IMG/VR virus record: IMGVR_UViG_3300032287_004484
Span: 62,001 to 126,000 of that record
Reading direction: 5' to 3' (one strand)
DNA: 64,000 nucleotides
From: a virus
Part shown: positions 1 to 64,000 of the stretch, piece by piece
How the letters are laid out: every line of letters starts with the position of its first letter
Numbering within the stretch: position 1 is the stretch's first letter
The notes under the pieces: generated by a model
Seen by the model: only the letters and a program-made list of their open reading frames with translations
Database searches by the model: none
Told to the model about the DNA's origin: nothing
Made by a program: the position numbers and the translations under genes

Positions 1-49
1 TATTATCAATATTCTCTAATTGAGAAAAATCAATCTTAGTAAGTGCCAT
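1..49 (-). CDS. Partial fibre/adhesin gene, N-terminus only
   Basis: An ATG at 49 on the minus strand opens a frame with no stop to the left edge. The 16 visible residues begin MALTKIDFSQLEN. This resembles the start of the polyglycine adhesin at 1278-2756 (MALTKLNFNEVQN), so this is probably another tail-fibre paralogue that continues outside the window. No strong Shine-Dalgarno is visible; the upstream DNA is almost pure A/T. It is the next gene downstream of the dioxygenase gene in the minus-strand run. The call rests only on the short N-terminal match and on position. Confidence 0.55.
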   Translation of the reverse strand, partial: MALTKIDFSQLENIDN

Positions 50-91
50 ATATTTATATTTTTAATCTAAATATCAAAAAAATTTTATTTT

Positions 92-724
92 TTAATAACT
101 CCATATGACAGCGCTATATTTTGTTCCTTTAACAATTGATTTTGATTCGTGAGGATGTGTGTAATTAGATGGAAAAACTAAAACATCTCCTATTTTTGGA
201 GATATAGAAACATCTTGTCTTGGAAAATAAGTTTCTCCACCAACAAAATCATCATTTAAATAAAATATAAACGATAAAGTTCTTTTTACTTCTAAATTAA
301 ATCCACCATCTATATGTTCTTTATAAAAATCTTCCTCTTGATATTTTAAAACTTGAAATCCTTCATCTCCATTATATTTTATATGAGTTTCTAAATTTTT
401 ATCAAATTCATATTTATAAATTTTCATTAATTGTTCCATACAAACTTTAAATGAATAAGATAAAATTGAGTGAGCTTTAAGAAGTTCAGAATGTGCGCCA
501 AAAATTTGAGTTAAAAATGACACTTGAGTTTTACGATAATTTTCTACTTTTCCAAAAGTTGTTGCTTCATCCCATGAAGCTTTATTCTCTATTGTATCAA
601 TTATAAATTTACAATCATCTTTTTTAATAACATTTTTAAAAACAATAATATCGTCTGTATTTTTATATTTAAATTTAACAGGAGATTCTAACTCATAAAA
701 ATCTTTTACATTAGTAGAATTCAT
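92..724 (-). CDS. 2-oxoglutarate/Fe(II) dioxygenase, prolyl 4-hydroxylase type
   Basis: A 210-aa protein matching the catalytic double-stranded beta-helix domain of P4H-type dioxygenases, which use Fe(II), O2 and 2-oxoglutarate to hydroxylate a peptide or other substrate. The iron triad is visible as H137-x-D139 (KEHIDGG) and a distal His in THPHES (H192 most likely). K202 in KGTKYSAV sits where the 2-oxoglutarate carboxylate is bound. The stretch GGETYFP (about 162-168) and GDVLVFPS (about 179-186) are typical core strands. It is the distal member of a minus-strand run with a coiled-coil protein and a Gly/Pro-rich adhesin upstream. Such enzymes are frequent in marine T4-like phages. Modification of tail proteins is an inference; a nucleic acid or metabolic substrate is also possible. 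Confidence 0.88.
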   Translation of the reverse strand: MNSTNVKDFYELESPVKFKYKNTDDIIVFKNVIKKDDCKFIIDTIENKASWDEATTFGKVENYRKTQVSFLTQIFGAHSELLKAHSILSYSFKVCMEQLMKIYKYEFDKNLETHIKYNGDEGFQVLKYQEEDFYKEHIDGGFNLEVKRTLSFIFYLNDDFVGGETYFPRQDVSISPKIGDVLVFPSNYTHPHESKSIVKGTKYSAVIWSY

Positions 725-726
725 AA

Positions 727-1281
727 TTATTCCTCATTAATTGAATTTTTAGATTCAATAATTATATTAGATAAATTATTATATAATTCAAGATATATTT
801 TTTTAGCTTCTTCTAAAGAAAAATATATATATTTTTTAATATCGTTACCTTTAATACAATTTATTTTTATATTTTCAAGACCTAGTGTAATTTGACTTAA
901 AATATTAATTTGATCGTGTAATTCAAAATCTATATAATAAATATCATTATCATTTTGATATAAAAAACTTTTTTTATTATCTTCAAACTGTTTTATTTTT
1001 TTTAAAACTTCAGATTCTTTTTGGTTATTTTTTTCAATATATAAGTTTAAATTTTCTATTGCTTTTTGACGATCATCTAATTTTTTTAATTGAGTATTTA
1101 GAGTTATCTCTCCAGTTTCAAAATTTAAAATTGGAAATTTAACTTCATTGTCTGTTAAAATATATAGACCTAAATAAAGTTTATAATCATTATCATAAAC
1201 ACCTTGAATAAATTTTAACTCCTCTTCTCCATTTTCTCTTTTTATTAAATATACATTATAAGGTTTTTTAATTTCTTTCAT
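727..1281 (-). CDS. Coiled-coil protein coupled to the adhesin gene
   Basis: A 184-aa protein without a recognised family. It starts MKEIKKPYNVYLIKRENG, has a beta-rich first 80 residues and then a charged heptad-like helical stretch at about residues 88-125 (DDRQKAIENLNLYIEKNN), followed by another predicted helix near the C-terminus. Its ATG overlaps the TGA of the upstream adhesin gene (ATGA), so translation is probably coupled. By position and coiled-coil content it could be a tail-fibre assembly chaperone or a small tail component. That is inference from context only; nothing in the sequence proves it. Confidence 0.75.
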   Translation of the reverse strand: MKEIKKPYNVYLIKRENGEEELKFIQGVYDNDYKLYLGLYILTDNEVKFPILNFETGEITLNTQLKKLDDRQKAIENLNLYIEKNNQKESEVLKKIKQFEDNKKSFLYQNDNDIYYIDFELHDQINILSQITLGLENIKINCIKGNDIKKYIYFSLEEAKKIYLELYNNLSNIIIESKNSINEE

Positions 1282-2756
1282 GGATAAGTTAAAGTTACTT
1301 TAGTTTTAGCTGAAGTTGGACCACTAGCTTCAAATAAAATGTCAGAAAAGAAATTTCCAACTCCAGAAACAGCTGTCCTATTTAGGGTTCCAGATGCACC
1401 ATTAGGTGTACCAGTAGCACCAGTTAAATCAATTCCAGGTACTGATTCTGAACCTGTTGGTGTAAACAACCAAAGACCCCCAGTTTGAGCCCTAGCAAAA
1501 GAAGTACTTCCTCCAGTTAAACCACCTTTACCAGGTCGAATATTTATAGAAGAAGATATTGATCCAGCTACATACATAGATATATGCGCTCCTCCTGTTC
1601 CGCCACCAGCACCACCATTTCCTCCGCTGCCGCCCTGTGAACCATCTGTTGGTAAATCATCGCTAGAAGGTGAATACCAAGTGTTATATCTATTACCATT
1701 ACCACCAGCTCCTCCAGAAGTACCAGCAGCACCAGATGAACCATTACTAGGTGTACCTATGCCAATATAAGATGTAGATAAAATTCCTGCAGATCCTCCA
1801 GAAGTTCCAGTAACGCCCGTAGCCGCTGGACCGCCCGGAGGTATACTTAATGGAGTAGAACCAGAACCAGGGGTTCCAGGACCACCTGCTCCACCACCTC
1901 CACCACTTATCATTATAAGATAATAAATAGATTCTGGTCTTTCATTATAACCACCACCACCTGGATTTCCATTTCCAGATGATCCACCAGAAGTAGCTGT
2001 AGAAGCATAAGCTGACATTCTATATCCGCCACCACCGCCACCAGCTGTTCCTCTACCACCTGGACCACCACTTCCACTAGAGATGCCATATTCTGTTGGC
2101 ATAGATACGGCTGATCCTCCATTTTGATTTGACCAAGTAGAAGGAGAAGCGCCTCCTGGTTCACCAGTACCAGTACCAGGAGTTACATTAAAAGCCATAA
2201 AATATCCATTTCTACCTAATGCTCCACCTGGTCCTCCTACTCCAGCACTTCCACCATTAGTACCATTAGGAGAAGTAATAGTTCCAGAACCAAGAATATT
2301 TCCTCTAACTATAAGCGGTGTTCTAACAAGATTTAAAGTACAACCCGATGCAACAGTTAAATCACCTTTAACTTCTAAAATTGACCATTGTGCTGGTCCA
2401 AAACTAGATGATCTAAAATCAACTGTTGTAGTATGCGAAGGTCCTGTTCCAGTTATTACAAGATTATTAACGATCCCTACATTACCATTTAATGGAAAAG
2501 TATAAGGAGAAGTTAAAGTAATATTATTAAAATCAGTTTTAGAAGCTAAATCATAAGTTATTAAATTTACTTTAACTTTTAAATTACCTGTAGTTTCATC
2601 TACCCAAATAGATCCATCTACAGCATTATCTTGAGGTGGTGTTACAGTTGGTAAAATAACCTGTTGCTTAAAGGAAACAGTTTTATCTATATTAATACCA
2701 GTAGTTGTTTCACTAGCATTTTGTACTTCATTAAAATTTAATTTTGTTAGAGCCAT
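1278..2756 (-). CDS. Polyglycine-rich tail adhesin
   Basis: A 492-aa protein. The N-terminal 130 residues include a motif (DGSIWVDETTGNLKV) common at fibre attachment regions. Residues about 160-450 are dominated by glycine runs such as GGPGGRGTAGGGGGG and GGNGGAGGGTGG, separated by short variable segments containing Tyr, Trp, Asn and Pro. Long glycine motifs split by variable loops are the hallmark of distal receptor-binding adhesins of the gp38 type in T-even-like phages, which form polyglycine-II helices whose loops choose the receptor. The last 60 residues return to ordinary beta-type composition (ending KTKVTLTYP). The locally higher G+C follows from Gly and Pro codons. Sequence alone does not show the receptor; role as host-range determinant is inferred. 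Confidence 0.75.
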   Translation of the reverse strand: MALTKLNFNEVQNASETTTGINIDKTVSFKQQVILPTVTPPQDNAVDGSIWVDETTGNLKVKVNLITYDLASKTDFNNITLTSPYTFPLNGNVGIVNNLVITGTGPSHTTTVDFRSSSFGPAQWSILEVKGDLTVASGCTLNLVRTPLIVRGNILGSGTITSPNGTNGGSAGVGGPGGALGRNGYFMAFNVTPGTGTGEPGGASPSTWSNQNGGSAVSMPTEYGISSGSGGPGGRGTAGGGGGGYRMSAYASTATSGGSSGNGNPGGGGYNERPESIYYLIMISGGGGGAGGPGTPGSGSTPLSIPPGGPAATGVTGTSGGSAGILSTSYIGIGTPSNGSSGAAGTSGGAGGNGNRYNTWYSPSSDDLPTDGSQGGSGGNGGAGGGTGGAHISMYVAGSISSSINIRPGKGGLTGGSTSFARAQTGGLWLFTPTGSESVPGIDLTGATGTPNGASGTLNRTAVSGVGNFFSDILFEASGPTSAKTKVTLTYP

Positions 2757-2767
2757 ATAATTTCCTT

Positions 2768-5194
2768 TTACTCGATATAAAAACTTTGATTTCCTTGTAA
2801 TTTTGAAACATTATCATCAGTTGCGTATCTTCTTGTTTTTGTTGTGGTTATTGTTGTCCCTAATGCTTCACCATCTTCAGCCCATTCATTAGGTTTTTCT
2901 GTAGTTGTGGTTTCTACATTAATAAAAGCTTTTGTAAAAATACTATAACCATCATTATAACTTTTAGTTAATTCAGAAAAATTTACTGTAAGATCTTTAA
3001 AAACTATTTTAGTAAAAGTGACATCCCCTTCAAATATTATATATAAAGCAGATTCTCTTTTTTTTGGATAAGTGTTTCCAGGTATTTTTTTAAATCTAAC
3101 TGTGGCATCTGAATCCTCTTCTGATGAAATCTCTTCATCAACGTGAATATCTATAAAATAAAAAGCAATTAATTTTTTATCTTTATATTTTATTCCGTAT
3201 GATATTAAATTATTTTTATTTGATATTATACTGTGATTATTTGAATAATTTGAATCTAAATATCCTAAAAATTGATAATCCCATCCCCAACCTTCTTTAG
3301 TTGTTACAATTTTAGGTATTGGAAATATTATCCAAGTCATTATTCCACCTATTAACCATTGAATAGGTATCCATTCTAATTCTTTTCTAGTCCAATTATA
3401 GAAGTATATAAATGCTTGTTTTGACGTTGAATTAATTGTTACATTAAAATATGATCTAAAACTTAAATTAATTGTTACTGTTATACTTCTATCAAAATCG
3501 TTAAATGCAATAATATCTATACTATTTATAGTTACAGTATCAGAATTATTCATTTTACCTGATATTATGCCAGTACTAGGATCTAAAGATAAACCGTTTG
3601 GCAATTGACTTTTTCCTGCAGCATTAGAAATTCTAAAATAAAGTGGTCTAATTACAGTTCCATCATTTATTGTTGGTATTAATTCTACTATTTGATTATC
3701 TCTATCTAAAATAAAATTATTAGGAGTAGAGGTATAATTTGTTTTATTAGTTGTATATTTAAAAGTATTTAATTCTATATTTCCTACTGGAACTTCTATT
3801 TTTATGCTTGATTCTAATTTTTCATTTGTTGAATTATTAGTAGCAGTAATTATTCTTTCTATTGTAGAAATAGTTAACGATGTAATTTTTCCATATACTA
3901 CACCATTTTGAGGATTTAAATTGATTCCATTAGGAAAAGGCGTATTTATAGAATATGTATTATTAACATTAATATTTATATTTGGTTTTACTCCAAAATC
4001 AGCATCTTTATAAAATCTTAATATTTGATTTTGATAATTAAATTCTTTTAAAGGTGTTCTATTAAAATAATATTCTGGTTGTAATAAAGTATCTATACCT
4101 AATGGTTTAGTATTAAAAATATTAGAAGCAGATGCCGTACTTGATGAACACATTATAAAATTTCCGTGTTTTTTATTCCAAATAATTGATGATATTACTT
4201 TACTACTGAAATTACTTCCTATTCTTAATGTCCATGTTTTGCCATTAACTGATGTCATAAAAATATTATTTGCTCCATCAATTGCTATAAATAATTCAAG
4301 TTCTGAACTCCAAGTTATTGCTGTCCAAGTATAAGTATTAATAAAACTTGAAACACCAATATTTGACCAAATTATACCGTTTTCACTATAAATTAATCTT
4401 TGAGAGCCAGCATTTCCAATTAATATAAATAAATTTAATTTTGGAGAATATGCTGAATCTATCCAATCATTAGTTGTACTTTTAACGTCTATAGATGAAT
4501 CACTTGTACAAACTCCCCATGTATTTCCATCGTTATTAGAAAAAAATAATTTAGAAGCAGAATCTGAAACCGCACTTCTAGCGACAACAAGTGTTCCATT
4601 TCCATAAGTAATTGTTTTTAAACTATTAGTTGTTGAAAAAAATTCAAAAGGAGGAGTTTCTATTCTCCAATTTATTCCGTCACGAGATATAATTAATCTT
4701 CTAAAAGCAAATTCTCCAGTGCCAGTATTAGCAACTGCCACAAATAACCCATTAGTTCCACCAGTATATATAACATCTTGCCAATTAACTGATGGTGTTA
4801 CTATGTTTCCTACGCTATTTTTAATAATAACAGATATACTCCAATTAGCTGATAAAATAGGATTATTAGATGTAGAATACATGATATAATTAGTTATGCC
4901 TTCTCCAACTACAACAAAAACTCCATTTCCATATACTATACTTTTCCAAGTATTAGATGTTAAACCAGATATTAAAGTCCAAGAATTTCCACCATCTTTT
5001 GAATAATTTAATATACCTCCATTTCCAACTGCTATAACTAATCCTTCTCCATCTGTTGCTAAACAATTCCATACTGCTGAAGTAGACGTTTGTGCACCCC
5101 AACTATCAGAATAAAATCCAGAAAAGGTTTTTATATTGTTAGAATATAAAGATAAATTTATATTATCTAGGTTTTTATTTAATTTTAATCCCAT
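2768..5194 (-). CDS. Modular tail fibre: Asp-box propeller plus Ig-like domains (fibre A)
   Basis: An 808-aa protein. Residues about 25-370 contain at least five repeats ending in Asp-box-like signatures (YSKDGGNSWTLI, ISRDGINWRIE, NNDGNTWGV, YSENGIIWSNI, TSVNGKTWTLR), typical of BNR/sialidase or Ycf48-type beta-propellers. Putative Ig-like (He_PIG/cadherin-like) modules follow around residues 425 (INLNPQNGVVYG) and 541 (LSLDPSTGIISG). The C-terminal 250 residues are unique and end SFYIE. The N-terminus (LYSNNIKTFSGFY) is shared with the two neighbouring large fibres, so all three probably dock to the same place or share a trimerisation module. These are non-enzymatic propellers as far as can be seen; glycan binding is a plausible but unproven role. 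Confidence 0.72.
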   Translation of the reverse strand: MGLKLNKNLDNINLSLYSNNIKTFSGFYSDSWGAQTSTSAVWNCLATDGEGLVIAVGNGGILNYSKDGGNSWTLISGLTSNTWKSIVYGNGVFVVVGEGITNYIMYSTSNNPILSANWSISVIIKNSVGNIVTPSVNWQDVIYTGGTNGLFVAVANTGTGEFAFRRLIISRDGINWRIETPPFEFFSTTNSLKTITYGNGTLVVARSAVSDSASKLFFSNNDGNTWGVCTSDSSIDVKSTTNDWIDSAYSPKLNLFILIGNAGSQRLIYSENGIIWSNIGVSSFINTYTWTAITWSSELELFIAIDGANNIFMTSVNGKTWTLRIGSNFSSKVISSIIWNKKHGNFIMCSSSTASASNIFNTKPLGIDTLLQPEYYFNRTPLKEFNYQNQILRFYKDADFGVKPNININVNNTYSINTPFPNGINLNPQNGVVYGKITSLTISTIERIITATNNSTNEKLESSIKIEVPVGNIELNTFKYTTNKTNYTSTPNNFILDRDNQIVELIPTINDGTVIRPLYFRISNAAGKSQLPNGLSLDPSTGIISGKMNNSDTVTINSIDIIAFNDFDRSITVTINLSFRSYFNVTINSTSKQAFIYFYNWTRKELEWIPIQWLIGGIMTWIIFPIPKIVTTKEGWGWDYQFLGYLDSNYSNNHSIISNKNNLISYGIKYKDKKLIAFYFIDIHVDEEISSEEDSDATVRFKKIPGNTYPKKRESALYIIFEGDVTFTKIVFKDLTVNFSELTKSYNDGYSIFTKAFINVETTTTEKPNEWAEDGEALGTTITTTKTRRYATDDNVSKLQGNQSFYIE

Positions 5195-5215
5195 ATTATA
5201 TATTTAATTTTTTTT

Positions 5216-8095
5216 TCATTCAATTATGAAAGAAATTGTTTGTGGAACATAAGATGGGGTTCTAGTAGAAAAAAGATCCCATCCATAATCTTCAATAGCT
5301 TCAGATCCAGTTTGAAAAGCGCCGTCGCTAAAAAACCAAGAAAAATATGTATAATAAGTACTTCCATTACCTCCAGACGTTATATAAGAATTTTCATCAT
5401 AAATATATCCTCTTCCAGTAAGAGGATCAAAAGTAGAATCTTTAGTTAGAGTTGCTAAATTGCCTATTGTTATTTTTTTTAATAAACTTTCGTTAAAAAA
5501 AGATGTACCAGAAATCCATAATTTAAAAGTTGGACCATATCCATCACTACTCCAATCATAGTAAAATGCTATAATTGTATGAACTCCAACTGATGTTTTA
5601 TCTAAAGAACCATAATTGCTATTAATATATCCTTCTTGATAATAACTTTGAGAACCGACATTAATCTGTTCTGAGTATCCTGTCGTTAATGTTGCATTAG
5701 AGTATGCTATTCTTATAGAAATATTTTTAGTAGTGATTCCAGCCTGGTTACTTGCTGAAACTGTATAATTTGAAGAACTAGATATATATGGAGTATTTCC
5801 ACTAATTATTCCATTAGAATTATTTATGTTTATACCTGTTGGTAAATCTGGAGAAACAATATAATTAGTTGCGAATCCAACTGACAGTGTTGGTTTATAT
5901 TCTACTTGTGTTCCTGATAATAATAAGCTAGGTATAGTATAATTTAAATCAGAAGGAGGAATAATTATTGGTATTGATGTACTACTTAATTTTCCTGTTA
6001 TGTATAATTCATTATCTTTTTTTGTAAAATATCTTATATTATCATCTAATTCCCAAATAAATTGAGTATAATCATTTTCTTTATTATATATTCTATTAGA
6101 ATTAGATTTTAAAAAAATATAAAACTCAATAGTTATTGATTCCCAATTATCTAAATTATAATCGCCATCAATTGTAAAAAATAATTGTTTTTTGTATGAT
6201 CCAATTCCATTATTAATAATGAAACTTCTTTTTATTGCTAAAGTTAAAATTCCATTATAAATTAATTCTCCTTTAAAATTATAGAAATAATTTTTTTCTA
6301 TTTTTCCACCAGTTATATTTGAATCATTAAAAAAAGAAGATACAAAACCTTCCCATTGTCCATTAAGAGAAATATCTCCTCTAACATCTCCTGTTTGAAT
6401 ACTTGTTTTTAAAATGTATGTAGTAATTCTAATATCTTTAGTTATATTACCTAATGAGTTTGTTGCTTTAATTCTATAAAAAAGTGTTGGTTGTATATTT
6501 TTTGGAGTTCCCTTGATTACTCCAGAATAAGAATTAAATTCTAATCCTTCTGGTAATGATCCTATATTAGATGCTCCTATAACTTCATAACTAAAAGAAT
6601 AATTTGTTCCTTGACTAAGGATTGGATATATATCTAATAAATCTATTAAATCAGTAGCAACAGTGTTGTTAGAATAGGTTAATTCAGATAAAGTTTTAAT
6701 TGAATCAAAAATAGTTATGCTTATTTCACACGTTAAAGTCTGAGTATCATTTTTAGCGTATATATTATAAGTTTTTTTATTTTGAATAGATGTAGCAAGA
6801 CAAATTATTTCACCAGTATTTTGATTTAATGTTACTCCAGTTGGTAATTGATCAAATGTAAAATATTTAAAGCCATAAATTTCACTTATTAGAGGATAAC
6901 TTTTATATGCAACTGATTTAGCTGATATTATATTTGGATTTGTATATTCAAATTTTAATAAATTAGAGGTTTTAATTAAATCATAATAATATTTTTTTTC
7001 TAAAAAATGACTTTGTCCTGAAATTTTTGATGTTAAAATTTTCTCAGCAGCTGATCCAGCTGATCCTATAATTATAAAACTACCAAATTTTCTATTCCAA
7101 GTTCCAGCGATCCAAGATGTTCCGCTATATTGTAAACTTCGAGTTGTCCATATATTAGTTGCAATAGGATTATCTAAATTGTAAGTCGTAAAAGATTTAT
7201 TTGCTCCAGTTCCATTACTTGATATTAAAATCAATATTTCTAATTCTTGACTCCAAATTATTGATTGAAAATTATTAGCGTTTGGTGAAGGAACGTTAGT
7301 CCAAATTTGACCATTGAATGATTTTAAAATTATTCCAGAATTACCAACTGTTAAAAATATTTTTAACTTAGAAATCCATATAACGTTATTAAAAACACCA
7401 TTTATAATATTGTTAGTTGATGATTCTCTAGAAAAAGCTAAAGTCCATTTTTCTGGATTAAAATCAGCATAAGCAATTTTACCTGAGCCATCATTACTTA
7501 TAATTACGAATCTTTTTAAATCTAAACTATAACATATACTTTTCCAAGATACTGAATTTAATTCTATTTGATTAACTATTGTCCAATTAATAGCATCTTG
7601 ACTATACATAATTCTATTAATTCCAGAACTTGCTACTGCTACAAAATAACCATTACCATAAGTGACTGATTCCCAATTATTATTTTGAGGTGAATTATTA
7701 TAATTAAAATTAGCTGTTAAAGTTGGTGTAGCAGATGTAGAATAAAAAGTCCTTGAAACATTAGTGGTTCCAGATGCAGAAATTCCTACGAATTTATTAT
7801 CTCCAAAAGTAATGCCTTTCCAGTTATGATTAGTATTACCTGTAGTATTAAGAGATATACTAATCCATTCTTCTCCACCACTTGATGAGTATGCTAATGT
7901 ACTAGTTCCATTTGTACCTGTAGAACTAATTATCATAAATCCATTACCTTCATTAACAGCAATTGAAGACCAAGATACGTCAGCGACTGATTTATTAGTT
8001 AGTGTATCAAAATAATATCCAGAAAAAGTTTTTATATCGTTATTATATAGAGTTTCATCATCTTCATTTAAAGATACATTTAATTTAATTGGCAT
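5216..8095 (-). CDS. Modular tail fibre: Asp-box propeller plus three Ig-like domains (fibre B)
   Basis: A 959-aa paralogue of the genes on both sides. The N-terminus (LYNNDIKTFSGYY) and propeller region to about residue 370 match fibres A and C, with degenerate Asp boxes (YSSSGGEEWISI, YSQDAINWTIV, KSFNGQIWTNV). Ig-like signatures occur at about residues 421 (VTLNQNTGEI), 518 (LEFNSYSGVIKG) and 758 (ININNSNGIISG), each followed by a strand typical of He_PIG domains (TYNIYAKN, FYRIKATN, NYTVSASN). Part of its propeller DNA is nearly identical to fibre C. The C-terminal about 170 residues are unique, which fits a swappable binding tip. Surface adsorption is inferred from domain content and from position in the tail operon. 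Confidence 0.72.
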   Translation of the reverse strand: MPIKLNVSLNEDDETLYNNDIKTFSGYYFDTLTNKSVADVSWSSIAVNEGNGFMIISSTGTNGTSTLAYSSSGGEEWISISLNTTGNTNHNWKGITFGDNKFVGISASGTTNVSRTFYSTSATPTLTANFNYNNSPQNNNWESVTYGNGYFVAVASSGINRIMYSQDAINWTIVNQIELNSVSWKSICYSLDLKRFVIISNDGSGKIAYADFNPEKWTLAFSRESSTNNIINGVFNNVIWISKLKIFLTVGNSGIILKSFNGQIWTNVPSPNANNFQSIIWSQELEILILISSNGTGANKSFTTYNLDNPIATNIWTTRSLQYSGTSWIAGTWNRKFGSFIIIGSAGSAAEKILTSKISGQSHFLEKKYYYDLIKTSNLLKFEYTNPNIISAKSVAYKSYPLISEIYGFKYFTFDQLPTGVTLNQNTGEIICLATSIQNKKTYNIYAKNDTQTLTCEISITIFDSIKTLSELTYSNNTVATDLIDLLDIYPILSQGTNYSFSYEVIGASNIGSLPEGLEFNSYSGVIKGTPKNIQPTLFYRIKATNSLGNITKDIRITTYILKTSIQTGDVRGDISLNGQWEGFVSSFFNDSNITGGKIEKNYFYNFKGELIYNGILTLAIKRSFIINNGIGSYKKQLFFTIDGDYNLDNWESITIEFYIFLKSNSNRIYNKENDYTQFIWELDDNIRYFTKKDNELYITGKLSSTSIPIIIPPSDLNYTIPSLLLSGTQVEYKPTLSVGFATNYIVSPDLPTGININNSNGIISGNTPYISSSSNYTVSASNQAGITTKNISIRIAYSNATLTTGYSEQINVGSQSYYQEGYINSNYGSLDKTSVGVHTIIAFYYDWSSDGYGPTFKLWISGTSFFNESLLKKITIGNLATLTKDSTFDPLTGRGYIYDENSYITSGGNGSTYYTYFSWFFSDGAFQTGSEAIEDYGWDLFSTRTPSYVPQTISFIIE
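7634..7710. repeat. Near-identical copy 1 of a 77-bp segment in fibre B
   Basis: This 77-bp segment matches 9758-9834 with a single mismatch (64 identical bases, one difference, then 12 identical bases). It encodes the propeller segment SPQNNNWESVTYGNGYF in fibre B. The flanking propeller DNA is clearly more diverged, so the identity is local. Confidence 0.85.
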
Positions 8096-8098
8096 TTT

Positions 8099-10240
8099 TT
8101 AAGAACTCGCATTGTTGATAATTATTTCCGTATATCCATTTTGATAAAAATATGGATTAGTTATTTGATTATTAAATATATATACTGTTGAATCTGTAGA
8201 AGAATTATAAAAAACCGTTGCTGTATTTTTTAAATAAACATTATTTCTAAAAGTTATTTTATTCCAATTTAATGAAACACTAGTTAAATTACCTTTTACT
8301 TCAAAAACTAAAAAAGAATTTAAAGCTGTATTATCTGATTTTTTTACTTTTCTATATAATACTATTCCTAAGATTGATTCGGGTATATATGATCCAACCG
8401 AATTAAAAAAGAAATTTTTTGATAATAAACCTCTGCTAGGTCCAAAGTTAGCGTTACAATAAGATCCTTTAGAAATATAACCTAAACTATAATTAAAAAA
8501 ATCTTCGATACGATTATTTATAGTATCTATACTAGAAAATATATAAAATTCACCAACTGTTATATTTGTTTTTAGTATATCACAACTTATCTTTATTTTA
8601 AAATCTGATGTTGATGGTTTTGAATTAGAAGCAGTAATAGTGTATTCTGTTAATGGTAAATATGAAGATAAATTACCAGTAATTAATCCAGATGTAGAAT
8701 CTAAAATTACTCCAGATGGTAATAATGGAGAACTAAAACCAATATTATTTCCAGCACTGAAACTTGGTTTTAAAGTAAATAAATTATCACTAAAATCTTT
8801 TGCTAATATTGTTTCTGGATATATAAAATTATTGATATTTTCTAAAGAAGAAGATATTTTAATATTAATTATTGAAATTATGATTCTATTTAATTCATTA
8901 GTTGCTCTTATAGTATATGTTCTATTTTCTTGTTCTGCAGTTGGTACTCCGCTGATTTCGCCAGTTAAAGGATTTAAAGATAGTCCAGATGGTAAAGATG
9001 AATATATGCTAGTATCTAATATATATGTAAATTCATATTCCTCATTTATCATTGGAAAAACTTCTACTAAAGTCCCAATAGTTATTGATATATTACTTAT
9101 TGTATAATCAAAATAATTTAATCTGTCATCAATTGTTAAATAATTATTTTTACTTAAAAGAACATCTGTTCCTATTGATTTTGTTAATACTATTCTATTA
9201 CTTGTACCAACATTTGAAATTCCTATAAAAGTTCCATAAAATCTATTCCAAACAATACTAATAAATGATGTTGTATCGGTTCCACTATTTCTTATAAACC
9301 AATTTATTCCATCAACACTAGTAAATATTTTTTTAGTTACACCATTGCTCGTACTACTTGATATTACTACAAACATTTCTAATTCTTGTGACCATGTAAT
9401 AGATGATAAATTAAGACTTGTATTTGCTATTGAAATTCTATTCCATACAGATCCATTAGTAGAAATAGCACCAAAACCAGAATCACCAACAGCAACAAAA
9501 ACATTTAATTTTTGACTCCAAACTACAGAATTTAGCACTCCTTGTGGAGATGGTCCAACTACTACTGTCCAAGATTTACCATTATATTTAGAAAACATTA
9601 CGCGATTAGTACCATCTCTACTAACAGCTAAAAACATCTTTAAATCAGAACTATAAGTAATGCTTTCCCAAGAAACTGATCCATTATTTGGGGTAGTAAT
9701 TAAATTCCAAGTAATTCCATCTTTACTTGTCATGATTCTATTAGTTCCAGAATTAGATACTGCTACAAAATAACCATTACCATAAGTGACTGATTCCCAA
9801 TTATTATTTTGAGGTGAATTAATATAATTAAAATGTGTTGCTAATGTTGGAGCAGTAGATGTACTAGTTCCAGTTGAATAAAAAACTCTAGAAACGTTAA
9901 CTCCAGAAGCAGAAATTCCTACGAATTTTGCGTTACCATATGTTACGGTTTTCCAAACTTGATTAGTATTTCCTGATGGAGAAGTAGCAGAACTATTAAT
10001 ACCTGTCCAAGTGATGCCTCCATCATTAGAATAAGAAAAACTATTTGTTGCTGAATCTGAATTATTACTAACTGCTAACATATGTCCATTATTTTCGTTT
10101 ACTGCTAAAGAAGTCCAAGGTGATGCTATACCTGCTCTAACATACCAATTATCACCATATATACCAGCATAACTTTCTATATAGTTATCATATAATTGCT
10201 GTAATTCTATTATTACTTTTTTATTAACTGTAACTGGCAT
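8099..10240 (-). CDS. Modular tail fibre: Asp-box propeller plus two Ig-like domains (fibre C)
   Basis: A 713-aa protein with the best preserved Asp boxes of the three paralogues: YSNDGGITWTGI, TSKDGITWNLI, FSKYNGKSWTVV, ISTNGSVWNRI and TSVDGINWFIR, spaced about 45-55 residues over roughly residues 60-340. Ig-like modules start near residues 425 (LSLNPLTGEISG) and 515 (VILDSTSGLITG). The C-terminal 150 residues are unique and end NNASS. It starts MPVTVNKK; several fibre proteins in this operon start MP plus a hydrophobic residue. The gene follows a 111-bp spacer holding a hairpin. It shares a nearly identical 77-bp stretch with fibre B. Role in adsorption is inferred; no catalytic sialidase residues were recognised. 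Confidence 0.72.
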   Translation of the reverse strand: MPVTVNKKVIIELQQLYDNYIESYAGIYGDNWYVRAGIASPWTSLAVNENNGHMLAVSNNSDSATNSFSYSNDGGITWTGINSSATSPSGNTNQVWKTVTYGNAKFVGISASGVNVSRVFYSTGTSTSTAPTLATHFNYINSPQNNNWESVTYGNGYFVAVSNSGTNRIMTSKDGITWNLITTPNNGSVSWESITYSSDLKMFLAVSRDGTNRVMFSKYNGKSWTVVVGPSPQGVLNSVVWSQKLNVFVAVGDSGFGAISTNGSVWNRISIANTSLNLSSITWSQELEMFVVISSSTSNGVTKKIFTSVDGINWFIRNSGTDTTSFISIVWNRFYGTFIGISNVGTSNRIVLTKSIGTDVLLSKNNYLTIDDRLNYFDYTISNISITIGTLVEVFPMINEEYEFTYILDTSIYSSLPSGLSLNPLTGEISGVPTAEQENRTYTIRATNELNRIIISIINIKISSSLENINNFIYPETILAKDFSDNLFTLKPSFSAGNNIGFSSPLLPSGVILDSTSGLITGNLSSYLPLTEYTITASNSKPSTSDFKIKISCDILKTNITVGEFYIFSSIDTINNRIEDFFNYSLGYISKGSYCNANFGPSRGLLSKNFFFNSVGSYIPESILGIVLYRKVKKSDNTALNSFLVFEVKGNLTSVSLNWNKITFRNNVYLKNTATVFYNSSTDSTVYIFNNQITNPYFYQNGYTEIIINNASS
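9758..9834. repeat. Near-identical copy 2 of the 77-bp segment, in fibre C
   Basis: Second copy of the segment at 7634-7710, encoding SPQNNNWESVTYGNGYF in fibre C, with one mismatch. Only this part of the propeller is nearly identical at DNA level. Confidence 0.85.
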
Positions 10241-10297
10241 ATCTAATATATATTTCTTATTATTACTGTTTTTATTTTTATAATTTTTGTAATTGAT

Positions 10298-10326
10298 ATA
10301 AAACTTTCTAAAGATTAAAGTTTTAT
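10298..10326 (-). other. Intergenic hairpin between fibre genes
   Basis: ATAAAACTTT and its exact complement AAAGTTTTAT form a 10-bp stem around a 9-nt loop, within the 111-bp spacer (10241-10351). A U-rich run follows only on the plus strand, opposite to the genes, so this is not a clean terminator for the minus-strand operon. It could attenuate transcription or stabilise the mRNA end. The low G+C of the stem makes it weak. Confidence 0.35.
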
Positions 10327-10351
10327 TTTTTAAATATTATTTTGAAATTTT

Positions 10352-11314
10352 TTATTCAATTATAATTGGATAATTTCCTGATGGAAAAATATTATTAGGA
10401 TATATATCATTCCAATCAAAATATACTCCGACAAAATCATTAAAACCGTCTATTCCTGTAGTAGTTTGACTAGAGTAAAGAATGTTACTTCCATTATTAA
10501 TATCTATTTTTGAAAAAAAAGATGTTTTATTGTCCCTTACTGAAATTAAATAAGTATAATCAGGATTAGAGTTTTGAGGATAATAAAAAAACATCATACG
10601 TACTTGTTTATATGTATATGCTTTTTGATTTCTATAACTCAACACTCTTATTCTGAGAGATTTAAAAGCAGAATCACTTATAGAACCATATAAACCGCCA
10701 GCATCATTAGTCGTTATTCCAACATCGTCAAATCCATACAGAAGAGCTGCACCACTATCATAAGAAGAAGCAGTTATAGTAAAATATTTAAGTACAATTC
10801 TTATTCTAATAGTTGTTGAAGAACTACCAAAAGTATTATTTACTGTTATCGTATATGTATTATCATTTGATGCGCTAGGAGTAGTTCCGCTTATAATTCC
10901 ATTAGATGTATTAAAATTTAATCCAGAAGGTAAAGAAGGCGAAATGCTATATGTTAATGCTCCTACTCCATTACTTGTTAAAGTAGGAGTGTATGATACA
11001 GAAGTAGAAACTTGAGGTATCACATAATTAGAAGGATAAGATAATCCTTCTGGTTGTTGATAATTAAGCCATTGACTTTTTGTATTATCATATTTACTTT
11101 GTTTTGCTAATATTAAATTTTCATTATTAGTTCTTGTTTGTATATCACTAGATTGTATATGTCCGCTACTAACTAAACCAATATATTTAGTTTGTCCATT
11201 TACAACTATGTTAAATCTTCTATCTTGTCTAATAGAAGGACCATTTAAATCACTTATATTATCATAATATTGAATATTATAATTTATATTATTTTTTCTA
11301 TAATTAAGAGGCAC
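10352..11314 (-). CDS. Short tail-fibre protein with one Ig-like domain
   Basis: A 320-aa protein starting at a GTG (MPLNYRKNN) placed one base after the TAG stop of the upstream 89-aa gene. The frame is closed by a TAA just upstream and no in-frame ATG lies nearby, so GTG with coupled re-initiation is the most likely start. The segment LNFNTSNGIISG at about residue 133 with the following NTYTITVNNTFG is a He_PIG-type Ig-like module, preceded by SYTPTLTSNGVGALTY. The C-terminal 130 residues are unique and end NYPIIIE, similar to fibre B (SFIIE). It lacks the Asp-box propeller of its larger paralogues. It is probably an accessory fibre or adhesin subunit. Confidence 0.65.
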   Translation of the reverse strand: MPLNYRKNNINYNIQYYDNISDLNGPSIRQDRRFNIVVNGQTKYIGLVSSGHIQSSDIQTRTNNENLILAKQSKYDNTKSQWLNYQQPEGLSYPSNYVIPQVSTSVSYTPTLTSNGVGALTYSISPSLPSGLNFNTSNGIISGTTPSASNDNTYTITVNNTFGSSSTTIRIRIVLKYFTITASSYDSGAALLYGFDDVGITTNDAGGLYGSISDSAFKSLRIRVLSYRNQKAYTYKQVRMMFFYYPQNSNPDYTYLISVRDNKTSFFSKIDINNGSNILYSSQTTTGIDGFNDFVGVYFDWNDIYPNNIFPSGNYPIIIE

Positions 11315-11315
11315 T

Positions 11316-11585
11316 CTACGTTAACCATATTGATCCATTAGTTATACTTGTACCAGAACTTAATGGTATTGAAATAGTTTTTGTAAACTTTACATCTCCA
11401 TTAAAAGTATTAACACCGTTAAAAGTTCCCGAACTATTAAAAGTATTAACGTTATTAAACGTCCCTGAACTGTTGAATGCTACAGAATTATTAAAAGTTG
11501 ATCTTTCACTAAAAATTATTTCTTTTAATACAGAATAACTCCCACTTGAATTTAAACTTATTCCTCTAGATATTGATATTGGCAT
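11316..11585 (-). CDS. Small repeat-bearing fibre fragment or connector
   Basis: An 89-aa protein starting MPISISRGISLN. Residues about 35-65 contain tandem 12-residue units of the type FNSSGTFNNVNT, a pattern found in the shafts of phage fibres. It ends SITNGSIWLT, where the longer 492-aa adhesin has DGSIWVDETTGNLKV, so the frame stops in the middle of a motif that normally continues. It may be a free-standing connector or the stump of a once longer fibre whose distal part has been replaced by the following gene. The one-base spacing to the next start suggests translation of the pair is coupled. Confidence 0.6.
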   Translation of the reverse strand: MPISISRGISLNSSGSYSVLKEIIFSERSTFNNSVAFNSSGTFNNVNTFNSSGTFNGVNTFNGDVKFTKTISIPLSSGTSITNGSIWLT

Positions 11586-12764
11586 TTATATTTCCTTATA
11601 TATCCTAAGATTAACAGTATTTAGAGTTTTATTTTGAAAATAAACTAAATTATCTAATTTTAAATAAACATTTAATTTATCACTTGAATTTGCTGTTATA
11701 GTAACGTCATCACTGTTTGTATCAACCCTAACTAGAGGTTCACTTAAACCATTATTTTTTAAAGATATAGTTCCACTTATTGTTGGATTACTAATATCAA
11801 AGAAACGATATTGAGCTGATTCTTGCGTTATAAATAAAGATAATAAAGATATTTCACTATTAACTGTTAAAGAATATTCTTTTCTAGTAGAATAAAGATC
11901 ATATCCTGTAAAGAGATATTGTTTTAAATATTGAATTGTAATTTTAGAATTTAACGGAGGATAACCAGAAAAAGTAATTATATTATTATTAAGTGTAAAA
12001 GCATCTCCAGGTATTTGAAAAAGACCATTAATAAAAACAGTAGTAGTATCTATTGATGTTGGTATTTGTGATAATACATAAGTGTTTTGAGAACCAGTTC
12101 CAGTAAAAGTTTCTCTAATAATGCTTTGATTAGTTTTAATTTCTATATCAGCTACATTTAAATTTATAAAAGCTTTAGTTCTAGATATTGCTGTAAATAA
12201 CTTAACATTAGTTTTAAAATTAACTATTTTACCATTATTAGATGAAAGATAATAGTTTTGTCCTGGAATTAATCCGCTATAAGATTCACTATAATCTTTA
12301 AGTGAATTCCAGTTAGTAACTGGAAGATTTAATTCTCCTATTTTTATAGCAGTATAACTATTAGGTGTAGCACTTTGTTTTTTACTTATTACATACTGGG
12401 AATATTTTTCATTTTCACTAGAATTACCTAATTCATAATCATAAAAATTAACTGTACCTGAAGAAGTCGTGCTAGTATTTATTCCTGTTACAGATAGGGA
12501 CGTTCCATTTAATGCAATGTTAGTAAAATAATTATTAGATGGTATAGTAATATCAGAAAAATTCAAAAATAAACTTTTATAACCAGAAGTTAACGCTGAT
12601 GCTGATGTAATAGATGCTGTTTTATTACCAGAACTTCCACTTAATGTATAATTACCAAAACCAATCTGCTTATAATAAACAGGTGATCCTAATGGAAAAT
12701 CTTGAGAAGAAACAAATTTTATTGTTGCTCCAGTGTTATTAGTATTAATAAATTTTAATGCCAA
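11586..12764 (-). CDS. Tail-fibre family protein with shared C-terminal module
   Basis: A 392-aa beta-rich protein of unknown exact function. Its last 75 residues (from YRFFDISNPTISG to VNLRIYKEI) align with the last 80 residues of the 2336-aa protein (YRIFDLNDPTIN to MNLRFYKEN), showing a shared C-terminal module. A middle segment (GSQNTYVLSQIPTSIDTTTV, then FINGLFQIPGDAF) resembles a motif seen in phage fibre shafts, where a short strand follows an expected-value type repeat. It starts MALKFINTNNTG. It lies between other fibre genes with 4-bp or shorter spacing. A structural role in the tail fibre or baseplate periphery is inferred from context and module sharing. Confidence 0.6.
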   Translation of the reverse strand: MALKFINTNNTGATIKFVSSQDFPLGSPVYYKQIGFGNYTLSGSSGNKTASITSASALTSGYKSLFLNFSDITIPSNNYFTNIALNGTSLSVTGINTSTTSSGTVNFYDYELGNSSENEKYSQYVISKKQSATPNSYTAIKIGELNLPVTNWNSLKDYSESYSGLIPGQNYYLSSNNGKIVNFKTNVKLFTAISRTKAFINLNVADIEIKTNQSIIRETFTGTGSQNTYVLSQIPTSIDTTTVFINGLFQIPGDAFTLNNNIITFSGYPPLNSKITIQYLKQYLFTGYDLYSTRKEYSLTVNSEISLLSLFITQESAQYRFFDISNPTISGTISLKNNGLSEPLVRVDTNSDDVTITANSSDKLNVYLKLDNLVYFQNKTLNTVNLRIYKEI

Positions 12765-12768
12765 TTTT

Positions 12769-13509
12769 TTATCCTGTTAAATACCAAGAATTATTATAAA
12801 AATAAACTTCTTTATTACTTGATATATTTATTGAGCCTGAACTATTATTTATTAAAAAATTATTAGAAGTAAGATTTACTGTTCCAGAAGACAAGAGCAT
12901 TATTCTTATTCTATCAGAGTTTTTAACAGAATTTGGAAGAGTTAAATTTATAGTATTAACGTTATTAATTAATAAAATATCTCTCACTTTTAAATTTCTA
13001 TCTCCATCTATATATCTTGCTGAATCATTAAAAGATATATGAGAAGAATTGTTTCCTGTTCCACTGTATCCAGTAGTTCCAGAACAATATGGAAATAAAA
13101 TATTAATACTATCAAAATTAGTATTTAAAGTTATAAAATCAGGATAATAATTTATACCACTAACAATTGTTATCCCGGATGCAAAAGTACCATCTGGTTT
13201 ATCGCTAAATCTTAGAGTTAACGATTTTTGTGCAAGATCAGTGCAATCAAAATAATATTTTTGATTTTTTTCTAAATTAAATGTTATTTGTCCATCATTT
13301 CCAAGTTTAAGATTATTAAAATAAAAATTACTTCCACTTGCTGTTACATTAATTTTTTTATAAGAATCATATTCCCAAACATTTTGATTATTATTAGATG
13401 TTAGAGTTTGTCCAAATGGAATAGCATTAGGGACCTTATTTTTTAATGAATTAATTTCATTATCTTGAGATGTATTTGTTGTACTTAGATTAGTAAATTG
13501 GAAACTCAT
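12769..13509 (-). CDS. Tail-fibre-like structural protein
   Basis: A 246-aa protein starting MSFQFTNLSTTNTSQDNEIN, with a short polar N-terminal helix (about residues 8-27) and then a beta-rich, Asn/Ser-rich body. The C-terminal segment (NLTLPNSVKNSDRIRIMLLS, then SSNKEVYFYNNSWYLTG) resembles a repeated fold used by phage fibres to end in a Trp/Tyr-containing strand; the upstream neighbour proteins carry a comparable pattern (FYLKMPEPTQISVGSQYTI). The stop overlaps the start region of the gene at 13506-14801 by four bases on the minus strand. No enzymatic motif is visible. Function as a fibre or collar subunit is inferred from operon position. Confidence 0.55.
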   Translation of the reverse strand: MSFQFTNLSTTNTSQDNEINSLKNKVPNAIPFGQTLTSNNNQNVWEYDSYKKINVTASGSNFYFNNLKLGNDGQITFNLEKNQKYYFDCTDLAQKSLTLRFSDKPDGTFASGITIVSGINYYPDFITLNTNFDSINILFPYCSGTTGYSGTGNNSSHISFNDSARYIDGDRNLKVRDILLINNVNTINLTLPNSVKNSDRIRIMLLSSGTVNLTSNNFLINNSSGSINISSNKEVYFYNNSWYLTG

Positions 13510-14801
13510 TTAATTTTTTTCCGATATATAATTATTTTTTTAGCACTTCCTAAATTATTTTTCATTTTTAAATTATTTCCATCCATAAAAAAGCAAAGAC
13601 CGCCACTAGAGTCAGAATCAAAAACTACATCAGATGAACTTTCAATTAACCCTTCTGTTGGTGTTGAATTATAAATATATCCACTAAAAGTTGTTAAATT
13701 AGGATCATCTTGAACAAAACCATCTAATTTATAAGAGAAACCTTCATTTAAATTAACTGATGAGCCATTATTTAATTCATATATTTTTTTCTCACTGAAT
13801 CTTTCATATTCAGTTTCTGGTATCATAAAAATACTATTTGTTGTAATTGCTAAATATGTTTTTTTATTTATAATTCCTGGTGAACTCGTTACGAATCCAG
13901 GATTAGTATCGCTTAAATAATATAGTGTCCCTGGTACTATTGGATTAACTCCATCAATTAATACTACTCCAGTAAATTCTACTTGTCCAGAAAATGCTAT
14001 TTTTATTTTATTTGTTGTTACCGAGGTAACAATTCCAATCATTTTTATATCTGAATTATCAGATATAGCTTTTTGCCAATAATTATTTTTATAATAAACA
14101 ATATTATTTACAGTAAACGGATTAGTTCCACCACTATAGTTATTAAGATTAAGTGTAACCTCTAATTCATAATTACCACTTCCACCACTAGATCCTGAAT
14201 AATTAAGAACTAACCAGTCTCCTTGTATGCTAGTATTTGAAATTAATATTAATCCTAAACTTTGTTTTGATTTTACTTGAAAATAACTTGAAGTATCATC
14301 ATGTTTATAAATCCTTATATCAGATTCACTATCGTTTAAAAAAGTAAATTGTCTTGCTACATTTAAAGTTTGAGCGTTTGGAAGATTAATATTTTTAAAT
14401 GCATCGTTAGAAAAACCAGAAAAATAAATTTTGTCAGAAACAGTATTCAAAAGATTTTGTGTTATTGGAGAAGAAATATTTATTTTTAAAAAGTTTTCAG
14501 CGTCAAATACTTTAATAAAGTTAGGAGAGTCTGCTTGAAAATTATTTGATATAAAAGATATTGTTGAAAACCAAATAGAATTATTATATATAAATAATTC
14601 GTGTTGACCAAGTAATAAACCAGAATTCCAACTTCTTAATCTTAATGATTCTTGTAATGATTCAGAACTGGCTTTTTGCCATCCAGTTCCAAAATTTCTA
14701 AAATGTAAAACACCATTAATGGATCGAAATTCAACTTTTTTTTCTCCAGCACCTAAAGAAAAACTTTCAGAACTTGTTCCTAAAACATCTAATAATTTCA
14801 T
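13506..14801 (-). CDS. Tail-fibre family protein (paralogue pair member 1)
   Basis: A 431-aa protein that is a paralogue of its upstream neighbour. N-termini align (MKLLDVLGTSSESFSLGAGE versus MKAINITGTTSEVFRIGEGT, followed by GVLHFRNFG versus GKLYFKNFG). The C-termini are also alike (FFMDGNNLKMKN and FCIFNINNDLYLKN, ending in a charged strand). The middle holds an inserted segment at about residues 205-340 (NPFTVNNIVYYKNNYWQKA) absent from the shorter paralogue. The protein is beta-rich without membrane segments. The pair looks like a tandem duplication within the adsorption operon; heteromeric fibre subunits or alternative tips are both possible. Confidence 0.6.
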   Translation of the reverse strand: MKLLDVLGTSSESFSLGAGEKKVEFRSINGVLHFRNFGTGWQKASSESLQESLRLRSWNSGLLLGQHELFIYNNSIWFSTISFISNNFQADSPNFIKVFDAENFLKINISSPITQNLLNTVSDKIYFSGFSNDAFKNINLPNAQTLNVARQFTFLNDSESDIRIYKHDDTSSYFQVKSKQSLGLILISNTSIQGDWLVLNYSGSSGGSGNYELEVTLNLNNYSGGTNPFTVNNIVYYKNNYWQKAISDNSDIKMIGIVTSVTTNKIKIAFSGQVEFTGVVLIDGVNPIVPGTLYYLSDTNPGFVTSSPGIINKKTYLAITTNSIFMIPETEYERFSEKKIYELNNGSSVNLNEGFSYKLDGFVQDDPNLTTFSGYIYNSTPTEGLIESSSDVVFDSDSSGGLCFFMDGNNLKMKNNLGSAKKIIIYRKKIK

Positions 14802-15740
14802 TTATATTCCTTGTTGATATAAACTATGAAAAACTATTTCTCTATTAATTCCTGTTCTATTTTTAAGATATAAATCATTATTAATATTAAAAATACAAAA
14901 ATAACTTAATGTATCACCACTTACTATTTTATCACTAAAAGTTATGATTTTACAATCTCCTCCGCCAGTGACCCAATAAATATCACCATTTAAATTAGCA
15001 TCGAAATTATCAAAAAAACTATATTTACCTGCTTTATCTATTGGAAAAATACCGCTTGCTCCAATAAATTTATAGCTTTGATTATTTTGAAAAATTATTT
15101 TTTTAACTTCTAATCCAAAATTAATTTGATCTCCAGCAACTGATAAACTAGTCCAAATAGGTGCTGTTATATATTCTAAAAAAACTAAAATTTTATTTTC
15201 ATTTGGATTAATAATAGTTATTAAAGCATTACTACTTGTATATACATTAATTATTTTTGAAGAATTATTTTGGATAGTGTACTGTGATCCAACAGATATT
15301 TGTGTTGGTTCAGGCATTTTAAGATAAAAATTTCCTGTTCCTAACCCGTAAAGGTGTACAAAATTAGACGATAATAAATCTAATTGAAAAGGGTTGTCTT
15401 TATATAAAGAAACATCAACCTTTGTTAAAGTATTAATGTTAGTTATTCTTCTATAATAATCATTAGTATTAATAAAAAAACTTTCAGAAGTATGATTTCC
15501 AATTACTTGAAATAAATTTTCATTATAATATATTAAGTCACCTTCACTATAATAAGTATTAGATGCCCAAGATATTGGTGATAAAGTTATAGTTGCATCA
15601 GAAGATAATAATTCTTTATATGCGTCTCCAAAATTTTTAAAATATAATTTACCCTCAATAACTCTTAGATCAACAGCATTAGTTCCTTCGCCTATTCTAA
15701 AAACCTCTGATGTTGTTCCAGTAATATTTATTGCTTTCAT
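14802..15740 (-). CDS. Tail-fibre family protein (paralogue pair member 2)
   Basis: A 312-aa protein paralogous to the 431-aa protein downstream, sharing the N-terminal docking-like segment (MKAINITGTTSEVFRIGEGT) and C-terminal strand pattern. The central stretch PISWASNTYYSEGDLIYYNENL resembles carbohydrate-binding-like modules (a W-x-x-x-x-x-Y-x-x-G-D-x-V pattern of the type found in chitin-binding CBM5/12 domains), seen in many phage fibres. That match is by eye and short. It directly follows the giant 2336-aa gene on the minus strand. A role in attachment is inferred. Confidence 0.6.
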   Translation of the reverse strand: MKAINITGTTSEVFRIGEGTNAVDLRVIEGKLYFKNFGDAYKELLSSDATITLSPISWASNTYYSEGDLIYYNENLFQVIGNHTSESFFINTNDYYRRITNINTLTKVDVSLYKDNPFQLDLLSSNFVHLYGLGTGNFYLKMPEPTQISVGSQYTIQNNSSKIINVYTSSNALITIINPNENKILVFLEYITAPIWTSLSVAGDQINFGLEVKKIIFQNNQSYKFIGASGIFPIDKAGKYSFFDNFDANLNGDIYWVTGGGDCKIITFSDKIVSGDTLSYFCIFNINNDLYLKNRTGINREIVFHSLYQQGI

Positions 15741-15765
15741 ATATTATATATTTTATACCTAATCT

Positions 15766-18700
15766 TTAATTTTCTTTATAAAATCTTAAATTCATAATAT
15801 TTCCAGTATTATTTTGAAATGTAACATAATTAGTTGCACTTGAAATATAAATATTGAATTTATTAGCTGTTCCAGGATTTTTAGAAATATTTGAACTACT
15901 TGTATCTAATGTAATAATTGGTTCTAAAGTATTATTACTGACTACTTTTAACGCCATTACAACATTTATAGTAGGATCATTTAAATCAAAAATACGATAT
16001 ATTCCAGTTTCTTGTGACCCAAAAACATCATATATATCTTTAGAAAAACCATTATTTAGATTAACATCTATTTTATTATATTGTAAAAATTTAATTTCTT
16101 CTGTGTTTAAAATATCATCTTTTATTTGATTATAAATTGGTGAATTAGAACTTGTTTGAATATTAGTTATATAATTTTTACCGACTAATTGAGAGCAACC
16201 CCAAGGATCCCCATCAAAACCATGCTGATAATATTTTAGTTTATTAGTAGATGAATCAAAAAATAACCAATAAAAATATCCAAATTTACTAATATTAACA
16301 TTACTTCTTAAAGACGTTCTAATATCAAATGGTAAATCAAACGGTATTCCTAAACGATGTAAGTTACCATCTGGATTAAACAGCATAGTATATAATTTAT
16401 TAGTATTTTTTTCATATCCTATAACCGTACTCCATCCTTCAATTAATTTTGAAGATCCTAATAAAATCCAAGAACTTGAACTTAATTGATTTTCAATTTC
16501 ATTATTAGTTCCAGTTATTATACTGTTTGTACTATCAACTAAACATTTATTTATTTTTTTAGTAATAGGATCTATCCAAATATATAGTAAATTATCTCCA
16601 TATTCTATAACTTGTAAATAAATTTGCTGTAAATTACTATTGCTTTCAAAACTTATTTCATTGTCATACCATTTAGAACTTGGAAATACTCTTGATCTTG
16701 AAATAACAAAATTCCTTAATTTAACTTTTAATTCTGAACTTTTATTTTTATGATAATAATAAATTACTGTAAAAGAATCTTTAGAAATAGATACTAAGTG
16801 TGCTGATATTAATAACTTTTCACTTCTAAATATTTTATCATCGTCAATATATTCACTATCTAAATTAAAAGATGGAATAGAATATACTGGATAATTTTTA
16901 ACTATTTGTCCTTTCCAGTTTATTCCACCTATTTTTATAGAATTGTTTAAATATAATCTTTGACGATTAGCAGAATCTGATAAAGAATCTTCTTTTACTG
17001 TTAAGACTCTTTCATATTCAATTTTATCTGTAAAAGATAATGAAATAGTTTTTGAATATAATTTATTAATTGTTCCACTAGAAGATGTAAATGTAGAATA
17101 ATAATCATCTATATCATCACTTTTTATTGTATAAAATCTATTTCCAAGAGATGTTTCATTAAAAGTTGTTTTTGGAACAGTATCAATAATAGCATAATTA
17201 TCTTTATTAAAGAAAACTACATTGTGATAATTTGAAGATCCAGATGAATTATTATAAAATAAAAGTAAAGATTCGTCATATGATGAATTAAATGGTTGTG
17301 GTTCATCTAATAATTTGAATGTTCCAGATGCTGATATAAATGTTCCAGATGCTGACATAGTAAAGAAGGTTGAACCTTCAACTAAAGTGTTATTAAAATT
17401 TACATCATAATAATCTCCTGATCCACTAGAGTTTCCAAAAATAAAATATCTATTATCTAAATTTTTATCTTTAACAAAATTAATACCACTATATGCTCTA
17501 TTAGAATTAATAGGCGATGAAAAATTAATTGAAGATAAATTTGTAAAGTTTAATTCTCCTTGTGAATCAAATAAAGAATTCGATAAATTTAAAGCACCTA
17601 TATTAGTTCCACTGCTTGAAGGATATACTAAATATCCATAATTATCTTTTTTAATAAACGAAACTGTATAATCGTATTCAACTCCACTTAAAGAATTTAT
17701 TGCTGGATTATAAATTTTTGCATTACTTGTATAATTAGTTCCAAATGGTGTACCAAAATCATTAGATGTTAATAAAGGAAGTAAACTTATTCCATGAATA
17801 TTATATTTTTTAGTGTTTGTTTTTAAAACTACTCCGATAACATTAGAGTCTAAATTAACGTCTATGATCTTTCCAAAATTTTTACTATAATTAGCTGATG
17901 GAGAAATTGTTACTTTATTAGGTGATTTTGTGATTGAACCAGTTGATGATATTTTTATAAATTCTACATAAATATTACTAGAATCACTCCATACAATTAA
18001 AAGAACTTTTAATACATCTTTATTAACAAAATACGTATCTAATATTTTTCCATTTGATAAAGATATACCATCTAAAGCAGTATAATAAGAATTTAATTGA
18101 TGTACATCTTTTTTTATTGTAGATACAATACTTATATTATAAGTAGTCACTGTTGTTTGTCTTAATAATAAATAATTATTATTATCAAAAAGGTGACTTT
18201 GAAAAAAATAATTATTTGTATAATTTGATATTTCAAAATTATTATTTTTATTAATGTTTTTAATAAAATTAGGTCTAAAATTATAAACAGAATATTTATA
18301 CGAATTGTCACTATTTATGTAAGTAATAAAAACAGTTGATTGTCCAGCTGATAATAAATTTAAATTGGTGATATTAGTTAATGTATCTTCAAATGAATTA
18401 TATAATTGTCCACCATCATTGTAAAAAGCCTTTAAATTTATTTTTCCATTTTTAGTATATGAAACTATAAAAATATCTTCATTTAGAATACACGTTCCTA
18501 TACTTTCAATTTTCGTTGTTAAACCTTGTTCAACGTAAATTGGAATTGATAGTGATTTAGATGCATTAATAGACGTAGATTGTGGATATTTCCAATTTTT
18601 TTCCCAAGAATCTAAAATAACTAATTTAAGATCATATTTTTCCGCAATACCTTTATCTAAAAATAAAATTGCTATGTCATTATTATCTAATTCAATTAAT

Positions 18701-21700
18701 TTAATTATATTACCAGTAATAGTTATGTGATTAGTTGTTAAAGTTCTATAATCTATTGTTTCATTATCGTCAAAAAACTGTAATTTTCCATCTTGATCAA
18801 ATATTTTTATCTTAGAGCCGTAAATATTAGAATAAGCCACCATAAAAGAATTTGTAGAAAATTTACAAATTGAAGGATAAGTTGATAATGTGTTTTCACT
18901 ATCAATAATTTTAATATCAGTAATTGTTACTTGTTTTAAAGGAGAATAATTGTAAGTAATTAATCCAATTTCCGTAATTGATCTTTGATAAACTATTCCT
19001 ATTCTATTAATTCCTATATCTCCTATTTCAAATATAAAAGGAGAAGCTATTGGAAAGTCTGGATTACCAATTACTGCTGCTGAATTTTCTAAATAATTTC
19101 CACTAGTATCATATAATTTAATTTTTATATAATATTGGTTATTTACCTGAATTACATATCCAACGGCAAAATATTTTTCGTTAAAATTACACGCTCTTAT
19201 TTCTGAACACTCAATATCTTCTACTAATATTTCATTAGCAACTTGAACAAGATCAAGGGCCCCTAAATCTGATGTATCTTCAGATTTAACAAAGTTAATA
19301 ATTTTTATTTTTGGTCTAGATCCATTATAACTTTTAAAAGCAGTAATTGAAGAATTATTTATAAATAAAGTAGATCTTTTTATTTCAGAATCATAATTAC
19401 CTATGATTGGAAATAAATTATCACTTAAACCTAAAGTTGTTCCTTCTGAGTTTTGCGCTCTTAAAAATTCATAAAATTTATATTTTGTTATTTCTGATTT
19501 TAAATATAAAGAATTTTCTTTATATTTAACAGAATCTAAAACTAATGATTTACTTAAATATTTTTCTGATATTATTTTTGTGACACTTTTATTAGAATTT
19601 ATATCATTTAAATCTTTATCTAATAATTTAATGAATTCTCTTTGTCTTAATCTTCTTTTTATATCTAAATTACAATAACTAACATAAGATGCAAATTCAT
19701 AATCCTTTTTTCTTAATAATCCATATAATGCCATATTTTGTTCAAAAGGCATAGGATATAAATAATTCCATCTACTATTTACTAAATAATTTATATCGTA
19801 TAATCCAGTATCAATACTCATTTCTGATTTTTCATTTGGTGTTTCAAAAATTAATTTTTTTCTATAAAAATCAGATACTGAACTAAAAAACCCATCATTA
19901 GTTGGAACGAAAGATTCATCAAAAAAGTTAATTCCTATAAATGGTAATGTATTAGCACTAGCACCTGGACTATAATCTAAGAAATCAAAATCATTAACAA
20001 GAGTTCCTTCTGTAAAATCTTCAGTTGAATTTAAATCTTTTTCTAAAGATAAATTTTCTAATAAAATATTATCATTTCCAATATAAATTGGTTTATCATA
20101 TAAGTGATTGCTAAATTTAACAATATATTTTTCTTCATCAAAAGAAAAATTAGTAAATTCTGGATCTTTATAAACGATATTATACGAATCATTAATATTT
20201 ACTGTTATAGGTCCAGAAAAACCAAAGTTTTCATTGCTTATTAATCCATTTACTTTCCATGCTTTTTCAACTTCATTTTCTTTTTGTAATTTATAATTTA
20301 TATCAGATATTTTATCTTGTAAATTAATCTTTAATTGATCGTTTATATCTGTGTGTTTAATTGAAAAATCAGTGCTATTTCCATCTATAACGTCATATTT
20401 ATTATATGAAACAAAAACTCTTCTAGGTATAGCGTCTGGATGAAATTTAAATACTCCTACATGCACATCTAAGAATACTTCATCTAATTGTTGAGAATTA
20501 GTTGTTATTTGATCTAAAGCTCTTGCTAATATTTGATATTTTACTGGACGAAAATGAGGAGCTTCTGCTCTAGCATTTCTTTGTACATTTATATCTCCAA
20601 ATTCATCTTCTATTAAAATGTTATCTGGATAATTACCTGAAATAGTTCTATAAAATATTTCTATAAATGAAGATGACGAATTGCTTTCTCCTAATAAATC
20701 TTCTGTAACTATATATGGAGTCCCTTGTTGTAATCCGTTTATAGATAAATCATTATAACCTTTTAAACTTAAAAAATACCATTTAGATGATTCTATTTTT
20801 GGTATTTGAGTTAAAATTTCAGTGTCAGGATATAATAAAGAAACTTTAGAATAAATGCTTTGTTCTCCAAAAGATCCATTTATTCCGCTTAAAACTTGAC
20901 TTTTTATTAATTCTGATTCTATAGTATATTGAGAATCACTTATTGCTTGAGGAATATTTTTAAAAATTATAAATTCAGATGTAGTATCTATATCTTTAAA
21001 TAAACCAGATATTGTTAATTCATCTTGTGTAACATTAATTATTTTACCTATTTGTAAATTTCCTTGTCCCTGAGAAATAAGTATAAAATCTTTTCTAGTT
21101 ACTGTCTGTATTCCTATAGTAGTAAAATCATTAATATCATCAGTTCTTATTATTTTTATATATTTAGTATTAATGTCAGGAGTATCTGTAAATGAAACCT
21201 TTAAGTTATCAGTTAATTGATCATAAGATGTTATTTTGTAAGTAATACCTTCTTGTCCAATAGATATTGAATTGTTTTTAATTCCTATGTTAAAAGATAT
21301 AACATCTACAAATTTTAATCCAAAAATATTATTTTGAATTTCATTTAAAATAAAAGGTATATTAGTTAAATTACCTTCGCTAATATCTGTATAATCATGT
21401 GGTATATTAGTTTCACCATAGTTAATTAATTTAGTTTCATTATAATCATATCCAAGAACTGGATCAGTAATTTTACCTTGTCCTTCTTCCCAATCTAATA
21501 ATCTTCCTTTTATATCAACAAGATGAATCTTATCGTTTGTTTTAATTGAAAAATAACTGTTATAGTGATTTATAGGAGCCCTTAAAATATTTTGAATTCC
21601 ACCAGTTATTCCTGCAATTGAGGTTATATTTTCTATTGAATCTACAACTATTGAAGTAGCATTATCACTTGTTTTATAAACTAAAATAGATAAAACACCT

Positions 21701-22776
21701 ACAGTTTTAAGATCAATAAAACCACCTGGTTCTATTTGATTATTAATATTATCTCTATAAAGGGGTATTTTGACATTGATTGTAAAATTAGTTTCATCTA
21801 TTGAACTTATTTCAAATTCACCATCAAATGTTTTATTATCGCTTTTAGATATTTTTAAGAAATTAATTGCACCTGAAACATTACTTATAAAATCATTACT
21901 TATATCACGATTATTTTTTTTAAGTTTTAATTGATGAATTATTCCACTAACGTGTGTAACACTTTCAATTTGATAAATAACATCTAATTGAGTATTAATA
22001 GGAGGAATAAAATTTGATACTTCTATTCCTTTGAAGATTTCCCATCTTGATTTTTTAATGTTATAAGAAATAAGATCTCTTCTATAAATTGGATAAAGAT
22101 CTCCATTTGGTATTTCATCTATTTGTTGTCCAACCTCAAAAGTAGGAACATTCATAAATAATACTAAAGATCCAGAGTTTAATGTATAATTTGTTTTTAA
22201 ATTTTTTGATAATTTTACTGCTGTTCCAGTTATTCCTATTACTTGAGTTCCATCTTCAAATTCTGATCCAAAAATAACAGATCCAACGCCAATAGAATTT
22301 TGAAAACTATTTAAATCGGTTGCTGTACTAACATTAAAAGTATTTCCACCGCTAACTGTGGTTTGTACTGTTGTATAAAAACTTGTTGGTTCTAAGAAAA
22401 TTATTTCATCGTTATATTTTATTTGTCCGCTTTTTATTCCAAAAGATTTAATATAAGTTCCTTCAACTTCATTTAAATCTTTTTTAATGTCAAAAACTTG
22501 AAAATTATCTCCAACTTGATAGAATGATCCATTTGAAATTAATGAATTTATTTTTTGATATTCACTAAATAACTTATTATCGTTATGTATTAAATCAATA
22601 AAAGTCTGATCTAATTTAGATGAATCAACATCATCACCAAATTTAATTAACCTTACAGTTTCGTCAGTATAAACGTTACCTACATCTGAGGAACTAAAAC
22701 TAGCATTAGCAGTAGTTGGAATATCAATAAATGAATTACTTTGTATTGAGAAATATTTTTTTCTTAAAACGCTCAT
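15766..22776 (-). CDS. Giant 2336-aa virion structural protein
   Basis: At 2336 aa this is the longest protein in the window. The N-terminal third is beta-rich and contains a conserved-looking segment at about residues 755-800 (HFRPVKYQILARALDQIT, then VFLDVHVGVFKFHPDAIPRR). The middle, about 1230-1560, has repeated units such as NSFMVAYSNIYGSKIKIFD, EKYFAVGYVI and EDIFIVSYTKNGKINLKAF, each about 45-55 residues, which look like blades of a beta-propeller. Later Gly/Ser-rich segments (SASGTFISASGTF) are direct repeats at DNA level near 17320-17360. The last 80 residues match the C-terminal module of the 392-aa fibre protein. It lies between baseplate wedge genes and the fibre array, so a proximal long tail fibre or baseplate-peripheral hub is the best inference. 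Confidence 0.65.
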   Translation of the reverse strand: MSVLRKKYFSIQSNSFIDIPTTANASFSSSDVGNVYTDETVRLIKFGDDVDSSKLDQTFIDLIHNDNKLFSEYQKINSLISNGSFYQVGDNFQVFDIKKDLNEVEGTYIKSFGIKSGQIKYNDEIIFLEPTSFYTTVQTTVSGGNTFNVSTATDLNSFQNSIGVGSVIFGSEFEDGTQVIGITGTAVKLSKNLKTNYTLNSGSLVLFMNVPTFEVGQQIDEIPNGDLYPIYRRDLISYNIKKSRWEIFKGIEVSNFIPPINTQLDVIYQIESVTHVSGIIHQLKLKKNNRDISNDFISNVSGAINFLKISKSDNKTFDGEFEISSIDETNFTINVKIPLYRDNINNQIEPGGFIDLKTVGVLSILVYKTSDNATSIVVDSIENITSIAGITGGIQNILRAPINHYNSYFSIKTNDKIHLVDIKGRLLDWEEGQGKITDPVLGYDYNETKLINYGETNIPHDYTDISEGNLTNIPFILNEIQNNIFGLKFVDVISFNIGIKNNSISIGQEGITYKITSYDQLTDNLKVSFTDTPDINTKYIKIIRTDDINDFTTIGIQTVTRKDFILISQGQGNLQIGKIINVTQDELTISGLFKDIDTTSEFIIFKNIPQAISDSQYTIESELIKSQVLSGINGSFGEQSIYSKVSLLYPDTEILTQIPKIESSKWYFLSLKGYNDLSINGLQQGTPYIVTEDLLGESNSSSSFIEIFYRTISGNYPDNILIEDEFGDINVQRNARAEAPHFRPVKYQILARALDQITTNSQQLDEVFLDVHVGVFKFHPDAIPRRVFVSYNKYDVIDGNSTDFSIKHTDINDQLKINLQDKISDINYKLQKENEVEKAWKVNGLISNENFGFSGPITVNINDSYNIVYKDPEFTNFSFDEEKYIVKFSNHLYDKPIYIGNDNILLENLSLEKDLNSTEDFTEGTLVNDFDFLDYSPGASANTLPFIGINFFDESFVPTNDGFFSSVSDFYRKKLIFETPNEKSEMSIDTGLYDINYLVNSRWNYLYPMPFEQNMALYGLLRKKDYEFASYVSYCNLDIKRRLRQREFIKLLDKDLNDINSNKSVTKIISEKYLSKSLVLDSVKYKENSLYLKSEITKYKFYEFLRAQNSEGTTLGLSDNLFPIIGNYDSEIKRSTLFINNSSITAFKSYNGSRPKIKIINFVKSEDTSDLGALDLVQVANEILVEDIECSEIRACNFNEKYFAVGYVIQVNNQYYIKIKLYDTSGNYLENSAAVIGNPDFPIASPFIFEIGDIGINRIGIVYQRSITEIGLITYNYSPLKQVTITDIKIIDSENTLSTYPSICKFSTNSFMVAYSNIYGSKIKIFDQDGKLQFFDDNETIDYRTLTTNHITITGNIIKLIELDNNDIAILFLDKGIAEKYDLKLVILDSWEKNWKYPQSTSINASKSLSIPIYVEQGLTTKIESIGTCILNEDIFIVSYTKNGKINLKAFYNDGGQLYNSFEDTLTNITNLNLLSAGQSTVFITYINSDNSYKYSVYNFRPNFIKNINKNNNFEISNYTNNYFFQSHLFDNNNYLLLRQTTVTTYNISIVSTIKKDVHQLNSYYTALDGISLSNGKILDTYFVNKDVLKVLLIVWSDSSNIYVEFIKISSTGSITKSPNKVTISPSANYSKNFGKIIDVNLDSNVIGVVLKTNTKKYNIHGISLLPLLTSNDFGTPFGTNYTSNAKIYNPAINSLSGVEYDYTVSFIKKDNYGYLVYPSSSGTNIGALNLSNSLFDSQGELNFTNLSSINFSSPINSNRAYSGINFVKDKNLDNRYFIFGNSSGSGDYYDVNFNNTLVEGSTFFTMSASGTFISASGTFKLLDEPQPFNSSYDESLLLFYNNSSGSSNYHNVVFFNKDNYAIIDTVPKTTFNETSLGNRFYTIKSDDIDDYYSTFTSSSGTINKLYSKTISLSFTDKIEYERVLTVKEDSLSDSANRQRLYLNNSIKIGGINWKGQIVKNYPVYSIPSFNLDSEYIDDDKIFRSEKLLISAHLVSISKDSFTVIYYYHKNKSSELKVKLRNFVISRSRVFPSSKWYDNEISFESNSNLQQIYLQVIEYGDNLLYIWIDPITKKINKCLVDSTNSIITGTNNEIENQLSSSSWILLGSSKLIEGWSTVIGYEKNTNKLYTMLFNPDGNLHRLGIPFDLPFDIRTSLRSNVNISKFGYFYWLFFDSSTNKLKYYQHGFDGDPWGCSQLVGKNYITNIQTSSNSPIYNQIKDDILNTEEIKFLQYNKIDVNLNNGFSKDIYDVFGSQETGIYRIFDLNDPTINVVMALKVVSNNTLEPIITLDTSSSNISKNPGTANKFNIYISSATNYVTFQNNTGNIMNLRFYKEN

Positions 22777-22820
22777 ATAATTTATTTTTCTATATTTATT
22801 TTATTTTGTTTTTTTTATTT

Positions 22821-24077
22821 TTAAACAATGCTTTTAATTGTCCACGAAATTAAATATGAAAATTGATCACTCTTTGAAAAACCTTTGGGAGAAGTTGTAA
22901 TTCCACTAAAATAAGGAAATCTTATTATTGAAAATAAATCATCTTCTCCATTAAAAAGAAAAGCTTCTGTATAATGAACAGGTAATCCAGAAGAACCATT
23001 TCCTTGAGTTTGACTCATTGTAATGCTAAAAGTTGCTGCGTAATCATCAATAAAGGATCCAGAAGGAGAATCGGAATAATTAGTAGTTAAAACAGGATAA
23101 TAATCAATTCCTCCTGTTAACGGAAATCTTGTATCAATAGTAGTTCCAATACCATTATTATAACCAGTTACTGGTACAATAGAATTAATTATATTAAACG
23201 AACCTATTTTAAATTTAATTAAAACTTTAGTAACACTTCCTATTGCTCCACTACCCAGAGTAAATTTCACAGACCAATATCCAACTGTTTGTGTACCAGT
23301 AGGAGGTGTATAATAAATTTTATGAGTATTAAGATCAGTTGATAAATAAGGACTTGAAATATTATTGACGTTAGTTGCTGATGTACCGCCATTTACAGAT
23401 GATCTTGAATATACATTGTTAAATGTTAAAGTTGCTACAACTGAATTGGATGAATTTAAAAGATCTACTGATAAAGTTTTATGAGATGGCGGTCTTTCTT
23501 GATTATAATTAAGATTTTCACCTAAAAGATTATCGTTTAATATTGTAATTATTGTTGCTCCATTAACCCAATTTACACCATAACTACTTACAAGTATTGC
23601 ATCAGATTCAATGCTACTACCAAAATTACTTCCTTCACGACTTTGAATTGCGCCTATAGAATCACTAGAAGCGTTAGCTGTTCCTGTGGTATATCTACCA
23701 CCAGCAGGAGAAAATTCAGTAGAATTAGTTAAATTATTTCTAAAAGCTCCCTCAGAAATATCATAATAAGAATAAACAAGATCAGTGTTATTATTGCTAT
23801 ATGGGGAATTACCAAATCTCATTCTTGATATTTTGTAATTAGAAGAATTTATTGTACTTCTCCAAGGCGAACTTCCTTGAGCTAATAATCTAATAACTGT
23901 ACTTTTAGATAAATTAGTTATTTCATTATGAAAAGATGATCTATCAACTTCTTTTCCATTATAAAGTTTTATCCAACTAAATTCACCTTTAATTCCGCCT
24001 ATATCTTCTGCAAATTTATCTAAAGGTTCCTTTGCTTTTATAAAATTTTTATTCCATATTTTTTTAAATAAATTCAT
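22821..24077 (-). CDS. Putative baseplate-associated structural protein
   Basis: A 418-aa protein of no recognised family. It begins MNLFKKIWNKNFIKAKEPLD, with a basic amphipathic N-terminal helix, and continues as a beta-rich protein (IRLLAQGSSPWRSTINSSNY, then ISRMRFGNS). A clear TGGAGA Shine-Dalgarno precedes the ATG. It is encoded between the tail protein I-like wedge gene and the giant protein, the position where contractile-tailed phages usually encode the baseplate-to-fibre connectors. No transmembrane or enzymatic motif was seen. Baseplate periphery or fibre attachment is inferred from position only. Confidence 0.55.
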   Translation of the reverse strand: MNLFKKIWNKNFIKAKEPLDKFAEDIGGIKGEFSWIKLYNGKEVDRSSFHNEITNLSKSTVIRLLAQGSSPWRSTINSSNYKISRMRFGNSPYSNNNTDLVYSYYDISEGAFRNNLTNSTEFSPAGGRYTTGTANASSDSIGAIQSREGSNFGSSIESDAILVSSYGVNWVNGATIITILNDNLLGENLNYNQERPPSHKTLSVDLLNSSNSVVATLTFNNVYSRSSVNGGTSATNVNNISSPYLSTDLNTHKIYYTPPTGTQTVGYWSVKFTLGSGAIGSVTKVLIKFKIGSFNIINSIVPVTGYNNGIGTTIDTRFPLTGGIDYYPVLTTNYSDSPSGSFIDDYAATFSITMSQTQGNGSSGLPVHYTEAFLFNGEDDLFSIIRFPYFSGITTSPKGFSKSDQFSYLISWTIKSIV

Positions 24078-24102
24078 TTATTTCTCCATTTTTATTATAT
24101 TA

Positions 24103-25638
24103 TTATTGTGTAGTATAACTTAAATCTTCATTCAACATATCTTTAAAATCATAAAAAATTTGATCATCAAATTTTAACGAAAAATCCCATTTATTACTAA
24201 AAGAAAACTCTTCTCCATAAAATAAAACATCTCCAACATTAAATTCTTCATTGTTTGAAATTAATTCAAATATATTTTCAACTATTGAATTAGTAAAATT
24301 AATATTCTGTGATACTTCTGGAGGAATTATCCCTGATGCATATAAATCTCCAGGTTTTGGAAATTCTTTTAAGTCGCTAACAGATATTGTACCTGTTAGT
24401 TCTCCAATAATATCATTAATTAAATTAGATCCAGTTCCTCCACCAAAATCTAAATTAAAAGATTCTAATATATATTGTATATGTGATGGACGTAAAAAAT
24501 CAAGGTATCTTCTAATAACTAATTTTTTTTCTGGTGAAAAATCTAATGGATTTTCAAAATACTGATCATTATATGAAGAATTAAAAATAACTCTTACATA
24601 ATTACTTTTATTATTTTTAAATACATTTTGATCATAAGAATTAGTTCTTGAAATAAAAGAAATACCGCTTTTGGGTTGATAAGAAATGTTTCCACTAGCA
24701 TCTGTTATTCTAATGTAGTTTCCAAAATTATTATTTTCATCAGAAAAAAGTATATTTCCATTAGTATCTGTCATTCTAACGTAGTTTCCAAAATCGTTAT
24801 AATCGTTAGAAAAAAGTATATTATCTTTTCTAGGATCATCTCTTGGTAAAGGTGGATTATCTAAAAGTGTGCCATCAGTATTATAAGCATAAAAAGTTGA
24901 TAAAGATTCATCATCACTATTTATTTCTATAAGATCACCGTTTTTATCATACCAAAATTCTTGAATAGATGTATTATAACCAAGAGCTCCAAAAAATAAT
25001 TCGTATGCTAACTTAGTTCCTCTAACAGTTAATAAATCAAATATATTACTAATTATTTCTCTAAAAGTTTCATCATTAACATATTCATACTTAGTATTAA
25101 TTTGCGTAAAATCAATTCTTTCAAATCCAACATTTTGTGCTAATAATGAAATAAATTTACTTTTACCTTCTTTAAAAGATGATATCATTTTTAAATCTTC
25201 ATTATAAGCATATAATATATCTAACATTTCCATAAGAGTATCAAAAATACTTTTTACGAATTGGTTTTTAGATAAATTATAAGAGTCTAATCCAGGGATT
25301 AAATAAGTCATGTAATTATCTTTAAAAAAAGATCCATGACAAATAAATTGTTTTGAATAATAAAAAACTTCTCCTTCGTAAATAAAAGACGCTTTTATTA
25401 TTCCACTACCTTCACTTTTAGCAAGAATTTCAATTTTTTCACCATCGTTAGAATTAGGAATTATATAAAAATTATTATCTAATGAAAAAATATTAAGTGA
25501 ATCATTAGGATAATAATTAGTAATATTTACTTCGCCTAAATCACTCGTTTCTGCTATAACTGATAAGTTTATATTTTCATCTTTTAAGTAATTATTGAAA
25601 TCCTTTTGATGTGAAAATTTTATTCTTAAAATTTTCAT
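24103..25638 (-). CDS. Baseplate wedge protein, tail protein I/gp7-like
   Basis: A 511-aa protein. Residues about 115-225 have the features of phage tail protein I family wedge proteins: a helical stretch (FVKSIFDTLMEMLDILYAY) followed by FISLLAQNVGF, then TFREIISNIFDLLTVRGTK and AYELFFGALGY, equivalent to the family's R-G-T-x-x-x-[LI]-x-x-x-[FL] segment. Its neighbour is a gp6/J-like protein, with which protein I-type subunits interact in the baseplate wedge. The stop of the gp6-like gene and this start overlap by four bases. Residues 273-316 carry a 22-residue tandem repeat, unusual for the family. The C-terminus is acidic. Family membership is judged by eye from this motif order and from synteny. 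Confidence 0.6.
   Translation of the reverse strand: MKILRIKFSHQKDFNNYLKDENINLSVIAETSDLGEVNITNYYPNDSLNIFSLDNNFYIIPNSNDGEKIEILAKSEGSGIIKASFIYEGEVFYYSKQFICHGSFFKDNYMTYLIPGLDSYNLSKNQFVKSIFDTLMEMLDILYAYNEDLKMISSFKEGKSKFISLLAQNVGFERIDFTQINTKYEYVNDETFREIISNIFDLLTVRGTKLAYELFFGALGYNTSIQEFWYDKNGDLIEINSDDESLSTFYAYNTDGTLLDNPPLPRDDPRKDNILFSNDYNDFGNYVRMTDTNGNILFSDENNNFGNYIRITDASGNISYQPKSGISFISRTNSYDQNVFKNNKSNYVRVIFNSSYNDQYFENPLDFSPEKKLVIRRYLDFLRPSHIQYILESFNLDFGGGTGSNLINDIIGELTGTISVSDLKEFPKPGDLYASGIIPPEVSQNINFTNSIVENIFELISNNEEFNVGDVLFYGEEFSFSNKWDFSLKFDDQIFYDFKDMLNEDLSYTTQ
24691..24822. repeat. Tandem 66-bp repeat inside the wedge protein gene
   Basis: Two head-to-tail 22-codon units encode NILFSNDYNDFGNYVRMTDT(NG) and NILFSDENNNFGNYIRITDA(SG), with a third truncated start (NISYQ). 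The DNA repeats share long identical runs (for example around TAGTTTCCAAAAT on the plus strand). The unit resembles YD-type or shaft repeats and could change in number by slippage. Confidence 0.75.
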
Positions 25639-28508
25639 GCAATCTTGACTCGTAATTTATATGAATCGTATAATCCATTTAATTGAGTATAAGTTTCTTG
25701 TAAATTTTTTATTCTTCCAAGAAAGCTTTCATTAAAAATAAAATAATATTGATTACTATTAGTATCTGTTAAATCAGATGATGGTAAATTAATTTTTACT
25801 TTTTCTACTGATGGAAGTCTATTTTTATTATTTAAATATGATTCAACAGTTAATAAATTAAAGCCAGAACCTATATTTATATCTTCTATCATATTATTGT
25901 AAGTAAAACTAGAATAAATAAGATTAGTTGTATCTAAAATTGCTTGTTCTCTAGAATAACCTTTTGCTGGTGTTACACTTATATCTAATAATATAGGTTT
26001 AAATACTACTCTCTTTAGTAGAGGTTCTACGCCTATCATTTTTTTATCTTTGGATTTTAATTTTAAGATATAATCTAAGGCTTCACTTTCTGGTTCATAT
26101 GGATTAGGAATCATTGAAACAGTAATTAAATTATAAATCTTTTCTTCATAATTAATAACAAACTGAGTAGAAGTGTTGTACATCTCTGTTATTCCATCAT
26201 CTCCCACGGGAAAAGAATAATCGCCAGCTGATCCATTAGAATCTTTTAATTTAATTATTAATTGTCCATTTTGATAATCGTATTTACAAAGTGTAGAATT
26301 AGTATCGTCAAAAACTACATCATTTGCTGAAACCCCATTATTTTCACCAGTATTACTAATATTAGAAAAAGTTAAAATGTCAAAAGTTTGCTGATTATTA
26401 ATTGATGTTACAGTTAAAGAGCTTCCTTCTTTTAAAAAAATTGGATTATTATTTTTATCTTTAAAAGAAACAATTATTGTAGGACCAGTTATTAAATTTG
26501 GGTTTAACCAAGTAGTTATTAAATCATCATAAGTTTTTGTTTTAGAAATTAATTCAGTAGAATTAAGTCTTAGAGTTATTTGATGTGTATCATAATTATA
26601 TATAGATGTTTCTAAAAAACATTTTCTATTTTGTGGATATGCTTCTTGATATTGAGGTATAATTGATAAAAAAGTTAGAACTGAATCACTAGGGTTAAAA
26701 ACCTGAATTTTAGATGTTATTCCAGATGATAAAGATCTAATAACTAATTTTTTATCATCATCTATGTATGCAAATGGAGTAGATGAACTAAAAGAATTAT
26801 AATATGTACTAGCGGTTCTAATTTTTTCGTCAATTCTTGCTGCTAAAGCAGTTGCTTTACCATTATTATCAACACCATAAGCAGTAACTGGTATTTCAAT
26901 CTTATAACAAGCATTACCATTAACTGTTGTAGAGCCAACTTGATCGTCAATATTAAAATATAAAAACTGTTTACCTTGAACTAAACCTATATTTCCTAAA
27001 GCATCTTCTGAGACGACTTTTGCATTAGATATTGCTGGATCAGGTAAATTTGTTGATCCGCTATAATTACCACCCCATACAAGTCTATCGACTTCTTTTC
27101 CAGTAGAATCATATGCTGATACATATAAACTTCCATTAAGAGGTGGTTTAAATGGAAGAGGAAAAGAAAAATCTGTTGATCTAAAAAAAGATATTAAAAC
27201 ATCATTTTCTGCTCCATCGTGTATACCATCTAAATTAAGAAATTTATTTAATTCTAATTCAAAAATGTTTTTATAACTAAGGTAAGTATCTGTACTATTA
27301 GGTACTGGAAATAGAAAATTATCAAAAATTCTAGGCGGAACTATATAGTTATGATAATGTAATAATGGTACATTTATTCCATTATATTTTGGACTAATAA
27401 CTCTATGTTTAATAGAAGATCCACGTAATTCGTTTTGAGCGTCTATATCATCAATAATTGATCTAGTTCTACCGATTCTAAGTGGAGCATAAAATTGAGC
27501 TTCGTCTAAACTTTCACGATCAGATCCTCCACCGCCACCTAAAAAATTATAAAATGAAATTGGTAAAGTATTATAATTATCTACTGTAATGTTTGTTACT
27601 TGATTTATTCCACCCCTAGTAACATTAGAAAGTATACCTCCTCCTGTACGATAAAACATTGTTAATGTTCCACCATTAGAAGGAAAAGATCCGCCAAATT
27701 CTCTTGATCCAAAAATTATTTTAGCGCTTCCATCGTTATTATATCTTATTTTATAATGAGGAACTCCACCCATTGCTTTAGTAAACATAGTAGTTATTTT
27801 TGGAGTTATTACAAAAGAATCAGTTTCAATAAGTTCTATTTCATTTAAAGTTTGATATTGATAATAAATTCTAATAGAACCTTCTATAATGTTAAGGTCG
27901 GTAATATTATAAATAAATTTTTCAGTTTGAGTAATGGGATCTAAAACATGATTTTTAGAAATTGTAGATCCACTAAAAGCTTTTACTTTAACAAAGTTTT
28001 GTGCTGGTATTTCTATTGACGATCCATAATTAATTTTACTTGTTTCGTTTCCATAATCATCTTTTTCTAAATTATAAATTTCATATGTTGTAGATGATCC
28101 ATCAATAGTAGTTGCTGTTAAAGAATATCCAGGGTTTAAATAAAATGGAGTAGTAAAAGAACCGCCATCATTAGGTCTAATAGTGACCTCTACCATTGAC
28201 GCTGAATTTTGTTTTAAATTTAAAGAAAAATTAGAAAGATAATTTACTACAGATAATGGATCTTTAGCTTGAGTAACAAAAGTTTCTCTTAAAATTCTAT
28301 TAGTCGTTTCAGCATTTTTAGAAAAAAGATAACTAAAAGTATTAATTATAAAATAAGAAAAATTATGTAAAAGTTCACCATCCCAAATAGAGTTCCAATT
28401 AGTATCAGATTGTATTCTTTCTACTATTTCTTGTACTAATGCATCTCTATCATATTCAATTAAATCTGGCGTTTTAATTTGTGTTAGCGATTTTAAAAAA
28501 TCTGACAT
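25635..28508 (-). CDS. Baseplate wedge protein, gp6/J-like
   Basis: A 957-aa protein of the baseplate J/gp6 family, which forms the ring joining wedges around the hub. The N-terminal part (DALVQEIVERIQSDTNWNSI) and the first 100 residues match the helical start of these proteins, including TNRILRETFVTQAKDPLSV. The segment at about 325-375 (GGGGSDRESLDEAQFYAPLR) corresponds to the G-G-x-x-x-E-[ST]-x-x-x-[ALI]-x-x-x-[AR]-P motif of gpJ proteins. The C-terminal piece (LDISVTPAKGYSREQAILDT, then NIGSGFNLLTVESYL) is the family's conserved end. Its start is next to the gp25-like gene, the canonical gp25-gp6 neighbourhood. Length is longer than T4 gp6 (660 aa), with extra beta-rich insertions in the middle. 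Confidence 0.85.
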   Translation of the reverse strand: MSDFLKSLTQIKTPDLIEYDRDALVQEIVERIQSDTNWNSIWDGELLHNFSYFIINTFSYLFSKNAETTNRILRETFVTQAKDPLSVVNYLSNFSLNLKQNSASMVEVTIRPNDGGSFTTPFYLNPGYSLTATTIDGSSTTYEIYNLEKDDYGNETSKINYGSSIEIPAQNFVKVKAFSGSTISKNHVLDPITQTEKFIYNITDLNIIEGSIRIYYQYQTLNEIELIETDSFVITPKITTMFTKAMGGVPHYKIRYNNDGSAKIIFGSREFGGSFPSNGGTLTMFYRTGGGILSNVTRGGINQVTNITVDNYNTLPISFYNFLGGGGGSDRESLDEAQFYAPLRIGRTRSIIDDIDAQNELRGSSIKHRVISPKYNGINVPLLHYHNYIVPPRIFDNFLFPVPNSTDTYLSYKNIFELELNKFLNLDGIHDGAENDVLISFFRSTDFSFPLPFKPPLNGSLYVSAYDSTGKEVDRLVWGGNYSGSTNLPDPAISNAKVVSEDALGNIGLVQGKQFLYFNIDDQVGSTTVNGNACYKIEIPVTAYGVDNNGKATALAARIDEKIRTASTYYNSFSSSTPFAYIDDDKKLVIRSLSSGITSKIQVFNPSDSVLTFLSIIPQYQEAYPQNRKCFLETSIYNYDTHQITLRLNSTELISKTKTYDDLITTWLNPNLITGPTIIVSFKDKNNNPIFLKEGSSLTVTSINNQQTFDILTFSNISNTGENNGVSANDVVFDDTNSTLCKYDYQNGQLIIKLKDSNGSAGDYSFPVGDDGITEMYNTSTQFVINYEEKIYNLITVSMIPNPYEPESEALDYILKLKSKDKKMIGVEPLLKRVVFKPILLDISVTPAKGYSREQAILDTTNLIYSSFTYNNMIEDINIGSGFNLLTVESYLNNKNRLPSVEKVKINLPSSDLTDTNSNQYYFIFNESFLGRIKNLQETYTQLNGLYDSYKLRVKIA

Positions 28509-28871
28509 TTATACCTCTACTATCTTAAAAAACTCGATTTCTTGATTTTGCTGAGAAGTATTATCATAGATATTAATCCTAATCAGTATTCCATTTTGTC
28601 CAGCATCAGCGTTTAATATTTCAATATATATATCATCTATTTCTAATTCTGGTTCTCTTTCTTGCATTAAAAATGTAATTTCATTTATTATATCATCTGC
28701 GGAAATATCATCTTCGGGTTCGTGAAAAAAATCTTGTATTGCTGATCCATAATCAGGAAAACCAAGAATTTCACCTTCTGGTATAAATAATAATCTTTCT
28801 ATTCTTGCTCTAATGTAATCGCTATTTTCCGCAACAGAAGACATTAAATTATTAAAAATTAATCCTTTCAT
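28509..28871 (-). CDS. Baseplate wedge protein gp25-like
   Basis: A 120-aa protein of the GPW/gp25 family, the small wedge protein thought to help start sheath assembly. Visible family features are the GFPDYGSAIQDFFHEP segment (about residues 38-53), and QEREPELEIDDIYIEI (about 71-86), containing the conserved E-P-x core of the EPR motif in which Arg is replaced by Glu in this reading. Length matches the family (T4 gp25 is 132 aa). It is the first gene of the long minus-strand operon and directly precedes the gp6-like gene. The promoter presumably lies in the divergent spacer to the right. Confidence 0.85.
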   Translation of the reverse strand: MKGLIFNNLMSSVAENSDYIRARIERLLFIPEGEILGFPDYGSAIQDFFHEPEDDISADDIINEITFLMQEREPELEIDDIYIEILNADAGQNGILIRINIYDNTSQQNQEIEFFKIVEV

Positions 28872-29114
28872 ATAATAATAGTATTTTTAATCTTATTATC
28901 TATTTTATTATTTTATTTTTATTTAGTCTATGATAATTATTTTTATGTAAAAATTTTTTTTAACATATAAAAAAAAACATAAACATTATATAAACATTAT
29001 GTATAAAATACTCTGAAGGTGGATAGTAAATTTAATACTGTTTAATTAAAAAATAAACAAAAAATAATAAAAATAAGTAAATTTTTAGTGATTATTATAT
29101 AAAATATATTTAAT
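28872..29114. promoter_or_regulatory. Divergent spacer between the two structural operons
   Basis: This 243-bp, almost pure A/T spacer separates the leftward baseplate/fibre operon from the rightward portal operon and must hold promoters for both. A direct repeat TAAACATTAT occurs twice with a 12-bp period at about 28979-29001, immediately before GTATAAAATA (29002-29010), which is one base away from a T4-type late box. No coding frame of sense was found in it. The exact promoters are not resolved. Confidence 0.4.
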
Positions 29115-31322
29115 ATGGCTACGAATGATAATATATCTTCTAAAGTTTTTAAAGAAATTAGAGATCGTTTAATTAAGAATGAAATTGATCCAGAAATTAT
29201 TGGATCACCAGAATGGAAGGAAATTAAAGATAATTCCTTAATTCCATTAAGTTCCGTATTTAGTGATATTAACGACACTACAATAGGAAGAGACATATCT
29301 AGACATTTAAATAACATCATTAATACTTTTGATCGTGATGATCGATATGAAAGATATAGACTAGCCATGAAGATGTCAGAGGTAGATGGAGCCTTAGATA
29401 TTTATGCATCAGAAACAGCTACTCAAGATGATAGAGGAAATGTAATAAATACATTTTGTTCATCATCTAAAGTTGAAAAAATAATAAACGATCTTTTTGA
29501 TAGAATAGGTATTGAAGATAAAGGATTTGATATTATTAAAGGTATGTGTGCTTATGGTGATGAATTTTACGAAATAATTTATTCTAAAAATGGTAAAAGC
29601 ATACATTCAATTAACATGATTCCTCGTGAATATGTTGGAAGATACGAAGAAAATGGATCACTAAAAAGTTTTTTTATTAGAAAAAGTAAAAAAACTAGAG
29701 ACCAAAGAGACTCATATTATTCATTCGATTATGCAAAAGTAAGTAAATCTGATCACGTAGAAATAGAACCTTTTAGAATTTTACATTGGAGAGTTTCTAG
29801 TAGTGAATTTGCACCTTATGGAAAAAGCATCTTAGATTCTATTATTACTCCTCTAGAAGAATTAAGATTAATGGAGCAAAGTTTATTAGTTGCTAGGATT
29901 TCTCGTGCTCCAGAGAGGAGATTGTATTATGTTAATGTTGGACAAGCGCAAGGTGAAAAAGGTATTGCTATGGCTAGAGAAATTATTAAGGGCCTTAAGA
30001 AAAAAAGTATCCTTGATAAAGCTAATGGCAATAGATTAGAAAGTAATGTTGATTTTTTTGGTGCTACTGAGGACTTAGTAATACCATTTAGAAAAGATGA
30101 AGAAAAAAGTAGCGTTGAATCTTTACCACAACTAAATGATCCTGGTCAATTACAAGATTTAGAATTTATTAGAGATAGAATTTTTCCTGGTTTAGGTATT
30201 CCTAGACAGTATCTTTTTGACGATACTTTTGCTAATGCTAATACTAATCTTTCTAATAAAAGCATTCAATTTGCTAAAAGAATTCGCAGGATTCAAAAGT
30301 TTTTTATTTATAACCTTTATAAGTTAGCGTATATTGAACTTAAATTAAGAGGAATAAATAAGAAAGATTATGAAGATCTACTAATCACAATGAATAATCC
30401 ATCTAACGTAGATGTTAGAGAAAAACTAGAAACAGAATCTAATAAATGGAATTTAGTATCGTCTATTAAAAGCATGAATAGCGATAAAGTTTTTTATAAC
30501 GATTTTCAGATTTATCAAGATGTTTTAGGTCTTAATCACGATGAAATATTAAAATTAATGGTTCAAAATATCGCACAAGAACAAAATAAAAATCCATTTG
30601 GTTTTGTTCCAGAAGATAAAAGACCTGCAGATTTTTTAATCATAGATCAACTTAAAGCAGATGTTGAAGAAGGCGGAGAAGAAGCTGTTCCTGGTGAAGA
30701 TTCTGACAATAATGGTATTCCTGATGAAGCTGAAGCAGCCTTTGCTTCTGTACCTGGCGAGGGTTCAGAAGAAGATATAAGTGGAGCACCTGATGAAGAG
30801 ACTGGCGAAGAAGAAACTGGAGTAGAAGGCGAGGAAGAACCAGTTGAAGGAGAAGAGGCTCCTGAGGAAGATGATTCAGAAACAGCTGGTGATGAATTGG
30901 GTTCTATTTTTGATAAAACTAAAAAAGAAGAGACACCAGAAATAGATGATTCTGAGACAGCTGGCGATGAATTAAATTCTATTTTTAGTGGTAAAAAGAA
31001 AACTAAAAAACAAAAGAAAGAAGTTGATAATTCTGAAAAAGCTGGTGATGAATTAACTGATATTTTTAGTTCTTTTAATCCTAAAGATAAAAAGAAAACT
31101 CAAGTTATTTTTGAACAAGCATTAAAAAGAGCTAAAAACTTTACTATTAAAAAACTTAAAAAAATTGATGAATCAACTTATAAAAGAGAAGAAATAAGAG
31201 AAATTAAAACTAATCCAAAATATACTGTTCCAATTTATAGTGAAGAGTATTTAAAGATAAGTAGTGAATTTTCTGGAATTGAAAAAATACAAGATAAACA
31301 TACATATTTTGAAGAAAAATAA
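29115..31322 (+). CDS. Portal protein, T4 gp20-like
   Basis: A 735-aa portal protein that forms the dodecameric DNA gate and neck connector at one vertex of the head. The family core is clear: RYERYRLAMKMSEVDGALDI near residue 75, FRILHWRVSSSEFAPYGKSI (about 220-240), LLVARISRAPERRLYYVNVG (about 257-276), and LEFIRDRIFPGLGIPRQYLF (about 350-370). T4 gp20 is 524 aa; the excess here is a highly acidic C-terminal extension from about residue 515 rich in Glu, Asp and Gly, with three tandem copies of a DSETAGDELxSIF-like unit at about 586-650, followed by a basic tail. It starts the rightward operon after the divergent spacer. Confidence 0.92.
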   Translation: MATNDNISSKVFKEIRDRLIKNEIDPEIIGSPEWKEIKDNSLIPLSSVFSDINDTTIGRDISRHLNNIINTFDRDDRYERYRLAMKMSEVDGALDIYASETATQDDRGNVINTFCSSSKVEKIINDLFDRIGIEDKGFDIIKGMCAYGDEFYEIIYSKNGKSIHSINMIPREYVGRYEENGSLKSFFIRKSKKTRDQRDSYYSFDYAKVSKSDHVEIEPFRILHWRVSSSEFAPYGKSILDSIITPLEELRLMEQSLLVARISRAPERRLYYVNVGQAQGEKGIAMAREIIKGLKKKSILDKANGNRLESNVDFFGATEDLVIPFRKDEEKSSVESLPQLNDPGQLQDLEFIRDRIFPGLGIPRQYLFDDTFANANTNLSNKSIQFAKRIRRIQKFFIYNLYKLAYIELKLRGINKKDYEDLLITMNNPSNVDVREKLETESNKWNLVSSIKSMNSDKVFYNDFQIYQDVLGLNHDEILKLMVQNIAQEQNKNPFGFVPEDKRPADFLIIDQLKADVEEGGEEAVPGEDSDNNGIPDEAEAAFASVPGEGSEEDISGAPDEETGEEETGVEGEEEPVEGEEAPEEDDSETAGDELGSIFDKTKKEETPEIDDSETAGDELNSIFSGKKKTKKQKKEVDNSEKAGDELTDIFSSFNPKDKKKTQVIFEQALKRAKNFTIKKLKKIDESTYKREEIREIKTNPKYTVPIYSEEYLKISSEFSGIEKIQDKHTYFEEK

Positions 31323-31385
31323 ATAAACATACTGTCAAAATTTAAAATATATTATAATAAAAGAAAAATTTTAGGAGAAATAAGA

Positions 31386-31748
31386 ATGAGAAATTTTATT
31401 GATTATGTTGAAAGAACAAAAAGTGAAGTAGAAGGCGAAGATTATACTGATCTTTTTTTAGAAGGTTTTAGCCAAGATTTAATGAAAGTAGAAAATTTAG
31501 ACGCAGTTAAGTCTTTTATTTTAGGTTTTCTTTCTGGTTCTGGAATAAATATCACTTTAAATAAAATGACTTTAGAAAATGTAATTCATAAAGAAAATTT
31601 TAAAAACGTTGGTGATATAATTAAAAATCTACAATTACCTGAAGATATTAATGTAGATGATTTAAAGAAAAAATTAAGTAATAGTTTACTTAAATTAAAA
31701 CCAATAATTTCAAGAGAAAAAAATACAGAAAAAAAGATGCAACAATAA
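31386..31748 (+). CDS. Small unknown protein after the portal gene
   Basis: A 120-aa protein without a recognised family. A good Shine-Dalgarno (AGGAGA, nine bases before the ATG) supports the start. It is mostly helical: an acidic N-terminal half (NFIDYVERTKSEVEGEDYTD) with a hydrophobic helix around residues 38-52 (AVKSFILGFLSGSGI), and a Lys-rich C-terminus. A possible -10 box (TATAAT) lies near 31350, so it could have its own promoter. Position between portal and hub genes suggests a head or neck role, perhaps a prohead core or assembly factor, but nothing in the sequence confirms this. Confidence 0.65.
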   Translation: MRNFIDYVERTKSEVEGEDYTDLFLEGFSQDLMKVENLDAVKSFILGFLSGSGINITLNKMTLENVIHKENFKNVGDIIKNLQLPEDINVDDLKKKLSNSLLKLKPIISREKNTEKKMQQ

Positions 31749-31762
31749 CGGATTAATGTTTA

Positions 31763-31951
31763 ATGATTCAAGATATTCCTTCTTATATAAAAAAGATTAG
31801 AGAGAAAATTTTAAATAATAAAAATGAATTTTCTGAAAAAGATTTACAGTTAATTGATAATTTAGAATTATCTTATAATTTTATAGATTCTAAACTAAGA
31901 AAAGATTTAATGAGAGTTGAGGCTTATTATGAAAATAGTAATGGTTGTTAG
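31763..31951 (+). CDS. Small helical protein
   Basis: A 62-aa protein, strongly helical and charged (SYIKKIREKILNNKNEFSEK, then QLIDNLELSYNFIDSKLRK). No family is recognised. Its end overlaps the start of the glycosyltransferase-like gene by about 20 bases, typical of compact phage operons. The short length and absence of conserved motifs limit the call, but its in-line position between two supported genes and its protein-like composition make it a likely real gene. Confidence 0.5.
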   Translation: MIQDIPSYIKKIREKILNNKNEFSEKDLQLIDNLELSYNFIDSKLRKDLMRVEAYYENSNGC

Positions 31952-32786
31952 TAGTTTAAAATGTTTTAAAAACTTTTTAAATTACTATAACAATTCAAAT
32001 GAAGATTTTATTTTTTTAGTTGATACAAGATATAGTTCAAATCAAGAAATTATTAATGTTATTTTAGATCAAAAAGTAATTGAAAAATATCAGATAGTTC
32101 TCTCTAATCAGCTTTTTGATAATGTTAAGGAATATCTTTCTTTTAAAGAAGAATCAGTAGCAAGGAAGATATTTTATTTTCATCCAGTTGCTATTAAGTT
32201 TTTAATTTTTCCATATTTAGTGCACGTATTAAAAATTGAAAAATTCTTTTTAATAGACGACGATGTTTATATTTTAGAGCCAATACTTAAATATTTTGAA
32301 AAAGATTATGCTGTTTATTATGAATCCTTAACTTCTGTTAATTCAACTCAAAAAAAATATTTAGACCTTATATTTGAAGGAATTAAAATAAATGAACAAA
32401 AAACTAATATTAATTCTGGAACAATGGTATATACTTATAAAAAAGAACATAATCTTGAAAAATATATTTCTAATTTTTTTACTAGAGAATTACTAGATTT
32501 CTTTTATGAAAAAGAAATTGATCTTGGCATTTATGCTGGTGTGATAAGATCGAATGTTACTTTCACGATAGAACAAATATTCTTTGGATATTTTTTTGAA
32601 ACAATAAAAGAAGAAAAACAAAATCTTAAAACTCCTCATATAAAAGCTATTTGGAATTTAGATGGATCAAAATCAAAACTCAAAAAAGATCCAGCCATTA
32701 TTCATTACTGCTTAAAAGATAAAGTTTCAGCAATTAGTTATTTTAATCGTAGAATAAATAAAGTTTCTAGTCATCTATATATTTAA
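31929..32786 (+). CDS. GT-A-type glycosyltransferase-like protein
   Basis: A 285-aa protein. I chose the ATG at 31929 (MKIVMVVSSLKCF) over an upstream TTG because a GAGG Shine-Dalgarno sits eight bases before it. Features of GT-A nucleotide-sugar transferases are visible: a Rossmann-like first strand, a DxD metal motif in FFLIDDDVYIL (D110-D112), an N-S-G segment (NINSGTMVY, about residues 160-168) like that of GT8-type enzymes, and a late His in PAIIHYCLKD. It would move a sugar from a nucleotide donor to an unknown acceptor. It is a non-structural gene embedded in the structural operon; virion protein or DNA glycosylation are both possible. Confidence 0.62.
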   Translation: MKIVMVVSSLKCFKNFLNYYNNSNEDFIFLVDTRYSSNQEIINVILDQKVIEKYQIVLSNQLFDNVKEYLSFKEESVARKIFYFHPVAIKFLIFPYLVHVLKIEKFFLIDDDVYILEPILKYFEKDYAVYYESLTSVNSTQKKYLDLIFEGIKINEQKTNINSGTMVYTYKKEHNLEKYISNFFTRELLDFFYEKEIDLGIYAGVIRSNVTFTIEQIFFGYFFETIKEEKQNLKTPHIKAIWNLDGSKSKLKKDPAIIHYCLKDKVSAISYFNRRINKVSSHLYI

Positions 32787-32787
32787 T

Positions 32788-33321
32788 TTACTGAGTTAGA
32801 TTTTCATAATAATCTGGAACTATATAATTAGGTATATCTAGAGTTTTATTATTTTCCTTAATGTATTTAATCGAATTAACTATTTTTTCTTTTACTAAAT
32901 TTGGATTATTTTTAATTTCATTTTCCCAAACATAGATAATAGGTATTTGATTATATTTACAAATCTTTCTTTTTAAAATATCATTTCTTAAATTCTTTTT
33001 TTGAACTTTAGTTAGTTTATGTCTTTTTTTGATTCCTTCAAAAAAACAAAGTGAGTGCCAATAATCACCATGAACCTCAATCAACAATCTCCAATTTAAC
33101 TGTTCTATACCCATTTTATATTCATATATACAAAAATCATAAGATTTAATTTTATTTTTATGAGACAATCTATACTCTTGATGAAATGGAATATTAAGAC
33201 CAATTAGTAAATCTTTAATTGCTTTTTCAGGTTTACTTTCTCTATGCTTACCATCTTTCCATTCAAATTTTTTTAAAACTTTTTTAACTTGCTGTTTTTT
33301 AGAAATCTTTTTTCTTTTCAT
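32788..33321 (-). CDS. Free-standing Vsr/DUF559-like endonuclease
   Basis: A 177-aa basic protein on the minus strand, opposite to all neighbours from 29 to 47 kb. After a Lys-rich N-terminus, residues 28-135 carry the PD-(D/E)xK arrangement of very-short-patch-repair-like nucleases: E32 in SKPEKAIKDLL, D62 in KSYDFCIYE, then LLIEVHGDYWHS (E82, H84, D86, W88, H89), a Lys-rich helix with NDILKRKICKYN, and the closing strand PIIYVWENEI. Similar folds are used by free-standing homing endonucleases. Its strand, its clean insertion between two structural genes and its single-gene form suggest mobility. Target site and activity are unknown. Confidence 0.7.
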   Translation of the reverse strand: MKRKKISKKQQVKKVLKKFEWKDGKHRESKPEKAIKDLLIGLNIPFHQEYRLSHKNKIKSYDFCIYEYKMGIEQLNWRLLIEVHGDYWHSLCFFEGIKKRHKLTKVQKKNLRNDILKRKICKYNQIPIIYVWENEIKNNPNLVKEKIVNSIKYIKENNKTLDIPNYIVPDYYENLTQ

Positions 33322-33374
33322 ATATAATTTATTTTTTAAAAAACTTTATTTTTCTTGTAATTAAAAATATAAAA

Positions 33375-34013
33375 ATGGTTAATAATAAGTTATTAAAAAC
33401 TGGTGGGATATATCGTTTAATTTATACGACCTGGAAAAGTCAAGAACGACCTATATCTTTTATTATTTACAGTGGACCCTTTAAAATTCATGCTCTTAAT
33501 ATTAATTCTAAAAAATTATCAATTTTAGATATTAAGAAATTTGCTTTTTTTATTAAAAAAATGAAAGCCATTAAAGGAGTAGAGAAATATACTGGAAGAG
33601 TTCTTTATAGCATTCTTAAAAAATATTTTCCGGATATCGTTAGAAAAACATATCGTACTTATACTCCTTCTCACGTGCTTGGATTTTCACTTGTCAGTAC
33701 TGGAATAATTTCTCCTGATCTTTACACTGAATATGAAAAAAGTTATTTTAATAAATTTATTTATGAACAATCTAAATATGATATTGCTTTAAGAACGTTA
33801 AATAGTGATTCTAAAACTGGATACGTTCCACCTAAAAAACCAAACATTTATAATCCTCAACCAGAAGTTAAAATAGTAACTCAAAAAGAGAATATTAATA
33901 ATATAATAAAACCAGAGTTAAAAATAGAAAAAGAAATTGAAACTAAAGAACCAATTTTACCTAGCAATCAAGGTAAAAATACTGACTTCTTTTCAATTTA
34001 TGATGAGGATTAA
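33375..34013 (+). CDS. Unknown structural-operon protein
   Basis: A 212-aa protein. The first 130 residues look folded (LKTGGIYRLIYTTWKSQERP, then ISFIIYSGPFKIHALNINS) and basic; the last 60 residues are low-complexity, Pro/Lys/Glu-rich and probably unstructured, ending DFFSIYDED. It stops two bases before the start of the hub-like gene, so the two are co-translated. No known family was recognised. A head-completion, neck or hub-assembly role is possible from position alone. Confidence 0.6.
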   Translation: MVNNKLLKTGGIYRLIYTTWKSQERPISFIIYSGPFKIHALNINSKKLSILDIKKFAFFIKKMKAIKGVEKYTGRVLYSILKKYFPDIVRKTYRTYTPSHVLGFSLVSTGIISPDLYTEYEKSYFNKFIYEQSKYDIALRTLNSDSKTGYVPPKKPNIYNPQPEVKIVTQKENINNIIKPELKIEKEIETKEPILPSNQGKNTDFFSIYDED

Positions 34014-34015
34014 AA

Positions 34016-37000
34016 ATGCCAGAGTATAGTGATTATAGCTTTTTTGGAAAAGTCCCGAAAGGGGATATATTAGCAAGAGAAATGCAAACAGTTAAGGCAT
34101 TAGAACTTGAAAATGTTAGTGATAAACAAAAAAGAAGTGATGCTGAATATAGAGAAATAACTTCTAAAAAAATAGAGTCAGAAGAAATAAAAGCTTACAA
34201 TGCTTCAGTTAAATTACCTATTTCACAAAAAACTGACGCTCAATTAGAATTAGAGGCAAAAATTGAATCAAAACAAAGATTTGATCAATTAGTTAACGAT
34301 AATAAAATTACTACATTTACAGATAGAGATAAACTTGAAAAAAATTATGCAAAAATACTTTTTAATGAAAAAGAAGAATATAGAAAAACTGCTTTAACGT
34401 CAAAAAATCAAAAAACATTAGATTCTATAGATAAATCAAAATTTAATACTGATTTTATTCAACCAAATATTACATATACTGTTCGTGATGAGAATGGAAA
34501 ATTTCAACAAAAAAATATTGATACTAAAGGTATAACAAATTATTTTGTTAATAGTTTTTTTAAAAATGATTCTAATGATAAAAATTTTTCAAAAAATCCT
34601 AAAAGTACAGTAACTGGAGGTAAAAAAAGTAATAATACTGAAAATCTTATTGTTCCAGAAATGGATATACCAAAATTAATATCCACTAAAACTCCGTTTT
34701 TTAGAAAAAGTTATTCTGCTTTTGATGTTTTAGTACCTTATATAAAATGTTATATATTAACTCCCCAATTAATGTTAGAAAATAAGTCGTCTAGTGGATT
34801 TGAAAAGAATTTTTTTGATATACCTTATAATATGATAAAAAGTTTAGAGTTAGAATTTGATGCTTCACCAGGAGTAGCAGGAAAATTTACTTTAAAATTA
34901 GAGGATGCTACTGGTGCTATTGGAGATATTTTAGTTGCTCAATTATTTTCATTAGGATTATTAAAAAATCCAGATGGTGTTCCTAAAATAAATATTGAAT
35001 TTGGTTGGGGTATAAATGGATTAAAAAAAATATCTAAAAAATACAAAATTTTTTATAAGAATTTTTTTCCAGAGTTTCAAATACATGATGTTGATATTGA
35101 ATTTAGTGAAAAATTTAAACAAGAAATGACTTTAAAGGGTTATCAAGATAAAGTAGGAATTACACAATTAAATTCTTTTTATATGAATAGTAAATCTGAA
35201 TATACTCCTTATGCAATAATTGGAAATAATCCAGTAGAAAATATAAGATTTTTACAATATTATCATTATTTTGATTCTAAAAAAAATACTCCAACTCTTG
35301 GCATGGAAATTTTTAGCGGATTAAAAGGTACAATTTTAATAAAACAATTTATAAATAAAAAAAATAAAGAAGATTTAGTTACTGGAATAATTAAAAATAG
35401 AAATTTTATTGCATCTGTTTGTGGTAAACAAAACGATATGTTTAATCATATTGTAACAACTAGTAAAGAACATAATTCTCTTAAAGATGCTTTAAAACCT
35501 TTTTTAAGTAGAAGTTATTTTCATTCGTATTTAGTTTTTTGTTATGTATTAAATCAATATATAAATGAAATAAATAAATTTTATTCTTCTAATGAAAGAG
35601 GTAAACCAGATATTTTATTTTTTTGTTATTATAGTGAACAAAATATTGATGGTTTTAGTTATAATCCAGAATTATCATTTAAAGATTATTGTATAAACGA
35701 TGTAACACTGGGTGTAAAAAAACAAAAACATACTAGTAATATTAATGATAATTTTTCAATAAACGATTCTGAGAGTTGGGAAGATGTTTTAAGTAGGCTA
35801 TCAAAATTAGTAAGATTTACTAATTCTAAAGAAAAAAATAGTAAATTAGAAGCAAACTTATATTTTGAAATAAATAGATATGTTAATTCTGATAATTCTA
35901 CTGATGTTTTATTTGAAGAAAATGATAAATTTAGTGATATTAAATTAAACAATTTAGATGTTCAAGCTTTAATTGATAAATTTAAAAAATTAGATCAATT
36001 TTATATTAAAGATCAAAATTCATCAACACAAATAAAAAAAATTCTAGAAAAATTAGAAGAAAAGAAAAAATCAAAGCAAGAGTTTATATATATAATTTTA
36101 ACATCCGGATCTCCTTTTTTAACTGATCAAAATTATGTACAAAAACCAATTCTACAGAGTTATACCGTATTTCCAAAAAATTATTCAGATGATAGATTAG
36201 ATTTTCAAAATTTTAATGCTGGATCTAAAAGTCTTTATGATGAATCTTATCCAGATGTAATAAGTTTTAGACCTAAAATTAACTATAAAAACCTTATTAA
36301 TGCTAATCTTGCAACTAATCATAATATTAATTTTTTTAATGGTGTAATTAGTTATAAACATTCTGATTTTGATGTTCTTATAAAAATAAATAGTGTTAAT
36401 GAAAGTAAAGCTTTAATAGAAAAAATAGAAAATTTAAAATCAAAAACTTTAATGTTCGATTCAAGCGATAAAAATAAAACAGTAAAAATCACTTTAAACG
36501 CTGGTGCATTTTATATAAATGATGATAAAACCTTGCCATTTATATCAACAGATTTAAGATTTCTTTTCCCAAATGGAGCAGATGAAAAAATATTTAAAAT
36601 TGGTGGAGATACAGCAAATACAGAGGAAGTAAAAATTATTTCAATTGTAAGATCACATTTTCAACAATATTTATTAATTCTTCAAAGAGGTTATCATTTT
36701 TCAACACTTAATTCTTTATTAAAAAAAAGTAAAAGGATATTTCCAGGAGATAATAATCTTTCTGATTTTTATTCTTATATTAATTCAGCAAACGAATATC
36801 GTAAATTATTAAGTTCTATGGCAGGAAGTTTTGAAGCAGAATTAAAAATATTAGGAGAACCTGCTTTCACTTATGATTTCGGACCACTTTCTTATGTTTT
36901 AATGAAAGTTAATAATTTTGATGGAAGTCCAAATGTTTTATTATCTGGTATATATTCATTATCAAAAATTAAACATACAATAGAAAGTTCAAAGTTTGAA

Positions 37001-37042
37001 ACAACTTTAACTTTAAGATATGATTCACCTTGGAACACGTAA
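34016..37042 (+). CDS. Putative baseplate hub protein
   Basis: A 1008-aa protein. Residues 1-215 are charged and largely helical, probably extended. From about residue 235 a folded region begins (YIKCYILTPQLM), followed by KSLELEFDASPGVAGKFTLK and KINIEFGWGIN, a pattern seen in hub proteins where beta-strands describe tube-like domains. The C-terminal 80 residues (FTYDFGPLSYVLMKV, then LLSGIYSLSKIKHTI and FETTLTLRYDSPW) closely follow the end of gp27/gpD-type hub proteins, whose last strands read G-x-Y-x-V-x-x-[VI]-x-H-x-[IL]. It lies immediately before the tape-measure gene. The length is two to three times T4 gp27, so a fused or expanded hub is suggested; assignment is by eye. Confidence 0.55.
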   Translation: MPEYSDYSFFGKVPKGDILAREMQTVKALELENVSDKQKRSDAEYREITSKKIESEEIKAYNASVKLPISQKTDAQLELEAKIESKQRFDQLVNDNKITTFTDRDKLEKNYAKILFNEKEEYRKTALTSKNQKTLDSIDKSKFNTDFIQPNITYTVRDENGKFQQKNIDTKGITNYFVNSFFKNDSNDKNFSKNPKSTVTGGKKSNNTENLIVPEMDIPKLISTKTPFFRKSYSAFDVLVPYIKCYILTPQLMLENKSSSGFEKNFFDIPYNMIKSLELEFDASPGVAGKFTLKLEDATGAIGDILVAQLFSLGLLKNPDGVPKINIEFGWGINGLKKISKKYKIFYKNFFPEFQIHDVDIEFSEKFKQEMTLKGYQDKVGITQLNSFYMNSKSEYTPYAIIGNNPVENIRFLQYYHYFDSKKNTPTLGMEIFSGLKGTILIKQFINKKNKEDLVTGIIKNRNFIASVCGKQNDMFNHIVTTSKEHNSLKDALKPFLSRSYFHSYLVFCYVLNQYINEINKFYSSNERGKPDILFFCYYSEQNIDGFSYNPELSFKDYCINDVTLGVKKQKHTSNINDNFSINDSESWEDVLSRLSKLVRFTNSKEKNSKLEANLYFEINRYVNSDNSTDVLFEENDKFSDIKLNNLDVQALIDKFKKLDQFYIKDQNSSTQIKKILEKLEEKKKSKQEFIYIILTSGSPFLTDQNYVQKPILQSYTVFPKNYSDDRLDFQNFNAGSKSLYDESYPDVISFRPKINYKNLINANLATNHNINFFNGVISYKHSDFDVLIKINSVNESKALIEKIENLKSKTLMFDSSDKNKTVKITLNAGAFYINDDKTLPFISTDLRFLFPNGADEKIFKIGGDTANTEEVKIISIVRSHFQQYLLILQRGYHFSTLNSLLKKSKRIFPGDNNLSDFYSYINSANEYRKLLSSMAGSFEAELKILGEPAFTYDFGPLSYVLMKVNNFDGSPNVLLSGIYSLSKIKHTIESSKFETTLTLRYDSPWNT

Positions 37043-37045
37043 AAA

Positions 37046-40000
37046 ATGGCAGATGAAAAACTAAGTTTTGTAATTGATAGTAATCTTGATAAGATTGCAC
37101 TAAGTGTTCAAACTCTAACTGGGAACGTTGAAAAATTATATCAAGCTTTTAGAAAAAAGAATGACGCTTTATTAGTTCAAAATCGTTTAGAAGGAAAAGC
37201 AAATGAAGGTGTAGTTTCTTTAAATAGCGGATATCAATCTCTTCAGGGATCAGTTGGAGAAGTTACAAATAAAGAAAAACAATTAAATACTATCATGAAA
37301 GAATCTGAGGGTGATTTTAAAAGAATTAGAACTTCTATGTCTGGATTAAATTCTGATATGTATAAGATTGGTGATCAAATAAAAAATTCTGGTAATATTT
37401 GGACAAAAACTGGACCGTCAACATGGTCAATGCAAAATCCAGAATTAGAAAAACAATTTGAAGATAGAAGAAAAAAAGTTCGTAAAATAGAAGTTGCTAT
37501 TCAAAATTCTATTAAAAAAATGTTAGATGGTGTTCATAACGTTGGAGTTAGATTAGCAGCAGAAGCGACTAATTTAAAACCATTTGCATTAGAATTTGCT
37601 AGTGCTTTTTCTATTAATCCAATGAAATTTTTTGGATTCGGACAAGCGATGCAAGAATCATTTCAATTAATGTTAAAATTTCAACAAATGAGACATGAAT
37701 TAGCATATCTAAGTGATGCAAGTGGAGATGCATCGAAAGCTCTTAGTTTAGTATATGAAGTAGCAGGAGGTAGTGCAGTTGCGTCTGGAACAGCAACTGG
37801 TATTTTAAGAGCACTAGCAGATCAAGGTATTATAGCAAGGGATCAATTAAAATCAATTGGTATTTTAAGTGGTGATTTACAAGCAGCAACTGGATTAGCA
37901 GCATCAGAATGGGCTTCATTTACTGGAGAATTAGCATTTAATTATGGAGTTCCAGAACAAGGATTAAAAAATATAACATCTGCATTAATTGGTACTAATT
38001 TAAGAGGCGCACAGTTACAGAAAACAATGCAAAGCGTTAATAAAATATTAGCTACAACTGGATTTATTAATGGTAAACCAACAGCTGATTCAATTCATAA
38101 TTTAACAAAAGCTGTTGGTGGAGCAGTAAAACAATTTCAAGCGATGGGTATTTCCGCAGAAAAAGCAACTGGATTTATTGAAGGTCTTATGGATCCAGAA
38201 AATTTCGAGAAAAATGCTTTTCTATTTGGTAAATTAGGAATTAGCGCTTCTGAGTATGCTGGTTATTTAAACGATGCCAATGGACAACAAAAACTATTAC
38301 AAAAAACAATGTCTAATTTACCGCAATTAGCAGGAGAAATATCAAAGATACAAAATCCATTTGCAAGATTACAGTTTGCTAAAACTATTGGTTTAGATAT
38401 GCAAGTTGTTCAAAACATGGCGGGCAAAACTAAAGAAGAAATTCAGCAAATGTTAGCTGATTATGAAAAAAATAATAAAGCTGATGAAGCATTAAAAGAA
38501 AAAAAGAAAAAAATGGCTTCTGAAGCAGCTAAGTTTGATGATATGATGTTAGGATTAAAATTAAAAGTTCTTGCTCCAGTTATGAATTTTTTAAATAAAG
38601 GCGCTTTAAATAATTTTATTGCTATTTTACCTAAGATAGCAACTTCTTTAGGTTCAATTTTTGAAGCAATTACTCCTATAATTGAAACAATTACTACCGC
38701 TCTATTAGATTTAACACCAGCTTTTACAAGTATAGTGAAAGATTTTGTCAATCCATTTATAAAAATATTTCCAGCATTCTTAAAATCAGTATTAAATTTA
38801 TTACCAGGTTTAGATATGGATAATCAATCTGTAAATATGGAAGGAGCAACCCCTCAAAGTAATGCTTTATTTTCTGGTATTAAAAACTTAGTTTCTTATA
38901 TGTCTAAAATTTATCTTATATTACTTGGATGGAAAGGCTTAAATTTTATAGGTGATTCTCTTGATAAGGCTCTAGGATGGTTTAAACCAGGTAGAAAAAG
39001 AGTAATAGATGCAACTTTAGATGAACTTTCTATGTCTATAAGAAAAGGACAAATGCAAGGTGGAGGATTAAAAAATTTAGGTTTAGGAACTAAATTATTA
39101 GGGTCTTTTGCAATGATTTTTGGAGCAGGAAAATTACTTAGAAAAACAAAGGATGCTATTTTGGGAGAGAGTAAACCAAATGAGCAAGGTAAATTTGAAA
39201 GCATTAATTATTCTGCAATGGCTGAAAGACAAGGACAAAGACTTGGATCCTTTGCTGCTGGCAAAACGTTTGGATTAGGAGGAGATGCATCTTTATATAA
39301 AAATCTTAAAGTTCCTACGCCACCTATCCCAGTTCCAGATGCTACTAAGGGAGCAAAAGTACTATCATCCGTTACTAAAGCTGGAGGATTTCTAAAAACT
39401 CTTGGAAAAGCAATGGGTCCACTAAGTTTAGGATTAACAGCTTTTCAAGTAATCACTGCTGAAAATAATGAACAGCGTGCTGGAGCTGTTGGTGCTGCAA
39501 TAGGTTCCGCAATAGGTGCTACTTTAGGTTCTACAATCCCTGTATTTGGCACTATTGTTGGAGGAATGGTTGGAGGATTTTTAGGAGATTTGGCTGGCTC
39601 TGCAATAGGAAGAGTAATGGACTCTGGTAATGAGGTTGTAGAAAAAAGAGGAAAATTAACTCAAGAATCTTTAGCAAAAAATATGGAAGGTATTTTTAAA
39701 GCATTTCAAATTGGTAGGTTTGATTTAATTACTAAACAGCTAGGATTAGCTTTTGAGAATATGTATTTAACAGCTAAACAAGCATTGCAAAGAATGATAG
39801 GTGGATTTGCTGGATATGGACATGATGACGCTGCTGGACAAAATCAGGTTTTATCAATACTTAAAGAATTTGAAAAAAAATCTCAAAATATGAGTCCAGA
39901 AAAATTAGATGCTTTATTTAGAAGTTTTAAACAAAGAATACAATCAGTTGAAGGATTAAGTGGTGTTGGAAGTGATCTATATGTAAATATGTTAGAAACT

Positions 40001-40174
40001 TCTATGGAAACACAAAAACTTAATTTAGTAATTGCAGAAGATCAATTAAAAGAACAAAAGAAAAATAATAAAATTAGCGAACAAATAAGAGATAAAGGCG
40101 AAGAAAAATCTAAAACAGCAATAGAGATCTTAACTAGACAAGGTATTACTGATATGAGTTTTTTTAGTCTCTAA
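37046..40174 (+). CDS. Tail tape-measure protein
   Basis: A 1042-aa protein with the usual tape-measure layout. There is a coiled-coil N-terminus (about residues 1-160), and a helical middle with an Ala/Gly-rich core (PFALEFASAFSINPMKFFGF, then LAYLSDASGDASKALSLVYE). Hydrophobic helices follow at about 530-600 and 640-660, and a glycine-zipper membrane-active segment (AVGAAIGSAIGATLGSTI and GGMVGGFLGDLAGSAIG) at about 815-855. The last 80 residues are coiled coil. Tape-measure proteins fill the tail tube, set its length and help DNA cross the envelope. The glycine-zipper hairpin would fit insertion into the inner membrane. It follows the hub gene and precedes tube-initiator and wedge genes. 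Confidence 0.88.
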   Translation: MADEKLSFVIDSNLDKIALSVQTLTGNVEKLYQAFRKKNDALLVQNRLEGKANEGVVSLNSGYQSLQGSVGEVTNKEKQLNTIMKESEGDFKRIRTSMSGLNSDMYKIGDQIKNSGNIWTKTGPSTWSMQNPELEKQFEDRRKKVRKIEVAIQNSIKKMLDGVHNVGVRLAAEATNLKPFALEFASAFSINPMKFFGFGQAMQESFQLMLKFQQMRHELAYLSDASGDASKALSLVYEVAGGSAVASGTATGILRALADQGIIARDQLKSIGILSGDLQAATGLAASEWASFTGELAFNYGVPEQGLKNITSALIGTNLRGAQLQKTMQSVNKILATTGFINGKPTADSIHNLTKAVGGAVKQFQAMGISAEKATGFIEGLMDPENFEKNAFLFGKLGISASEYAGYLNDANGQQKLLQKTMSNLPQLAGEISKIQNPFARLQFAKTIGLDMQVVQNMAGKTKEEIQQMLADYEKNNKADEALKEKKKKMASEAAKFDDMMLGLKLKVLAPVMNFLNKGALNNFIAILPKIATSLGSIFEAITPIIETITTALLDLTPAFTSIVKDFVNPFIKIFPAFLKSVLNLLPGLDMDNQSVNMEGATPQSNALFSGIKNLVSYMSKIYLILLGWKGLNFIGDSLDKALGWFKPGRKRVIDATLDELSMSIRKGQMQGGGLKNLGLGTKLLGSFAMIFGAGKLLRKTKDAILGESKPNEQGKFESINYSAMAERQGQRLGSFAAGKTFGLGGDASLYKNLKVPTPPIPVPDATKGAKVLSSVTKAGGFLKTLGKAMGPLSLGLTAFQVITAENNEQRAGAVGAAIGSAIGATLGSTIPVFGTIVGGMVGGFLGDLAGSAIGRVMDSGNEVVEKRGKLTQESLAKNMEGIFKAFQIGRFDLITKQLGLAFENMYLTAKQALQRMIGGFAGYGHDDAAGQNQVLSILKEFEKKSQNMSPEKLDALFRSFKQRIQSVEGLSGVGSDLYVNMLETSMETQKLNLVIAEDQLKEQKKNNKISEQIRDKGEEKSKTAIEILTRQGITDMSFFSL

Positions 40175-40184
40175 AGGTTAAAAT

Positions 40185-40922
40185 ATGAGTTATAGAAATC
40201 AAAATATGAGAATATTCTTTAAAGGTTCAAAACCAAATCAGTATCGCACTCAACCTATGAATGCTTGGAAATTTGGTTTAATCATGCAAGATCGTAGATT
40301 AAGAGGAACAGCGTATGGATTAAGAAAAAATCATATTCCTTTTCAATATTTAGGAGAAAGCGGAGAACTTCCAAATTTACAAAAAACTGCTAATTATGAT
40401 GAAACGCAAATTTTAGGAAGATTTGAACCAATTAAGACTTATAATAATAGTAGCGATGTTAAATTTACTTTAAATTTAACATATTATGCTGATGGAACAG
40501 AAAGAATTTCTCAATTTCCAAGACAAGGTGCAGAAAATATAGGTCCATTAAGGAGTTCTTGGACAATAGAACAGATAGCAAGAATTAGCGCTAAATTTGA
40601 ATCCTTAGTTTATCCTCAATATGATGGTAGATTTTCTCCTCCTCGTTATTGTTTATTAAATATAGGAGCTATTTTTATTGATTTTCCTGTTATTGTAACG
40701 AGCGTTAATATACAACATTTACCCCCTTATAGCACAAGAGATTTAACTCCAATGAGAAGAAATATAGCAATAGAATGTTCTTCCTATTTTCCATTATATC
40801 AAGCAATTGGAAGTGATTCTATATTATCACAAGCATTAAATGCAGATTTTACAACAGGTAATATAAATTATCCAAGAAAAGTTTATTCTTATAGAAAATT
40901 TAGAAGGAATATAATAACATGA
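40185..40922 (+). CDS. Tube-initiator/hub adaptor-like protein
   Basis: A 245-aa protein. The stretch FEPIKTYNNSSDVKFTLNLT followed by a central helix and RFSPPRYCLLNIGAIFIDFP, then VIVTSVNIQHLPP and MRRNIAIECSSY, resembles the fold pattern of contractile-injection-system tube/adaptor proteins (a P-P-x-[VY]-x-[FL]-x-x-G strand, an interface loop, then an R-A/N-x-[VI]-x-[LI] strand). These proteins sit between the hub and tube. It follows the tape-measure gene and overlaps the gp53-like gene by four bases. Assignment is by motif order and synteny, not by a strong single signature; an alternative is a LysM-less gp53-partner wedge protein. Confidence 0.45.
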   Translation: MSYRNQNMRIFFKGSKPNQYRTQPMNAWKFGLIMQDRRLRGTAYGLRKNHIPFQYLGESGELPNLQKTANYDETQILGRFEPIKTYNNSSDVKFTLNLTYYADGTERISQFPRQGAENIGPLRSSWTIEQIARISAKFESLVYPQYDGRFSPPRYCLLNIGAIFIDFPVIVTSVNIQHLPPYSTRDLTPMRRNIAIECSSYFPLYQAIGSDSILSQALNADFTTGNINYPRKVYSYRKFRRNIIT

Positions 40923-41251
40923 ATTATCTTTTTAATTATGGTAGAATAGTTAATTATGTAGAAGATACTAAAGATATAACACAACTTTCAATATGTTATA
41001 CTCCTCAAATGCCTTTAAAAAAATATATGTTTAAAACAAATATATTAGATAAAGAAAAATATCGTCCAGATAAAGTTTCTTATAGATTATTTAATGATCC
41101 AAATTTAAGTTGGATAATAGATGAAATAAATTCTTTATATTCTTTTAGCGATTATTATTTAGGAAAAGAGATTTATTATTTAGATGCTAATGGATTAAAG
41201 GCAATTGGCATAGAAGTTGACTATGTTTCTTATGAATCTCAAAATTATTAA
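40919..41251 (+). CDS. Baseplate wedge protein gp53-like
   Basis: A 110-aa protein. The block YRPDKVSYRLFNDPNLSWII (about residues 44-63) has the same order as T4 gp53 (R-P-E-x-[LI]-A-x-x-[IL]-[YF]-G-[ND]-P-x-L-[YW]-W-[VI]), where this helix-turn-helix-like segment is characteristic. T4 gp53 is 196 aa; here only the N-terminal domain is present. gp53 joins wedges to one another and to the hub. The ATG overlaps the upstream stop (ATGA). Synteny with hub, tape measure and spike agrees. Confidence 0.65.
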   Translation: MNYLFNYGRIVNYVEDTKDITQLSICYTPQMPLKKYMFKTNILDKEKYRPDKVSYRLFNDPNLSWIIDEINSLYSFSDYYLGKEIYYLDANGLKAIGIEVDYVSYESQNY

Positions 41252-41274
41252 AAAAATATTATATAATAATTAAA

Positions 41275-42504
41275 ATGGCTGTTGAACCTCTAACAAAAGT
41301 TGATATAGGAATTATAAAAAAAGTTACTTTTATAAGTAAAGAGCATGTATATTATACTGTTTTTTTAGAAAATTATCATCAAGAAAATCAAAGAGCAGAA
41401 GGAATTCCTATATTTAGTTTTGGATATAACACTTATACTTATGAAGTTGGATCAAGAGTTATATGTTTAATTAAAGACAAAGATTTTAATAAAGTTTTTG
41501 TTCTAGGACAAACTTATGATCCAAATTTAGTGCGTGGAATTGATGCTGCTAAAGAAGGTGAATTAAATATTAGTTCTGATCAAAACGGAATTATAGGCAT
41601 TGGTACAAGTGATTCTATATCAATAAACAGCGGATCATCAAAAGTTAAGGTGACAGATGAAAAGATAAGTTTAACAATTGGAAGTACAGCGAAAATAAAC
41701 CTTAATCCACAAGAATTTAGTACAACTTTAAACAATGGAAATAATTTTAGCGTTAAAAACGGAACAGCAGATTTTAATTTAAATAATGGTTTTAAAGTTA
41801 GATCAGCAGCTGGTGATATTTATCTTCAAGGCGGATCACTATCGTTTGCTGAAGGCGAAGGACAAACTCCATCCTTATTAATTGTTAATAGTGTTCATCG
41901 TTATATTGGAAGTGAATTTTTAAGTATATTTAGTGCATATAGTTTTGAAGCTGGTACATCTAAAATTAAAGGTAAAAAAAATGCTGTAGATTGGAATATA
42001 ATTCAGGGAAATTATGCAATTACTATTGGAGTTGGAGACTTTGTTTTAAAAACAGGAACAACAGTTATAGATAAATTAACTCTTGGAAATGGAGAACTTA
42101 ATTTATCGGTTGGAAATATTCTTTTTTACCAAACAGAATTATTAATATCTGGTGATGAAATGAAATTAAATCTTAATGGAGCGTTTTCTAGTTCTGAAAT
42201 AAATGTTAAATCTTCTTTAGTAGAAATTAAAAACAAAGTGTCTTTATTACTTATTGATTATGATTCTTCTATTAAATTAGATTTTGGTGTTATAACTTTA
42301 ACTCCATCAAGTAAAGCAAAAGGTGGAAAAATAAAATTAGATGGAGAAGTTGAAATAACTGGATCTTTAATTGTTAGAGGAAGCGATGGAGTATCAGCAA
42401 CTTTAGGTGATGTTACTGCTGGTACAATATCTAAAATTTCACTTAAAAATCACAAACACGCGACTTCTGTACCTGGATCGCCTTCTCCACCTTTACCTGG
42501 ATAA
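41275..42504 (+). CDS. Baseplate central spike, gp5/gpV-like
   Basis: A 409-aa protein. Residues 1-90 resemble the OB-fold of spike proteins (KVTFISKEHVYYTVFLENYH, then YEVGSRVICLIKDKDFNKVF and VLGQTYDPN). The rest is a long repetitive beta region (ISINSGSSKVKVTDEKISLT, then INLNPQEFSTTLNNGNNFSV) that fits an intertwined beta-helix. The C-terminus has the H393-K-H395 motif followed by PGSPSPPLPG, a signature of P2 gpV/phi92-type spikes, where the HxH of three chains coordinate an iron ion near the tip. No lysozyme domain is present, unlike T4 gp5. No separate PAAR protein was recognised, consistent with a self-closing metal-tipped spike. Confidence 0.8.
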   Translation: MAVEPLTKVDIGIIKKVTFISKEHVYYTVFLENYHQENQRAEGIPIFSFGYNTYTYEVGSRVICLIKDKDFNKVFVLGQTYDPNLVRGIDAAKEGELNISSDQNGIIGIGTSDSISINSGSSKVKVTDEKISLTIGSTAKINLNPQEFSTTLNNGNNFSVKNGTADFNLNNGFKVRSAAGDIYLQGGSLSFAEGEGQTPSLLIVNSVHRYIGSEFLSIFSAYSFEAGTSKIKGKKNAVDWNIIQGNYAITIGVGDFVLKTGTTVIDKLTLGNGELNLSVGNILFYQTELLISGDEMKLNLNGAFSSSEINVKSSLVEIKNKVSLLLIDYDSSIKLDFGVITLTPSSKAKGGKIKLDGEVEITGSLIVRGSDGVSATLGDVTAGTISKISLKNHKHATSVPGSPSPPLPG

Positions 42505-42510
42505 TAAAAC

Positions 42511-43122
42511 ATGTCTTTTACTAAATTAAATTCTGACCTTATAAGAGCATTATCTAATGATCCAAGTGGATTAGGGGCTTCTACTGATATTCAAAAACAC
42601 GCAAATGATTTTAGTGATGCTGTAGATAATTATGTTAAAACTCTAAATGATCCTGGTTTAAGAAAAGTATTATCTACTACTAAAACTTTAATTTATTCTC
42701 AAATAATATCGTTATTAACTTTAACTGATCTTGGAAGTTCTTCTCTTAATGCTTCTCAATCAGCTTTAAAATATGCAACAGGTCTTAATTCTTATATTAG
42801 TGCAATTCAAATATCTAAAGTTAATGTTACTAATTTAATTGCACCTGCTTATATTAATCCCGGAATTGTTTCTACGGCTACATTAACAAATAATAATATT
42901 ATAAGTGATTTACAAAATTCTTTTAAAAATATTTTTGATGCTACTAGTGATCCTAATTCTACTATTTCTATTATTATTTCTAGTAAAGCATCTCAAATCG
43001 CTAATATAGTTAAGGATGCTGTTATTCAAAAAACTTTAATAACTATATCAGGAAACGATAGTACCCCTACACCTCTAGGACCTAAACCATTTACTTTATC
43101 AGGAAAATTTGTGGAGACATAA
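42511..43122 (+). CDS. Unknown protein after the spike gene
   Basis: A 203-aa protein rich in Ser, Asn, Thr and Ile, with helical segments at about 10-45 (NDPSGLGASTDIQKHANDFS) and 50-90, and a Pro-rich C-terminus (DSTPTPLGPKPFTLSGKF). It starts seven bases after the spike stop. There is no PAAR motif or enzymatic signature. Closeness to the spike suggests a baseplate component or assembly factor. I do not recognise its family. Confidence 0.6.
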   Translation: MSFTKLNSDLIRALSNDPSGLGASTDIQKHANDFSDAVDNYVKTLNDPGLRKVLSTTKTLIYSQIISLLTLTDLGSSSLNASQSALKYATGLNSYISAIQISKVNVTNLIAPAYINPGIVSTATLTNNNIISDLQNSFKNIFDATSDPNSTISIIISSKASQIANIVKDAVIQKTLITISGNDSTPTPLGPKPFTLSGKFVET

Positions 43123-43123
43123 T

Positions 43124-43429
43124 ATGAAATGTGTTTGTTGTGAAAAAGAAATTTTTTTAAAACCTAAAGTTTCAATGGTTTTTAATAGTGAAAATAATGA
43201 TCCTATAATAACAAAAAAAAGAGAATATGTACACGAATCTGATTCTTTTGTTGAATATGATGATATTTTAATTAAGGATTTAGAAAATAGAGAAAAAAGA
43301 ATAACAGTTATTTGTGATGAAAAAATAATGATTACAAAATCTTTTTGTGAAGAGTGTTATATAAACTTTATTAAAGATAAATTAGAAGATTTGATGGAAA
43401 ATTTAGCAACATTTAGGAATAAAAAATGA
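43124..43429 (+). CDS. Small zinc-ribbon-like protein
   Basis: A 101-aa protein starting MKCVCCEKEIFLKPK. The ATG at 43124 is preferred over an upstream TTG because a TGGAGA Shine-Dalgarno lies eight bases before it and it follows the previous stop directly. Cys3, Cys5 and Cys6 near the start and C-x-x-C in SFCEECYINF (about residues 77-86) could form one zinc site. The middle is charged and the C-terminus helical. Function unknown; small Zn-ribbon proteins in tail operons may be assembly chaperones. The Shine-Dalgarno region is fully complementary (8 nt) to part of the small RNA at 51253-51349. Confidence 0.6.
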   Translation: MKCVCCEKEIFLKPKVSMVFNSENNDPIITKKREYVHESDSFVEYDDILIKDLENREKRITVICDEKIMITKSFCEECYINFIKDKLEDLMENLATFRNKK

Positions 43430-43617
43430 GTGAATATAAAGAAATATTAAATACTAAAGAATTAGTTGATACTAAAAACAATTTACAAAAATTAAGAATT
43501 ATTTTAGAAAAGGATTTAGAAGATCAATTAGAACAACTTATTTCTTTAAAAGAAGATTTACCTCATCTATTACATATAGAAAGAATGAAGAAAATAGAAA
43601 GAGAAAAAGATGAGTAG
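43426..43617 (+). CDS. Small coiled-coil protein
   Basis: A 63-aa, strongly helical protein (LVDTKNNLQKLRIILEKDLE, then DQLEQLISLKEDLPHLLHI) with heptad spacing of hydrophobics. Its ATG overlaps the upstream TGA (ATGA) and its end overlaps the next start by eight bases, so the three genes are translationally coupled. A scaffold or chaperone role is possible. No family recognised. Confidence 0.55.
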   Translation: MSEYKEILNTKELVDTKNNLQKLRIILEKDLEDQLEQLISLKEDLPHLLHIERMKKIEREKDE

Positions 43618-46600
43618 TATAAATGATGTTTCAAGAAAATTATACGTTGATGTTAACACGACTATTATTAATCAACAATTAAATGGTTTATTAAATGTAA
43701 ATAAAATCTATAACGTTCTTTATTTAACAACTCTACATGTAGAAACAGCCGATCAAGACATTTTTCCACCAATTAATTTATCAGCAAGAATCAAATCAAC
43801 ATTACAAACTTATAGAATTATTTTTGATAGACATTTAACAACAAAAAATATTAGTTTTGTTTTTAATACTTCTGGTATATCACCAACACCTGTTCCAGAC
43901 GATGATCAAAATAGATATATATTTTCAACTTTAATAAAAACTTTAGCAAATAATTTAAATTCTTATGTCGAATCAGATCAAGAATATTTTTTAAAGAAAA
44001 CAAAAGAATCTTTAGATAGTTTGTTTTCTTCTTTAACTGTAGGACTAATTGATTATAGAAAATATTTTAGTTCAGATATATCATCTAATTTAATATCATA
44101 TTCTTTAGTTCAAGATATAGCATCAGAAACTTCAGAACAAAGAAGAAGTTTTTTTGATACAGACTTTACTCCCGATCAAACTATTGCTTTAAATAATGTT
44201 AATATTAATAATCCAATAGGATATGATCAAACTGGACCACAAGATTGGAGAGGTCTTTTTAATAATGTTATAACCGTTCTTAATCAAGTTATTTATAATA
44301 ATCTTAATCTTTATTTTATAAGAAATCAAATGTTTAACTCTATTCAATCAATTATAAATGACGAATCAATATCGTTACAAAATAAAATAGATTTTTCTAA
44401 AGATTACATTGTAAGCATTAAAGAAGAAATAGTAAATAATGTAAAAAAATTAAAAATATTATCTCCTGTTACAGTATCTAACGATTGGAATAATCGGTCT
44501 GTGTTTTATTATACTTCACTTAATGCTTATTCTAAATCAAAAATAAATGAAGTAGATGTTTCTAATAAAATTATAAAATTATCACCTTATTTAGGTTTAA
44601 CGACTCAAGCTATAAATCAAACAATTAAATTTGCAACTTTTAAAGAAGGAATTAATATTGAAAAAAATTTTCAAAATACAGTAATACAAAAAAATACACC
44701 AAATTTATTCTCATTACAAATAATAGAAACTAATTCAACTGGTGAAACTATTACTAAAGATGTTAATTTTTCACTAAGCAATACGGATTTTAATCAAAAT
44801 TTTATTACATTTTCAAATGCAACGTCTGATCCATTAAAAAATGGATGGGGTATATACTTAAAAAATTCTAAAATAACTAATAGTGTTTCTTTTTACCGTG
44901 ATAATGAAAACAGCTTTATTTTTTCAAAAAACAGTACGAATTCTAGTGGATCTTACGTTTATTTTGATTTTTATATTGATAATAATAATTTAAATTCTTT
45001 ATTAAATTTATCTTTTAAATACGAAATATTAAATAATTCCTTTAATCAAAATGAATTAAAAGTTCAAATAGAATATTTTAAAAATTACATATCTGGATCA
45101 AATTATAATGTTTCATTACCATTAAAAACTTTTAATAATTTAAATAAAACATTAAATAATCAACAAAATTTTACTAGTACATTTAATACTAATTCTTATA
45201 ATTATTATAGATTTAAAATTTATTTATCTTCTGAAACTAACAATTTATTTACAATAAAGTTTAATGATTTCTATATTGGTACTAGTTCATCGCCGTCATC
45301 CACATCAATATCTATTACTAATCCAAACGCTTTAATTAATTTAATTTATCGTACAAGTGGATATAAAAACAATAAAGATTTATCTTTTTCCTCTTTTCAA
45401 GCAACAAATATTAGTGATTTAAATATAACATCAACAACTTATAAAATTAAGGTATCTTCTGAGCCATATCACGTTGGATCTTCTAAAAAAATAAAATTTT
45501 ATAATATTAATTCTAATTTAAAATGGTTGTTTTTATCTGATATAACAACTACTCAACAAATTTATTCTGGTTTAAATCCTATAACTTTTGTAGAAACAGG
45601 CAGAGAAAAAAAATATTATGATTCCTTTATATCTTTAATAAAAAGAGTTTTTACTATTTTAAACGCTTATGCGCTATCAAGATTATTAGTTCCAGAAGCT
45701 TTCGATGAAGAAACTAGCACATTTAATATTGGAATAAACGTAACACCTTCAGTTAAAGTGTTAATTCAAGATTTAATAGATGATTTAACTATTGATGTTG
45801 ATTTTAGAAGTAATTTTGAAAAAGATCCGCGTTCTAATTTTATGCAAAAAAATCCTCAAGATAATCTTAATAGAAAAAGCGTTGAATGGAAAACGGCTGG
45901 TCTACAAGATGCAATGGGACTAAAAAAGTTTGCTAAATTTAAAAGTGATTTAGAAAAAATTAAACGAGCTCTTAAAATAGCAAAATCAGTACTAGAAGCA
46001 ATAAGAGCTTTTATAGATATTTTAAGCGATTTAATTGAAATGGGAGAAGATATTTTAGGAGCTCTACTTGATCAAGTTATTAAACAAGTAGAAGGAGTCG
46101 TAGATAATATTGCTAGTACTGGTGTTTATTGGTTACCTCTAATAAGATATTTTGCTACAACTGATTCTTGGTGGTGGTTTAAAGACAACAAAAGAAAAAA
46201 CCTTGCTAAAATACCTGGTTTTGATGAAATAAACACCTTAATTACAACACCTTTTCCAAATAATTCTAACATATCGGTTAATAATTCTTTTTTATTAGAA
46301 TTAGAACAGTTATTTAAATCAAATGATAAAATGATGCAAGATGATTTAAGTGGTGATCTTAGTAATATAGGATTAAGAAATAAAAATAGTGATAATTGGC
46401 AATTAGGGGTACCATTTTTACCATTTAGAAGTACAACGTATGAAGAATTTAAAAATGTAATAATAGATGCTTTTTTAGATGAAGATGATTTACCAGAGTT
46501 AGGATTAAGATATGAGACTACAAAAAATAAAGATGATACAGCGTCAACAGATACTGTTTTAGAAGGAGGACTTTTTAATAAAAATAGAAAAGGTACTGAT

Positions 46601-47875
46601 GGAAAAGGTTTAGACTTAGTAATCAAACCGGGTGCTCCACGTTGGACAAAAGGAAGTCAAAGCGCAACTGTTATAGTATGTATTTGCTTACCTGCTCCAG
46701 AAGATTTAATTACTGGATGGAAAGGATTTTTAAAAGCACTTTTAGTCTTACTCAAACCTATTGCTAGAGTAATAAATCTTACATATACTGGAATAAATAA
46801 TGATATCGTTCTTCAAATAAGATATGATACATATATTAAAAATAATGAGGAAAAAATACGTAGCTTGATAGCCAAGAAAAAAGAATTTGAAGATGAAGTA
46901 AAAAAAATAGAAAAACAAATTACAGAAATAAAAAACAAACAAAAAGAAGAAATAAAAAAAGATCCTCTAGCTTTACCTTCTAATATTGAACCTCAAATAA
47001 CGATTAAAAAAAATCAAATACAAGATTTATTTAGTAAATCTTCTAATATTCGTAAAGAAATAGAAGAAATAGCAGAACTTAATAGATTTACTGTTTTTGG
47101 AGATAATAATCCGGCAATTCTGATTAATGATCTTATAAGTAAAATTGAAATAGAATTAAGTATTGAAGATGCTTTAAAAAATAAAAACCCAACTTCAAGA
47201 GAAGAAGCTGGCAATCAAGTTTATGATTCTGTAGACCCAGATTTAGAAACAGATACTGGAAGTATATTAGGAGACATTTCTAAATGGTGGAATGATGCTG
47301 GTACTGTATTAGATAATGGATTAGAATCTAGGGCAAATAAATTTTCTGGATCTTTAGGTAATTATCCAGATTTTGTAGGAATGACTCTTGGATCAATAGC
47401 GCCAGGTTTATTTACTTATATTAAAGGCTTTTTACATAAATTAAGAAAATTAAATAGAAAAGAAAGCACGTTCTCTTTATCAGAAAAATATGAGTTAATG
47501 ATAAAACCAATTACAGAGAAAATTAAAGAAATAGAAGAAATTATAAAGATTATAGACGCTATAGTTAATGCAATTGATGCAATTCTAGGTATTAGTTTGA
47601 CATATTTAGTAATTAAATCTAATGGTGGAGTTACTGATATTATAGAGCAATTAGAAAATTCAACAGGGTTTCCAAATGAAACTAAAAGGCAAATTATTTT
47701 AGGTGGAGTCTTAGCAGCTGGAACATTAGATCCTAATGGAAATGAATTTAATATGCAAGGATATTTTGATGAAGCATCACAAGAATTTAATGAACTTGCG
47801 GGTGATTTATTTGATAGTTTAAAACAAAATAACGAACAAAAAGGAATAAGTTTTTTAAATAAGTTTTTTGGTTAA
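43610..47875 (+). CDS. Large 1421-aa structural protein of unknown family
   Basis: A 1421-aa protein. Residues 1-250 are helical with repeated Asn/Ser stretches; 330-690 are beta-rich (YVYFDFYIDNNNLNSLLNLS). A helical region at about 710-860 contains RALKIAKSVLEAIRAFIDIL and EDILGALLDQVIKQVEGVVD. A long coiled coil lies at about 1065-1165 (NEEKIRSLIAKKKEFEDEVK), and amphipathic helices near the end. A segment at about 1020-1060 reads as hydrophobic helices (GFLKALLVLLKPIARVINLT). It is the last gene of the rightward structural operon and overlaps the convergent membrane-protein gene by four bases. The size and mixed architecture suggest a large baseplate, whisker or ejected internal protein; none can be shown. 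Confidence 0.65.
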   Translation: MSSINDVSRKLYVDVNTTIINQQLNGLLNVNKIYNVLYLTTLHVETADQDIFPPINLSARIKSTLQTYRIIFDRHLTTKNISFVFNTSGISPTPVPDDDQNRYIFSTLIKTLANNLNSYVESDQEYFLKKTKESLDSLFSSLTVGLIDYRKYFSSDISSNLISYSLVQDIASETSEQRRSFFDTDFTPDQTIALNNVNINNPIGYDQTGPQDWRGLFNNVITVLNQVIYNNLNLYFIRNQMFNSIQSIINDESISLQNKIDFSKDYIVSIKEEIVNNVKKLKILSPVTVSNDWNNRSVFYYTSLNAYSKSKINEVDVSNKIIKLSPYLGLTTQAINQTIKFATFKEGINIEKNFQNTVIQKNTPNLFSLQIIETNSTGETITKDVNFSLSNTDFNQNFITFSNATSDPLKNGWGIYLKNSKITNSVSFYRDNENSFIFSKNSTNSSGSYVYFDFYIDNNNLNSLLNLSFKYEILNNSFNQNELKVQIEYFKNYISGSNYNVSLPLKTFNNLNKTLNNQQNFTSTFNTNSYNYYRFKIYLSSETNNLFTIKFNDFYIGTSSSPSSTSISITNPNALINLIYRTSGYKNNKDLSFSSFQATNISDLNITSTTYKIKVSSEPYHVGSSKKIKFYNINSNLKWLFLSDITTTQQIYSGLNPITFVETGREKKYYDSFISLIKRVFTILNAYALSRLLVPEAFDEETSTFNIGINVTPSVKVLIQDLIDDLTIDVDFRSNFEKDPRSNFMQKNPQDNLNRKSVEWKTAGLQDAMGLKKFAKFKSDLEKIKRALKIAKSVLEAIRAFIDILSDLIEMGEDILGALLDQVIKQVEGVVDNIASTGVYWLPLIRYFATTDSWWWFKDNKRKNLAKIPGFDEINTLITTPFPNNSNISVNNSFLLELEQLFKSNDKMMQDDLSGDLSNIGLRNKNSDNWQLGVPFLPFRSTTYEEFKNVIIDAFLDEDDLPELGLRYETTKNKDDTASTDTVLEGGLFNKNRKGTDGKGLDLVIKPGAPRWTKGSQSATVIVCICLPAPEDLITGWKGFLKALLVLLKPIARVINLTYTGINNDIVLQIRYDTYIKNNEEKIRSLIAKKKEFEDEVKKIEKQITEIKNKQKEEIKKDPLALPSNIEPQITIKKNQIQDLFSKSSNIRKEIEEIAELNRFTVFGDNNPAILINDLISKIEIELSIEDALKNKNPTSREEAGNQVYDSVDPDLETDTGSILGDISKWWNDAGTVLDNGLESRANKFSGSLGNYPDFVGMTLGSIAPGLFTYIKGFLHKLRKLNRKESTFSLSEKYELMIKPITEKIKEIEEIIKIIDAIVNAIDAILGISLTYLVIKSNGGVTDIIEQLENSTGFPNETKRQIILGGVLAAGTLDPNGNEFNMQGYFDEASQEFNELAGDLFDSLKQNNEQKGISFLNKFFG

Positions 47876-48180
47876 TCTTCTCCAAGAATTTTCTTTTCCC
47901 ATTTTCTCATATATTTTATGTTATAATAAGTTTTACCCGTAATTATCCAGTTAAATGGAAAAAGTAAAATCAATATAAAATAATTTAGATAAAATGGGAA
48001 TATTGAAAGTCTCCACCATATACTAGGGGTTTTATTTTCAACTATTTCCTTAATTTCGTAAGGCATATCATAAAAAATTTCATCTAATTTTTCACACTGA
48101 TAATCTGTAAGATTTATTTCTTGTTTTAGATATTTTATAAAATCAAATTTTCTTATACTTTGTTTTTTTATTTCTGGCAT
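47872..48180 (-). CDS. Small membrane protein
   Basis: A 102-aa protein with a basic N-terminus and a hydrophobic segment at about residues 59-82 (FPFYLNYFILILLFPFNWII), long enough for one or two tight membrane passes, followed by a basic tail. GAGGT precedes the start. It is expressed leftward from a promoter of the GGTTTAAACA type at 48203-48241, divergent from the next gene. A host-takeover, superinfection or lysis role is possible, but there is no motif that decides. Convergent with the 1421-aa gene. Confidence 0.6.
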   Translation of the reverse strand: MPEIKKQSIRKFDFIKYLKQEINLTDYQCEKLDEIFYDMPYEIKEIVENKTPSIWWRLSIFPFYLNYFILILLFPFNWIITGKTYYNIKYMRKWEKKILGED

Positions 48181-48202
48181 ATAGTTTTTACCTCTTTTAA
48201 TA

Positions 48203-48241
48203 ATTATAATATTTTTTAAACTAAGTGTTTAAACCTAAAAA
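48203..48241 (-). promoter_or_regulatory. Promoter P2 (GGTTTAAACA type), leftward
   Basis: On the minus strand: TTTTTAGGTTTAAACA with -35 TAAACA (48231-48226), a 17-bp spacer and a perfect -10 TATAAT (48208-48203), upstream of the membrane-protein gene. It shares its upstream element with four other sites in this island and is arranged as an inverted repeat with P1 (AAACCTAAAAA/TTTTTAGGTTT). Confidence 0.7.
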
Positions 48242-48256
48242 TATATCCCATATTAT

Positions 48257-48295
48257 TTTTTAGGTTTATACATCTATTATAAAATATTATATTAT
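48257..48295 (+). promoter_or_regulatory. Promoter P1 (GGTTTATACA type), rightward
   Basis: TTTTTAGGTTTATACA with -35 TATACA (48267-48272), exactly 17 bp, then -10 TATTAT (48290-48295). It leads into the 88-aa gene with an about 22-nt leader that contains a good Shine-Dalgarno (CGGAGAAAG). Confidence 0.7.
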
Positions 48296-48323
48296 AAATT
48301 ATAATTTATTACGGAGAAAGTAT

Positions 48324-48590
48324 ATGACAAGAGAAGAGGTATTAAAACTAATTGAAGATAAGAATAAAAATTATCGTGTAACTTTTACTAAACAAAATGG
48401 TGATAAAAGAATCATGATTTTTACAAGATCTAATGAAATAATGGAAGATATGAATTTAGTTCCATCTGGAACTGGATCTAATTCTGACGTAGAAACTCTT
48501 AGAGTTATGGAGTTATGTGACGATGGAAAAGCTCAATGGAGATCCTTTAAATATTCTTCGATTATTTCTTTAGAAGAATATAAAGGTTGA
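48324..48590 (+). CDS. Small SH3-like phage protein, DUF2693-like
   Basis: An 88-aa protein. The pattern NYRVTFTKQNGDKRIMIFTR, then ETLRVMELCDDGKAQWRSFK, fits the small DUF2693-type phage proteins: a V-x-F-x-K-x-[DN]-G strand pair, a variable loop, then [RV]-x-W/E and W-R-S-[FI]-x-x-[DS]-[SR]-I. These are common small accessory proteins of T4-like and cyanophage-like viruses with no settled function. It has its own promoter (P1), a strong Shine-Dalgarno (GGAGA, five bases from the ATG region) and its own terminator, so it is a monocistronic unit, probably expressed early. Confidence 0.65.
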   Translation: MTREEVLKLIEDKNKNYRVTFTKQNGDKRIMIFTRSNEIMEDMNLVPSGTGSNSDVETLRVMELCDDGKAQWRSFKYSSIISLEEYKG

Positions 48591-48595
48591 TAAAC

Positions 48596-48631
48596 AAAAA
48601 GAAAAACTAAAATCACTTAGTTTTTCTTTTT
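48596..48631 (+). terminator. Strong intrinsic terminator after the 88-aa gene
   Basis: AAAAAGAAAAACTAA (48596-48610), loop AATCAC, and the exact complement TTAGTTTTTCTTTTT (48617-48631) form a perfect 15-bp stem ending in a U-rich run. It is symmetrical enough to act in both directions. It separates the 88-aa unit from the ligase gene. Confidence 0.75.
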
Positions 48632-48702
48632 AACTGTTTTTATTTTGGGATTAATCGCTAATAAAAAATAATTCTAATATATTAATTATGGAGAATAAGA
48701 AT

Positions 48703-50538
48703 ATGACTGAAACTGAAATAGTTGAGCAACTTATAGCAGCAAAAGATGCCTACTATAATGGTGAACCATTTATGACAGATTCTGATTTTGATTTTTTAGA
48801 AAATAAATTAAAATTAATTAATCCAAAAAATAAATATTTCAACATGGTAGGTATTTCTTCTCCACATTCTAAAAAAATATCTCATTATTATCGTATGCGA
48901 TCTCTTCAAAAAGCTAACGATGAAAATGATTTTAGATTGTGGTATCAAAGAAATAAAATTCCTTTTAATACCAATTTAGCAGTGATGCATAAAATTGATG
49001 GATTATCAGGAAGCGCTAAATATGAAAATGGTAAAATAGTATATTTAGCAACAAGAGGTAATAGTTTAGAAGGACAAGACGTTTCACATTTGATACCTTA
49101 TATTAATATACCGCAAGAAATTTCAGAACAGGGTGCTGTTTATATTAGGGGAGAATTTGTAATTAAGAAAAACTCTTATCTTTCTAATTTATATCCAGAT
49201 TCACCTCTAAGAAATTTAGCCAGTGGCATTATTAATCGTAAAGAAATGTTAAGTGAAGCTAAGTATCTTTCATTTATAACTTATGGTTTAGAAGGTCAAT
49301 CTTATGAAACTGGTTTAGAAACAGAAAAAATCAAAAAATTAAAAGAATTTGGTTTTGATACTTTAAAGCCATTTCTTTGTGAAGATTATGCACAATTAAA
49401 ACAATTTTTAAGTGATGCAATTAATTGGAGAGAAGATGTTGAATATGAAATTGATGGAATTGTAATAGTAATTAACGATATTTCAATTCAAAGATCTTTA
49501 GAAGACGATAACGAACATCACCCACAATGGAACATAGCATGGAAATTTCCATCTCAAGGTTCTTGGACTACTTTAAAGAGTATTGAGTGGAATACTTCTA
49601 AACATGGTCGTTTAATTCCAGTTGGTATTTTTGAACCAGTTATTATAGGAGGAGCACAAATTACTCGTGCTACTTTAAATAACTATAAACAAATATTGGA
49701 TCTTAAATTAAATATTGGAGATTCTATTTTTGTACAAAGAGCAAATGATGTAATTCCAAAAATTACAGAATGTAAAAAAATAGTTCCTTACGAACCAATA
49801 CTAGATGTTAGATGTGGTTGCGGTACTTTTTCTGATTTAAGTTTAGATGGAGTTCATATTTATTGTAAGAATCCTAAGTGTAGAGAAAAAATAATTGAAC
49901 AAATTTTATTCTGGGTACAAAAAATTGGAATTGAATTTTTCTCAAGATCAACAATTACTACTCTTTATGATTTAGGTAAATTAAATTCAATAGAGGATCT
50001 TTATCGTTTAGATTATAGTACTTTATCTGGGATACATGGATTAGGAGATAAAAAAATCTATAATATTATAAACGAAGTAAAAAGAACTTCTTCTATGTCA
50101 CAGTTAGATTTTTTAAGTTCACTTGGTATTCCTATGGTTGGAAAAAGAGTATTTCAAAAATTAGGGATATTTACAATTCAAGATTTTTTAAACTGGAAAA
50201 GTTTTGCGTATGTTACTGGTGAAAAAATAATAGAATGGAAATCAGATTCTTTTAATATAGAATTATTTAATTCATTAGTAAAGTGTATTAATTTTACAGA
50301 AGAAGAAAAAATGAATTCTGCTAATAAAATTGGTGTTTGTGCGACTGGTAAGGGTCCATTTACTAGAAATGATTTAGTTAAAAAAATTAACGAATCTAAA
50401 GATTATTTCTGGGTTGATTCTATTAATAATTCTGTTAAAATACTTTTATGTGATGACCCAAGTGATAATTCGAGTAAATTACAAAAAGCAAGAAAAAGCG
50501 GGATTAAATTAGTAAAATATTCAGATTTTACTTTTTAA
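48703..50538 (+). CDS. ligA: NAD+-dependent DNA ligase
   Basis: A 611-aa ligase that seals nicks using NAD+. I prefer the ATG at 48703 (MTETEIVEQL) to the ATG at 48688, because GGAGA at 48690-48694 then acts as Shine-Dalgarno, matching the spacing of the gene at 48324. Domain order follows bacterial LigA. An N-terminal Ia-like segment (KDAYYNGEPFMTDSDFDFLE) is followed by the adenylation motif H-K97-I-D-G, then RGEFV, EIDGIVI and AWKFPS. An OB-fold comes next, then a four-Cys zinc finger (RCGCGTF and YCKNPKCREK), HhH repeats (SGIHGLGDKKIYNII), and a BRCT-like end (NKIGVCATGKGPFTRNDLVK). T4 itself encodes an ATP-dependent ligase; replacement by an NAD+ enzyme is known in some other phages. Expression starts after a terminator, so promoter elements lie in 48632-48690. 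Confidence 0.93.
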   Translation: MTETEIVEQLIAAKDAYYNGEPFMTDSDFDFLENKLKLINPKNKYFNMVGISSPHSKKISHYYRMRSLQKANDENDFRLWYQRNKIPFNTNLAVMHKIDGLSGSAKYENGKIVYLATRGNSLEGQDVSHLIPYINIPQEISEQGAVYIRGEFVIKKNSYLSNLYPDSPLRNLASGIINRKEMLSEAKYLSFITYGLEGQSYETGLETEKIKKLKEFGFDTLKPFLCEDYAQLKQFLSDAINWREDVEYEIDGIVIVINDISIQRSLEDDNEHHPQWNIAWKFPSQGSWTTLKSIEWNTSKHGRLIPVGIFEPVIIGGAQITRATLNNYKQILDLKLNIGDSIFVQRANDVIPKITECKKIVPYEPILDVRCGCGTFSDLSLDGVHIYCKNPKCREKIIEQILFWVQKIGIEFFSRSTITTLYDLGKLNSIEDLYRLDYSTLSGIHGLGDKKIYNIINEVKRTSSMSQLDFLSSLGIPMVGKRVFQKLGIFTIQDFLNWKSFAYVTGEKIIEWKSDSFNIELFNSLVKCINFTEEEKMNSANKIGVCATGKGPFTRNDLVKKINESKDYFWVDSINNSVKILLCDDPSDNSSKLQKARKSGIKLVKYSDFTF

Positions 50539-50540
50539 AA

Positions 50541-50969
50541 TTACAAAATAAATGAAAGAACGTTATCTTCCTCATCTAAATAGGTAGATAACGGAAACTC
50601 ATTTGTTTTTTCATCTATAAGAATATCGTTATTACAAATTAAAATTGCATCTGGCCAATCATTATGTTCTTCTCTTAAAAAATCTAAGAATTTTTCTAGG
50701 TCATAAACTGTTAATATTTTATCTTCCTCAAATCCAGTTGAGTCAAATAATAGAAGATTTTCTTTTTCATCATATTCTATTGAATTTACGTCAAATTGTA
50801 ATTCTGTATCATCACTTATTTGAATTGAATATTCAAGTTTTGTATCTTTCCAATTATCATAATTTTCTTTACAAAAATTAATCATTTGTTGAATTTCATT
50901 ACATTTCAAATAAGGCGTCATATCACTCATTATTTCATTTAATAAATCTTTAAAGAAATCTTCTTCCAT
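50541..50969 (-). CDS. Small acidic protein
   Basis: A 142-aa, very acidic protein (about 35 Asp and Glu) with no family recognised. N-terminal helices (FFKDLLNEIMSDMTPYLKC) are followed by beta strands (LEYSIQISDDTELQFDVNSI, then DEKENLLLFDSTG) and a helix (DLEKFLDFLREEHND). A strong AGGAGA precedes the ATG. It is divergent from the small-RNA region and convergent with the ligase gene. Small acidic proteins near early promoters are often DNA mimics or host-takeover factors; that is only an inference from composition. Confidence 0.65.
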   Translation of the reverse strand: MEEDFFKDLLNEIMSDMTPYLKCNEIQQMINFCKENYDNWKDTKLEYSIQISDDTELQFDVNSIEYDEKENLLLFDSTGFEEDKILTVYDLEKFLDFLREEHNDWPDAILICNNDILIDEKTNEFPLSTYLDEEDNVLSFIL

Positions 50970-51050
50970 TTTATTTCTCCTAATAAAATATCTTTATGTT
51001 ATATTTAAAATTACTTCTATACTTTATTGATTGTATAGTTTAAAGTGATA

Positions 51051-51091
51051 TTTTTTTGGGTTTAAACACTTAATACAAAAAATAGTAGTAT
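51051..51091 (+). promoter_or_regulatory. Promoter P3 (GGTTTAAACA type) of small RNA 1
   Basis: TTTTTTTGGGTTTAAACA with -35 TAAACA (51063-51068), 17 bp, then a weaker -10 TAGTAT (51086-51091). The predicted start about seven bases on (51098) gives a 97-nt transcript to the terminator at 51194. Confidence 0.6.
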
Positions 51092-51097
51092 ATATTA

Positions 51098-51194
51098 TAG
51101 AAAAGAAAAAATAATAAAAGCAATTCTAATTTTTAATTTCGTCTCCAGTAAAATTCCTAGTCCACTCTAAGAAATTAGAGTGGATATTTTTTTT
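51098..51194 (+). ncRNA. Putative small RNA 1 of a tandem pair
   Basis: A free-standing transcription unit without a credible reading frame. It runs from the predicted start of P3 to an intrinsic terminator. It contains an A-rich leader, the conserved 30-nt block at 51120-51149 (GCAATTCTAATTT, two variable bases, AATTT, C, GTCTCCAGT), a short linker and the terminator stem with a GAAA loop. The block is 27/30 identical to that in small RNA 2. The GUCUCCA part appears unpaired by eye and is complementary to the GGAGA Shine-Dalgarno core that this phage uses often. Function is inferred; transcript ends are predicted to within a few bases. Confidence 0.65.
51161..51194 (+). terminator. Intrinsic terminator of small RNA 1
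   Basis: TCCACTCTAA, GAAA tetraloop, TTAGAGTGGA (10-bp perfect stem, one extra G-U pair possible), then TA and eight U. The GNRA loop and U-run orient it rightward. Confidence 0.85.
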
Positions 51195-51208
51195 ATCTAA
51201 AGATTTTC

Positions 51209-51246
51209 TTTTAGGTTTATACATCTAGTATAATAAATAGTAAAGT
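51209..51246 (+). promoter_or_regulatory. Promoter P4 (GGTTTATACA type) of small RNA 2
   Basis: TTTTAGGTTTATACA with -35 TATACA (51218-51223), 17 bp, then -10 TAAAGT (51241-51246). A better -10 match, TATAAT, lies at 51229-51234 but at the wrong distance. With the 17-bp arrangement the start is near 51253, giving a second 97-nt RNA. Confidence 0.55.
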
Positions 51247-51252
51247 AGTTAT

Positions 51253-51349
51253 ATAATAAAAAAAAACGCAATTCTAATTTACAATTTTGTCTCCAGTTTA
51301 AATTTAAGTTTTTAGATCCACCCTGAGAAATCAGGGTGGATATTTTTTT
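51253..51349 (+). ncRNA. Putative small RNA 2 of a tandem pair
   Basis: The second copy has the same layout: A-rich leader, conserved block at 51268-51297 (GCAATTCTAATTT, AC, AATTT, T, GTCTCCAGT), linker and terminator. Predicted length is 97 nt, equal to small RNA 1. The stem sequences differ from copy 1 by compensating changes (TCCACTCTAA versus TCCACCCTGA, with matching partner strands), which shows that the stem structure has been kept under selection while the conserved block has stayed nearly fixed. UGUCUCCA (51288-51295) is fully complementary to TGGAGACA at 43112-43119, the Shine-Dalgarno region of the zinc-ribbon gene. Confidence 0.68.
51316..51349 (+). terminator. Intrinsic terminator of small RNA 2
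   Basis: ATCCACCCTGA, GAAA tetraloop, TCAGGGTGGAT: an 11-bp perfect stem followed by A and seven U. It is the most G+C-rich hairpin seen in the window. Confidence 0.9.
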
Positions 51350-51362
51350 ATTTAACGGTCTA

Positions 51363-51401
51363 TTTTTAGGTTTATACATTAAATTTACAAAATAATATAA
51401 T
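51363..51401 (+). promoter_or_regulatory. Promoter P5 (GGTTTATACA type)
   Basis: TTTTTAGGTTTATACA with -35 TATACA (51373-51378), exactly 17 bp and a perfect -10 TATAAT (51396-51401). The predicted start near 51408 leaves an about 25-nt leader before the 112-aa gene and probably serves the FEN nuclease gene as well. Confidence 0.72.
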
Positions 51402-51432
51402 AGAAAGAAATAAATATAGAAAAATATATAAT

Positions 51433-51771
51433 ATGGAAGAAGAAGAAAAAAGTAATTCTTTTGGATTAGAAGGAAATCAAGAAAGATATGATGATAATGT
51501 TGATAAATTTCTTAAAAGAATACAAGATTTTAAAAAAAATCACTGGAACTCCGTAGATCATATTGTAGATGTTTCTATTACAAATTTTATTTTATTAGAA
51601 CATTTTTTAACTATTATTATTTCAAAAGTAGTAGAAATTCAAAATAGAGGAGATTCTTCTTTTAATAAAGAAGAAAAAATAGAGGAAGTATTTGAAAACT
51701 TATTAAGTGCTTTTTCTATCTATAAAGAAGATTTATTAGAGATATTAGCTAAAAATAGAGATGAGGAGTGA
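51433..51771 (+). CDS. Small unknown protein before the 5' nuclease gene
   Basis: A 112-aa acidic protein, mostly helical (NVDKFLKRIQDFKKNHWNSV, then SITNFILLEHFLTIIISKVV). The hydrophobic helix at about residues 48-65 looks buried rather than membrane-spanning. There is no recognised family. It is the first gene after promoter P5 and ends three bases before the GTG of the FEN-type nuclease gene, so both belong to one transcript, which suggests a replication-linked role without proving one. Confidence 0.6.
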   Translation: MEEEEKSNSFGLEGNQERYDDNVDKFLKRIQDFKKNHWNSVDHIVDVSITNFILLEHFLTIIISKVVEIQNRGDSSFNKEEKIEEVFENLLSAFSIYKEDLLEILAKNRDEE

Positions 51772-51774
51772 AAG

Positions 51775-52575
51775 GTGAAAACAATAATAATTGATGGAAA
51801 TTATGTTTTACATAAAAATTTTTATGTATTTAAAAATTTTACAAAAAATAATTTAATGACTGGAACAACTTATGGTTTTTTAAAAGATATTATAAAATTA
51901 TCGGAAAAATTCCAAACTAACGATTTTCATGTTACTTGGGATTCAAGATCTTTTAGAAAAGATTTAAGTACAGACTATAAAGCTAATAGAGTTCATGATC
52001 CAGAAAATAATCCATATAAAGATCACGATCTTGTGATTGATGCATTAGATGCTATTGGCGTTAATCAATATAAGTTTCCAGAAATGGAAGGTGATGATTT
52101 AATTTATTCTTTATCTAAGAAATTTAGTGATGTAATTATTTACTCAAGAGATAAAGATCTTTATCAGTGTATTAAAGATAATGTTTCAGTGATCACTGAG
52201 TTAGATAAAGATACTATTATTGGATTAAATAATTTTGAAGAGTTGTATGGATTTCCATTCAATAGAGATAATTTTGTTCTTTATAAGTGTGTTGTTGGGG
52301 ATGGAAGTGATAATGTTAAAGGTATTCCTAGATTTAGAAAAAAAGATATTATAGAATACATTAATACTGGTAAAACAAAAGATAAATCGTTACAAATTTT
52401 AAATGAAAATACTGATTTAATTGAAAGAAATAAAAAGATGTTTCAATTAGTAGATGTTCCAGAATTAAAACCAATCAAAGTTTCTTATTTTGATGAAACA
52501 AAAATTAGTGATATTTGGAATAAAACTGAGATAAAACTTTTAATCTCTGAACAAATTAAAAAACTAAAAAAATAA
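51775..52575 (+). CDS. FEN-type 5' nuclease (T4 RNase H-like)
   Basis: A 266-aa PIN-like 5'-3' exonuclease/flap endonuclease that removes RNA primers and flaps in replication. All metal-site acids of the family are visible: D7 (IIIDGN), D56 (TWDSRS), E105-D107-D108 (EMEGDDLI), D126 and D128 (SRDKDLYQ), D176 and D179 (VGDGSDNVKGIP, which is also the H3TH segment). The helical-arch basic motif YKANR (68-72) is present. It starts at GTG 51775 with GAGGAG nine bases upstream. Length is close to T4 Rnh (305 aa). Together with the ligase upstream it covers lagging-strand maturation. Confidence 0.92.
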   Translation: MKTIIIDGNYVLHKNFYVFKNFTKNNLMTGTTYGFLKDIIKLSEKFQTNDFHVTWDSRSFRKDLSTDYKANRVHDPENNPYKDHDLVIDALDAIGVNQYKFPEMEGDDLIYSLSKKFSDVIIYSRDKDLYQCIKDNVSVITELDKDTIIGLNNFEELYGFPFNRDNFVLYKCVVGDGSDNVKGIPRFRKKDIIEYINTGKTKDKSLQILNENTDLIERNKKMFQLVDVPELKPIKVSYFDETKISDIWNKTEIKLLISEQIKKLKK

Positions 52576-52589
52576 ATATCATTTTCTTG

Positions 52590-52623
52590 TTTTCTCCTAT
52601 ATATAATCTTATATAGGAGAAAA
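52590..52623 (+). promoter_or_regulatory. RNA hairpin that buries a Shine-Dalgarno
   Basis: TTTTCTCCTATATA (52590-52603), loop TAATCT, and the exact complement TATATAGGAGAAAA (52610-52623) form a perfect 14-bp stem. The right arm includes the AGGAGA Shine-Dalgarno of the next gene, whose TTG start is at 52629. With the stem formed, ribosomes could not bind. T4 uses hairpins of this kind to keep late genes silent on early read-through transcripts. There is no U-run, so it is not a terminator. Confidence 0.7.
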
Positions 52624-52628
52624 ATAAA

Positions 52629-53540
52629 TTGGCAATAAGAAACCCTTCCCAAGATGAAATAGAAAAGCTTTATAAAAAAACAGAAGAAGTTATCCTTAAA
52701 AAGGATGAAATTAATTCTGGTGCTTCTAAGCCTAGTCCTTCTAATGTTAAAGAATTAAAAAATATTAATCCAAATAAAGAACTAATACCTAAAAAATCAC
52801 GTTTTGAACCAGACGCTGTAAAATGTGAATTAATATCTGGTTCTAGATATGTTGAAGATGGTTATATATATGTTAGAAGATTAAATACAGAAGAAGAATC
52901 TAAATTATCAGGGATAAATAATTCTGATACTTTAAATTCTAGCGTTAATACTATATTTGAAACAGCAATTAAAAGTAATGTATCAATTTATGAAATGCCT
53001 TTAATTGATAAAATGTACGTGTTTGCTTTTATTTTAGGAATTTCATATTCTGACACGATTCAGGTTAATGATTTAATAAATTGTAAAACTTGTAAAGATG
53101 ATTATCCTTATAAAATAAGTTTTTTAAATGATTTAAAGTTAGAAAAATTAAAAGAAGATATATCTGTCCCTTTTAAAGTAACTTTAACTTCTTTTGAAGA
53201 TCCACATGAATTATGTTTTAATTTACCTAAAATAAAAAATGAAAAATTCTTTTATAATAAAGATATTAGTGAAATTATATCTAGTATTACTCTTTATCTC
53301 AGGGATAAAGATGGTGTTGATATACCTAAAGAAGAATGGTCTGATATAATGAAGTGGATTTCAAATGATGATAAAAAAGCAATAACTGAAATATTAACTA
53401 ATGTTAATTATTATGGTGAAAATTTTAATTTAATAGTTGATGATAAATGTAAAAATCCTAATTGTTGTATGAGAGGAGAATCAGTGACTTTTAAAATAGA
53501 CGATTTATTTTCAAAATTAATTATTGGTATATCTTCTTAA
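52629..53540 (+). CDS. Baseplate hub assembly protein, gp26/gp51-like (copy 1)
   Basis: A 303-aa protein starting at TTG 52629, supported by AGGAGA eight bases upstream; no in-frame ATG lies nearby. After a polar, probably disordered first 55 residues comes a conserved folded part (LPLIDKMYVFAFILG-like: MPLIDKMYVFAFILGISYSD). It carries two Cys pairs, C-x-x-C in NCKTCKDDYPY (about residue 155) and CKNPNCC near 280, probably one zinc site. The following gene has the same architecture. Two adjacent paralogues with this layout fit the T4 baseplate assembly family (gp26 and gp51), which act catalytically in hub formation. Assignment is by architecture and context. Translation may be controlled by the hairpin upstream. 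Confidence 0.55.
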   Translation: MAIRNPSQDEIEKLYKKTEEVILKKDEINSGASKPSPSNVKELKNINPNKELIPKKSRFEPDAVKCELISGSRYVEDGYIYVRRLNTEEESKLSGINNSDTLNSSVNTIFETAIKSNVSIYEMPLIDKMYVFAFILGISYSDTIQVNDLINCKTCKDDYPYKISFLNDLKLEKLKEDISVPFKVTLTSFEDPHELCFNLPKIKNEKFFYNKDISEIISSITLYLRDKDGVDIPKEEWSDIMKWISNDDKKAITEILTNVNYYGENFNLIVDDKCKNPNCCMRGESVTFKIDDLFSKLIIGISS

Positions 53541-53542
53541 TA

Positions 53543-54454
53543 ATGAATTTTTATAAACCATTATTATTACCATCTAATAATGTCCCTTATGATTCTATTG
53601 TTTCTATCAAAGAACCTGATGTATCTTTTTTACTGCAATTAAAAACAAGTTTTTTAGATTCATCAGAAATTGAAATGATATATGCTTTAATAAAAAAATA
53701 TACTGATATTGTTGATCCTAAAAAATTGTACTATAAAGATGCTCAATATTTATTTTATTATTTTTTTACAATTATTAATTCTAGTGACGAAATAAAGATT
53801 CCAAGCGTTTGTTTTAAATGCGATCACGATGTTGATTTGTTAGTTAATTTATCTGATTTTGATACTGTTTTTGCTAAAAAAGAACATTTTGAAATTAAAA
53901 AAATAAAGATTAATGGATTTGAATTTTATTTTAGAAACAGGCTATTTTCAGATAATATTTTTACTGGTATGATTAATTTAGAAAATAAAAATAATCAATT
54001 AAAAAATATTATTAATTTTATTAAACCACAATGTATGAAAGTAATTTATAATGATGAAGAATTTTCTGGTGAATATATTGAGGATGCATTAATAGAAATA
54101 GGTTATCAAAATTCATTAAATGTTTTTGAGGAACTAAGAAGCGAACCATGGGGAATAGATTCTTATTTTTTTTATAATTGTAGTAAATGTGGAGAAAAAA
54201 ATAAAACATATTTAAGTGATCCTTTTAGATCATCTTTTTATTTTTCTAAAGAAAAAAGTGGAGGTAATTTAGAGTTATTACATTCATTATTAGAAATATC
54301 ATCTTTTAAAATAATAAGTTTTGACGATATGCTAAATATTCCTTTAAGTTTATGGGAAAGTACTGTTAGTCATGTTAATAAAATTATCAAAAAAAAATAT
54401 TCTACAAAAGATTCAGTTGGTTATTTAGATCAATTTCAAGAGGAATTAGAGTAA
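53543..54454 (+). CDS. Baseplate hub assembly protein, gp26/gp51-like (copy 2)
   Basis: Also 303 aa and paralogous to the previous gene: SVCFKCDHDVDLLVN (Cys pair near residue 95) and FYNCSKCGEKNKTYL (near residue 215) correspond to the two Cys pairs of copy 1. The intervening DAQYLFYYFFTIINSSDEIK and NGFEFYFRNRLFSDNIFTGM resemble the T4 baseplate assembly family. It starts two bases after the upstream stop. T4-like phages use two such proteins, which makes the pair meaningful. A chaperone role in hub assembly is inferred; direct similarity to gp26 or gp51 cannot be measured here. Confidence 0.5.
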   Translation: MNFYKPLLLPSNNVPYDSIVSIKEPDVSFLLQLKTSFLDSSEIEMIYALIKKYTDIVDPKKLYYKDAQYLFYYFFTIINSSDEIKIPSVCFKCDHDVDLLVNLSDFDTVFAKKEHFEIKKIKINGFEFYFRNRLFSDNIFTGMINLENKNNQLKNIINFIKPQCMKVIYNDEEFSGEYIEDALIEIGYQNSLNVFEELRSEPWGIDSYFFYNCSKCGEKNKTYLSDPFRSSFYFSKEKSGGNLELLHSLLEISSFKIISFDDMLNIPLSLWESTVSHVNKIIKKKYSTKDSVGYLDQFQEELE

Positions 54455-54460
54455 TTATAT

Positions 54461-55141
54461 ATGTATATAGATAAAAAAGGAAGAAAAGAAATGGAAGATA
54501 TGATATTTTCATTTCTAAAAGAAAGCGAGGATGGTAAAGTTATGACTAAAGGCGCTGATCGTATAATGTCACGCTTTTATTCTAAATATGTTGATAAAAT
54601 AATTAATGGAGTTATTTTTTCACCTAAATTTAAACTTTATACATTTGGAGATCCAGAAGATTTATTTCAAGTTGCTAGGATAGAAGTTTATAAAAGTATA
54701 GTTAAAAAACAATGGGTACCCGAAAGAGGATCTATTTTTAATTTTCTCACAACAGTTGTAAAAAAGAATTTAACTTGGTACACGATAAATCAATCAAAAA
54801 AGAATAATAGAATTAGCGATTTTGAATTTGAAAAAATTATTAATAGTGATGATTTTTCTTATGAAGAACATAATGATAATTTTTTTGTCATGCAATATAT
54901 TTTTGATGAAATAGAATTATTTTTTATTGGAAAATCAAAAATGGAAAAACTAAGTAAGGTTTTTATTGAATATTGGAAAATTAATATGGGTAAAAAATTT
55001 ATTAAAAAGAATTTTATAGAGTATGCTTCAACATATACTTTTTCACCTTCTTTATGTCATGCTTTTTTTTCTAATTTAAAGAAAATACAAAGCATTAAAA
55101 AAATTATAGGTCAAATAGAGGAAGAAAATTTTAGGTCATGA
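54461..55141 (+). CDS. Late-transcription sigma factor, T4 gp55-like
   Basis: A 226-aa protein with a sigma region 2 core: FGDPEDLFQVARIEVYKSIV (about residues 64-83), then the linker VPERGSIFNFLTTVVKKNLT (about 87-106) and WYTINQSKKNNRISD, matching the D-[LA]-x-Q-x-x-x-x-x-[VLI] and F-x-x-[YW]-x-x-x-x-[IV]-x-[RN] pattern of small phage sigma factors. No region 4 is recognisable. In T4 gp55 directs the host RNA polymerase to late promoters (TATAAATA) with the sliding clamp and gp33. It is embedded between baseplate assembly and terminase genes. It is somewhat longer than T4 gp55 (185 aa). Confidence 0.75.
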   Translation: MYIDKKGRKEMEDMIFSFLKESEDGKVMTKGADRIMSRFYSKYVDKIINGVIFSPKFKLYTFGDPEDLFQVARIEVYKSIVKKQWVPERGSIFNFLTTVVKKNLTWYTINQSKKNNRISDFEFEKIINSDDFSYEEHNDNFFVMQYIFDEIELFFIGKSKMEKLSKVFIEYWKINMGKKFIKKNFIEYASTYTFSPSLCHAFFSNLKKIQSIKKIIGQIEEENFRS

Positions 55142-55195
55142 ATCATAAAATTATAAAAAGAAAAGTAAAATATATTAATAACATAAAAATATAAT

Positions 55196-55816
55196 ATGAA
55201 TTTATATAACGTTTTAATTTCAATTTTTGAAGAAAAATTAGAAGATGATAAAAAAGAAGATGTAAAAGATGTAAAAACGATTGAGGATTTTATTGATAAT
55301 TATAAAATTTTTAATATTAAAAATTTAACTGTTTCTTTTGGATATAGTACATTAGGATTAGAAGCTTCTGAAAATTTAGAATCAATAAATTTAAATGATT
55401 TGAAAAATATTGAAGGGTTAGAAATTGAAACAGGAAACGTTTTTGAAATTAATAATAACAATGTAACAAAAGTTCTTTTATATATAAAAACAAAATTACA
55501 AAGATCAATTAATCAAAAAGTATCTGCTGGAGGAACTCTTTTACCATTTATAATTATTATTTCTTGGTCGTATCTTGGTATAAATTATATTTTAACATCA
55601 AATTATACTAATAAAAAGCTTATTATATATGAATATAGTATAAATGGAAGTAAAAATCAAGTTGAGAAAATAAATAGATTTATTTCTAAAAGAGGTATAA
55701 TTAAAAATTCTCCTTTTAGATTATTAGGCTCAATTTTAGTTTATCATGATTGGGTATACGATTGGAATATGATTGATTTCAAAAAAGATGTTGAAGAAAG
55801 AAGATTGAATGAATAA
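55196..55816 (+). CDS. Unknown protein with a hydrophobic segment
   Basis: A 206-aa protein with an acidic, Lys-rich N-terminus (FEEKLEDDKKEDVKDVKTIE), a beta-rich middle, and a hydrophobic stretch at about residues 119-138 (GGTLLPFIIIISWSYLGINY) that could span a membrane once, or form a buried strand pair. The C-terminal part is basic (NRFISKRGIIKNSPFRLLGS). It overlaps the small-terminase-like gene by eight bases. No family was recognised. Its position between the sigma factor and terminase genes is not diagnostic. Confidence 0.6.
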   Translation: MNLYNVLISIFEEKLEDDKKEDVKDVKTIEDFIDNYKIFNIKNLTVSFGYSTLGLEASENLESINLNDLKNIEGLEIETGNVFEINNNNVTKVLLYIKTKLQRSINQKVSAGGTLLPFIIIISWSYLGINYILTSNYTNKKLIIYEYSINGSKNQVEKINRFISKRGIIKNSPFRLLGSILVYHDWVYDWNMIDFKKDVEERRLNE

Positions 55817-56174
55817 TAATGAATTGAAAAAAGTAGAATCAGGAGATATAGGAATAGTATTAAATCGTCTTGCTGATTTATTAGAAAAAACAGTTTTAAT
55901 ATTTGAAGAGACAAGAAAAAAAGCAATTGATAATCATGATTATTTTAAAGGACTAATGGAAAATCATCATAATGAAGATTCAACTATTAGCGAAGATGGA
56001 GTTCTTGAAAAAGCAACGAACGATTCTATGAAATTAGTTATAGAAAGTTCAAAAACGTTAGAGCAACCAATTAATACTCTTACTAAAATTCTAACAACAA
56101 AAATGGCACTTGATGCTGCTAAAGAGGGTGCTGGATTGATTTTAAGACCAATAAATATAGATGATTTTAAATAA
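55809..56174 (+). CDS. Putative small terminase subunit
   Basis: A 121-aa, helical protein directly upstream of the large terminase. It contains two long amphipathic helices (VLNRLADLLEKTVLIFEETR at about 17-36, and NDSMKLVIESSKTLEQPINT at about 75-94), as in T4 gp16, where helical hairpins build the oligomeric ring that regulates the motor. The final residues (AGLILRPINIDDFK) form a possible tail for gp17 contact. There is no DNA-binding motif visible. Gene order TerS-TerL supports the call; sequence similarity to gp16 itself cannot be demonstrated here. Confidence 0.55.
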   Translation: MNNNELKKVESGDIGIVLNRLADLLEKTVLIFEETRKKAIDNHDYFKGLMENHHNEDSTISEDGVLEKATNDSMKLVIESSKTLEQPINTLTKILTTKMALDAAKEGAGLILRPINIDDFK

Positions 56175-56201
56175 AAATCATTTAATTTACAATTAAAAAT
56201 T

Positions 56202-58031
56202 ATGGATGAAGAATTATTTAGAGAACAATATAATAATGATTTAATTGCATCAGAAAAAATGTGCAAAGAAATAGATTATAAATTAAAACAACTTGGTAAT
56301 CTTGCTAATCCTGATGTAAACATGGTTAAAACAGTTGTTAGAGAATGTACTAATATAGAAGAAAAAAGCGCTTTCTTATTTTTCGCACGAGCTTTTGGAT
56401 ATGTTCCGCATCCAACTCGGGGAAAAGTTGCGATGTATGAATCTATGTATAACTGGCAAAAAATAGCAGCTGTTAAGTTTTTAACTGGAACTAGATTTAT
56501 TTCTAAAAAGGTTCGTCAAATTGGTGCTACTACTTTTGTTTCTACTTATTTTCTTTGGAGAGCACTTTTTTATGGAAATACTAACGCTTTTATATTATCT
56601 CTAGGATCAAGAGAATCAACAGACGTTTTAAGTAGAGTTACTTTTATGTATAATGCTTTACCAGCTTGGCTTAAAACTCCTCTGCTTGAAGGTGCAAAAA
56701 CAAGTATAATGTTTAAGAATAATAGTAAAGTAATTGCTCTTCCAGGTACTCCAGATGCTCTTAGAGGTAGATCTTCAACTTCTATTATTTTAGATGAGTT
56801 TGCTTTTTTAAATCACGCTGATAAAATATTATCAGCAGCTGTTCCATCTCTTTCTATGGGGTTTTTAACTCCATTTACAAACTCTTCTCTACCATCTCAA
56901 TTATTTATTATTTCTACTTTTCCATTAGTAGATAGTGATAATAATGAATATGTAAGATTATATAAAAATTCTATATATGGTGATTCAGAGTTTAAAATCT
57001 TATCTGTTTTTACAGATGATGTTCCAGAGTATAGTAATTCTAGTTGGCGTAAAAGTATGCTAGAAACTCTAGGTCCAAAGAAATATGCTGTGGAAATAGA
57101 AGGAAAAATGAACATGACACTTGATAATTCATTTTTCCCAGAACACGTTATTGCTGAATTACAACCAAAACAACCACTTAGAACTGATTTCTTATCTCAA
57201 GATGATGTTGATGAATATGGATTTCCTGTTAATATTGATTCAATAACTAGTGCTAGAGAAAATTATGATCCATCAATTGGATATATTAAAAATTTATGGA
57301 TTTGGGCAGATCCATTACCTAAAAAAGATTATGCAATAACAGTAGACGTTTCTGCTGGTGTTGGTAACGATTATAGTTCTATTCAAATTATTGATTTAGA
57401 AGAACAAAACCAAGTAGGAGAATATTATTCTAATAAAGTATCTTTAGAAGATTTTAAGCATATAATAAGGGATATTGCTTTTTTCTATAATAATGCCAAA
57501 CTATCAATAGAAAGAAATTCTCTAGGTGCACCTCTTTGTTCTTTCTTTTATGAAACTTTAAAATATGAAAATTTTTATATTCATAGAAAAGGTAAAAATT
57601 CTTATATTGAAGGATTTCCTGTAACTAGTGCTAATAGAGGAGCAATATTAGCAACTCTACAAAGTGCTCTAATAAAAAAAGAAATAACTATTAATTCTAT
57701 TAGAACAATTAATGAAATTAGAACTTTCGTTTTTTTACCAAATGGAAGACTTGGCGCTAGTATTGGAAATCACGATGATTTAATTTTAGCTTTAGCACAA
57801 TATGCTTTTTTAAGAGAAGTATTTTTTAATACAGCAACTATGTCTGACTATGGAGAAGATTTTTTAAGAAAAGTTGAAATGGAAGCTGAAAAAATTAAAA
57901 TAAGACACTATATGAATGGTCCTCTTGCTGACGAGGATGATGCAGAAAGAGAATTACAAAATATTATGGCTGGTTATGCGGTTGATCCACATTCTTTAAG
58001 ACAGTGGAAAAACTCAATGAAAGATTTTTAA
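56202..58031 (+). CDS. Terminase large subunit, T4 gp17-like
   Basis: A 609-aa packaging motor subunit (ATPase and headful nuclease). ATPase: a deviant Walker A, K103-V-R-Q-I-G-A-T-T111, with the Lys at the front of the loop instead of before the Thr pair, and Walker B S-I-I-L-D198-E199, with FIISTF (about 235-240) as the coupling segment. Nuclease, RNase H fold: D382 in AITVDVSAG, E437 in LSIERNSLGAP, and D525/D526 in GNHDDLILALAQYA. Length equals T4 gp17 (610 aa). The final four bases overlap the convergent 122-aa gene. Confidence 0.95.
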   Translation: MDEELFREQYNNDLIASEKMCKEIDYKLKQLGNLANPDVNMVKTVVRECTNIEEKSAFLFFARAFGYVPHPTRGKVAMYESMYNWQKIAAVKFLTGTRFISKKVRQIGATTFVSTYFLWRALFYGNTNAFILSLGSRESTDVLSRVTFMYNALPAWLKTPLLEGAKTSIMFKNNSKVIALPGTPDALRGRSSTSIILDEFAFLNHADKILSAAVPSLSMGFLTPFTNSSLPSQLFIISTFPLVDSDNNEYVRLYKNSIYGDSEFKILSVFTDDVPEYSNSSWRKSMLETLGPKKYAVEIEGKMNMTLDNSFFPEHVIAELQPKQPLRTDFLSQDDVDEYGFPVNIDSITSARENYDPSIGYIKNLWIWADPLPKKDYAITVDVSAGVGNDYSSIQIIDLEEQNQVGEYYSNKVSLEDFKHIIRDIAFFYNNAKLSIERNSLGAPLCSFFYETLKYENFYIHRKGKNSYIEGFPVTSANRGAILATLQSALIKKEITINSIRTINEIRTFVFLPNGRLGASIGNHDDLILALAQYAFLREVFFNTATMSDYGEDFLRKVEMEAEKIKIRHYMNGPLADEDDAERELQNIMAGYAVDPHSLRQWKNSMKDF

Positions 58032-58396
58032 TTTAATTCTAATTTTTTAAAAATAAAAGAATCTAGAAGTTTTTTATAATTAGAAATCATTAATAAAATA
58101 TAATTTAGTTTTGAATTTTTAACATTTAATAATTTTTCTGTTATTTGATGTGGAATAATCCAATTATCGTTAAAAGATTTTTTTATTTCTTGAATATCTT
58201 CTTCTATATTATTTAAATCTTTATTTTTGATTTTATTTTTTATAGAATCAATTTTATTTTTCCAATCTTTTAAAAATACATCGCTAACTGATCCTTCTAA
58301 ATTAGAAAGATCAGAAGTAAATAAATCAAGTTCTTTATTTAGAATATAGAAAAAATTATTGTTTTCTATTTCTTCTAAATAACTAATTAATTTCAA
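58028..58396 (-). CDS. Unknown helical protein in the SpeD operon
   Basis: A 122-aa, mainly helical, acidic protein (SDLSNLEGSVSDVFLKDWKN, then NIEEDIQEIKKSFNDNWIIP) without recognised family. It follows the second SpeD-like gene directly on the minus strand (stop and start are adjacent), so it is probably co-expressed. The end overlaps the convergent terminase gene by four bases. It shows no catalytic motif; a partner role for the SpeD-like proteins is only a guess from operon position. Confidence 0.6.
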   Translation of the reverse strand: MKLISYLEEIENNNFFYILNKELDLFTSDLSNLEGSVSDVFLKDWKNKIDSIKNKIKNKDLNNIEEDIQEIKKSFNDNWIIPHQITEKLLNVKNSKLNYILLMISNYKKLLDSFIFKKLELN

Positions 58397-58762
58397 TTAA
58401 ATTCCTCGCTCAGAAGAATTTATTATTTTTCCATTACAACTAAAGAAGTTTTCGGTAAATTTTAAGACTAAATTAGGATCATATTCTGCACAAGAAAAAA
58501 CATCTAAATATATTTCTCCAATATTTTCAGCAAAGTGTGCTGTTATAGAACTTGTTTCTATTGCTTGTAATACTGTTATTCCATATAATTTTTCATCATG
58601 AGAAGCAAATTTTTCTATCCATGTATTTCCGTACATTTTCATTTGAATTTCATCACATAATTCTTTAATAAATATTTTAACAGTTTCTGGATCACTTATT
58701 TTTTCTTTATTAGCGCTTTTAAAATCAAAAGCACAAGATAGTCCCCAAGCATTTTTATTCAT
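58397..58762 (-). CDS. SpeD-family pyruvoyl enzyme homologue, divergent (copy 2)
   Basis: A 121-aa member of the SpeD/AdoMet decarboxylase fold. The processing segment is IETSSITAHFAE, with S71 as likely pyruvoyl precursor, H76 and C91 (LDVFSCAEYDP) at exactly the same spacing (5 and 15 residues) as S68/H73/C88 in the neighbouring copy and as S63/H68/C83 in the well-studied T. maritima enzyme. The residue before the Ser is Thr, where classical SpeD has Glu, and the segment after it lacks the HTYPE-type sequence. SpeD homologues of this divergent type, known in phages and in other bacteria, include enzymes that decarboxylate ornithine or arginine. Substrate here is unknown. It overlaps copy 1 by eight bases, so the products may act together. 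Confidence 0.78.
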   Translation of the reverse strand: MNKNAWGLSCAFDFKSANKEKISDPETVKIFIKELCDEIQMKMYGNTWIEKFASHDEKLYGITVLQAIETSSITAHFAENIGEIYLDVFSCAEYDPNLVLKFTENFFSCNGKIINSSERGI

Positions 58763-59123
58763 CTAGAGTTCCTCTATTTATTTTAATTATTCTTTTTTCT
58801 TTTGGTTTTAAAACTCTTACTATAAAATCCATTCCTACTTCTGGTTTACAAGTATTTCCACAAGTAAAAATATCAAAATGCCCATAACCAAATTCTGGAT
58901 ATGTATGTACTGAACAATGTGATTCTGATAATATCCAAACTCCAGTTACTCCTTGCGGATCAAATTTATGTTCAACATATTTAAGCGGAGTTGCTCCAGT
59001 TTCAATGGAAGCTAATCTTAATAATTCTTTTATTTTTTCTGGATCATCTAATATATTATTTTGACAATCCCATAAATCAGCTACAATATGTTCTCCATTT
59101 ACAAGGTATTCTTCCTTTTCCAA
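58755..59123 (-). CDS. speD: S-adenosylmethionine decarboxylase, SpeD (copy 1)
   Basis: A 122-aa proenzyme matching bacterial SpeD: WILSESHCSVHTYPEFGYGH with cleavage expected between E67 and S68 to give the pyruvoyl cofactor, H73, and C88 in FDIFTCGN. Class 1B enzymes supply decarboxylated AdoMet for spermidine synthesis. It is found in several marine T4-like phages as a metabolic gene. The start is unusual: only a TTG at 59123 fits the frame after an upstream in-frame TGA, while the excellent AGGAGG (59137-59142) sits three bases before an out-of-frame ATG (59133). A short overlapping frame would end after 18 codons. Either TTG is used with a long spacing, or translation is controlled, or the sequence has a single-base difference there. 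Confidence 0.88.
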   Translation of the reverse strand: MEKEEYLVNGEHIVADLWDCQNNILDDPEKIKELLRLASIETGATPLKYVEHKFDPQGVTGVWILSESHCSVHTYPEFGYGHFDIFTCGNTCKPEVGMDFIVRVLKPKEKRIIKINRGTLDE

Positions 59124-59164
59124 TCTTTTTCATTTTCCTCCTAAAAAAAAAGTAAAAGTTTTTT

Positions 59165-59326
59165 TTATTTATTGCTACTATTAACTATATTTTCATATAA
59201 TTTCTTTTTCTTTAAAAGATTACTTTCATCTTCTTTTATTTGAATTAATTGCTGTTTAGCATCTAAAATTTCTTTTTCATTGTAAATGTTTTTTACTTCT
59301 TTAACATATTTTTTAAAATCTAACAT
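59165..59326 (-). CDS. Small 53-aa helical protein
   Basis: An ATG at 59326 preceded by GAGGAG (about nine bases upstream) opens a 53-codon frame: MLDFKKYVKEVKNIYNEKEI at the N-terminus, ending ENIVNSSNK. It is highly charged and helical with heptad-like Leu/Ile spacing (EILDAKQQLIQIKED). A T4-late-like box lies 25 bases upstream. It is the first gene of the SpeD operon. Function is unknown. Confidence 0.6.
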   Translation of the reverse strand: MLDFKKYVKEVKNIYNEKEILDAKQQLIQIKEDESNLLKKKKLYENIVNSSNK

Positions 59327-59350
59327 AAGTGTAACTCCTCAATAAAAATA

Positions 59351-59358
59351 TATTTATG
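59351..59358 (-). promoter_or_regulatory. Possible T4-type late promoter
   Basis: On the minus strand CATAAATA (7 of 8 with the T4 late box TATAAATA) lies 25 bases before the ATG of the 53-aa gene. A start 6-7 bases downstream would give a leader with the GAGGAG Shine-Dalgarno. The phage encodes a gp55-like sigma factor, which makes such boxes plausible, but the DNA is so A/T-rich that chance matches are common. Confidence 0.35.
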
Positions 59359-59376
59359 ATTTTTTAAATATTTATT

Positions 59377-59916
59377 TTATTTTTTACATTCCTTTTTTAA
59401 AATATTATTATAAGAATTATTCTCTATATCAGATATTTTTAACTGATATTTATTAATAATTTTTATAAAAGATGTAATATATAAACATTTATTAAAAGGT
59501 GGCATCCATTTATCTGGTCCTTTAGAACCTTTAGACCTATTCATTTTAATAGATAAAGGAACTAAATGATTTTCATCTACATAATTATTGGCATAACTAT
59601 TTTTTTGTTTTTTAGTCCATTTATCCGCTCCATGATCATATGCCCATTTTAATGGTACAGTATGATCAATATCTATATCACTTGGATTAGAAAAATATTT
59701 ATCTTCCCAAATAGAATACCATTCGCCACTAAGGATAGTGCAATTTTTAGAATCAAGAGTAATTATATCTCTAGTTTTAATTATTAAAATATGCTCTCTA
59801 GTAGTAATACAGCCTTTATAAGTATTCCAACCTTCTCCAAAAAGATTTCTATCATATTTATCTTGAGAAGATAAATTAGTTAGTATTATAAGAAAAATAA
59901 ATATTATTTTTTTCAT
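59377..59916 (-). CDS. Exported HNH nuclease, DUF1524 type
   Basis: A 179-aa protein. I place the start at ATG 59916, not 59934, because TAGGAC lies eight bases before it and the signal sequence then begins MKKIIFIFLIILTNLSSQ, a typical type I signal peptide (basic start, hydrophobic core, S-S-Q). The nuclease core is D-I-D-H85-T-V-P-L-K-W-A-Y, then YANNYVDENHLVPLSIKMNR and SKGSKGPDKWMPP, as in the HNH family of secreted bacterial DUF1524 proteins (D-I-D-H-x-V-P-L, N-L-x-x-V-x-x-x-x-N-R-S-K-G-x-x-x-P-x-x-W-x-P). The product should act in the periplasm or outside the cell. A role against other incoming phage DNA, or in nucleotide scavenging, is inference. It lies between the methyltransferase and the SpeD genes. 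Confidence 0.85.
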   Translation of the reverse strand: MKKIIFIFLIILTNLSSQDKYDRNLFGEGWNTYKGCITTREHILIIKTRDIITLDSKNCTILSGEWYSIWEDKYFSNPSDIDIDHTVPLKWAYDHGADKWTKKQKNSYANNYVDENHLVPLSIKMNRSKGSKGPDKWMPPFNKCLYITSFIKIINKYQLKISDIENNSYNNILKKECKK

Positions 59917-59924
59917 TTTATGTC

Positions 59925-61133
59925 CTATGTCCATTGTTTTTGTTTAATATTATCGCCATATAATACTTTAGATTCACTAGGCATAGTATTTCCTTCAACA
60001 AAATCTTTACAAAAAGAAACCCAATCATGTGCAGTATTTACAGGAACGTTTTGAAAAACAGCGTTATAATAATCATTTTGTAGATTAAAATCATTTGGTA
60101 AACCCATAAAAATCATGTGTTCTCTTACAGATAAATAGCGATCTTCAGTTGGATGAAGCATATTAGGAGCTCTCATTGTGATTGCATTAAATGGAATTCC
60201 ATCTCGATAAAAATGAGAAGAAGCGTTCCACCAACCTTTTCCAAGAGACATTTTATATTTAGCATACTCAATATGTTTAATGTGTTTTTCATTTTTGATA
60301 GGATCTTCATTTTTTAAAAACTCAATAAAATCATCTTGAAGATTCATTTGAAATAAGAAATACTCAATAGAAACTGATTTTGGTAATTCTTTATATTTTG
60401 CTAACATTTCTGTTCGCCATTCTTTTCCAAATTTCTGAGAACAGTATTTATAGTAATTTGTTTCAGTAAAAATATCTTTTAAAATACATTTTTGGTGTTC
60501 AGGAGTATCTTTATAAGAATTATATTGTTCTTGTAGTATTTCTTTTGGCGACAAATGAGGTTTATTAAACCATTTAAAATTTGGAGCAAATTCTGAATCC
60601 CAAAAGAAAACAAAAGATCTTTTTCTATTTTGAGGTAATCCATGTAAACTAGAAGTTGTAAATACAAAAGAAATACTATATCCATGTTTTTGTCCAATAC
60701 TTATAGCTTGTTCACGAACCCAACTTCCAAAGTTTTGCATTAAACCAGGTGCATTTTCAAAAATCATTACTTTTGGTTTTATATCTCTTAAAACAAGAGA
60801 AGAAGTTAAATACATCCACATATTTGATTTATAATCATGTTCAGCATTAGCTGTTTTATTACTTATAGTTGGATTAAGACGAGATAATCCAGCACAAGGT
60901 GGAACAGCACTTACAATCATAGTATTTTTAAAAATATCGTCATTAAGACCTATAGAATCTAAATTATCATTATCAAGAGTTCTAAACGGAACTCCTTTGA
61001 AATAATTTTTAAAATTTTGTTCATTAGTTGCAAATCCATCCCAAGATACAGCCCAACTAGGATCTTCACCTAAAGCTTTTGTGGCTCCTAAAGCCATACC
61101 ACCAATTAGTGGTATTATTGTTCCATGTTTCAT
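59925..61133 (-). CDS. C5-cytosine DNA methyltransferase
   Basis: A 402-aa enzyme that transfers a methyl group from AdoMet to carbon 5 of cytosine. Motif I is PLIGGMALGATKA (residues 8-20), motif IV V-P-P-C80-A-G-L-S-R with the catalytic Cys, motif VI F-E-N-A-P-G (E126), motif VIII G-L-P-Q-N-R-K-R (165-172), a target-recognition stretch between about 190 and 320, motif IX/X MRAPNMLHPTEDRYLSVREH and FMGLPNDF. It ends at 59925. The ATG-containing start overlaps no gene upstream (12 bp gap). Likely protects phage DNA against restriction or marks it; no cognate restriction gene is adjacent. Recognition sequence is unknown. Confidence 0.93.
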   Translation of the reverse strand: MKHGTIIPLIGGMALGATKALGEDPSWAVSWDGFATNEQNFKNYFKGVPFRTLDNDNLDSIGLNDDIFKNTMIVSAVPPCAGLSRLNPTISNKTANAEHDYKSNMWMYLTSSLVLRDIKPKVMIFENAPGLMQNFGSWVREQAISIGQKHGYSISFVFTTSSLHGLPQNRKRSFVFFWDSEFAPNFKWFNKPHLSPKEILQEQYNSYKDTPEHQKCILKDIFTETNYYKYCSQKFGKEWRTEMLAKYKELPKSVSIEYFLFQMNLQDDFIEFLKNEDPIKNEKHIKHIEYAKYKMSLGKGWWNASSHFYRDGIPFNAITMRAPNMLHPTEDRYLSVREHMIFMGLPNDFNLQNDYYNAVFQNVPVNTAHDWVSFCKDFVEGNTMPSESKVLYGDNIKQKQWT

Positions 61134-61144
61134 TTATAAAATCC

Positions 61145-62254
61145 TTATAAAATTTTAGTTATAGATAATTTTATTTCTTCTTGTGAACATTTTATGTATT
61201 TATCAATTAAATTGTTCAAAAAATTATCATCTATATTTCTATTACTAATTTCAAAAGAATCATCAATTAATAATTTATCTAAATCGCTTTTATCTTTAAT
61301 ACCTTCTTCAACATACACTGAATTATGTATAAATGGTATTACTCCTCTTGTTAGGGCTTCTATAAAGCGAGGAGAAAAAGCATTTTTATCATAACCTGGA
61401 AGTATTAAAGTATATTTAGATTTTTTTAGATATTCAATATATTCTTCTTTAGTAATGTTAGTAAAAATATTTTTATATTTATCTTGTAAAAATATATTAC
61501 TATTTTGTAAAGAATAAAATTTATCGTATAATTTTTGAACATACTTTCTATCTGGAGTTAAACAAGTAAATCCAATACACCAATCATGTTCTTTTTTATT
61601 ATCTAATTCAAGATGTTCTGAGTGATAAATTTTAATAAAAGGATGTTGTTGAGTTTTAAAAAGTTTAGAATCATAAATAAAAAATCTACGATAATCTAAT
61701 TCTTTCACTAAATCTACATCACTATGATTACTTTCTTGTGGATCATGTAAGAAATGATTCCAAGGTATGTTAAAAGTTTTTACAAAACTATAATGATTAA
61801 TAAATTTTTGAGTTGTTTTGCGAGTGCTCATAAAATTAATAAATTTATTTTCTTTAATTCCTTTATTTAAAAAATTAGGTTTATAGTATTTTACTCCACT
61901 GCTCATAATACCAAAAACTTCTACAAAAGACACTGGATCTATTATTCCTTTTAATTTTTGGTATCCTTCCATACATTCAGAAATAAATTTATCCCAAGTT
62001 GTGATTTCTTTTTTTTCATTCATAATGAAACAATCAAAAATACTATTAAGATATTTATCGTGATTTTTAACATGATTAAAGTTTTCAAAATCTGATATAA
62101 GCGCAATATTATATTGATCTTTAAATTTTGTTAACCAATAAGTATAAGTTATATATGAATGTTTTGATGCGTTCCTTAAATTAAAGGGTGCGCCAAAACC
62201 AACTACAATAGTTTTTTTATTTTGATTAAAAGAATTCTTTTTCTCAAATCTCAT
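61145..62254 (-). CDS. GT-B-like glycosyltransferase
   Basis: A 369-aa protein. The C-terminal third contains YTLILPGYDKNAFSPRFIEA and LTRGVIPFIHNS, the arrangement found in exostosin/GT47- or GT10-like enzymes (S/P-x-R-[FIL]-x-E-[AS]-[LI]-x-x-G-x-[IV]-P-[VI]), where the Glu contacts the sugar nucleotide. The N-terminus begins with basic residues and a Rossmann-like strand (KTIVVGFGAPFNLRNASKHS). It overlaps the epimerase gene by four bases, suggesting that it uses a sugar made by that enzyme. Acceptor could be phage DNA, virion protein or host surface polysaccharide. Confidence 0.68.
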   Translation of the reverse strand: MRFEKKNSFNQNKKTIVVGFGAPFNLRNASKHSYITYTYWLTKFKDQYNIALISDFENFNHVKNHDKYLNSIFDCFIMNEKKEITTWDKFISECMEGYQKLKGIIDPVSFVEVFGIMSSGVKYYKPNFLNKGIKENKFINFMSTRKTTQKFINHYSFVKTFNIPWNHFLHDPQESNHSDVDLVKELDYRRFFIYDSKLFKTQQHPFIKIYHSEHLELDNKKEHDWCIGFTCLTPDRKYVQKLYDKFYSLQNSNIFLQDKYKNIFTNITKEEYIEYLKKSKYTLILPGYDKNAFSPRFIEALTRGVIPFIHNSVYVEEGIKDKSDLDKLLIDDSFEISNRNIDDNFLNNLIDKYIKCSQEEIKLSITKIL

Positions 62255-63246
62255 TCTTTATTTTCCTTATTAAATTGTTTTTCAATCCATTTAAAAGTTT
62301 TTTTCATTCCATCTTCTAATTTAGTTGAAGGTTCCCAATTTAATAATTCTTTAATTAAAGTATTATCACTATTACGACTCTTAACACCTTGTGGAGCACT
62401 AACATTATAAATATAAGTTGAATCTATAATATCAGTTTTAGAAATTTTCATTGCTAAATCATGCAAATATTGAATAGTAACTCCTTGACTAGAACCTAAA
62501 TTAACTGGACCTTGAATTTTATTATTTATTAATTTATGTATTCCAACAATTGCATCTTCTATGTACATAAAAGATCTTCGTTGTTTACCATCTCCCCAAA
62601 TTTCAACATGATCTTTTTTCATATTAATATATTCAATAATTTTTCTAATTGAAGCAGCTGGAGCTTTTTCTTTTCCATCTTTCCAAGATCCATGAGGTCC
62701 ATAAACATTATGAAAACGAGCAATCGTAACTGGAACTCCAAATTCTTTATTAAGATAACGATAAAGTTCTTCACAATATAATTTATTTAATCCATACATT
62801 AAATCAGGATGTGCTGGCCACGCATCACTTTCTTTTAACATAATATCTTTAGAATCATCAGTTTGAAGAGAATCGTTATAGACACAAGCAGATGAAGAGA
62901 AAAAAACATGTGGCTTATTCTCACTTTTTAAAATACTTTCTATTAAATTAATATGAATCTTTCCTGATAATCCAGTTAAAAGATGATTATGTTCGCAATA
63001 TCCGATTCCACCCATATCCTCAGCTAGGTTATAAATAATATTAACACCTTGAGTAACTGAGTCAGTAATTTGAGGATTGACCATATCTCCTTTTTTACCA
63101 TGATAATTATCAGCTTCTTTAAATCTTTGATACCATTCATTTTTTGGTTTTTTATCATAAGCTTTAACTTCGTAACCTAAATCTAGACAGCTTTTAACAA
63201 GATGTCCACCTATAAATCCACCTGCTCCGCAAACAGAAACTTTCAT
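62251..63246 (-). CDS. GDP-mannose 3,5-epimerase-like sugar-nucleotide epimerase
   Basis: A 331-aa extended short-chain dehydrogenase. NAD binding: G-A-G-G-F-I-G-G (7-14). Catalytic residues Y151 and K155 (YGLNK), preceded by SSSACVY (118-123) with C121. Segments that fit GDP-mannose 3,5-epimerase closely include NLAEDMGGIGYCEHNH (73-88), SDAWPAHPDLMYGLNK, RFHNVYGPHGSWKDGKEKAP (177-196), EIWGDGKQRRSFMYIEDA and SRNSDNTLIKELLNWEP. This enzyme converts GDP-mannose to GDP-L-galactose or GDP-L-gulose in plants and some bacteria. It overlaps the glycosyltransferase gene. It is preceded by a strong AGGAGA. Other NDP-sugar epimerase activities remain possible. Confidence 0.85.
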   Translation of the reverse strand: MKVSVCGAGGFIGGHLVKSCLDLGYEVKAYDKKPKNEWYQRFKEADNYHGKKGDMVNPQITDSVTQGVNIIYNLAEDMGGIGYCEHNHLLTGLSGKIHINLIESILKSENKPHVFFSSSACVYNDSLQTDDSKDIMLKESDAWPAHPDLMYGLNKLYCEELYRYLNKEFGVPVTIARFHNVYGPHGSWKDGKEKAPAASIRKIIEYINMKKDHVEIWGDGKQRRSFMYIEDAIVGIHKLINNKIQGPVNLGSSQGVTIQYLHDLAMKISKTDIIDSTYIYNVSAPQGVKSRNSDNTLIKELLNWEPSTKLEDGMKKTFKWIEKQFNKENKE

Positions 63247-63329
63247 TTTTTCTCCTTATATTTCGTAAAAGTTATCACTATATTAAATAATTTTATTAAT
63301 ACTTTTTTCTTATGTTTATCTTTTTCATA

Positions 63330-63593
63330 TTATAATTTAGTTTTTTTTGAATTAAAAAAAGCACTAGACGTTGAATTAGAAGCGCTACTATTATAAGTTG
63401 GACTTGATGTAAATATATTATCAACATTTAAAAAAGGTTGTGAGGTTCCAGTATATGTACTTTTATTATTAACATATTGATCAACATAAGGCACTATTGG
63501 TTTTTCTTCTTCTACTAAAATACAAAATTCATCAACATTTATTAATTCATCTTTGAATAATTTAAGAAGAATTTTAATTTTTTCTTTATTCAT
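63330..63593 (-). CDS. Small unknown protein in the sugar gene cluster
   Basis: An 87-aa protein with a helical N-terminus (KEKIKILLKLFKDELINVDE) and a Ser/Thr/Asn-rich, probably unstructured C-terminal half (FTSSPTYNSSASNSTSSAFF). The start overlaps the end of the upstream STELLO-like gene by eight bases. The Ser/Thr-rich tail could be a modified segment; that is a guess. No family recognised. Confidence 0.55.
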   Translation of the reverse strand: MNKEKIKILLKLFKDELINVDEFCILVEEEKPIVPYVDQYVNNKSTYTGTSQPFLNVDNIFTSSPTYNSSASNSTSSAFFNSKKTKL

Positions 63594-64000
63594 GTTTTTT
63601 CATCTCATTATTATAATATAAATATTTTATTTTAGTTATTTCTGGTAATAAATCGTGAATTGATTCTTTTTCTAGTTTGATAGTATTCTCATATCCCCAA
63701 ACTTCATTTTTTAAATCTTTAATTAAATCATGTTCATTTCTTTGCTGATGAACCGTAATTTTATTAAAAATTATTTTTTGTCTTAAATTAACAAGATTTT
63801 GTAATAAGTATGCTCCCCATATATCATCATATCTTCCAATATTACATAACATCATATATTTAGATATAAGACTTCTATGAATAAAAGTATTCTGAGAATT
63901 AAATGGAGTGAATTGATATGTTGTAAAAGGTCCATCATAAAAAGAATCGTATTCATTATATTTCCAATCAGGAGAATTAGATAATCTACAGATTGCCGAT
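63586..64000 (-). CDS. STELLO/DUF288-like glycosyltransferase, truncated by window edge
   Basis: The frame is open from the right edge to 63586, about 138 residues of a longer protein. Visible segments GPFTTYQFTPFNSQNTFIHR, LCNIGRYDDIWGAYLLQNLV and VHQQRNEHDLIKDLKNEVWG match the pattern of DUF288/STELLO and the related reversibly glycosylated polypeptide family: an R-x-D-D-I-W-x-[SA]-Y-[FL]-x-Q segment and later Q-[RD]-R-N-x-H-[ND]-[YL]-[LI]-x-[DA]-[FL]. A shorter frame starting at the internal Met pair (63855) is not likely to be the true start. Its neighbour genes make sugar-nucleotide products. Function as a glycosyltransferase is inferred. Confidence 0.6.
   Translation of the reverse strand, partial: SAICRLSNSPDWKYNEYDSFYDGPFTTYQFTPFNSQNTFIHRSLISKYMMLCNIGRYDDIWGAYLLQNLVNLRQKIIFNKITVHQQRNEHDLIKDLKNEVWGYENTIKLEKESIHDLLPEITKIKYLYYNNEMKKHE

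Follow-up and report, generated by a model that had tools for sequence, protein, structure and literature searches.

Two tandem units in the genome of a large phage, each running from a promoter to a terminator with no gene in between, very probably encode genuine small RNAs. There is about an even chance, judged from complementarity, that these RNAs act by antisense on an array of small phage genes whose Shine-Dalgarno (SD) sequences match a short seed present in both.

Two gene-less transcription units and their predicted RNAs

The window is the whole stretch of DNA analyzed, 64,000 nucleotides that correspond to bases 62001 to 126000 of a 290,274-base virus record; positions refer to the window unless the record is named. 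The two units are arranged head to tail between a convergent gene for a 142-amino-acid protein (50541 to 50969, minus strand) and a gene for a 112-amino-acid protein that starts at 51433 on the plus strand. Each is preceded by a TTTTTRGGTTTAWACAYYTA-type promoter and has an A-rich start, and neither contains a credible open reading frame. The promoter cores are exact, GGTTTAAACA at 51059 for unit 1 and GGTTTATACA at 51214 for unit 2. In the record, the exact GGTTTAWACA core occurs 19 times, compared with 0 occurrences of the reversed pattern that served as a control, so the class is real; a preliminary description of the window had assigned this promoter type to both units.

The unit 1 promoter (51059 to 51097, plus strand) lies downstream of a T-tract and combines TAAACA as the −35 element (51063 to 51068) with a weak −10 element, TAGTAT (51086 to 51091). 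Its matrix score, 28.3, is among the highest of the class. The unit 2 promoter (51214 to 51252, plus strand) scores 27.6 and also has a weak −10 element, TAAAGT (51241 to 51246). A third promoter of the class, with its leader (51369 to 51432, plus strand), serves the 112-amino-acid gene at 51433 and not a small RNA. About 35 promoters found with the matrix were inspected; only those of units 1 and 2 and one at the syntenic locus of a relative are followed by a terminator with no gene in between, and all the rest lead to genes. Divergent exact promoters of the same class at 48226 (minus strand) and 48263 (plus strand) serve genes on opposite strands. A phage multisubunit RNA polymerase, as in AR9 (PMC5312081), was rejected as the enzyme behind this promoter class, as no Rpb2_6 domain was found in the phage.

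Transcription starts were placed with a ruler taken from the cassette array described below, where the leaderless ATG lies 39 nt from the promoter GG in 15 of 16 cassettes and 40 nt in the remaining one. By this rule the units begin at 51098 and 51253 and yield predicted RNAs of 97 nt each (51098 to 51194 and 51253 to 51349, both on the plus strand). The same starts and lengths had been proposed in the preliminary description, and the cassette ruler agrees with them independently; the length depends on the start site, and the −10 elements at this spacing are weak. Unit 2 has an extra TATAAT 11 nt further downstream, use of which would shorten the RNA, and its transcription possibly starts about 11 nt later. 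Seven promoters of the class at other places in the record (39780, 146415, 198607, 241780, 250941, 252336, and 268338) have an ATG 39 to 42 nt from the GG, and their genes are probably expressed from leaderless mRNAs. We infer that the leaderless AUGs of these genes and of the cassettes coincide with the transcription start.

A 30-nt block (51120 to 51149 in unit 1 and 51268 to 51297 in unit 2, plus strand) is identical at 27 of 30 positions. Outside it, the siblings have diverged, with insertions and deletions, in the 5′ part and in the linker that precedes the terminator. No further copy of the block was found in the genome, either within 3 mismatches or with a covariance model of the units. 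The block contains the predicted seeds, UCGUCUCCA at 51139 to 51147 and UUGUCUCCA at 51287 to 51295, which differ by one base. It forms no hairpin and is mostly unpaired in RNAs whose fold z-scores are −2.7 and −4.3. The core GUCUCCA, described earlier as exposed, is indeed unpaired in both centroid structures, but part of it is weakly paired in the minimum-energy fold of unit 2.

Both units end in a terminator with an 11-bp stem, a GAAA loop, and a U-run: GUCCACUCUAA-GAAA-UUAGAGUGGAU in unit 1 (51160 to 51194, plus strand) and AUCCACCCUGA-GAAA-UCAGGGUGGAU in unit 2 (51316 to 51349, plus strand). Thus, the original picture of two units with no credible gene, GAAA-capped terminators, and a 27/30 block was borne out by the sequence. 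All 11 stem pairs are kept between the units, and two are changed on both sides, as had been reported; as evidence for conservation, however, these paired changes are descriptive only, coming from two sequences and being equaled by 118 of 500 shuffles. Strong, perfect terminators cluster in the two units and the one cassette array, with some elsewhere.

Seed complementarity to an array of small-gene cassettes

The array lies outside the window, at 22.8 to 32.4 kb of the record, and comprises some 15 to 16 small-gene cassettes on both strands; the part matched by the seed, at 22.8 to 30.4 kb, is about 85 kb from the units. Each cassette holds a single small gene behind a promoter of its own, usually followed by a separate GNRA-capped terminator. 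In 16 cassettes the inferred transcription start is marked by ATGAAAAGA(A/G)AA, the first bases of a leader of 53 to 87 nt; all 16 leaders are open, and 13 are in frame with the SD-preceded ATG. The UGGAGAC stretch within them is read in two leader-peptide frames (METK or GD), which indicates that it is conserved as nucleotides. Two SD subclasses are present among the cassettes, UGGAGACG, which fits the unit 1 seed, and UGGAGACA, which fits the unit 2 seed. The cassette proteins have no significant Pfam match and one match to a PHROG of unknown function (phrog_21015), and no phage relative was found for the one cassette protein searched. PDB matches of a cassette profile were to designed barrels or were weak and were not accepted as homology. 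Relatives of one cassette protein are found outside the array, where the SDs that we read are of other types. A long antisense duplication from a cassette was considered as the origin of the units and rejected by eye, with only about 9 nt in common.

Pairing between the seed and the cassettes is predicted to be 7/7 Watson-Crick with a UGGAGAC SD in 11 cassettes, and 4 more (UGGAGAU) pair with one G-U pair. Unit 1 is fully complementary (9/9) to four UGGAGACGA cassette sites, and unit 2 pairs over 8 to 9 nt with UGGAGACA sites in three other cassettes and before a gene at 43124. Of the 24 UGGAGAC sites in the record, 11 serve as cassette SDs and 2 belong to the units' own antisense strand. All four non-self UGGAGACGA sites in the record are cassette SDs. 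UGGAGACU, present in four cassettes, gives no match beyond 7 nt, and cassette pairing leaves the greater part of the conserved block (GCAAUUCUAAUUU) unexplained. A 48-amino-acid gene outside the array (record 12171 to 12317) has UGGAGACU as its SD, a dedicated promoter of the class at 12109, and a terminator; it is a possible further target.

The sole predicted target in the window is the UGGAGACA SD (43112 to 43119, plus strand) of a small CxxC gene starting at 43124, which matches unit 2 over 8 nt. This match had been noted before, and it is the only site named there that pairs over such a length. The other SDs listed were correct as sequence, but those genes have GGAGAA or GGAGA(A) and form only 5 bp with the seed; generic GGAGA SDs match any UCUCC over 5 nt.

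Is the complementarity more than expected by chance? Across 224 called start regions, with genes called by a simple script, it is ordinary, since 432 and 471 of 1,000 random genomic segments equal the two RNAs in duplex energy. The earlier proposal that the RNAs mask the ribosome binding sites of many genes is not supported by this result. Selectivity of duplex energy for the cassettes gave a different outcome: 0 of 1,000 random genomic segments were as selective, for either RNA, and 0/300 and 1/300 shuffles were as good. The array was noticed through the seed match, making these array-based statistics partly post hoc. The leaders of the cassettes share a common ancestry, as do the units, so neither side represents many independent cases. 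An array-blind count found that 15 of 353 ribosome binding sites contain a GC-rich 7-mer complement, a number reached by 2 of 5,000 segments; k-mer counts are ordinary once the GC condition is removed. As first suggested, the units are still best read as small RNAs that expose an anti-Shine-Dalgarno seed, but the selective match is to an array outside the window and not to many ribosome binding sites.

Genuine small RNAs could instead have a host RNA as their relevant partner, either through host mRNA SDs or by sponging a host small RNA, with the cassette match arising from common SD-like sequence. UCUCC fits SDs generally, and the phage small RNAs AgvB and AsxR (PMC4104026) and PreS (PMC12197685) have host partners. 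We regard this alternative as unlikely, though as the best of those considered here, since selectivity for the cassettes far exceeds that of shuffles and genomic segments while general SD complementarity is ordinary.

Proposed mechanism and comparison with known systems

If the cassettes are the targets, each unit would yield a 97-nt trans-acting RNA, the two forming a sibling pair. The seeds UCGUCUCCA and UUGUCUCCA would pair with UGGAGAC(G/A/U) at the SDs of cassette mRNAs and keep the ribosome off, so that translation of about 15 small proteins would be lowered or delayed together. The one-base difference between the seeds would fit the two SD subclasses, unit 1 acting on UGGAGACG and unit 2 on UGGAGACA. 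Alternatively, pairing at the internal SD might shift start choice, which is conceivable given that a leaderless AUG, usually in frame, stands at the head of the cassette mRNAs as well. More tentatively, the whole may form an internal RNA regulon in which sibling small RNAs with slightly different seeds jointly control some 15 monocistronic accessory cassettes in trans; a dedicated SD variant would mark these cassettes, which might also be switched between leaderless long forms and SD-initiated short forms. We consider this full version possible but somewhat doubtful. If true, a free-standing pair of RNAs whose seed is adapted to an entire array of phage genes would make up a post-transcriptional regulon within a phage and offer a way into small accessory genes that are otherwise unreadable. 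The pairing is predicted precisely, as 7 to 9 base pairs with named targets. The phage small RNAs covered by the review consulted come for the most part from temperate phages, and their targets are host RNAs or individual phage genes.

LhrC1-5 of Listeria are multicopy CU-rich anti-SD small RNAs, and RNAIII, RsaE, SprD, and FsrA also have a UCCC motif (PMC4132741). The units resemble the LhrC/RsaE type in being near-identical short RNAs in several copies with their own terminators (two copies here) and in having an unstructured CU-rich seed that would cover the SD of several mRNAs (here, 15 predicted cassette SDs). They differ in being phage encoded, in having a phage gene array as predicted target, in carrying one seed copy per RNA with the core GUCUCCA (UCUCC) and no UCCC, and in lacking an Rfam sequence or structure match at cutoffs. 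The sar RNA of P22 and the c4 RNA of P1/P7 are phage antisense RNAs of temperate phages, each controlling one antirepressor gene (PMC12197685). They share with the units complementarity of a phage RNA to the ribosome-binding region of phage mRNA. Unlike them, the units are free-standing, duplicated, and far from their many predicted targets, which are an array of small genes and not the ant (antirepressor) ribosome binding site. VpdS of VP882 and PreS of lambda are Hfq-dependent phage small RNAs with host targets, and VpdS also acts on phage mRNAs (PMC12197685). Both are, as proposed for the units, phage-encoded trans-acting small RNAs, and both are used in phage development; they differ in having host targets. 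The units would work like anti-SD RNAs of the LhrC/RsaE type (PMC4132741) and like sar and c4 (PMC12197685), and by sequence they belong to none of these.

Relatives, database searches, and remaining alternatives

Searches of IMG/VR with block, promoter, and promoter-plus-seed patterns and with five protein queries returned, as near relatives, two fragments only (ligase, 81 to 82%; exonuclease, 68 to 71%), as well as distant exonuclease homologues without units. The cassette family is absent from both near-relative fragments. One of them, IMGVR_UViG_3300032234_001062, has no unit at the locus. The other, IMGVR_UViG_3300032285_005160, has at the syntenic locus (approximately 8907 to 9056) a promoter and a terminator with no gene between them, a unit of about 97 nt with a different CU-rich core, UAUUCUCUC.

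The lack of a unit in one relative and the largely different sequence in the other would suit transcribed spacers, short promoter-terminator units that shield the operon behind them or serve to load polymerase without any function at the RNA level, the block being kept because the duplication is recent. That the next gene has its own promoter fits as well. Such spacers would not be expected to keep the block at 27/30 while the flanking 5′ part and linker drifted with insertions and deletions, or to carry a seed selective for the cassettes, and we find this explanation distinctly unlikely.

The conserved block exceeds the 9-nt seed, as it might if an RNA-binding protein of the phage or the host recognized it and the RNAs were decoys. 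GGA is present in the cassette SDs, and reading of the sequences places some of these in short potential hairpins. The units themselves have no GGA and so would not be CsrA-type decoys, and CsrA was not found in the phage; a decoy role is improbable.

Searches for the units in phages and plasmids gave no match, and Rfam gave no family at the gathering score, the best weak match being to Ref84 (33.4 bits versus 52). A block pattern matched the genome collection six times, all unrelated: five seem to fall within or close to coding sequence of no relation, and the sixth is intergenic, at a distance of 0.3 kb from a 33-nt repeat in two copies to which it bears no resemblance. An RNA anti-CRISPR, a solitary repeat mimic with its own promoter, is highly improbable: the block is about repeat length and Rfam CRISPR-DR35 weakly matches 51315 to 51346 (23.1 bits; cutoff, 35), but that match falls on the terminator instead of the block, which forms no hairpin, and none of the six genome matches is itself an array repeat.

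The different core of the unit in IMGVR_UViG_3300032285_005160 counts against the antisense reading, as do the weak −10 elements of units 1 and 2. The covariance model of the units does not detect the relative's unit. Its 5′ part aligns to unit 2 better than 1,994 of 2,000 shuffles and to unit 1 at chance level (526/2,000 shuffles). It is a positional counterpart and probably homologous. A further observation is suggestive only: two cassettes in the phage studied here have SDs other than UGGAGA(C/U), and the core UAUUCUCUC is perfectly complementary to one of these SDs, GAGAGAAUA, and matches the other over 7 nt.

Follow-up and report, generated by a model that had tools for sequence, protein, structure and literature searches.

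Phages need spermidine, and they carry single polyamine genes. Some phage homologues of the AdoMet decarboxylase SpeD have been reported to decarboxylate ornithine or arginine (PMC9992855), and SpeD-derived decarboxylases are also found in bacteria and archaea, the ornithine enzymes having been named SpeDC (PMC10407285, J Biol Chem 2023). The phage SpeDC proteins LBP and UCP01–UCP04 and the phage SpeD enzymes are SpeD-fold, pyruvoyl-dependent ornithine and AdoMet decarboxylases, as predicted for the two proteins considered here. In the available portions of PMC9992855 they are described singly, and one phage is named with more than one polyamine enzyme, an AdoMet decarboxylase (AdoMetDC) plus a spermidine synthase (SpdSyn), whereas the present locus has SpeD and SpeDC together. 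The same clustering is known in bacteria as speD1–speD2 (speD plus speDC), for example in Ca. Atribacteria, Anaerolinea thermophila and Ca. Sumerlaeota (PMC10407285), and in four Atribacteria stretches collected here (L158, L177, L196 and L246) speD and speDC likewise overlap or lie end to end. These bacterial clusters carry speE, whereas in our case the pair is located on a phage whose record lacks it. SpeD and SpeDC also occur fused, in Desulfotignum phosphitoxidans and Ca. Omnitrophica, with SpeD first and SpeDC second as in the gene order of the phage, but as one polypeptide instead of two overlapping genes; there is also a known case of a fused protein whose second half is dead (PMC10407285). 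In trypanosomes, a catalytically dead AdoMetDC paralogue activates its partner (PMC5201418). A literature search, with bioRxiv preprints, many subscription papers and supplements outside its scope, returned no report of a phage harboring SpeD and SpeDC together. With both enzyme types known in phages and the clusters known in bacteria, their joint presence in a phage looks like a modestly new combination.

The locus lies in a window of 64,000 nucleotides with a G+C content of 25.7% (positions 62,001 to 126,000 of IMG/VR record IMGVR_UViG_3300032287_004484), the whole virus record comprising 290,274 bases. Two class 1b SpeD-family genes are read there on the minus strand, from 59123 to 58755 and from 58762 to 58397. 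Copy 1 (speD, 58755..59123) starts with TTG (GTG in the related contig L004) and encodes a predicted class 1b AdoMet decarboxylase of 122 residues, and copy 2 (speDC-type, 58397..58762) starts with ATG and encodes a predicted pyruvoyl-dependent L-ornithine decarboxylase of 121 residues. They share eight bases on that strand (ATGAATAA, 58755..58762), which hold the stop codon of copy 1 and the start codon of copy 2. That two different SpeD-family genes stand side by side with such an overlap had been proposed in a preliminary description of the sequence, and it is borne out: both proteins match the Pfam family PF02675 (AdoMet_dc; 117.4 bits for copy 1 and 58.7 bits for copy 2, with a cut-off of 25 bits), they are the only matches to it in the 290,274 bases, and they share 23% identity over 100 aligned columns. 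Two other, related virus contigs (L003 and L004) harbor the same gene pair with the same eight-base overlap, so that the arrangement is not due to chance. A GAGG sequence is located eight bases 5' of the copy 2 start and, like the overlap, is common to the window, L003 and L004, which suggests that translation of the two genes may be coupled. The neighbors of the pair include a T4-type terminase, a C5 DNA methylase and a nucleotide-sugar epimerase; the terminase matches many T4-like phages, with less than 30% identity in the 20 matches listed. Directly 3' of copy 2 there is a gene of 122 codons (58028-58396, minus strand), with longer counterparts in L003 (194 residues) and L004 (205 residues), for whose product the family profile search gave no match over the cut-off.

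The motif regions of the two proteins are VWILSESHCSVHTYPEFGYGHFDIFTC in copy 1 and LQAIETSSITAHFAENIGEIYLDVFSC in copy 2. The classical motif claimed for copy 1 in the preliminary description is indeed present, with Glu preceding the serine, the H-T-Y-P-E run and Cys at +20. Its further claim, that copy 2 keeps Ser, His and Cys at identical spacing but replaces the Glu by Thr, can also be read from the alignment, as the distances from Ser to His (+5) and from Ser to Cys (+20) are the same in both; H-F-A-E-N stands in copy 2 where copy 1 has H-T-Y-P-E. Copy 1 is an ordinary, canonical class 1b SpeD, and its predicted activity is that of an AdoMet decarboxylase. It passes the equivalog profile TIGR03330 (122 bits, cut-off 75.65), matches the Thermotoga maritima AdoMetDC 1tlu in a phmmer search (E 4.6e-26) and has none of the four residues diagnostic of SpeDC. 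It keeps SESHCSVHTYPEFGYGHFDIFTC, with the processing Ser, the catalytic His (+5), the Cys (+20) and the Pro that has been reported as a mark of bona fide AdoMetDC (PMC10407285). Matches to copy 1 were found in 146 of 50,697 records of a phage collection. In Bacillus phage vB_BcoS-136 (L255, NC_071049), the annotated SpeD gene has 1,074 bases (357 residues in BFVD), and the match to copy 1 spans about a third of it.

Upstream of copy 1 (59077-59141, minus strand) a Shine–Dalgarno sequence, GGAGG at 59137-59141 (GGGGG in L003), is followed three bases later by an out-of-frame ATG at 59133, which opens a frame of 18 codons overlapping the copy 1 start; the TTG of copy 1 lies ten bases further on. 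This ATG and its spacing are identical in the window, L003 and L004, with frames of 18, 11 and 11 codons, respectively. The small frame possibly exerts translational control on the AdoMetDC, and it is also possible that the element is a mere ribosome-binding site with an A-rich spacer.

Copy 2 fails the equivalog test for AdoMetDC, scoring 26 bits against TIGR03330, below the same cut-off. It keeps, at the spacing found in AdoMetDC, the residues for self-processing and catalysis, Ser71 (codon 58550-58552), His76 (58535-58537) and Cys91 (58490-58492). They lie on the minus strand within a catalytic stretch (58490..58552) and are equivalent to S63, H68 and C83 of T. maritima in the numbering of PMC10407285; Ser71 marks the predicted cleavage site and would be the source of the pyruvoyl group. 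In addition, copy 2 has the complete set of Gln66 (Ser-5), Thr70 (Ser-1), Phe77 (His+1) and Tyr85 (Cys-6), the four residues considered diagnostic of SpeDC in PMC10407285, their positions having been derived by applying the text of that paper to our alignment. Outside the pattern used to search for SpeDC, W6, G7, M41 and G61 of copy 2 are invariant in an alignment of 55 SpeDC rows. An AlphaFold2 model built from that alignment has a mean pLDDT of 96.5, and its best fold matches in the PDB are to T. maritima AdoMetDC (TM 0.83, 18% identity); a PDB sequence search with copy 2 returned unrelated matches and no SpeD chain. The SpeDC of Ca. Electrothrix aarhusensis has been assayed as an ornithine decarboxylase (PMC10407285). 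Its presumed counterpart in our collection, L203, was matched to it by organism and neighboring genes, not by accession: genes with a PLP-decarboxylase domain and of the saccharopine-dehydrogenase family lie downstream of it, in agreement with the description in PMC10407285. The L203 protein has the same four residues, as the search pattern required, and likewise scores below the TIGR03330 cut-off (34.6 bits).

Among the AdoMetDC references, the processing Ser is preceded by Glu in those of T. maritima, S-PM2, P2559S and phiYS40, which lack the full set of four. The SpeD of Sinorhizobium phage phiN3 is a special case, since it groups with the ornithine decarboxylase clade and yet is a bona fide AdoMetDC by complementation (PMC9992855). 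By tblastn score, it ranks first among the matches of copy 2 in the phage collection (30.5%); unlike in the window, the annotation of phiN3 shows no further SpeD-like gene within 4 kb of it. Because phiN3 shares Gln, Phe and Tyr with copy 2, distinguishing the substrate of copy 2 from that of phiN3 leans on a single diagnostic residue, Thr in copy 2 and Asp in phiN3. Copy 2 could accordingly be imagined as a second AdoMetDC like that of phiN3, perhaps regulated differently, given that its relative shows this activity while grouping with SpeDC. Such a role appears very unlikely, as the residue before the serine is acidic in all five AdoMetDC references (Glu in four, Asp in phiN3) and a second such enzyme beside copy 1 would be redundant.

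The placement of both proteins was studied in two trees. A quick tree of 120 rows, in which many forks are open, including the deep ones around copy 2, and several branches are long, places copy 2 with the SpeDC proteins and copy 1 with the AdoMetDCs. Since the SpeDC rows had been collected by motif, a tree of 43 rows, picked by hand from the 120, was rebuilt without the motif columns. There, copy 2 forms a lineage of its own with the orthologues from L003 and L004; this lineage falls among SpeDC proteins of bacteria and archaea (97/98), and copy 1 groups with AdoMetDC (99/98). The comparison with characterized homologues proposed in the preliminary description thus gives copy 2 a place in the SpeDC clade. 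Together with the residues, this makes its assignment as a SpeDC-type protein, with predicted L-ornithine decarboxylase activity, well supported at the level of sequence. Some arginine activity is possible by analogy with the phage SpeDC UCP01, which acts on arginine too (PMC9992855).

UCP01, with both its ornithine and arginine activities, also lends something to the proposal that copy 2 is a SpeDA-like arginine decarboxylase, or acts on both ornithine and arginine, and thereby provides a host agmatinase or deiminase with agmatine. So does the homologue of pelagiphage HTVC201P, an assayed arginine decarboxylase (PMC9992855), which copy 2 also matched in the phage collection and which has the same Gln and Thr. 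However, HTVC201P has Ser and Gln in place of Phe and Tyr and two extra residues between His and Cys, and it branches with HTVC021P in a clade separate from copy 2, as the one assayed arginine decarboxylase in the tree. We regard arginine as an unlikely main substrate, and the gene neighborhoods described below also argue against it.

An approximately unbiased (AU) test rejected a tree in which the six proteins (copies 1 and 2 of the three contigs) are held as one clade (p-AU 0.006). This rules out a recent duplication within the phage, and with the tree positions it indicates that the pair represents two gene lineages brought together. Comparison of the window, L003 and L004 gave dN/dS ratios of 0.11-0.16 in copy 2, as against 0.18-0.24 in copy 1 and 0.08-0.23 in the terminase; these values come from a counting method at dS of 0.67-1.05 and are hence rough. 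Copy 2 is under purifying selection and, for that reason, is not a degraded gene. The preliminary description had considered that copy 2 might group with inactive, degraded copies of copy 1, which is not what was found. A decayed duplicate of copy 1 would fit the common fold, the adjacency and the weaker PF02675 score, but the catalytic residues are kept, dN/dS is lower than in copy 1 and the joint clade is rejected; on the dN/dS and the AU test this reading was discarded as extremely improbable.

The recurrence of the pair was addressed with a degenerate DNA pattern of the SpeDC motif, used instead of related-locus searches (copy 1 in viral contigs and an alignment in genome contigs) that gave no matches. 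The pattern recovered at least 120 virus stretches and at least 117 genome stretches, all carrying the motif by construction and forming a sample of unknown bias. Both flanks exceed 1,500 bases in 62 of the 120 virus and 54 of the 117 genome stretches, and the counts of pairing and of SpeE are lower bounds because many stretches end near the gene. In 13 of the 120 virus stretches listed, SpeDC has a SpeD-like gene next to it, in either gene order, and both motifs are intact in 11 of these pairs. The other two are L097, where the partner of SpeDC is a weak match (54 bits) without the motif, and L127, where the SpeDC-like gene (L127:4385-4744) has Arg instead of the processing serine (ETRNI). 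In L127 the SpeDC may be dead and the neighboring SpeD live, or the Arg may stem from an error in the sequence. Of the 117 genome stretches listed, 20 contain a SpeD-like gene apart from SpeDC (adjacent to it in 8), and 10 encode a fused protein. A SpeE-like gene accompanies all 20 pairs and 9 of the 10 fusions in these bacteria and archaea and 1 of the 87 single SpeDC genes, that is, 29/30 against 1/87 (Fisher p 4e-25, uncorrected for genome relatedness). A SpeB-like neighbor occurs in 1 of the 117 and a SpeE-like neighbor in 30, which speaks against the production of agmatine by copy 2.

SpeE is found in 1 of the 13 pairs and in none of the 107 single SpeDC genes among the virus stretches listed. 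In the whole records of 16 viruses (the 13 with pairs plus L003, L004 and L013), most of them short fragments and four with a PF03237 terminase, spermidine synthase family matches were found in two, L019 and L013. The virus contig L019 carries SpeD, SpeDC and SpeE in succession with four-base overlaps, among phage-family neighbors, and its SpeE passes TIGR00417 (309 bits, cut-off 249.55). In L013, where a terminase family is present, SpeD overlaps a SpeE-like gene of 226 codons, whose product is over both Pfam spermidine synthase cut-offs and below those of NCBIfam, and SpeDC lies about 3.6 kb away on the opposite strand.

Overlap, co-conservation and the occurrence of the same domains as fusions could also point to an obligate hetero-oligomer, a form of which the preliminary description had raised as well, in which copy 2 would act as a prozyme-like regulatory subunit with or without an activity of its own, in the manner of the fusion with a dead second half (PMC10407285) and of the trypanosome paralogue (PMC5201418). 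This seems quite improbable, since copy 2 keeps the processing and catalytic Ser, His and Cys along with the SpeDC substitutions, and 107 of the 120 virus SpeDC genes listed are devoid of a neighboring SpeD; with its own processing serine, copy 2 appears unlike a dead prozyme.

Microcystis phage MaAM05 (GenBank MW495066, taken as PhiMa05; L006 and L256-L261) was considered as a second phage with the pair and rejected, on account of its bacterial-chromosome-like annotation and a second SpeD without any SpeDC residue. Ribosomal proteins, secE-nusG-rplK-rplA, flagellar genes, smc/scpAB, several tRNA ligases and rpoD are annotated there, as well as TCA-cycle and vitamin genes, and the product names in the pieces examined, which cover all but 240001-240230, include no capsid, portal, tail or terminase. 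The genes of its speD-speD-speE-speB cluster are those reported for Vampirovibrio (PMC10407285). In PMC13157829, MaAM05 is considered a jumbo phage that encodes six ribosomal proteins, and proteins of the capsid, portal and tail are reported for it. MW495066 looks like a piece of a bacterial chromosome, perhaps one from Vampirovibrionia that carries a prophage near 207-217 kb.

The remark in the preliminary description that no aminopropyltransferase gene is visible in the window extends to the whole record: neither spermidine synthase family, PF01564 or PF17284, was found in the 290,274 bases, a record that is possibly incomplete, although both searches were positive in control genomes. Searches of the same bases for arginase/agmatinase (PF00491), deoxyhypusine synthase (PF01916) and PLP-dependent ornithine/arginine decarboxylase (PF02784) also found none, the first of these being a further point against an arginine decarboxylase. 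The two-step polyamine route suggested earlier therefore stands as to its two inputs, for which the SpeDC residues, the clade and the company of SpeE elsewhere speak, but not as a complete pathway, as the ornithine-to-spermidine module of the phage record at hand lacks SpeE.

The explanation that we consider probable is that the phage encodes a polyamine supply pair, with copy 1 as SpeD and copy 2 as SpeDC, and that the host SpeE completes spermidine synthesis. Copy 1 would process itself into a pyruvoyl-dependent enzyme yielding decarboxylated AdoMet. Copy 2, with the same fold, would cleave itself between Thr70 and Ser71, convert Ser71 into the pyruvoyl group and decarboxylate L-ornithine to putrescine. 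An assumed host spermidine synthase would then join both products into spermidine during infection, and the gene overlap would keep the two enzymes in step. Because SpeE is absent from the phage record, it must be supplied by the host under this model, and phages with AdoMetDC alone would likewise depend on the host enzyme. A more elaborate version, rather improbable as it stands, is an oligomer built from both SpeD and SpeDC, each active site regulating the other, as an unfused counterpart of the fusions, tuned by the phage through the upstream frame before copy 1. Bacterial SpeD–SpeDC fusions have been proposed as the ancestors of eukaryotic AdoMetDC.

The phage pair would supply both substrates of spermidine synthase, and it recurs in several virus contigs in both gene orders. 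Such a recurring pair suggests that putrescine and decarboxylated AdoMet both limit some infections. The pair constitutes a small, directly testable module of two or three genes, all three of which are present on L019.
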